Assembly: GCF_016859285.1 (NCBI RefSeq)
Contig: NC_053415.1
Coordinates: forward strand, 17,059,001 to 17,123,000
DNA from: Xiphias gladius
Taxonomy: Eukaryota; Chordata; Actinopteri; Istiophoriformes; Xiphiidae
Direction of reading: 5' to 3'
DNA: 64,000 bases
In this document: piece after piece, positions 1 through 64,000 of the stretch
How positions within the stretch are numbered: the first letter of the stretch is position 1
Layout of the letters: every line of letters begins with the position of its first letter
Notes under the pieces: model-generated
The model's input: only the letters and a program-made list of their open reading frames with translations
Databases searched by the model: none
Told to the model about the DNA's origin: nothing
Made by a program: the position numbers and the translations under genes

Positions 1-561
1 GCAACCCCTTGACATAATATCAGTAATGGAGACTAATGAGACTAGATAATGGCTTTGGCTAACATTGTGAGGCACTTTAGATTAAATATTGTTTCTTTCT
101 GGTCTTACCGGTTGAATTACACTTAACTATATAGTTTGTTGTGACTCTGATTTAATGGACAGGGACTGCCCTTTATCTCTTCGTAATCATATCCATAGTA
201 CTAAAGATTTTTGTTAGATATCATATACTGTATCACCCACCCTTAGTTTAATCTAAATGTAGCATGACAGGAACCAACAATCAAAACCACATAAATATTG
301 TTGTATTATTGCTGACTAACTACTATTTAATCAGTAACTGAATTTATATCGTGACATGTTGGTATCTACCTGGACCTGTTTTCTTCTTTTTCTCCTGTAT
401 GACACCTAGTGTTAACCTGACCTCCACCATCCTGATACACACGCTCTGACACACACTTCCACTCGTGTGTGTGAATAACTTGGCGGATGATCTCAAGCAG
501 CTGGAGCCAGTGTGTATGATCCTGGAGAGAATACTCCTACCCCTTCTACACAGGCAGACGG

Positions 562-562
<1 letters not shown>

Positions 563-598
<36 letters not shown>

Positions 599-605
599 TA
601 CATAC
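563..605. repeat. (CA)n then (ATAC)n microsatellite
   Basis: About 15 CA units run into a short ATAC-type tract. Simple sequence repeat in gsk3b intron 1. Confidence 0.9.
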
Positions 606-707
606 ATTCACACACCCACATGAGCACTCAGGTTTTGTTTTTTGGGGTGAGGCAGCTGGCCAAGAACAATAAGCGGCTTGTTTAGCATTTTCAAAGCCAC
701 AGCTCTC

Positions 708-710
<3 letters not shown>

Positions 711-739
<29 letters not shown>
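711..739. repeat. (CT)n microsatellite
   Basis: Uninterrupted CT dinucleotides followed by a pyrimidine-rich stretch to about 780. Confidence 0.9.
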
Positions 740-741
<2 letters not shown>

Positions 742-3252
742 CCTCTTTCCCTCTTTCTCCCCTTTCCGTTCTGTCTCTTTCTGACATTTAGCAAGTGATG
801 ATGGGAACAAAATGAACTAATTATATATATTTTTTATTTCAAATGAAACAGCAGTACTTGCAGACAAGACAAGAGCAATCTGAATCACTCAGGCTTTAAA
901 AGCGAGCTGAATTTTGAAGGAAAGAGACATGAGAAGATAGTCAGTCTCTGCTCTGTCCACTGGGTGTAGTCAATATCGTGGCAGGACAAGGCGGCCATGG
1001 CTCTGCAGGTGGTGGTTGAACATCACTCTGATATCTAAAAATCTATGCACCCACATTGTGTCTGGTCAAAAACACACTGATACCCTGATGTCTCGACGTC
1101 AGCGACGCTGCTTGGCCAAGCTTGCTCTGTGTAAGCAGCAGCAACATTCCTGTGACGGGATGTTTCAGCAATGGAGTGAATTATCTCATCAGCCTTGCAG
1201 CAGTGGTGGAACACTTTGCATGAGTGCGTTGTGTACCTGCGCACGTTAACACAATGCTTGCATGCTTTCGCTGGTGGTACAGTCTGTTTTGTTGTTGAGG
1301 AATTTAGCAAGTCTCTTCATACATTCCTCACAAATGTCTCTGACCTGCAGTCCACAGCCACCATGTACCAAAACCCATTAACATTCTGCACATTTTGTAT
1401 TTTGAAACCTATAATACAACAAGTATAATAACACGGTCATAACCTAAGCAAGAAAATGCTTTTGACAGTTTCAAGTAACTAAAAGGGTACGTAATTTCAT
1501 AGTAATTAGCCTCAGTGTTTGAATCTACAGTGTGTGTGATATTATAATTTACCTGCAATAGTCATAAAGTTAATAAATCGAGTATGCATGCATGCACTTG
1601 TATGCATTTGTTTGCTAAATTTCAGGGAGGAATGAACATATGGACGGTTTGGAAGGTCCACATTCCATGACATTCGCACGCAGTGATACAACATGACTGG
1701 TGTGAAAAATCTCATCACTCATCTTGCAGGAAGTGCTTGAATAATGTTACCACTACAACCTGGTGGTGTCTAATATGTTAACGTTGCAACTTTTCCCCCT
1801 GATACTAGCTCTAAAGTGGGTGGCTCATCATGTCAGAGTATTCAAGTTTTAAATCCCCTGACTTTAGCAAAGAATTTCTTTGTTTATGTTAGACAAAATA
1901 CATATACATAAACTCCAAGGAGGAAAAATGTACCCAGAGGATTAATGTTCCTCTGGTTAAAAACAAAAACTGGTGTCTTGTTCAAAACTTTCTAACTTTA
2001 AGGTGACAAATTGCTGAATATTTGATTTTATGTTAACGTAATTTGTTAAAGACCCAGTCAAATTTATTAATAATGCTGGATTATTTGGGCATAGGCCTTG
2101 AACAGTGGGCAAATGCATGTCAGAATGTTATTTTTTTTTTTGTCTAATGCTTTATTTGTGAGGAAGTGAGTAACAAAAGATTTATGGGCTCAAATAAAGG
2201 TAAGTAAGATTTTTAGCTAGTAAAATGATGTTCAGAAATAATTTGACAGCCAGTCATTGTATGTGACCCTTTGTAAACCCTGTGGTAAAAAATTGCTGTA
2301 TAAATTGCATATAAAATTCACGTTTGTGAATGCGTAGAAAAGATACTTAGATGTAGAATTTTTTTTAAATTTTGTCTGAATAACATGGTCCAGGTTACAG
2401 ACACAAAGAGAAAAAGAAATGCTTTTGTGAATATCAGAGTACAGATTCAAAGCAGAAAACTGAGCGCTCCCACAATGTGTAACACTGAAGTTACACCAGA
2501 GACGTTATAAGAGAGGAGAGAAACCATGCAAAGCATTTTGAATAGATGGCAGTTGTATGACACATCCTGCCCCTTCCCCCCAAGCCAATCGTCTGCTTTA
2601 TAACAGCTGAATAGGAAACATATCTAGCCAATCGTGTTGTTGCATTGATGCAAGCAAAACTTTGCGCATACATAGTAGAAGTATAATCTGTGGGAAAAAA
2701 AAATTCATTTTAAATCTTATTTTGGGGCAAAGTCACCAAACTTTTAAAGCATTTTTTTTTTTTTTTTTTTTATCAGATTTGACTGGTGATTCTATACAGG
2801 CAGTTTTTATGTCCCGGGGACCACTGAAAGTGAAATTATGGCTCTCTCCCCATTCATGTAGATACGGGCCTGGTCTTGGTAGTCCAAAATAACTGTCCGG
2901 GGGCGCTGCCAAGATGGCTGCCGAGTGGCGAGACCTGCCTGAAAGACTTTGGTTACACATGCCCATGCACATTTCAGAAAACAGTGAGAATGAGAATCTC
3001 AGATCATCATTCAAAAAGCTCAACCTTTTTTTTTTTTTTTTTAACCCTCATACAAGCCCATAATAACAATAATAGAACCACAGCACCTTATCTTTTATTT
3101 GTGGTGTGTGTTTGTGGTCTCATTTTCATTAACATGGCACCATCATCAGTGCATTTCATTAGTCATAAATTTAGCTCAGGAAACTTTAACCGCTTTTGAG
3201 TACCAGCAGAACGGTGTCCATAAGTTGGCAGCAAATGCTTAGTGTCGTTGAG

Positions 3253-3552
3253 GGCTGCAACTGATGATTATTTTCATTATTGATTAATTTGCAGATCTAT
3301 TTTATCGATTAATCGTTTGATCTGCTAAATGTAGAAAATGTTGAAAAATGCCCATCACATTTTCCTAGTGTCCTTGTTAACATAATCAGATGTCTTCTAT
3401 TTTCCAAACAACAGTCCAAAACCCCAAGATGTTCAGTTTACGACGATATAAAATGGAAAACTAGAATATCCAATTAAATTAATCCAATTAAAAGCCAAGT
3501 AATTTTTTTGTTGATCAACTAATCAGTTATTTGACCAATAGTTACAGCTCTA
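3253..3552. repeat. TIR element, CTGCAACTAA family, copy 1
   Basis: It starts ggctgcaactgatgatta and ends gttacagctctag, so its ends are an imperfect inverted repeat (CTGCAACT.. / ..AGTTACAGC). The interior carries ATTAATCGATTAAT-like motifs and aaaatgttgaaaaatgcc. A second diverged copy sits at 11706-12092. From memory this is a very abundant non-autonomous DNA element of percomorph fish. It has no coding capacity. Confidence 0.75.
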
Positions 3553-4304
3553 GTCTTGTTTACTCATACTTGGATCTTGTTGGTTTATTTAATAATTGAT
3601 CAATTTTGCTCATTTTGTTCAGACTTTATAGAAAAACATGCTTACACATTTTGGTATCAGAGACAAAACTGGTAACTTTGAAATATACCCAACCCCACAT
3701 GTGTCCAGTAACTGCTCAACAATAGTGTTGTTTTGACCTCATTGTGTACACACATTGGTGGCCATATTCAGTTGTGGCCTGAACTAGCCTGGTGACCTGA
3801 ATTAACTATTGATGCCTCAGGCTGAAAGTTCCAGCAGCTGTCTCTACTGTCTCACTTTTGTAGTTTAGGAATACAGCCTATGTACATGAAATCATGCTCT
3901 TTGATTAGTCATGCAGGTTATAATACTGTGGCAGGCTGATTGACAGTATCCATTGCAACCCTACAAGCACATGTTTCAAGGTGTTTGATTCATGATATTT
4001 GGTCCGTTTTCGGATGGTTCACTATGGGAATAATTTATTTTAATGGAAATTTCATTTCACATGTGAAGTGAAGATAATCCTTCAGTAGTCGGTTGTGATT
4101 GTGACAATTTTCTGTCAGTATAGAATGAAGGGAAATCTGCATGAAGTTTGACAGATTATGAAAATGATTTTTCGTCTTTACCAGATTAGTGTGTGAAAGG
4201 TCATGCCTCACACAGACTTCCAATCAGTCACTTACAATGCAAAAATGCCATTTCTGATTGCTTGGTCATTCCTTATTTGCACCAGTGTGAGATCTTACTG
4301 TGAG

Positions 4305-4370
4305 CTGTGTGTGTGTGCGCGTGTGTGTGTGTGCGCGTGTGTGTGTGTGTGTGTGTGTGTGCGTGTGTGT
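4305..4370. repeat. (GT)n microsatellite
   Basis: GT repeat with GC interruptions. It generates the spurious Cys-Val reading frames on both strands here. Confidence 0.92.
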
Positions 4371-4589
4371 CAGTGTGCACAGACTTTTCTCACGGTTTGA
4401 GGAAGTGCAGAGGCGTCGTAGAAATGGCCCTGTTGGAATATGTAGGCAGTCATATTCCTCTCTCTCTCGCACACACAAGCGCTCTCTCTTAGAAAGTCTA
4501 TTTCTGGCGGTACAGAATCCGTCCTCAGTTTCTCTTTCTAGACTCGGTCCTGGAGCGTGAAGTCCTACTGGTCTCTCAAACCCCTCAGC

Positions 4590-4614
4590 TTTTTTTTTTT
4601 TTTTTTTTTTTTTT
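4590..4614. repeat. Poly-T tract
   Basis: About 24 consecutive T, then CTTT units. Possibly the tail of an old retroposed insert on the minus strand, but no SINE body is recognised beside it. Confidence 0.8.
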
Positions 4615-4687
4615 CTTTCTTTCTCCAGCCCTTTCCTCATTCTTTGATCGTAATCACATCTTCAGTAATTGGAACACTCACTGGTGT

Positions 4688-4688
<1 letters not shown>

Positions 4689-4761
<73 letters not shown>

Positions 4762-4773
4762 TACATACATACA

Positions 4774-4802
<29 letters not shown>
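4689..4802. repeat. Compound (AC)n(ATAC)n microsatellite
   Basis: About 34 AC units pass directly into about 11 ATAC units. This long compound array is likely to be highly polymorphic. Confidence 0.95.
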
Positions 4803-4805
<3 letters not shown>

Positions 4806-6417
4806 AAATTATTATTTTATGCCTGGTCTGGACACTGAAAGGGTTTTTATTTTTGCTTTTGCTGACACGTTAGAGCGTGTGTGTTGACACAGGCACTATT
4901 TGCATCAAAATCAATAACCCTGCTTGAAAATAAGCCCAGCCAATGAGTATGAAAATGGATCAGACCAGTAAAAAAAACCTCTGGGTTGCTTTCTCAGTCA
5001 AAACATAGACTTTCTACTGTTAAAATAATTCACACCATGTGGGGTTAATTAACCTAATCAGTTTGTTGATTTAAAACTCACACGAAGAGTAGTCACAGCC
5101 TGGTCGTTTGCCAGGTCAGCACGTGTGGAGGTGGTCTGCTACCACAGCCTGCTGCATGACGTTTCTATTAAATAACATCATGCCACGGTTATTAAGCAGC
5201 ACTAATCCACTCATCTGCATGATTGTGTACCCGCTGTGAGCTGTTGACAAATGTGTTTGACTCTGTCTCAACAACTCACCTAAAGTTAAACAAATTTAAT
5301 AAAGATGTTTTGATTACTTTAGATGCATGGATCTTCTGGCTCATATACAACCTTTTTCTGCTACAGTTTGTGTGAAAGAGACATATGCTATTAAGACATG
5401 AGCCATGAGCGTCCTAGTAGGGGTATTGATTCAGAGGGAATGCAGGTGTCATGTTGAGGATTTGTCACATAGTTTGTAAGGAAGTTATGGGATTTATTTG
5501 AGAATTTATGTGCCCATGACACTGCTATGGAGGGGGAGCAGAGGCAGGTCCTGACTGTTGGGAGAGGAAGGTATAAAGAGGACGGTTGGGGTAGGCATAT
5601 CAAAACAGATCCCCATCTATAGTGCATTAGCATCCCAAAGATACAGTCTTATTAGTTTAGGACTTTTCAGTGATAATAATATAATAATAATAATATTGCT
5701 ATGGTCGGTCTATACATCATGGTTGGTGAGTTTGTCAAGTGGGGATAGAACAAAGAAGCTAGGCCTGCTGTATGCTAATCCCCATTTGACGCATTAATTT
5801 GTATAAAAGCACCTATGCTTCTTGTTTTAAAAAGTAATGATTTATAGTGTCAAACAGAATTCGAGGGTCTTTCTGCCTATAGCTGTTAAGATAAAATTTG
5901 CGTGAGTTTCATTGTCTTTGCTAGATATTTATTTATTTTTTTTTTTCCAATGTCCCACCACCCAAAGTAGACCTAAACACTTCAAACATAGTTCATGGTG
6001 GCTTTCAAACAGTTGCAGTGTTTGTTTACAATCTTTTTTTGGGACATGTCTTGGGGCTTGGATACTCTGTTTCAGCTCAGCCATGATTCACTGTCAGTCA
6101 TTTGGGAGCATATCAGTACAACCACAGCTGTTGACCAATTGGAAGTACTGCTGGAACCAGTGGGGTTAAACTGGCTGTATCTAAAGAAGGAGGCCATATT
6201 GTTCTGTCTCTCCCAGCCAAGAAATTTGACCGCAGACATTCAAACCGGCAACTTGTCAATCACAAATTGGCTTCTGGAACAAGTAAGCTATAACGCCCTT
6301 AGATGCTCCAGTTTGAGTCTGAGATAGTGACTAGCAAGACTGATGTTGTAAATTGTAAATTTTTTAAATCGCCACTTTGTTCTGAGAATCTGCCTCTTTC
6401 TGTCTCTCTATCTTTAG

Positions 6418-26123
<19,706 letters not shown>

Positions 26124-26789
26124 GCCCGCAGACCAACTGCCCCGTCCCGGTCTCAGCCCCAGCCCATGGCCTCTCCATTGCCCCGGCCAGGGGGTGAGCT
26201 GTCCTCAGCTCTGCTCTGCCCTGTTCTCCTCCCTGACAGCAGCGGAGCGATGCTGACACAGTCCGGGTTCAAGAGCTAGACAACAGCCCTATGAGACCAC
26301 GACCACAAACCAAGCATCCCTGATCTGCCTCTTTTATCCCCGACTGGCCCCTCATCCAGCTGTTTGAACTCTACTCTATCCTCCATCAAAGATGTCTCTC
26401 CGTGCTCTTTCAACGGGGAAGCAAGGTGCAGGGCCAGAGGTGTTGTCCACTGTACTATTGATAAAAGTACACTGTACATGTATACACAATGCTAGCCTGC
26501 TAATGTTTGTAAGAGGACAATGTGTAGAAAAAGTCCTAAGCTGTTCCCTTTGGCCCTCTCCCTAAATCCTTTTGTCCTCCCCCGCATTGTTCCATTTCTC
26601 TGCATCCTCATCTTCATCCTATGAACTCTGAACCCTGTGTCCCCTGGCCGACCCCCCCCCCCCCCAGTTGCTCCTGTAGTGCATGTCCTGAGTATGGTTA
26701 GGATCACCTGGGGGTCACCACGCCCTCTTACTTCTCAACCTCCACTTCCGCAGACAAGGCATGAGGCTCACACACGAATATACAAACAT

Positions 26790-26821
26790 ACACACACATA
26801 AACACACACACACACACGTTA

Positions 26822-26850
<29 letters not shown>
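26790..26850. repeat. (CA)n microsatellite
   Basis: Interrupted CA array in the gsk3b 3' UTR. Confidence 0.88.
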
Positions 26851-26852
<2 letters not shown>

Positions 26853-27941
26853 TGCATGACGATCCTGAAGTATGTGGAAGAAGCAGTCCACTTGCGGGGG
26901 TAATGTTTGGACAGGTTGTTTTTTTTTTTTTTTTTTCCTTTTTGTGGGGAGGGGGGGTTCTTTGCCTGGGGTTGTTTTTAAATGGTTAGCAAGCTGTTTT
27001 ACTCGACCTTGTTTTTAATTTTTTTTTTTTTTTTTGTACTCCTGGGCAGATGTTTTTGGATTGCCATGTGCGATGTGACATGTATCTGGTCCTGTGTGCT
27101 TGTATAATATATACATACAATACAAAACAAACATGCATACATACACAGTTTATATATTACTTTTCCTTATGTATAAAAAGTATATATAGATAAATGTATA
27201 TTAACTACAATGGTTCAGAAATCATTTATGGTGAGCTCATATCTGGCAGAGCAGTGGCAATATTTGCTGCTGCCTAAAGACAATAGATTTAGATAAGGTG
27301 GTGTTTTGTTTTTTTGTTTGTTGCTGGAGTGTGGTTAGATTCCAGCAGTCACTTCCCTGCTCTCCTGTGTTGTCTGTATTAAGGCTGTAAATGGATTTAG
27401 GGCATTGCTCTATTCCGTCTTTGTACCGACTGTCTGTAACAGTGTTTCTGTGACAGTGCAGCATCTAGACAAACATCTTCCCCTGTCTAGATCTTCCTCT
27501 TTCTCTCTCTCTCTCTCTCTCTGAAGATTTCAAGATGTTTCTTAACACTTTGCTTTCCTCGACTCTTTGAGAAGTCTCAGCGGTGGTTCTTGGCTCACCC
27601 CTGGCTTCCTTATGTGTTGTGACCACTGACTGAAGTGTTAGCCTAGCGTTCTTCCTCCTCCACCTGCCGCACATAGAGCCACTCGGTACAGTCTGTTGAA
27701 ACGTCTTATTTACAGAGAATACTCACTACATTTAAAAAAAAGAATAAAAGAAAAAAAAAAAAGAAAAAAGCAGAATTTGTATATACAGTATAAATGCTCC
27801 TCACCAAAACTTGTATGACTTGTATGTTGTTTTTTATGTTGTTATGTTGATTATTTTTTCCATGTTGTGTTCAAGGTATGTATATATGCAGACCCATGTA
27901 CTGTTGATGAGCAAAAACAAAGATGACAAAGGATAGAGAGA

Positions 27942-27947
27942 AATAAA
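27942..27947 (+). terminator. Possible proximal gsk3b poly(A) signal
   Basis: AATAAA in an A-rich stretch, 1.8 kb after the stop codon. Another A-rich AATAAA-like site lies near 27742. Use is unproven. Confidence 0.35.
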
Positions 27948-29195
27948 AAAGCTTAAAAAAAAACTAAAAAAAAAAAAGCAGAATCAGGGCAAAACTGATG
28001 TTGTTTATGGATATTGTAGATGACGATAATGATCAGCTTTATCCAGCCATATGTTCAATCTTACCTGTACAGTACAGTAGATGACAGCTGTATTATTGTA
28101 ACAAGAAATAGTCATGTATAGTGTAACTATAGTTTGGAGTGCCTTTGCTTTCATACACCTTCGCCTTGTTTCCCCCATCACCAAGCCCCCCCCCTCCCAA
28201 AAAAAACCCGCTATGGTGACTCTCCCTTTGGTGCTGTTGAATGTCCTGCTATCCTGCAACAAGCTCACACATGCACACAAACACACACACACTATTCCAC
28301 TTGACGTTCAATCCCCTCCACTTGTACGTCTTTCCCTTTTTCGCTGCACACTTAATGTAATATACAGACATTGTTAATTGTAAGGATATTTTCCTTAACT
28401 GAAGATAAAGTAGACAAGTGTTTATTTTAATAGATGTTTTATCTTGGATACACATGCACGCACAAACGTGTATACCACAGTCCTGGCACAGACTCCCGGG
28501 CATGAAGTGGGTGGGGTGGGGGGGTTGTGGATGGCAGCAGGGGTTTAAAAAAAAAGGGCCTCATATACTGTATATATACAATACAGTGCAGATTCTGTAT
28601 TACTCGCAGTGTTGGTCTGTTACCAAAGCCAAACTATGATGTAGTTGTGATGAGCCATCCTCAGAGGCAATAATGTATTCTGACTCTCTTCTTCTCTCTA
28701 TGGATATTTTGTCGTTTCTCCTCCCTGTCTGCATATTCGGGGGGAATTCAGTAGCACCTAAAGGGGTCAAGTCATGTAGCCTTTCTCCTGTCTCCTGCTT
28801 GCTGTAATTTAGCATTCATGAACGTGTTGTTACCCTCCACCAGAAAGTCTGACCACTTCACCCTACCCCGAACTCCAGTTGAACAAAAACACCAACAAAA
28901 GCTACCAAAAAAGAAGACACGCAAGTCTATATATACTAGTATATTATTATACTAGCATATATACTAGTTTATTACGCTAACTGGGGTTAAAGAAAAGAAA
29001 AATCATAGAAAATACTACAAAAACATCCTGTATAACAGTACTACTACTTGAATGCCTCTGTTTGTGACTGAAATTTTTATTTCATTTGTTTTTTTTTTTT
29101 CTTTTGTTCTGTGAAGGTATGCTAAATGTGCGCCTCTGTAAATATTCCCTCTGCGTGCTCTGAGGAATAGTTCCCTGGTACTGTAATTTGCATTA

Positions 29196-29201
29196 AATAA
29201 A
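29196..29201 (+). terminator. Distal gsk3b poly(A) signal
   Basis: AATAAA in gcattaaataaagagtagg, followed about 35 bases later by GT/T-rich sequence. It is the last good signal before the convergent nr1i2 gene. Confidence 0.65.
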
Positions 29202-29811
29202 GAGTAGGATAGCCTGGAAATGATACAACTCTTGGTCTGTTCCATCTTCTTTTAGTGGGTGTGCTTTTGTGTCCTTATAAAGCAAATTTTCTGTCAGGGC
29301 CGGTATGTGTGAAGCCTCAGACCAATTTTGGTTGCAAGCGCATCAAAATATTAAGAATGGTGGAATTCTGCTCTTATTCCTAGATAGAAAATACAATCGA
29401 ATGCTCACATTTGTTCACAAGCTGTGATTCAGCTCTTACACACAACCCCTATTGCTACTAATTCTACACAGTTCGAACTACATACTAACTGGCATAGTTT
29501 GCTCTTGTGGTGCTTAGTTTACAAAAATATCAACATACGTCACTACAGCCTGTCCTTAAGAGTCATGTTTATTAAACTTTGCTAAAAGTTGCCCTAGCGT
29601 CTTTATATAAAGCTTCTAAGTGCTACTTTCTTGTCAAACAGGTCAAATTTTAGGACCATTCTCAAGTTTTACACATACCAGCCAGATTTTTGCAGTGACA
29701 CCAAGAGATCAGTCCCATATTTAATGGATTATCCTTTGTATAAGCACAGGGGGGCACTGTTTGTCTTGCTGCTAATGACCCTAGAAGCACCATCATTCAT
29801 TTTTAGTCAGT

Positions 29812-29821
29812 TTTATTTATT
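29812..29821 (-). terminator. nr1i2 poly(A) signal
   Basis: The minus strand reads AATAAATAAAA here, two overlapping AATAAA hexamers about 575 bases past the nr1i2 stop codon. The ends of nr1i2 and gsk3b would then lie about 600 bases apart, tail to tail. Confidence 0.5.
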
Positions 29822-30393
29822 TAACATAAGTATAGAGCATTTTTGATTTACATGGTCCAAACACAAAACTAAACACAAACTGAGGTAACAAATGTAAAAA
29901 GTAGAGATTGTCTTTGCAATTACAGCTCTTTCCATTTTCTGACACTTCATGGTCTCTGACAATTCTGTGCAACAAAAAACATTAAACCTCTCAACTTTTA
30001 GGTCAACAATCGTTCATAGACACACAATATGTATTCGCTATAAGCAAAACAATTAACACAGAAGTGACAAACTCACTATAATCCAGCAAATGTGTAACCA
30101 GTTAACAAAACAAACCGTAAAACTTGATGCTGCTTGACTTTTGAGTAGTGTGGAGAGGAAAGATGAGACTTGACTCAAGTCTGTGATGTTAACATGCATT
30201 CTACGCTTAAGACTGTTGCATGACAGAAATGCGTTCTTTAGTATTTTGACACTTTTGTACAATAACAGAATACTTAGCTTTAAATCAAGGAGCACATTCA
30301 GCTTGTATAACTTTTCAGTTTGGGGTCTCCATTATTAAATAACAGAAGTGAGCCCAGAGTGCTTCAGCTGTCCATGTACAGTAGGCGTCTGTA

Positions 30394-33300
30394 TTAAAAG
30401 TCATTACAGGGGTTTTTACTGACCACCTCCAATATGAGAGGAGAGATATCGTCAGGCTGGATGTCCTGGATCTGCAGAACCTGTTTGCTGTACTCCTCAG
30501 TCATTGTTCTCATCTCTGTGAGACAGGCCATCACTTTGGGGTACAGCAAGCTGGAGTCACAGAGAAAACAGATGCAGATTGGTTGGGAAAGGTTTCAGAT
30601 TGAACTGACTGCTAGTGGCCTCTGGTATTTCACTCACTGTTTTTCTGGGCCTTTTCTCTTGCAGTCAATCCAGGTCTTTAGTGTCAGTGCCAAGTTTTCA
30701 TGAAGCTCGTCGATCACACTGTGCTGCAGCACACCTGGACGATCTGATAGATCAAATAATATAATCTGTACTTAGTATCAAATCTCTACTAATCCAAAGC
30801 AACTTGAACCCGAGGACGTCTGAAAATACATTTTTATGCTGGGCTGGATACAAATGCAAACAGTTTTTAGGGTTTAAATATTTACAGGGTTTATAAATGA
30901 TTGATGAGAAAGGACTGGGATGAACTGATGAAGACCTGCTGCTACCTGGAGAAAACAGGGACATGGCTTGCATGAGAACATACTCTTCCTCCTGCAGGCC
31001 CAGTTTGCGTAGTGTGTGGTGAAATTTTAACAAAGGCTCCAGTAGGAGCGGCTGGAAACCTGCTACAATACACAGGAGAACAGAGGTCAATGACAGACAG
31101 CAAAGCTTTTATTGTGACACATCTTCAGGAAATGTCGCAATGTCTCATTGATTGTGATTAACGCAACAAACACAAAATAGAATCAATTTTAATAAATAAG
31201 GAGTGAGAACAGCATTTCTGACATGACTGTGGTCATACTGAAGAAAATAATACAGTGGGAATGTATATTAAATTACCACTACAGGTAATTTTTCTTTCTT
31301 TTTTCCTGCCTTTTTTGGGACTGTATATGTAGACCACAAACACAAACAGTCTGCAGCCTCAACTATTATGTGAATAAAGGGTTTTCTTTGAGAATTTCAA
31401 GCTATTTAAGTAGAGGTGAACAATATAGATGGAAATGCTGTTTCCTAAACAGAAATATTTGGAAAAGTTTGAAAAATACATTACATTTCCTTTACTTATT
31501 GGCAGACACTTTTGTCCAAAGCAACTTACAGGTTAGGGACACCAGTGAAACTTCAGTACAGTAGGAGACTACGAGACTCTTAAGATTGAGAGTGACACCC
31601 CTACTCTGATAACATTTGGCAGCTCGTTCCACCACCTGCCTTGTATGCAAGGATGGCAATGCTCGACAACATTGGTTGGTGGAACGCAGTGGCCAAAACG
31701 GGGCATAAGTCTGTATGATTGAGTTCAAGTATATGGGTGCAGACCCCAGAAGTCAATCTGTGGGCAAGCATTAGTGACTTGAATTTGATTCGGGTGGCCA
31801 AGGGTAGCCAGTGGATGGTCAAAGAGCAGCAGAGTGACGTGCTCTTTTAGGCTGATCGAAAACCAGATGCGCCGCCACATTCTGGACCATCTGTAAGGGT
31901 TTTGCTGTGCGTGACAGGAGGCCCGCTTGGAGGCCTGCTCGGAGGCCAATAGAGTGGTCGAGGCGAGAGATAACCATGGCCTGTACCAGGAGTATTGTGG
32001 CGTACTGGGTCAGGTAATGCCTGATTTTTTTTATGTTGTATAGTGCAAAATGGCACGACTGGGAGACAGATGCAACATGGTCAGAGAGGCGTGGCTGGTC
32101 ATCAAACATGACACACAGGTTTCTTACAACCTTGGTTGGGGTGAGACATGAGGAGGTGATTTTGATGTTGATATTGTGATGGATTGATTGATTGGCTTGA
32201 ATGACTAAGAGTACAGTCTTAGAGAGGTTAAGTTGAAGGTGGTGTTCCCTCGTCCATGTTGATATGTCTGAGAAACAAACCGAGATCCACGCCGAGAACG
32301 TGGGGTCATCTGGCAGGAATGATAATAGGAATGGTACAGTTGGGTGTTGTCTGCGTAGCAGTGATATGAGAAGCCATGCGAGCAGACAACGGGACCCAAG
32401 GAGATGGTGTATATTGGACAAAGAAGGTGCCCCAGAACTGAGCCTTGGGTCACCGCTCTTTCAATAGCGTCAAAGGCTTTTTGAGCAGAGATGTTACCCG
32501 AGCCTGTTTGAATGTGGTCAGAAATGTTCCCAAAGACAGTGAAGCAATGGCAATGGGGTCCAGCGCACATGTAGTAGGACGGCTACCAGTTAAGATTTTA
32601 ATCCATGCCACAAAGTTAAATCAATGCATTAAATGACTGTTATGTAAGGTTGAATTCTGCACTGTCACCGAGCTGATTAAAGACATAGCATTTTGATAAT
32701 GGACATTTCATTCAAAACTAACCAACAAAAAAAAAAAAAGTCAATCAAGAGAAGAAAAATGCCCTAATTTTTTTTTAAAGAGATGTCATGCTGTGATGTG
32801 CTTAAACCGCAATATCTCAATGTGAAAACATTTGTCACGATAAGATTTTATGGAGAAGAAATGGTAATTGGTACATAAGCTGTACTGCACAAGATGTCCT
32901 GATGTCCTGATATTGCATAGTACTGTTTCCTCTGCCATATCAATTTATAATCTATGCAGGACACCTCGGAGTTCATTATCATTCCTACACCACAACTATT
33001 TACCTAAAGAAAAATAAGAGACCATGTTCACATCACCATCTTTTTTTTTAGCTTATATGTTGTCATTATGTCATGGTTAGGTTAGCTTGACCAGTGAATA
33101 CACTGGTAATGTAGCATGAAAAATAAGCATTGTTGCTATGGTTTACATGGCAGTTTAATATAACTTACACACTAACCTAGAGCAGTGGCAAAATAGTTGA
33201 TCCCTGACTATGTTTGGAGTGATCCAAACTATTCTCTGTAATCTGAATTATCACCTAATTCTAAATATTTTTTTTTAGCATTTTTGAGAGACAGTACACA

Positions 33301-36300
33301 AAGATGCAGTGTTACAGAGAGTCTTCCGGCCAAAGGCAGAGAATACAAGGCAGGAAGACAATGAATAAATGCCACTGCATTTTGTTTCATCTTTAGAAAA
33401 AGCAGCAGACAGCACCAGTTTGACAGCATTCTAGCAAATGTTCCTCCAAGAGTCATGTTACGATAAGAGGTGTAAGAGAAGTGCACATACTTGTTATTAC
33501 ATGTCTTACTACTCACAAATAAAAAGTACAATATCTGCAGACATATCCAGAGCATGAAATTTGCTTTTATATTAGTACTTTGAAACTTCACATATAACTT
33601 AAACGGTTCAAGGCAAAGGGAAACCAACACAAGTGAGACGAGAAACGCCCCCACAGTGACTCCTTCATGAGCTCAAAAAAACTTTTTTTTCATACTGGAA
33701 TCGAAATGTCAGTGTGCAGGTGCTGCCTTTTTATCATCACATGAACTACATCTGTAAAGCAGAGGTACTTGACATGTCTGAGGGTGCTTTTGTTTAGATA
33801 ACTTTCACACACTGTCAACTATAAACTACATTACTCACACACAGGACATACCTTTGTGTTGCTGCTTCTTTAATCAACATAAGATCATATTTGTGCCTTT
33901 AAGACACTTACCTATCCTCTCTCACATTATCCTATCACATCCATCGAACTGTTTTCTATTTCCAATCCATGCTAGGTAAGCTACAACCATTACTGAATGT
34001 ATTTTGTAATAAGTAAGTAGACTTGATTCTAACTACTGTTGTACTGGCTGACTCAGTAAGGTGCCCAAACTTTTGCACATGCCACAACTACTGTTACTCC
34101 TTTACTTCTTATCACTTCAAAAATCAACAAAATATGTATTTTGCACAAAGCAAACACTGACAAATCCAATGGCACTTAAGCCTCCCTGTGATTCCACCTC
34201 TTTCCTTATATAATGGGTCAAATAACTACTTTTAGGTAAAATCAGTCGATTAGTCGAGGCGGCACAAAGAATTGTCTCACCTTACCAAAGCTTGTTTTCA
34301 GTAGCAGGTAACTGTTTTCGTAAAAAAGCTTTCATAAACCCACTGGACACTACCTGCTCAGCACCAAACAGCAGGCAGACATAATGAACATAGTGTTGCA
34401 TTTAGCAACTAAAGAGCCAGATAATTCCATCAGAAGGAGAGCAAAATAGGGCTAAAGGGAATGTAAGCTTCACATTCATCAGGTGGCTAGACACACAACC
34501 CCAAATGAATGCTATGCTTGCTTTGTTTCTGCTAGACGTGTTAATAGACAACGTTTTGCTAAAATGTTTTTGGACCAATTTATCAACTTTTTAAGGTCTT
34601 AATAATATGTTAAGTGAGCAAAAATTTAATTAATGCAGGTTTCAATATGACCTCTCTGTTTAAATGCAGCTCTCTCAAATTAGTAAATATTAAAGGAAAA
34701 AAAAGTGTTTTTATGAAGTATATATGGTCATCTCTACATTTTCACACAGAAAGGTAGAAACAGCACAGCCTACCCCTCTGACTATAAAAGAAATGCTTGT
34801 TTGTGTTTGTGTGAGTAGTCCCACCTCGTACAGCGTCATCTATGCAGTATGTTATTTGGCCACATTCCCAGATACTTGTTTTTGCGTTGAACACCATGTT
34901 GAAGCGGATCTGCATTATTTCAAATGTGGCCCCCTTCAACAGAGCAATTTGGTCCCCCATTGTTAGAGACCTGTAAGAGACCGCCGTGACATGACACACG
35001 CCAAATTCTGCTGAATAGACATTGGTCATATAAAACATGAAAGAAATACCCACTGAGACATATCTGAATATGCGCTGAGTCAAAAATTTACCGAAAGTCC
35101 TGTAGACTTTTGGAGAAACTAATGATGTCCTGGATCATGTAAGTGGTGAGGTCAGTCATGTGTGGAAGAGCAGTAAAAACACTGCTTTTGCTAACCTCTT
35201 CTCCTTCTTGGTTCCCTGGTTTTTCAAAGGAACCACTGAGACTGGAGGAGGAGGAGAGGGCGTTGGCATATGAGGATGTTCTGGGGTTTGTGGCAGATTT
35301 TCTAGCTTTAGTGCAGGTGTTTGTAGGGCAGTTGGTCAGTGGATTAAAGGGCTCACTTGTAGGCCTGTTGTACTCACTCATAGAAAGGAGGATTCTGTCC
35401 ATAGGCTGAAAAAAGAAAAAGTCGGTCAGACAAGTTATGACAATGAGGATGATGAACACCTCAAACATGCTTGCAGTCATTCACACACCCTAAAGCCACT
35501 GAAGCTGGAAAAAGCTGAGTCAAATGTGCTGCGGTGGCCACAGACTAGCTCCTGAATGATTTCTTTCTGCTGGGATGAAAGCTGTATTGGAGCATCAAGC
35601 ATCTTTTTCTTCTTGATTCGGATCCTCCTCTCCAATACCTCCTTCTCCGACATGACCACTACAGGGACACAGAAAAATACCTGTATGTACCGTATGTCAC
35701 CGTACAAATACAGATTACTGAGTAAATCAAGTTTTATATTCTTTAATTACTCCTGCAATGACATTTAAACTACACTTCTAATGTTGGATTATGTTGAGAT
35801 AGTATAGCAAACCTGAGATAATTAAAGAATTTTCTTTCTTCAGGCTACAGCGAAGAGAGTCTGATGTACCTGCTCAATTTTAAAAATGTATTTTTCACTC
35901 TTTATTTCACCTAACACACATGATCAGGATGCTTGTTGTCTTTTTACCACTGTAAATGTATTGCTTTATATACTATGTTTAACAGATTCAAGTGGTATGC
36001 AGTAATAACTGAATGATGAGCTCCTCACAACATTATGTACTTTCTTACAGTTGTCTTAAAAACAATAAGGGATATTTGTTGTGTCTGGATGTTACTTACT
36101 CTCTTTGCGCATGCCTATGGCCTGGCATTTACGAAAGCGACAGGCTTGACATGACCGGCGGTTGTTTTTGGTTATAATGCATTTATTCAGGAATGGACAG
36201 TGGAGCTGCGTTGACCTCTTTATGGCACGTCTGAATTTAAAAAAAAAATCCACTTAGTAACAGCTTACAAACTTCAATCTGAAGTTAGAAATCACCTGAT

Positions 36301-39067
36301 GTTATTATACACATTACATTATACTGTAGTATTACTCTGGGCCATTCATGCACCAGCCAGCAAATAATTCATTAGAAATGGTGATTGATGAATGAAAAAT
36401 TAAATGCATGTAATGAATGTTCCCCCCAAACCAGATGATAACATCACACTGGCACCATCTTTTGTTTCAGAAATGTAATGTTACCTGACCACACAGGTCA
36501 AAGGTAGCTACAGTGCACCTTAATTAGTCAACGAGAAATCTGTTGGCAACACTAGTGATTAAATTGTTATGTATAACAACAACTAACTACATATAGGCTA
36601 ACTATGGCAATGCATGTATGACACAAATTTTCTGGTTCAGCCTCACCACTCTAATTAAGCTTATTTCCAGCAGCAGCAGCAACAGCAGTTATTTTCAATG
36701 GAACCCCCCTCCCCAAAAAAAAAAGTCAACAAAACAAAAAAAACCAAACAAAAAATCCACTGTACGCTAACTGCACAGCACCAATCGGTAAACAAACAAA
36801 GTTAGCAACTAGCTGGTGAACATCGTGGAGCATTTAGCTACTAAAGAGGCAGATATTTTTCTCAGGTGTTGGTGAGGACCAAAACAGAGCTAAAAGGGTT
36901 GTGGAAATTTGACTCCACACCACTCCAGTGGGATGATAATGTTGCTTAGTGTTTGCTGGTTGTATAAGTTGGCACACATTAGCTAGAACAACTTTATCAT
37001 CTGGCCATGTAGTGGCAGCTGTGTATCTGTCAGCTCGTTTTAGTGATTTCTACCCCTTGTTGCCAATGCAGCTGTAATGATTCATTAATGATCAACATGC
37101 TCCAGCAGATGAGTATTTCCAAATGAAACACCCAAGCCATGACAACTAATCACAATACCATCCATACATCTGTGTATCAAAACCAAATACATTTCCACAC
37201 ATTTTAGAAAGGAAAAACATTCCACAGTTTTTCTCAGCCACTTTTGCCACAATTCCTCAAATAAAAATCACACACTGACAATCTTCAGCATTTCTTGCAC
37301 AAATATGCAATAATATGCAATTATTGTTGCTTTCACACATAATTCAAATGAACTGTTATATATACCATTATCTTCTCCAGACTTATGTATTTCCCCGCGT
37401 AAAACTTGGATTACACTGCTTTTCTAATAAAGTGTATTACTCTCAAACATGTTGTTCATTATGTAAATCTTCATATGCTAAATGCTTCACAGCCCCAGTA
37501 CTGTGTTATTGTTATAAAGCCAAATACTAGATTAATCACATGCATTTACACATTTTTCTCAGTAGCTGGCAGATTTCCTTCTGCCAGCTGTTTTCTAAAA
37601 CTGCAAAAGGCAGTGATGCAGCGTTCAAAACTTCAAATGCACTTAACTTGTTTTATAATGTAGTTTTTGCTTCTTTTCACTCAGTTCTCTTTACTTTTCA
37701 TACAACTATCACATAAAAATAAAAATTAAATTAAAACTGTAAATTTACCCTTGACCCAACTGAATTTTATGCTCCTGAATATGGAACAAGCAGACATCAG
37801 AGAAGGACAACAGCCTGCTCATGCAGGGTAGATGTGTATATGTGGAGGTGTGGTAGGAGGAAGAGGTGGTCAAGAGGGGAAGAGGGAGAGGGTGGAGAAA
37901 GAGTATATGCAACCTGTGAGGACATCACAGCAGAGAACTGGAGAGGAAAGCTGCGTTATGCCAAAAGATTATGTCTATTGTAAAGAGAAATATCAGATGT
38001 TCGGCACAGTAAGACACGATTTCTACAAGTCTCTTATAAACTTGAATTTTTGGTGTTACGACATTTGTCTTTGGTAGACAATACTTTAAAATCTTTCATT
38101 TGATGTATTTTACATTAGTAGGGAACATATTGGAAGTGTGTACACAGACAGTGAGAAATCTGTGATGACATGAGGTTTGATGGATACAAGGATATTTGCT
38201 ATTGGCTTACACAAACACAATTGCCATATTGACATAATTCCTTGAACAAAACTGGCATTTCTTAACGCAAGCAATGATTAAGGAAAATTTCATTTTGGCG
38301 GCAGTGATGTATTCATTAATGAGTGGGAGTGTGTTTTTAGCATCTGTTCAAAGATTACTAGAGTCAAACAGAAGGATGTGATTTGTTTTTTTGAACAACA
38401 AATCATAAGTAAAGCTGTCTTCAGGATGTGACTATGCTCTACCTGGTTGTTAGAGTAACTGTTACTCTAAGTGTTCTATTCTCTCTGCTATCCATATTCT
38501 CAATTCCTCATATGTAAGTTTTGATGCTTTTGTACGGCTACATTAGTTTGTGTAAATTTATTTATAAATGTATTTACAATTCCACATATGCCGTGCTGCA
38601 CTGTATGAAGTTAATATCATCTGATGATTTCACTCGCCTTTTTTGTAACACTGTTTCTGAAAATGTGCTTAAGCAACTGAGAAAATTGCAAATCAGTCTT
38701 GATGATAAGTGTTTCACTTTCCCGGATTCAAACCTACATGCGTAGCTTTATTTAAGAAAGGTGAGAAGCATTTTATCACCTCTGCTCAATATCTATATCT
38801 ATATAATTAATGCCACAACCAGGCGACTGGGATGAGGGAAAAGCTGCAGCATGTGTGTGAGATGAAGAGAGTGAGGGGAGGGTGGGTGACACAACCTCAC
38901 CTGAAGAAGCCCTTGCAGCCTTCGCATGTCAAGGCATTGAAGTGGTAACCTTTGGCCAGATCTCCACACACACCGCAGGCTCTGGACTCCTCATCCTCTG
39001 ACCCCCTTCCCTCCTCATCCTCTTCACAGATGGTCTGCGCTCCAGTGGCCTTCTTGCTCATTCTCAT
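30394..39067 (-). CDS. nr1i2: Pregnane X receptor, nuclear receptor NR1I2
   Basis: Ligand-activated transcription factor that senses xenobiotics, steroids and bile salts, acting with RXR on detoxification genes. Minus-strand exons: 38901-39067, 36100-36230, 35489-35658, 35092-35405, 34825-34970, 30946-31059, 30638-30743, 30394-30550 (TAA 30394-30396). They total 1305 bases or 434 residues, the human length, with all phases consistent. Seen: zinc finger 1 with [20 protein letters not shown] (P-box CEGCKG); zinc finger 2 with CPFLNKC and CQACRFRKC; hinge with [14 protein letters not shown]; ligand-binding domain with [47 protein letters not shown]. The final helix region is SPLILEVV, where mammals have PLMQELF, plus a short tail. 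The first exon has an acidic EEDEE stretch; its ATG is the first base after a possible acceptor (ctttag), so a 5' exon may exist upstream. Confidence 0.95.
31060..34824 (-). other. nr1i2 intron 5
   Basis: Separates the exon ending IDDAVR from that beginning GFQPLLLEP. Besides the L2 fragment (31476-32570) it contains AT-rich sequence and short ORFs with no domain I recognise. Confidence 0.85.
31476..32570 (-). mobile_element. L2-type non-LTR retrotransposon fragment
   Basis: It lies in nr1i2 intron 5, same strand. The degraded minus-strand frames show reverse-transcriptase remains: [25 protein letters not shown] (the YADD catalytic box with its second Asp as Asn), [23 protein letters not shown] and VISRLD. 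A later frame has [20 protein letters not shown]. The frames shift several times, so it is dead. The 3' end reads, on the minus strand, TTGCTTTGGACAAAAGTGTC, the typical fish L2 tail. It is truncated at its 5' end. Confidence 0.85.
36231..38900 (-). other. nr1i2 intron 1 (between the zinc-finger exons)
   Basis: The donor follows TTCTTCAG and the acceptor is aaattcag before ACGTGCC. It splits the two zinc fingers at the conserved nuclear-receptor position. No other feature is seen apart from A-rich tracts near 36714 and AT-rich DNA. Confidence 0.85.
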
Positions 39068-39825
39068 CTAAAGGAATCATTGCATAATTTTAGCATGGCT
39101 GACATCAGATGGATTCATTTCAAGTGAAACATTGCTTTTTGTGGCAGGGTTTGTTGAAAGTGAAGTTTTCGTGTTGACAACACCAAGGCAACACAAACAA
39201 CACTATGAGACCAAGTTTACCTGTTCCTGCAAATTAAAATAACAATAATAATAAGAAGAAAAATAGTAATATCAAAATTAATTTGCAGAAGACATTTGAT
39301 TTGCAGTACTGAGCCGTGATACTTTTGGCTTCAAATGTAAGGATAAGACAACAATATTGTGGTTCTAGGGCCTACCATATTTTTGAATAAAAGCTCAGTG
39401 GAGTCATTTAAGTCTATTAGAAGCCTTTAGCTCTTTTCCATTCCCTGAGGCTAAATGGTCACAGCGGGGACCCATTTCAAACTCCATCAAAGAGTATTAA
39501 CGAAGCGCTCTGAAGTGTCCGGAAACTGCAGCGGCGCAGTACATTAAATAGTACACAGTTTTCTCCAGGACTCAGCTCCCCTGTAGGGACTCTCATTACT
39601 TCCCGTAACACTCCGTTAGGAAGTTGCCAGGGCTGCCCCACTGCTTGTCATTTTTTAGTTTTAGGTTTTTATCCAACACTTAGATCAGGTATAGAAAGAG
39701 GACAAATGGCAACATGCCAAATGGTTTTGATTAATCATTAGTACAATTGTAACCGTTTCAAATCTTCAAGCCAATAAAGCTTGTTGGGTGCAAATGAACT
39801 GGGAAGACCTGAAGAAAGAGTGCTT

Positions 39826-39890
<65 letters not shown>
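39826..39890. repeat. (AT)n(GT)n microsatellite
   Basis: About 10 AT units followed by about 22 GT units. Confidence 0.93.
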
Positions 39891-39892
<2 letters not shown>

Positions 39893-40779
39893 TTAAAAAA
39901 AAAGAAAAAAAAGGATTTTCAGTGTCCAGAAATCAAATACATCGATTTAATCTAATCGCTCTATGATTTATGACATGAATGCGAAAGCACAATCATTTTT
40001 TGTGGCTTTATGCCTTTGACTTGACAGGTAGCGATAAGACACAGTAAACTGACATAGCTTAAAAATAAAAGTAAGAGGCGCTCTGTCAACTTTACTATAA
40101 ACAGCTGATTTTCCTAGCCCTCCTTCACCTGGTTAAAGGTCGAGTTTTAACCAAACAATGATCAGGATCATTCAACTCACTGACTTCGTTGTGATTCCAG
40201 ATGTATAAACAGCTGTATGTAGTCCACGGGGTTTCACCTCACAGCTGTTAATCCCGGTGGACTTTTGGATCTACTGAACACTCAACAGGTGAGAATACTA
40301 GTATCGCACTAGCTCTTCCTGCTGTGCTGGACGTGTTGTTTGATACCGTGCTGGCTGCTACATGCATTCCTGGCTGCAGCCCGCGGGAAGGCGGGGTTAG
40401 ACGTCTAGCACCGCCCACGTCGTTTACAATGTGTCACCATGGCACCGGTTGAGACCTCGACACCCCCAGCGTTGACGTAGGCTGTGCTGATGAGGTCAAA
40501 CGGGGCTAAACTGTGACCCGTGCTGGACTGACAAGTGGACGTTTTGAAAATACTGAGAATCCAGCCCTGTCTCTGTCGCATGCTGCATTTATGACAACCG
40601 TAAACTGTACAAGTTTTCCTTAATTGAATTTTTGAGAGCATAATATCTGTTATCAGAAGTCGTTAGGCAGTTTATGTGACAGTTGGATGGGACTTAACTA
40701 CCATATTCTTCGCCTTTGGCTGTTTGGATTGGAGTCGTTCTGCAATTTAGTGGTGAAAATTCTCTCTTTTGTTCAACCC

Positions 40780-40977
40780 ATTTATTTAATTGAGGGTAGG
40801 CTAAATAACAGAAATACCTCTCTGTATAATGCAAAACAAACTCAACAGCACCACAAACTACTTCCTCTAAAATGGCCATGCAATTAAACCATCCCCACTC
40901 TAAAACATTTAAATCAAAAACTGTACAGTACAACCTTCATGAAGGTAGGATTTATTGCAGGATTTTGTATTAGACTG
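40780..40977 (-). repeat. TIR element, CTACCTTCATGAAGG family, copy 2
   Basis: Read on the minus strand it begins CTAATACAAAATCCTGCAAT, then AAATCCTACCTTCATGAAGG, matching the left ends of the copies at 7503 and 48146. The interior gagggtaggctaaataacag also matches the 48146 copy in reverse orientation. The distal end is unclear. Confidence 0.65.
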
Positions 40978-41393
40978 CAGGATCATGAAAGAAAGTAACT
41001 GACATTATGAGGATTGAAGAACATCTTTTATACATTTATACAAGAGCAGTTTAGAGCACAGAAAAGCACATTTACGTCTGTGTCAACAGATCACTGAATG
41101 CATCAGCTGGCCAAATTAAGATGAAAAGGGCCTCAGAGTGGCTGAGGAATTGAATTAACTCCTTAGGGGTTGAGTGCAGGGGCATCACTAGGGAAATGGA
41201 CCCCAGCACTCACATAGTAAATATCTACAGTGTGATCTCTGTCTTAGTTCAGTGCACCTATAAAGCGCTGAGTGCCCAGATGAAAATGTAGCTTGTAGTT
41301 GGACCCTGTCAGCAAAGGTGGGAACACACTGTACATTCCAGATCAAATACACATACTGCATCTCAGTGCACGTTTTATATTTTGGTCCTCTCT

Positions 41394-46924
<5,531 letters not shown>

Positions 46925-47009
46925 TTTCGTATCACAGTTTAAAAAAACAAACAAACCGTCTTCTCCGCAACGATTTTCTGTCTCGGCCACCTATGCGGTA
47001 CTTAGCAAC

Positions 47010-47023
47010 GCAACCATGGAGAC
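47010..47023 (-). promoter_or_regulatory. RFX X-box-like site upstream of cfap91
   Basis: gcaaccatggagac matches 12 of 14 positions of the X-box consensus GTHNYYATRRNAAC. It lies 86 bases upstream of the cfap91 ATG. An adjoining agcaac adds a second GTTGC half-site on the minus strand. X-boxes bound by RFX factors near the start are a hallmark of motile-cilium genes. Match by eye only. Confidence 0.5.
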
Positions 47024-47450
47024 GGTAAACTGACCGTCTGGAAGTGGGAGGGGTGACTGTCGTTCTTTTTCTGCATAGGACGATGGGCGACTGGCAGTTG
47101 GAGCATCTAAGACCTGGCTGGATTTGAACCTCAGCAAATGATGGGCAGCTGCCTGGGAAAATACTTGGTCCTTTGACTGAAAGTCAAGTAATTTATGTAA
47201 ATTATCTTTTTTTTTTTTTTTTTTTTTTGCCTACTACTAATTTTCAGAAGACACCTTTGTTGTTTTGCTTCATACCTCACGTTTTTCTAGAGCAAATTTT
47301 TTTTGTTAGCCAAAAGGTCGATTTTGACATAAACAGGAAGTTGGTGTTATCAAGGGGAAACACACGTACACACACACACTTGCCAGACGCACAAGTTTGC
47401 ACAGCTATCCTTGTAAGGACATTGCGTTGAAATCTATTCATTAGGGACAA

Positions 47451-47487
47451 GCTAACCCTAACCCTAACCTTAACCTAATTCTAACCA
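47451..47487. repeat. Interstitial telomere-like tract
   Basis: gctaaccctaaccctaacc followed by degenerate ttaacctaattctaacc units, i.e. CCCTAA-like repeats inside a longer interspersed repeat (about 47390-47540). Confidence 0.7.
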
Positions 47488-48145
47488 GAATCTCAACACC
47501 AAGTCTTAACCCTTAAACAGTCCTTTGATGGAGTATCCGAAAGTGAGAACCATACTCCCAATGTATAAAACGAACTGAAAACTAGTTCTCACAAAAATAG
47601 CCATAGAAGTGCACACACACACAAACACACACACTCCTCCTTAAAGTCCTATCAACCCATTCCAGCTAGTTCCTTCATGCCAAGTGTGCCAGCTCATAGT
47701 CAGCTGAACTTCTGCTGCCTATATGTTAAACAAACACTGTCTAATATTAGATCTCAGAAAAAGGAGAACAGCTGTGTGACTGGTTATAGCCGAGATTACT
47801 GCAGATATAGCTTCCTCACGTTAGTGTCACTATTTTTTTTCGAAAATCCTCAACCCATTAGCCGTTAGCTACCCAATGTGCTCTGTCAGTCCATATCAGA
47901 ACTGCAAACTGGGGATGGAGTCAGAAATGAGGCCAGCACCCACATTAAGACTTCACAAACAGCACATGTAAGCAACTCTGCATTGTGCATCCCTTACACA
48001 GCAACATGCTCTTATACGAGCCCACAACCAAAAGCTTGCATTAAATTAAGCTTACTCAGCATGAAATATTTCTTTTGTAATCTCTAATATCTATACAGTT
48101 AGTGAAAAGTGTTATTAGTCACAATTTAGCTAAGATTATTGCATT

Positions 48146-48415
48146 CTAATATAACAGTCCTGAAATAAATTCTACCTTCATGAAGTCTGTAATGTTACTT
48201 TTTTATTCACCTCTTTAAGAGAGGTGTTTCTTCAACTTTATGGTGATTTTGGAGGCTGTATAGTTTGTGGCACTGTTAAATTTTTTTGTATCATATAGAC
48301 AGGTGTTTCTGTTTCAGTTTGTCCACTCCATTTATATCAATGAAGATAGACTAAATGTTAGAAACATCTCTCAATATCATGCAATACATTACCACAACAC
48401 CAAAAATGTCCATAA
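48146..48415 (+). repeat. TIR element, CTACCTTCATGAAGG family, copy 3
   Basis: The left end is ctaatataacagtcctgaaa with taaattctaccttcatgaag next to it. It matches the copies at 7503 (same orientation) and 40780 (reverse). The interior includes cctctttaagagaggtgttt and gatagactaaatgttagaaa. Confidence 0.7.
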
Positions 48416-49129
48416 AGAATCATCATCTCTGTCTGAGTTTCAACAGTAACTGAACATTATAACCCCTCGGGAAGCTAGTGTTTGTTTCAGGACTGTTGTT
48501 TGCATTCGTTTTAGTTGCGTGACCCCCAGGTAGGAATGCATTAATTTGGGTGAGGCCACTGGACAGACAAATCCATGCTTGATTTCATGAATGTGTACTT
48601 AACGCCAGAGTGGAGCACATTGTATTCGGTACTAGCGTAACTTTAGCGGGTTTAGATTACACCAGCTTCATAATGTTGCCTGGCTTGGAGTGTTCATACA
48701 TACTGCTTTGAAAGAGGCTGATCTTGTGACTGGCAATAAAGGAAACTGGTGTCTTGACTTGCCAGATGACATCCTGTGTGAGTGGGGGGAAAAGGCAGCT
48801 GTTTGGGTGGAAAGCAGTTTTGGAGAGGGGGAGGAGAAAGAAAGAGGGAAGGATTTTGCCAGTCACATGTCCCTTAGGTTTCTTTATCATGAGAGGTGTG
48901 AAGGTTGTTCAGTTTGTCTGGATGGGGTGGCGAAACCTGCTTTACCCAAGCCCTGAGTTTATTGGACATAAAAAGAGAAAGTGAAATTGCCTGAGGAGGG
49001 TAAATGAGAGGATAGCGGAGGAAAAGTTCAGAACTGAGGATTTACTTAAAGAGTAGACTTGATGCTTCTCTTACTGGCGTGAGAGGCACTAGTAGCAACT
49101 TTACAGAAGAAACCTGAAAACAACTAGGG

Positions 49130-52100
49130 ATGAGGGACGTGATTTGGATTTATGCTGGGATTAGCCTCTTGGTGTCTGAAGCATGGAGCGTGAAGCCAGG
49201 TGTGAGCATTAACACATTTTACTCGCAAATGGTTTCAATACTTGATCTTTTTCAGCTTTCATAAGATACAGATTTTTGATACAAACATGGTTTTTTAGAG
49301 ATGCACATATCATCCACAAAGATGACCTAACAAGTAGTTGTCTTCACTTCCTGACAGCTACACTACTAAACAACATCATATGTTTTACTACACTATTCTT
49401 TTACTGTATGAATGTGTCATTTGCGGTGCTTTATACTGTATGTTAATATGTTGTCTGAATGTATTGTTATTACCTGTAATGTAACTCTTAATATCATGCT
49501 GTCATTATGATTTTATTCCACACTGAGTAATCTGTGACATGTTGGGAACATTTGAACAAGCAGTAAACTGTAACTGTAAGTAGAGAACTGCTCTGATATT
49601 TGTGAAATTGTCATTGTGTGACTCATAGTGTAGGTAGTGGAAATAACTTGCATGGAGTTGGGGTAATGCAGAAGCTGACTCGGGAGAGAAATGTTCCGTT
49701 AGATATGTATGAAAAGATTGCCCTATATTTTCTGAATGAACAGCCAGCACGGTGCTACTCGTGTCTCCGCTTGAAATCATGATATCAGATCAGGGTAACA
49801 TGATGCAGCTTTTCTCGCTAAGGGGTCTCTGACAGTTGAAAGAGACACTTCTGTTTGAAACCCGTGGTTTTACTTTACCACTACATGCATGCTGTTTTGC
49901 CCTTTCAGAAGTAAACAAGTCTAATTCCCCCATAACACCGTGCAGTAAACATCAGTCGTTGAACCCTGAACCCCTGTGTCGACAAGTAAATGGGGGAGAT
50001 TATGAGAATAACATTTGCCTATTTTATAAGTTTCCCTACACCAGTCAAGTTTTTGTTTTTGTTTTTTACAAATCTCAAGAAACCTCACAATTTTCCCAAT
50101 TTTCACAATGGCAAATAGTGCAATTTTTCACATAGCTGTTTGCTTTGTAGCTGTGCTGCAGATTAGTCCGATCAGAACGGTTTTAATCAGATTGCTTTTC
50201 ACCTTAACTAACTATTCAAACTAAATGATGAAATAACACACAGAGCACCGTGATTGTTGCTTTGCTGATTGAATGCTTCCAAATGAATCACTAGCTGCTG
50301 CTTACTCACTGAAAAAAAACAACACTATTTTACTTGCTTTTTCCTTATATTCCATGTCGTCTCTCTCAGAAACTAATCAAAGCACCTCTGTGAACTCCAG
50401 CGCTTCTGCTCATACTCTTACTGATGGTAAACTCATTTTCTTACTTTTCTCTCCAGTTAATTTGCAGTATGAGAAAAATATTAAGTAAGACAATTGATAT
50501 CAAATAAGACGAGCAAAGGCACAGCAAGCTGAACACAACAGTATACATTGTTATCCCCCATTTCTTCATGAATCCTTATTTTAAACATTAAGCACTTTTT
50601 TAGTTTAATTGAAAGAATGAAAAAACGCTTTAAACCAAGTTACTTTTGAAGTAGAAAAGTTCAGTAATTACTTTTAGTTTATTTTGGAATGTAGTTATGA
50701 AACATTAAGAAGCTATACCAAATGATTTTGTTAGCCTTGCATCTTTTTTCGTCGTAATAATTTATTTTGAAAGATCACAGTTTATAGGTTTCAGTTTATT
50801 CCAGATGAAATTTAATCATTATCATTTTAGACTGAGGGTTATCAAATGTTTAATCCAAAATAATTGCTAAGAAGGTTTTCTCATGGGACAAATCTTACAT
50901 AACATCAACATGTTATATTTTTATCCTGTGACATGCTTCTGTTACCTGTTATTTATTGTTTGTGTTATTTTATTTTTTATTTTTTGTCTTTGCATGTCCA
51001 TGTCCCATACATAATTTAATCTGTTTTTTCTTTTAGTTTTGCATGTGCTTTGGGGGGGTATACAAGAGCATAAGCACTGTGTATATTGTTTTATGATAGA
51101 GTAGATCCAAACATTTTAATCTGCACAATCGCTGCACCAATATGTGCAAAAATAATGCAACTATTCCTTCCTTTTTTCAGCTATCAGAAATTTAACTTTC
51201 AACCCGGGGAGTGATGTTGACCTGACATGCAGTAATAAGACATGGAATGAGATGATGTATGTTATTTGGAAAATAAAATTGGAATACAAAAACTGTAAGA
51301 TAGGCTTTAGTAGTACTGGCCAAAGCACAGACACCTGCAGTGATGGCCGGTCACTCCGAAACACATCCAGATCTCAGTCATACCTGCATATCCCAAACTT
51401 CACAACTGATGACGTGGGGGTTTACAAGTGTGAGTCTGCTTACAACGGGGGAAACGAAAATTATGTGATCAACATGGCTATCGCAGGTAGGACTTTATTT
51501 TTCCTTTACCAGTCAGAGATGACTGTAAACAACCTCATAATCAGTAAGGGTCACCTCTTGAAAAAAACCTAATAGAAGTATGACTTTCTAGACACGGTGT
51601 CCCTGTCACTGTGGATAATTGATCAACCTTACTGTTGACAGTTTTCATCTCGGATTATTTCATATTCAGTGTACGAAATAGTGAAATTTTAAAACAGTAA
51701 AACCTAGGCAAGCAAATTAAAATGACTTTATCTGCAAGGTAAGGTATTGCTACTTGTGAGTGCAAAGCTTATTCCTCCTTTTTTGTCTTTCCTGGCTCAG
51801 TTCCTCCCAGTATATCAGCCTGGTTAGAGCAAAGGGACAAGAAGATGGTGGCTGTGTGCAAAGCTGAAGGAGGCAAACCTGCAGCCACCGTCAGCTGGAG
51901 TCATAAGGGAAACTCAACATCTCTGGAAACGTTGCTTGGCTCAGAAGGATTTATTACTGTAGAAAGTCGTCTGGAGCTCACAGAGGACGTGAATACAGAG
52001 AACCTGGCCTGTACTATCAGGCATATATACTGGGACAAGGAGAGGATTCTGATCCCAAAACTCAAAAAAGGTCGGGCTGCACAAGAGAAAAAGCACAGAA

Positions 52101-52613
52101 GCAATTAGTTTAAGTTTTTAAGTTTAATTTGTTTAGGTTTTTTATACTGTAGTGGTATTTATTATTTGCAAATAGGTCTTCTAAGACATCTCTCTCACAC
52201 CGCAGGTTATATTCCTTGGCTGGTCGTCCCTACTGTTGCGGTAGTCTGTGTATTTTTGGTGGGATTATTTTTTGCACAAAAGAAATTAATAATGTGGAGG
52301 TAAGATGTTTCATCTGATGAAAAATAAATGACAATGACCGCTTGCAAATTTTTTTGTTGAGTCACTGAGCTTGTTTGTGTATCCACGTTTTACCAGGCGA
52401 AGCCAGCAGTCTGACACATCACAATCCAAATCTCCACCGGTGGGCAATTTCTCTGTAACTTACTCTGTATTTTATAGTTCTACTGTACGTTGCCAAGTTT
52501 TGGTAATGACACTTATCTGTTTTTGTTTTTGTTTTGTTTTTCAGACCGAGGATGTGGATGAGGTGGAACCCTATGCCAGCTATATTCAACGTGTTAACTC
52601 TATCTATAACTGA
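49130..52613 (+). CDS. cd200r1: CD200 receptor 1-like inhibitory Ig-superfamily receptor
   Basis: Type I membrane receptor; mammalian CD200R1 binds CD200 and restrains myeloid cells. Exons: 49130-49199, 49909-49944, 50370-50426, 51181-51486, 51801-52070, 52206-52299, 52397-52439, 52545-52613; 314 residues, phases consistent (mostly 1-1). Exon 1 is a signal peptide (MRDVIWIYAGISLLVSEAWS). Exons 2-3 are tiny and Ser/Thr/Asn-rich. Exon 4 is a V-like domain with SDVDLTCSN, VIWKIKL (CD200R hallmark), DDVGVYKCES and several NxT/S sites. Exon 5 is a C2-like domain with MVAVCKAEGGKPAATVSW, very close to mammalian CD200R AVCKAVAGKPAA. Exon 6 is a membrane span ending QKKLIMWR. The tail ends EPYASYIQRVNSIYN; mammals have QPYASY and an NPLY DOK-binding motif, here NSIY. 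The exact use of the small exons is less certain than the rest. AATAAA signals follow at 53262 and 53571. Confidence 0.88.
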
Positions 52614-55600
52614 GCTGCGGATTTGTTAACAGAAAAAGCCTACACACACACACACACACCTAAATCTACAAGGCTGTTTTTGAGAAACGAAAGGGTGTGA
52701 AACTGAGAAGCGCTGAAATAGTAAAGAAGGAGGAATGAGATGAAAGACTTCCTATAAGACAAGGGGACCTCTCAATTCTGTCCTAAAAAACACTTGACTA
52801 ATGGAACAGGGGCTGTACCTAATGTCACACACTGGCACCCATGCACATTACATGCAGCTCTCCACTCTGTTGGTAGGTGTCATGGGGAACGTTACTAATA
52901 ACTACAAATGCAACTGCTAAAACGGAAAGAATGCCGTCTTCAGCCAGACTGAGCGTGTCTAGACTACGGAACTGTGTGCTTTGATTTTGCTGGTGAAATA
53001 CATGGGCTGTAATTAGCTATAATTATGCATATTTATAGGTTAACTGCAAAGAGATGATCACCTTTTAATAGACTCTTGCTGCAGTCAGCCCAAAAGTGCC
53101 AAGCAGAGAACACACGTGTAATTCGTATGATTTGGACAACATTATGTAAAAATATTATGTAAAATATTCATATTAAGTGTTAATGTGTATTAATGCAATG
53201 AAATATATTAAAAACACATCTATACACATTGATCTCATTTTAGCTATGCTCTAACAGAACGAATAAAATCACTAAAATGTTTACATAAGAACAAGTAAGC
53301 AACTACAAGTTATACTTGTTTCGATTAGACTGAATTTGAATTTTCCGATGCTGATAATGTGTCAAAAGTTAAAGTAGTGTGACACAAAGTGTGAAAAGCA
53401 GTCAGTCATTTAACAATACATTGTTTATCCCTGAGGTTAATATTTAGAAAGACTAAATGTTAAGATGATTTTTACATTCTTTGTAGACATGCAGCAAAAA
53501 CATAACCGATACTTCATTAAACGTCCACCTTATGTCATCTGATTGATAATTATCAGCACTGAACTATCCAAATAAAAGGAGGATTATTAGGGGGGACTAG
53601 GGGGATATGAAAATGAAAATGGAAAAAAGGGACCGTTCTGCCATCTACTGGTGGAGATCCAAACATAGTCCATCATCATAAGATGATCATGCACTGTATC
53701 ACAGTCCACGTTAAGAAGTCTGAATAATGTCAATAACATACACTTAAACTGCTTAAAGGTTAGCTCTGCAGTTTTTCAGGTCTTAAAACAATAGTCAGGT
53801 GTCAATATGTTCAGTGAAACCGTTTTTGCTTGCTGTAATTATTCCTCCTGTTCACACCGGCCATGCAGAGATCCCTTACGCTGGAGGGGACCCACTTGAT
53901 TTGTCGAGCTCAGACTGCTGAAGCCTCGTATTAGCTTCAGCTAAACTTTGGAAAATATTTTTGCATTGAATGAGGTCTTTGGAATCAGCATCCCCTCATC
54001 TGTGACACTGGAAGGGATCTCTTGATGGCCTGTATGAACAGGATAAATGATCAAAGCAAAAATAGCTAAGCGAAAAATGTTTAAATGTTCATATAGGCGA
54101 GTGAGTATTGTTTCAAGACTGAAAAATGGCGAACCTATTCTCTAAGGCTTCAATAGCACTAGTTAATAATGGACATTTGATTTGTGTGTGGGGGGGCCTG
54201 ATACTTGAAAGCCTAATGCACAGTCAGGGTCTAGACTTTTTTTGAATTATGCTATTGAATCATCTTACCCTCATGTTGATTAATTTTGTTGTATAGAAAA
54301 GAGGTAGCTGTCAGTCTGGTGAACACATTAATATAATTTCCTCTCCCTGAAATATAGCAAAGAATCTCACTTAAGATTTGACCTTAAAGTCAAAGAGATC
54401 ATTGCTGTGACCTCTTTCAAACATTGATTATCGATGCAGTTGATTATTGGAGAAGAAAAATGAACAAAAGTGGTACTTTTAATCAGTAAAAATGATCAAT
54501 AAAACCACAATGAAACAAAGACAATTTACAGTAAATTACTATCAAACATATAAATAATCCTGCAGCTAGATACAGGCTTAGACATGTATTTTCTGTATAC
54601 ACATAAAAAACATAAAACATATACATTTTTGAGCCTTAAATATGTATTTGTAGTATATTGAGGTGCTGTGCCGTAGTTCTCGGGAGCACTGTGTTGCAAA
54701 ATGAGAAGAAGGTATGTGTTGTGGAATTTAGTAAACATTACAATCTTCCAGCATGGCTTTGATAATGAGGCAATGGCACACGTTGCATGCAGATCTTGAC
54801 CATTTGTGACTGTGCGAACAGTTGAACTACATTTTAAGTCTGGGCATGTAAACGGTGTTAGTAAAGCCTGGCTGATGCAGCGTAACACTCGATTAATGGT
54901 TAAAGATGGAACAAAGCTTTGGCTCAGTCACAACAAAAATAAACTGTAGATAAGGATCAAACTTTCATCTGCAGTAGAAAACCACAGAGTGACAGCAGAT
55001 GTACTCACATTAGTCAGCGTGACTAAAGTATCTGGGCTTCTTCAGTGTCCACTTTCTGTTAACAGGGTTACAGAGCTGTTCTTTTCCTGTCACGGCAGAA
55101 AAAAACACAACAGTTCCTCTACTTTTGTAGCAGATACACCAATTGAAAGCCAATTTTGATGACTTATTTCTTTTTTTTTTTTTTTTTTTTTTTTAGAAAA
55201 TCTGAATAACTTACAGATAGTGGCCATAAAACCTTCAGTCATTCAGGTTGTGTTGTAACTAGCAATAGCTTTTGGAGATGCTGCTGTTTTTGGAAAGTCT
55301 GAAAACTGGTGAGATTTGTTGCCTGAATGGCAAAACGGTTTTAAGCCCACACCAGGTTCTGATTTCTTTGTATTATTACCTGAAGATAATGTGCTAATTT
55401 TGCAATATTTCAGGAATCCAGGCAAAAACCATAAGCAATATAAATTCTTAAATCTTAAAAATCTTTTTGTGGTACATTTTGGTGGTCTACAGTAATTATG
55501 ACTAGCAAACACACTTATTGACATCAATTTTGTTGACTAATTTTTCTGAAAACAAAAACCTATGCATTTGGAATCATTGTAAAAGTTATTTTGTTGTATG

Positions 55601-55770
55601 TTTCCAATACCAGGTGCTGTTGGCTGTGAATTTTTTTTTTTTTTTTAAATTTTGTCACAACTTTTTCACTGAAGATCAAGGTTTGAGCATTTAAATTGGA
55701 AACTTGACAGTTCGACTGCAAATGAGAGCTTGTCAGCCATTACAGAATTTTAGACACTTCCTGTTTATGT
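52614..55770. other. cd200r1-like 3' flank and intergenic DNA
   Basis: Contains a short CA array (52645-52661), candidate cd200r1-like poly(A) signals (53262, 53571), a TIR element (53779-54122), poly-T tracts (55172-55194, 55630-55646) and AT-rich DNA. Two minus-strand ORFs of about 100 residues (54526-54888, 55243-55527) share no family features and are not called. Part may be 3' UTR of the minus-strand gene ending at 55771. Confidence 0.6.
53779..54122. repeat. TIR element with long arms
   Basis: The left arm is aggtcttaaaacaatagtca. The right arm read in reverse is AGTCTTGAAACAATACTCAC. Similarity continues inward (caatatgttcagtgaaaccg versus TATATGAACATTTAAAC). Non-coding fold-back element; family not named. 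Confidence 0.65.
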
Positions 55771-56523
55771 TTACCCCATAAGTACATAATCATCTGCACA
55801 TTCGTCTTTAGATGAGTGCTCAGATTCAGTTTCGGGTTGAAGTGATGCTGGGGCATTAACTATGGCATAGTCGCAATCATTGTCAGTTAGAACTCTGGTT
55901 GTTCTTGATCCTTTGGCAGTGCTGTGGTCAATAGAGGCGTACGTTACATCCTCGGTACACTGTCATGAGATAAAACACAGAAGGAGATGGTAATTCCACT
56001 GTCCTGAACATATGTCACGAATAATGTATTCTATTTTTCCACACAGTGCTAATGCATCAAGCGCCCTTTTTGATGTAGTTAGTGGCTATGACTCCCTGTG
56101 GATGAAAGAAACATCCTCTCTCTTTCTTTTACGGCGGAGGGCCTCACGCTAATGCTCACCCAGTATGCAAATCTAATGAGGCAGCACCTGTGACTGGGCT
56201 ATCATAAAAGCACAGTAGCACACACATGTCCTAGGAAAAGCTGCAAGTGATAACTATGAAGATTTATGCTCATCAAAAACAGACTCAACATTTGTGTGGG
56301 CTGGTCAACCTTTTTATCTCTGCTGCTTCTATCATCTGGTGCAGAGTCCTCTGAAAGAGAAAAGGTCAATTTATAATTGGAGCAAATAATTATACTAAAT
56401 TTAATAAATATTACAAATACTGTTATACTTGTAGTTTTACCTCTCCTTTTCTTCTTTGTCCTGACAATGAAACAAATTGAAATGAAGAGACCCCAATAAG
56501 GACACAGTCATCCAGATCAACAT
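55771..56523 (-). CDS. Candidate TRAT1-like transmembrane adaptor with ITIM-like and YxxM motifs (frame conflict)
   Basis: Three minus-strand exons join in consistent phase: one ending at 56441 (basic TKKKRR, donor gtaaaa), 56310-56350 (EDSAPDDRSSRDKK, acceptor ctctttcag, weak donor gttgac) and 55771-55959 (TAA 55771-55773). The last exon encodes TEDVTYASIDHSTAKG, then CDYAIV and a terminal DDYVLMG. VTYASI fits the ITIM consensus; YVLM fits the PI3-kinase YxxM motif. TYASIDHS resembles TRAT1 CYASLDHS and BTLA VYASLNHS. No immunoglobulin exon is visible upstream on this strand, which favours a short-ectodomain adaptor such as TRAT1 (TRIM). Upstream of TKKKRR a membrane-like stretch follows an ATG at 56521-56523, but the two halves are in different frames around a GGGG run (56491-56494). 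The alternative is that this stretch is only a pyrimidine tract before an acceptor at 56461 and the true membrane exon lies elsewhere. Could be a pseudogene. Confidence 0.45.
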
Positions 56524-57216
56524 AAAATTAGACACAGAACAATAAAATCCATTAGTGTGGGATACATTTATTTAAAAGGCTTGGAATGTTAATTTAACTT
56601 CCATTTATCTGGTAATTATGACGTTCACATGAAACATCATGAAATACCATAAAACATAAAATAAGATCTGCAGCGGCTTTTCAGATGTGTAGCTTTTACA
56701 CCACAGCAGTGTTTCCTTGACAGCAACAGTGTGTACTGGAACAGGAAACACTCTGCATATTTCTAAAACCCAAAGCTGCCTATGACCAACTGTCTATGTC
56801 AGTGACTAACAGCACAGGACATGGAACTTTGCATGCCTCTAGGTCAACATCTCAGATCACGTTAAAGCAAGTACATAGTGTAGTACACATGAGAGCTCTT
56901 TAGTCTTTATGTTTGACAGTTATTGACAGAGACACTGGCTGAAACTATTTTTGTCCAGTAAACACTATTCCCTTGCTGAAGCAAATGCAGAAGCTGCTCG
57001 CTTCAGGGCCAAAACTCATCATTCATTTAAACGAGTATCCACAGCCTCCCCATTTTGCTGCTTTTTGAATGGACTTGCCCATATTTTCTTCTAATTTACT
57101 CACGTCCTGCAGCAGTTTCAGCGAAACTTTACAATATAATTATCATGTGACGAAATATTACTTTATAATGAGTGAGACAGACCTGTCCTATTGTGTGTGT
57201 AAGGGTGATTACTTAC

Positions 57217-57376
57217 CTTGAAGCGCAGTTTCCCATGATGAACCCGCAGAATCTGGATGTTCACGCTGTATTTGTCAGCAGGTGGCAGTCTGCCAGGTGG
57301 CCTGGTTGCTTTCAGAACAACTGTAAGCCTGAAACTGCAGTAGACACTGATATGGCTGATCTCTCCACTGCTGCAA
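57217..57376 (-). CDS. Isolated NTR/TIMP-like exon candidate
   Basis: On the minus strand a 160-base open segment is bounded by tgtgtgcactcag| and AAG|gtaagt, both good splice sites. It encodes 53 residues starting CSSGEISHISVYCSFRLT, continuing VVLKATRPP, then DKYSVNIQILRVHHGKLRFK. Two cysteines 12 residues apart, then hydrophobic VVLKA and an alternating YSVNIQIL strand, recall the start of NTR/TIMP domains (mature Cys1 and Cys13, then VIRAK and YEI-K). TIMP Cys3 is absent. No partner exons were found either side, so this may be a gene fragment, part of the neighbouring minus-strand gene, or chance. Confidence 0.25.
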
Positions 57377-59123
57377 CTGAGTGCACACAGGGCACAGTAG
57401 AGAAAGAGTGAGAGAGAGGGAGGCGGAAATTGTGCTATTTTGATTTCCTGTGTGCACTGGCTTTAAATGCAACACACACAAACACCCAAACGCATGTATT
57501 CACGTTGTGGGGGTAAACTTCAAATACACTAACGAGTCACTTTCCGTCAATCACAAAAAAACAGAACATAGCCTAACATTTTTAAAATAATGAAGTAAAA
57601 AGACTTTAATTCTAGAAAGACACACTGTTGAGTTCAAAGGTAAATTTTCAATGCTTTCCTCCCACTGTATTGGGTTGGTGGCAGAAGTATCAGCAGCAGC
57701 TATCTCAAAACGTCTGCGCTGCTAAATACTGCATGGGGTATGTAGATAAAGGTGAGCTGACCTTCACTGTAGTGGGTGCTGTTGTTGCTGTACCTTCTCA
57801 TTTGCATGATTGTGCAAATTTTCTTAGTAATAAGAGGAAGCCACTGCCCTTTTTTCACTTTAGTGGAAAGCCCAGTTTACTTCACAAGCCATGTCTTTGT
57901 CAAGAGTAAAAAATAGACCTTTATGGATGTAAAAATCATAATGATCCTTTAGAGATGTTTTTACATATGCACAGTGCAGTAAAATCAGTTTGGGAAGGTC
58001 TCGGAAAAGCAGCTCACTATGAGGATGGTCTACTGAACTGCAAGTATTCATGTCAGCTGTCAGGTTTTAGATGTCTGAGACTGGATAGATTTTACAACTT
58101 AACTCGTACATTCATCAATTATACATACAACTGTGCATTCAAATGCAGTAGATGTCTCTCGGTTATACACTGGAGGGCGATGTTGGAAAAGTCTGGGTTT
58201 GACTCACGTACCACAAGCAAAGGCCCTCAGTCTACAATAGAAAGGTGACTGTCAACTTACGCCATCTGCTGGTTGAAATGAAGGAAAACGAAAAAAAAAA
58301 AAAAAAAGTCACCCTTGGTAAGTACAGTGTCAATGCACAACTTCTCTAGTCTAGTGAGAATGCACAAAGTGATGCCATGATGAGGAAAACAAATAATTGC
58401 CATATATATTTGCTTTTTTGGAGGCAGGTCTGTGTTGAACATTGTCTATCCATTGTCTATCCGCCAAGCTGCTGGCAGACATTTGACATTTCTTCATCTG
58501 AGGGAGCTACAGATGTTTGCACAGATTGGATAAGGGAAGCCAGCAAGCTTCATATTATTTCATAAAGATGATAACTTCCAAGCGGCCTCCAGTGCACATT
58601 GCTGACTAATGTAAGCTGTTCTTTTCTGTACTTTACTACAATTTTTGTGTGGAATGGATTTGATCCCCTTTTCGTCGCTAATGGAAATTACATGCCGCTA
58701 AGGTCACGGCCTGATTTTGAAGCCAGGATGTCACAACCTCTCTCTGGGCTCTATGGCCACTTGAGCCACGTTGAGAGAACATGGTTGTTGAGATGGTGAA
58801 TCTGTACACATTGCAAAGGTGATCCCAGGTCCCCCTGACATAAATGACAGGCCCACTTAACCTTAAAAACTATATGTCTCAGTTTTTTTGTGAGAGGGTA
58901 TCTTTATAAATCTGTACAAATTACTTCTGTAAGTGTCCATTACAGAATTACAAAGATAATATGCATAGTGCAATTTTCACACATGCATGTTGGAAACAGT
59001 GTTATCTCCTGGCACACTATAATGCCAACATGCAGGATGGTCTTAGAATGTATGTGGGAGGCCAGGAAGTGGTGAGCTTGTCACAAGCGAAGTGAGCCCA
59101 TGCCGTAGCTACCGTTTCAGGCC

Positions 59124-62076
59124 ATGAACATGTTGAGCCTAATGTATAGACTGCCACACACCTATCTGATGATATTTTGCTTATTTGTTCCCGTCTATGG
59201 AAGAGGTGAAGGTAAGCCTTAGCACGCTTTTATCTGGGGATATGACTTTCAAGACGGCTTTAGGGAAAATTTTTACTAAAGTGGTTATTAATTGGACAAA
59301 ATAAAATGTAACAATTGCGATTACAATGTAACTCTTTAGTATATGAGTATATGAGGTATAAATAAAATACGTATTGGGTACCCATATGTAAGTACAAGTG
59401 AAGAAGAAAAAAGCTCAGGGAATCAAGGGGTGATAAATTACACTTTTTTTTTTTTAAATCACTGAGTATCTAATTAATAATTCCAGGGTACATTAATATT
59501 ATTACGTGGTAACAAGAAAGAAAAATGGTGAAATGGGGTAACAGTGTTGATATTGCAATGAAATTATTAATGTTTTCATTTATGTTAAAATTACAAAAAT
59601 AGTTTTTAAAAATAATTTGCTGTTAATGGGAAACAAACCAACAAAGGGTGTGACTTGAAAGCTATAAAATATTCATATCTATGTTTTTAAAATGATGATA
59701 GAATACTGGAGAACTGTAATGCTGTTTTTGGATCCAGTGTCGGAGCCAACTGATGATCAAAACTGATGTCGGAGAAGAACAAAGATGAGCTTTTATGTCC
59801 AGTCATATCATCAGATTATACAAAATAAATAAATAAATAAAATAAGCCAAACACCTGTCCTCTCACAAACAAACTTTATTGAGGTTTATTGGACAACATA
59901 GAGTATAAGGATTGGTGTGGTGAGCTACCTCTGAATTCAGCATGTGACATGTCAATTTCCTGTTTTTTTTTAAAGGCATGTATCAGGAAATATAGTCAAG
60001 GTAATGGGTGTTACTTTCTGGTGACAATACAATGCAATAAGGGCGAAGCATTGACTGTAAGTTCACTGTAAAATACATACAGGCTAACCCTTTTGCTCCC
60101 CCTTCAGTACCTTATAATTATTGGATTTGTAGTGGGTAATTAAAAAAGTATTCACAGGCTGCAGTAATTGAATTCTGGGTCCCCCCTAAATTCACATTTG
60201 TTACCCCGTTGGTCCCTGTACGGCTTCGCTTAGTGAGTATTTCATCGGTACCGTGTATTTACACTGTAATTTGTGAGCTGTATAATTTATCAATAAGAAG
60301 CAAAAGGTACAAAAATATAATATTAATGTGTATTACTGGGTTGTGCTATAATCTATATACAAACCACAAAAGTTCAGATTTATACTCCAAAATAAGAAAA
60401 TGTAGGTACATTTCCTGCATTAAAGGAATAGTCAAACACACTAGAGATGTATTCGTCAGAATTGACTATAGCACTGAGAGAAATGTTTATGTTATCTTGT
60501 ATCAGCTCCTGAAATGTTTTACGATTTAAATGATTTATTTTCAGACTTGTTTCGTTCATGTGAAGTCAGGCTGACGGTCCACAGAGGCACGACATGGAAA
60601 AGTGCCTCACAACAGCCTGTGACAGTCAGATGTCCTGTCAAACACTGTGGAAAGTCCCTTAATGTCTCCTGGTGTAAACTACTCGACACAAACAGCTGTG
60701 AACGGATTAATAACACAGAGAATGTAGAAATAACACAGACTGATAACTATGTTGAGGATGAACTGATCTCATATTTAACTTTCAAACGGATTTCTATTTA
60801 TGATGATGGCCTGTACAGATGGGATTTAAAAGGATACGAATATGAGCTAATCAGTCATATCATCAACATCTCAGTTTCAGGTACGCAGTTTATTTTTCCT
60901 CCCTCAGTGCCAAAATATACATGGAATATGTCAAATTTCAAGTGTTAGTTCTATCTGCTATCTATCATTCCCTTAAGACCTACACCAGGGGGTTGAAACA
61001 AATGACAATACTGACAATATTGAAGGTAAGAACCTTTATAAGTTAGATAATATACATGCATTCATACATCGATACAGACGAGGACTATTGATCTGGTTCT
61101 TCTTCTTTTGTAGTTACGTCAATGAACGCTGCTGGTGACGAGGTTGTGTCCTGGCTGCCCTTCCTCTATATCTGTGGTGGCATAGCTCTTCTGGTTGTCA
61201 CAATAACAGTGTTAACCCTCCTGGGTTTTTATGGCTGGAGACGTAAGAACACTCACAAGTATTCACATTTTGGATTACTGTAATGAAATTTGTAGATTTT
61301 ACCACCTAAACAATGGAGCATTTGTTATTTGCCCTCTTCACAGAAACACCGACCTACAAATCAACAAAGGGACAGGTAATGTGATGCTTTGTTGCTAACT
61401 TACAGGAACAGTTCGACATTTTGTGTTCTTGCTGAGAGTTAGGTGCAATGATTGATCCAGGGGCCAGTAGCAAGAGTGGTACCAATCTTCTCATCTACCT
61501 CTTGGCAAGAAAGCGACTAAGCGAATTTCCCCATATGTTGAACAGTTCCTTCAATCCAATGTTTAAGAGTCATAATGGGGTCAAGGAGTATTTCGCTGGC
61601 TTATTTAATCTTGTTCTGGTGTTTTGGTGCCATAGGAAATATCCACTCATATGATACCTGACCTCCCCAAAGGGCATGCTCCCTCCACTCCTGTCCTGCA
61701 AGCCCACTTCATGCTGAATGACATCTACTCTCCGAGTACTGCAGGGACACCACCATCGGCGCCTTCCCTGATCACCAATGGGGACCAGCCTTTGGCAAAC
61801 ACGGCAGACGAAAGTCAAGTGTCAGACTGTGCAGTGTATGCTGAGATCAGCCATACAAAGTGTGGGATACGTGCCAGAAAACAGCATGCTGCTATTAAAC
61901 AAGATAAAGACCCAGAATATGCAACTCACTGGAACTTTTTTGAATGGACGGAAAAACGTACACATGTACATGGTGGTTACATAGAACAGGCAAAGAGGTT
62001 AAACCATCAGCCACACTGTGGAAGAGGTGAATGGAGGAGGCTTGTTGTCATGCAGATGCACACTGTGTCCTCTTAA
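59124..62076 (+). CDS. btla: B and T lymphocyte attenuator (BTLA)
   Basis: Inhibitory receptor of lymphocytes; the mammalian protein binds HVEM and recruits SHP-1/2. Exons: 59124-59211, 60545-60880, 60978-61025, 61114-61242, 61344-61375, 61636-62076 (TAA 62074-62076); 357 residues, phases 1-1-1-1-0. Exon 1 is a signal peptide (good Kozak gccATGa; MNMLSLMYRLPHTYLMIFCL) with two in-phase donors, gtgaag after 59205 and gtaagc after 59211. Exon 2 is the Ig domain: SCEVRLTVHRG, VTVRCPVKHC, LNVSWCKL, closely like human CDVQL..., ELECPVKYC, VTWCKL. The F strand reads DDGLYRWDL, with Trp where Cys is expected. Exon 3 is a short stalk with an AAG acceptor. Exon 4 is the membrane span (LPFLYICGGIALLVVTITVL). 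The tail has NDIYSPS, CAVYAEISH and DPEYATH at the positions of the BTLA Grb2, ITIM and ITSM sites, then about 50 more residues absent in mammals. Confidence 0.9.
61403..61553. repeat. Short TIR element, GGAACAGT family
   Basis: Starts aggaacagttcgacattttg and ends atgttgaacagttcctt. These ends are inverted repeats of each other and match the element at 22328-22610. Internally shortened. It lies in the last btla intron, 83 bases before the tail exon. Confidence 0.75.
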
Positions 62077-64000
62077 ATTAACCCGGCTGAAGCAAAGCAG
62101 TGATTTTTATCATTCATTTCTTTTCATTTCTCCCTCCTCATTCATTTAATTTCTGCGACTCGAAGAGCATCCTGGACTTATTTAACACTGCTGGATCAAG
62201 CTTTGGTGGTTTGTGTGAAAAAAAAAAAAAAAAACTCAGTGAAGAATTACTGTGCATTCTTCTGTCTGATTTGGTAGTGTGAAGACTGAAGTTTGGGAGG
62301 CATCTATGTTTCGTAAAAAACATTTCAGCATTTCAGTATGATTCTTGGCTGACATGTGACTGTAAAAGCATTTTGTTCTTTGGAGGGTAGTGGATGTGGT
62401 GTCTGAAAAATTCACTTTGGCCTTCCTTTCAGTTGAGATATGAATATTTATAGAAAATATAAATTGGCCTGCTCATCCTATAATTCCTTGTGAAAGAATC
62501 CTATACTAGAGATAATGAGCAAAAATAATTACAAGTCCAGTATTTTATCTCGCAGATGTTCTGTCCCACACACAGTGCTCTGTGTTTTTCACTGCTGTCA
62601 GCGGAAATGTAATGTAGTACCCGGCCTGTTGATCACACCAGTGTGGTGGTTTAGCATAAATGTGCAGGAAGTTAAAGAGCATATCAAACGTTTTCTGTCA
62701 TTATCCTTTGTCGTAGCAGATGCCATGCCTCCACTCAACCACATATAGTTTACATATTGAGATACTATAGTTACTTAATGTCAAGTAAGAGCACTGACTG
62801 GCTATTTGAAGTCACAAGAAGTCAACCCCCAGAGAAAAAGAAGAGAGAGGAATAGGGGGAACAAGGAATTTGAAAAAAAAAACTTGAGGTTTTATTACAG
62901 AAAATATGTCACAGTAGACTACTGGTTCCCAATCTTTTGGGCTTGTGACCCCTTAAAACAAATCGATATCTACCTGCTACTCCCCGTCACAGATTATGAC
63001 CTTAATGTGGACATGAGTTGTGAACAGTTCAACTGATGGTTTTCCCTCTCAGGCAGTTCAATTTGAAGGTATGTAGGAGGCAGAAAGAGGTGAGATTATT
63101 CAGCATTTCCCTAGAAAAAAAAGGGAAGAAGTAAAGAAGTTTAAACAAATAATAATAAACCAACATTTCTGTAACTGAAATAATCAGTTTTCCTTCTTAT
63201 TCATTTAAATATCTTGTGACCACTTTTGATTTATCTCGAGGTCCCATGGAGGGTCCAGACCCCTATGCTGGGAACCACAGACACATCCATAGATGACATA
63301 GCAGAATATCTAATCATTGCTGTTAAGGAGGTTTTACTCAATGAGGCCATCAGCAAATTCACAATTTAATAATTAGAAAGCACAGACATACTTTATATGT
63401 AGTACTTTGTTTACCTAACAAAGATGTATTCTGATGTTATTACTACTGATACAAATGCACAGAAGGATTGGATCCACTGTCGGTTAGCACAATTATTACT
63501 GATATGAATAAAGACATTCCAAGTGTGATCTCCCAGAGCAGTGAACAGCTGATGAAAACTGTGATAAACTGTGATATATGAAGCTGTTTTCTTCTATGAT
63601 CTACTATTATTAGTGACCATCTCCTGCTGATATGTGTGGGGATTACTCAAAAAACAAAAGCCATACATTTCTGTTTTATGTAACTGATGCCCACAAATCC
63701 CTCGTCACTGCCGTCCTGAAAACTATGTGAAACGAGTCGGTGAACTTCTTTTCTGTCTCTTGAGTGGCCATTTTGCATGTCAGCAGTGGTGTCTGGTAGT
63801 CACAGACCCACACACAAGTTCTGCGCTTATAGTCTCTCTCTGTCTCTCTATTTTCTCACACACACATCAGTAGTTGTTGTTTTTCTCTCGTGGACAAAGC
63901 TCCGGTTCAGACAGCAGAGAGATAAAAGCGTGGAGGCATGTGCGAAGGCAGCGTTTGAGACAGGCCCGATTAGATCCAGCCTGAGGTCCCTCAGAGAGGG
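62077..64000 (+). other. btla 3' UTR and flank
   Basis: Begins with the btla 3' UTR. AATAAA occurs at 63507-63512, with an earlier AATAAA near 63150. It contains poly-A (62219-62234) and a TIR element (62929-63279). The last 130 bases are less AT-rich, with gagataaaagcgtgg, and could belong to a downstream gene; no coding sequence can be shown. Confidence 0.5.
62929..63279. repeat. TIR element, TGGTTCCCA ends
   Basis: The left end is ctactggttcccaatctttt with gggcttgtgaccccttaaaa next to it. The right end is ctatgctgggaaccacag, whose reverse gives TGTGGTTCCCAGCA. Familiar non-autonomous element of vertebrate genomes (probably hAT-like, inferred). Confidence 0.7.

Follow-up and report, generated by a model that had tools for sequence, protein, structure and literature searches.

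Introduction

The closest described systems are small cytosolic adaptors that carry tyrosine motifs. GCSAM, also called HGAL and GCET2 in human and M17 in mouse, is described as an adaptor of germinal-centre B cells that also marks lymphoma, and the review PMC11518702 sets out its signals: an MG2NS myristoylation site, polybasic arginines (Arg7/10/11/21), a C43-F-C45 palmitoylation pair, a consensus ITIM at Tyr86 with FBXO10-binding His91, a GRB2 site at Tyr107, two residues that bind SYK (Tyr128/Tyr148) and, at the C-terminus, a PDZ ligand. The same review gives MG2NY as the myristoylation site of C1ORF150 (GCSAML, of human mast cells) and reports that mouse, rat and lower vertebrates have no GCSAML. 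According to PMC10333346, GCSAML has 29 coding nt in exon 1 and 60 nt in exon 2.

Two other kinds of protein enter the comparison. TRAT1 (TRIM) and SIT1 are likewise small adaptors, but they have a transmembrane anchor. BTLA is an Ig receptor; its human tail presumably combines an ITIM with a second [DE]YA motif about 25 residues on. We take the tail motif of human BTLA to be YASLNHS and that of TRAT1 to be YASLDHS.

Here we describe a small minus-strand gene, at about 57.24-55.77 kb, in a 64-kb window of the Xiphias gladius genome (the whole stretch of DNA that was analysed; all positions are window coordinates). It probably encodes an 89-residue, GCSAM/HGAL-like cytosolic adaptor with a predicted lipid anchor.

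Results

Genomic neighbourhood

The following coding regions surround the gene:

6303-25018, plus strand: GSK3B-like coding sequence, one piece matched in a solved-structure search
34742-35746, minus strand: NR1I2-like coding sequence, one piece matched in the same kind of search
42011-45366, minus strand: CFAP91-like coding sequence, again with one piece matched
51156-52613, plus strand: CD200R1-like gene; the tests covered its Ig exons, and its tail was read by eye
60478-61932, plus strand: BTLA-like gene, Ig exon tested, transmembrane segment and tyrosine-motif tail read by eye

A preliminary description of this DNA had placed a minus-strand gene between CD200R and BTLA, and the best structure matches of both flanking Ig regions bear this out. 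The Ig exons at 51156-52108 (plus strand) match CD200 receptor 1 best (4bfg, E 1.5e-14) and contain Pfam V-set and C2-set_2, while the Ig exon at about 60.55-60.9 kb (plus strand) has BTLA as its best match (6nyp, E 1.7e-7); Pfam returned no Ig family for the latter and little for other short pieces of the GSK3B-, NR1I2- and CFAP91-like genes. In human 3q13, GSK3B-NR1I2-CFAP91 and GCSAM-CD200-BTLA-CD200R1 presumably form two separate blocks, so that in the fish they would be joined; TRAT1, too, we take to lie on 3q13, farther off. GCET2 (that is, GCSAM) is located at 3q13 according to PMC4262766. Given this location and the CD200R and BTLA neighbours, a GCSAM relative is to be expected at the locus.

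Elsewhere in the window, overlapping minus-strand frames at 31601-32582 have the look of a reverse transcriptase (YADNTQLY) and may be what is left of a non-LTR element; three of these frames had no Pfam match at E ≤ 0.01. The tail of the BTLA-like gene (61636-61932, plus strand) reads VYAEISHT ... EYAT, a layout akin to the YASIDHS ... DYAIV of the adaptor described below.

Gene structure and predicted protein

Tracing splice phases back from the terminal exon yielded four coding exons in a phase-consistent chain:

57236-57217, minus strand: coding part of exon 1, ATGGGAAACTGCGCTTCAAG, encoding MGNCAS plus two bases of Arg7; donor AAG/GTAAGT, phase 2
56460-56441, minus strand: exon 2, 20 nt, rest of Arg7 plus the polybasic TKKKRR, phase-1 end
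56350-56310, minus strand: exon 3, 41 nt, EDSAPDDRSSRDKK, phase-0 end, weak donor AAG/GTTGAC
55959-55771, minus strand: exon 4, the 62-residue tyrosine-motif tail CTEDVTYASIDHSTAKGSRTTRVLTDNDCDYAIVNAPASLQPETESEHSSKDECADDYVLMG and a TAA stop at 55771

Exon 4, in which one frame of three is open over 55959-55774 and the other two hold stops, calls for a phase-0 donor, which the 41-nt exon 3 supplies. Exon 3 in turn calls for a phase-1 donor; this is provided by the TKKKRR exon, flanked by AG...GT and itself calling for a phase-2 donor upstream. Such a chain is better evidence for a gene than the motifs alone, and the reading frame and exon phases, like the motifs and the neighbours, are directly observed. 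The basic TKKKRR segment of the preliminary description is thus present, as a small exon of its own; the range given there, 55771-56523, takes in exons 2-4 but omits the first coding exon.

That exon was sought among ATG-to-GT stretches with a phase-2 end and a donor score of at least 5 within 56461-60600. Six candidates emerged, and 57236-57217 is far ahead on its donor (12.1, in the top 0.05% of all minus-strand GT, versus 5.1-5.4). Of the five weaker candidates, three share the end point 58261, where they either follow a run of poly-T or consist of Met alone, and the other two encode 2-4 residues. The splice sites downstream are of uneven quality. The exon 3 acceptor is strong (top 0.14% of AG), the exon 3 donor scores 1.08, a value reached by 33% of all GT, and the exon 4 acceptor at 55960 is mediocre (4.76, equalled by 11% of all AG). 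In the 1.37 kb past the stop there is one ATTAAA (54483) and no AATAAA.

The predicted spliced product, MGNCASRTKKKRREDSAPDDRSSRDKKCTEDVTYASIDHSTAKGSRTTRVLTDNDCDYAIVNAPASLQPETESEHSSKDECADDYVLMG, has 89 residues. Its N-terminus, MGNCASR, is a myristoylation-type start with Gly2 and Cys4, and a Gly2-Asn3-Cys4 start with Ser6 and then basic residues is a typical dual-acylation signal. Polybasic residues are R7, K9-K11, R12 and R13, and cysteines occupy positions 4, 28, 56 and 81.

Search for a transmembrane exon

The preliminary description had favoured a TRAT1-like transmembrane adaptor. A protein of the TRAT1/SIT type would consist of a short ectodomain, a membrane span, TKKKRR as stop-transfer and the tyrosine tail, and the unspliced reading does place LCPYWGLFISICFIVR before TKKKRR, where it resembles a membrane-spanning segment that ends in a basic stop-transfer. 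However, this hydrophobic stretch cannot be an exon. The open stretch around TKKKRR starts after a TGA at 56510 and has no in-frame ATG, and its sole AG before TKKKRR is the exon 2 acceptor itself (56462-56461); therefore no transmembrane exon holds TKKKRR in frame. The hydrophobic run is the pyrimidine tract of that acceptor. The maximal 19-residue hydropathy of the 89-residue product is 0.16, and the predicted protein therefore has no membrane span.

Nor did a screen for hydrophobic internal exons further upstream (acceptor at least 3, donor at least 4, 30-300 nt, hydropathy at least 1.5) find a credible one at these thresholds: it left one candidate, which passes through a poly-T run, and the hydrophobic candidates able to join exon 2 all have this poly-T stretch and the exon end 58261 in common. 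Three candidate phase-0 cassette exons in the intron between exons 3 and 4 were rejected, since at 5, 13 and 17 residues they are too short for a membrane span. An alternative in-frame exon 3 donor, the GT at 56225, scores 5.74 and would add 28 residues. The extended exon (56226-56350, minus strand) would bring in a hydrophobic stretch with MLSLFLMSINLHSYHLQLFLGH, whose 19-residue mean of 1.13 falls below the usual membrane-span cut-off of 1.6; a membrane-associating isoform is possible.

Tyrosine motifs

Three motifs were read from the translation of exon 4:

55947-55930, minus strand: VTYASI, ITIM consensus, Tyr34, with His39 at Tyr+5
55875-55858, minus strand: CDYAIV, Tyr58
55788-55777, minus strand: YVLM, a PI3K p85-type YxxM, Tyr85, followed by Gly and the stop

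All three had been listed in the preliminary description; they lie in the open frame 55959-55771, and YASI, YAIV and YVLM contain the only tyrosines of the predicted protein. Chance expectation was estimated from 20 dinucleotide shuffles, counting acceptor-preceded open frames of at least 60 aa that contain an ITIM-like motif and close with Yxx[MLIV]. The shuffles gave 0.6 such frames per 64 kb, or 0.2 when three Yxx[MLIV] were demanded. The real minus strand has four (three with three Yxx[MLIV]), this exon among them, and the plus strand has none under either criterion. Two of the other minus-strand frames overlap each other inside the NR1I2-like coding stretch. Because the criterion was chosen after the exon had been seen, the motifs alone are just moderately unusual.

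Family comparisons

Exon 4 was aligned with sequences of the candidate families, which also underlie the profiles, and the scores were compared with those of 2000 shuffles at two gap settings. Below are the numbers of shuffles reaching the real score, first with full shuffling and then with the TYASIDHS core and the tyrosines fixed:

human GCSAM: 4 and 7; fixed, 5 and 18
mouse GCSAM: 0 and 0; fixed, 3 and 1
TRAT1: 16 and 7; fixed, 348 and 137
GCSAML: 94 and 266; fixed, 104 and 286
human BTLA tail: 224 and 183; fixed, 300 and 300
LAX1: 250 and 110; fixed, 221 and 86

Plain shuffles of exon 4 barely separate human GCSAM from TRAT1; it is the similarity outside the core that does so. Alignments to the GCSAM sequences beat shuffles even with the heptapeptide fixed, and those to TRAT1 mostly do not (its score was reached by 161 and 54 of 1000 heptapeptide-fixed shuffles). 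The anchored test takes in the MGN start, already in mind when exon 1 was picked, whereas the exon 4 test is free of that. GCSAML as the nearest relative was not supported by exon 4 alone (94-286 of 2000 shuffles).

Profiles built from these sequences gave the following (bits, then counts among 2000 full and 2000 heptapeptide-fixed shuffles):

GCSAM family: 8.7 bits; 0 and 19
TRAT1 plus SIT1: 8.1 bits; 5 and 185
TRAT1: 7.4 bits; 7 and 446
two BTLA tails: 9.2 bits; 1 and 137

The profiles thus favour GCSAM under the heptapeptide-fixed condition only and, taken alone, are not decisive.

The resemblance of TYASIDHS to TRAT1 and BTLA pointed out in the preliminary description is real. In the case of TRAT1 it sits in the shared heptapeptide, since TRAT1 beats most plain shuffles, whereas 348 or 137 of 2000 shuffles reach its score once the core and tyrosines are fixed. 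SIT1 showed no similarity in any alignment run, and the fish protein does not match Pfam SIT (PF15330), which TRAT1 matches at 2.6e-35. On the combined strength of the splice logic, the enumeration of upstream exons and the conditional shuffles we rejected a TRAT1 or transmembrane identity, which we regard as improbable; what stands of the earlier reading is a small adaptor with tyrosine motifs.

Exon 4 could also be a leftover of an inhibitory receptor, that is, the tail exon of a BTLA-like duplicate that has lost its Ig exons and survives as a pseudogene fragment. The BTLA tail does share with exon 4 a YASLNHS-like ITIM and a later [DE]YA, but it is part of an Ig receptor and has no YxxM end. 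Consistent with the earlier remark that no Ig exon is in sight, 10 of the 12 minus-strand open frames of at least 60 aa within 55963-60746 had no Pfam family at E ≤ 0.1. Against a remnant, the end-to-end similarity of exon 4 to the human BTLA tail (224 of 2000 full shuffles) and to the window's own BTLA tail (1609 of 2000) is not significant, the gene lies on the strand opposite to BTLA, whose Ig exon is on the plus strand, and the reading frame is undamaged, the splice sites other than the exon 3 donor and the mediocre exon 4 acceptor being good. We therefore consider a receptor remnant very improbable.

Searches with the whole protein gave no match to Pfam HGAL (PF15666), no Pfam family at all at E ≤ 10 and no solved-structure match at E ≤ 10. 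A viral-contig scan gave six pattern matches with no relative among them, and bacterial-type promoter and tandem-repeat scans returned nothing useful.

Discussion

Our results suggest that the minus-strand gene, set in the BTLA-CD200R neighbourhood, most probably represents GCSAM in fish, as a shorter and divergent counterpart. Its transcription, lipidation, partners and orthology are all matters that we infer from the genomic sequence. Like GCSAM, the fish protein has an MGN start, Arg7, a polybasic stretch and no transmembrane segment. The first tyrosine is ITIM-like with a His at +5 in both (Tyr86/His91 in HGAL, Tyr34/His39 in the fish), and the last is preceded by acidic residues (DDY in the fish, DEY in GCSAM) and followed by LM, although the motif itself is YVLM in the fish versus YELLM in GCSAM; both later fish tyrosines stand in an acidic context. 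With GCSAML the fish protein shares the myristoylation start, a very short first coding exon (29 nt in GCSAML, 20 nt in the fish) that leads into a phase-2 intron, and an end soon past the last tyrosine motif, GCSAML likewise lacking the PDZ ligand and the CxC pair. On the other hand, exon 2 has 60 nt in GCSAML and 20 nt in the fish, GCSAML retains the YEN GRB2-type site common to HGAL and C1ORF150, which the fish protein lacks, and the fish alignment to GCSAML is weaker than that to GCSAM.

Several features count against membership in the GCSAM family. At 89 residues, the fish protein is far shorter than GCSAM (178), has Cys4 instead of the CxC palmitoylation pair of HGAL, lacks the YENV GRB2 site and ends in YVLMG without a PDZ ligand; there is no Pfam HGAL match, and one donor is weak. 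With neither a Pfam HGAL match nor a GRB2 site, the gene is not counted here as an established member of the family. The same shortcomings, short length included, would suit a lineage-specific, lipid-anchored ITIM/YxxM adaptor that is no kin of GCSAM and whose motifs converged on the immune SH2-binding grammar, and YA[SQ][LI]xH-type ITIMs presumably recur among unrelated receptors. However, the position, the N-terminus, the phase of the first intron, the His at Tyr+5 and an alignment extending past the heptapeptide all fit GCSAM, and we judge convergence unlikely.

If the gene is indeed a GCSAM counterpart, its product could work as follows. Gly2 would be N-myristoylated and Cys4 palmitoylated, as the MGNCASR start suggests, and KKKRR would bind acidic lipid, so that the protein would stay close to antigen receptors at the inner face of the plasma membrane. 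There, a receptor-proximal kinase of the Src or Syk family may phosphorylate the three tyrosines. The ITIM-like VTYASI would then recruit an SH2 phosphatase, whereas the DYAIV/DDYVLM pair, with Tyr58 and Tyr85 apparently placed like the SYK-binding Tyr128/Tyr148 of HGAL, might dock Syk-type or p85 SH2 domains, YVLM suiting PI3K p85. The protein would in this way modulate receptor signals in the lymphocytes of fish, the role that GCSAM has at the B-cell receptor. Since the GRB2 and RhoGEF arms of mammalian GCSAM are absent, the effect may lean towards inhibition and PI3K rather than motility.

None of the titles and abstract openings retrieved reports a fish GCSAM, although automatic database annotation may exist. 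Cold-blooded vertebrates are said to be without germinal centres, and fish have Aicda-positive clusters ringed by melanomacrophages, as stated in PMC9772432 and PMC10450919; the words GCSAM, HGAL and GCET2 are absent from the latter. We offer, as a speculation with rather poor odds, that GCSAM predates germinal centres and survives in fish as a minimal version, which combines an ITIM with a PI3K-type YxxM and is free of GRB2 and RhoGEF docking. The YASxxH core of GCSAM, BTLA and TRAT1, genes of the same ancestral chromosome segment, could go back to a single tail exon that was duplicated and joined to Ig receptors on the one hand and to a lipid-anchored adaptor on the other.

If our reading is true, a fish GCSAM-like gene would reveal that the GRB2 and PDZ-RhoGEF modules of GCSAM are not universal. 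It would also offer a marker, and a gene to knock out, in studies of the features that Aicda-positive clusters share with germinal centres.
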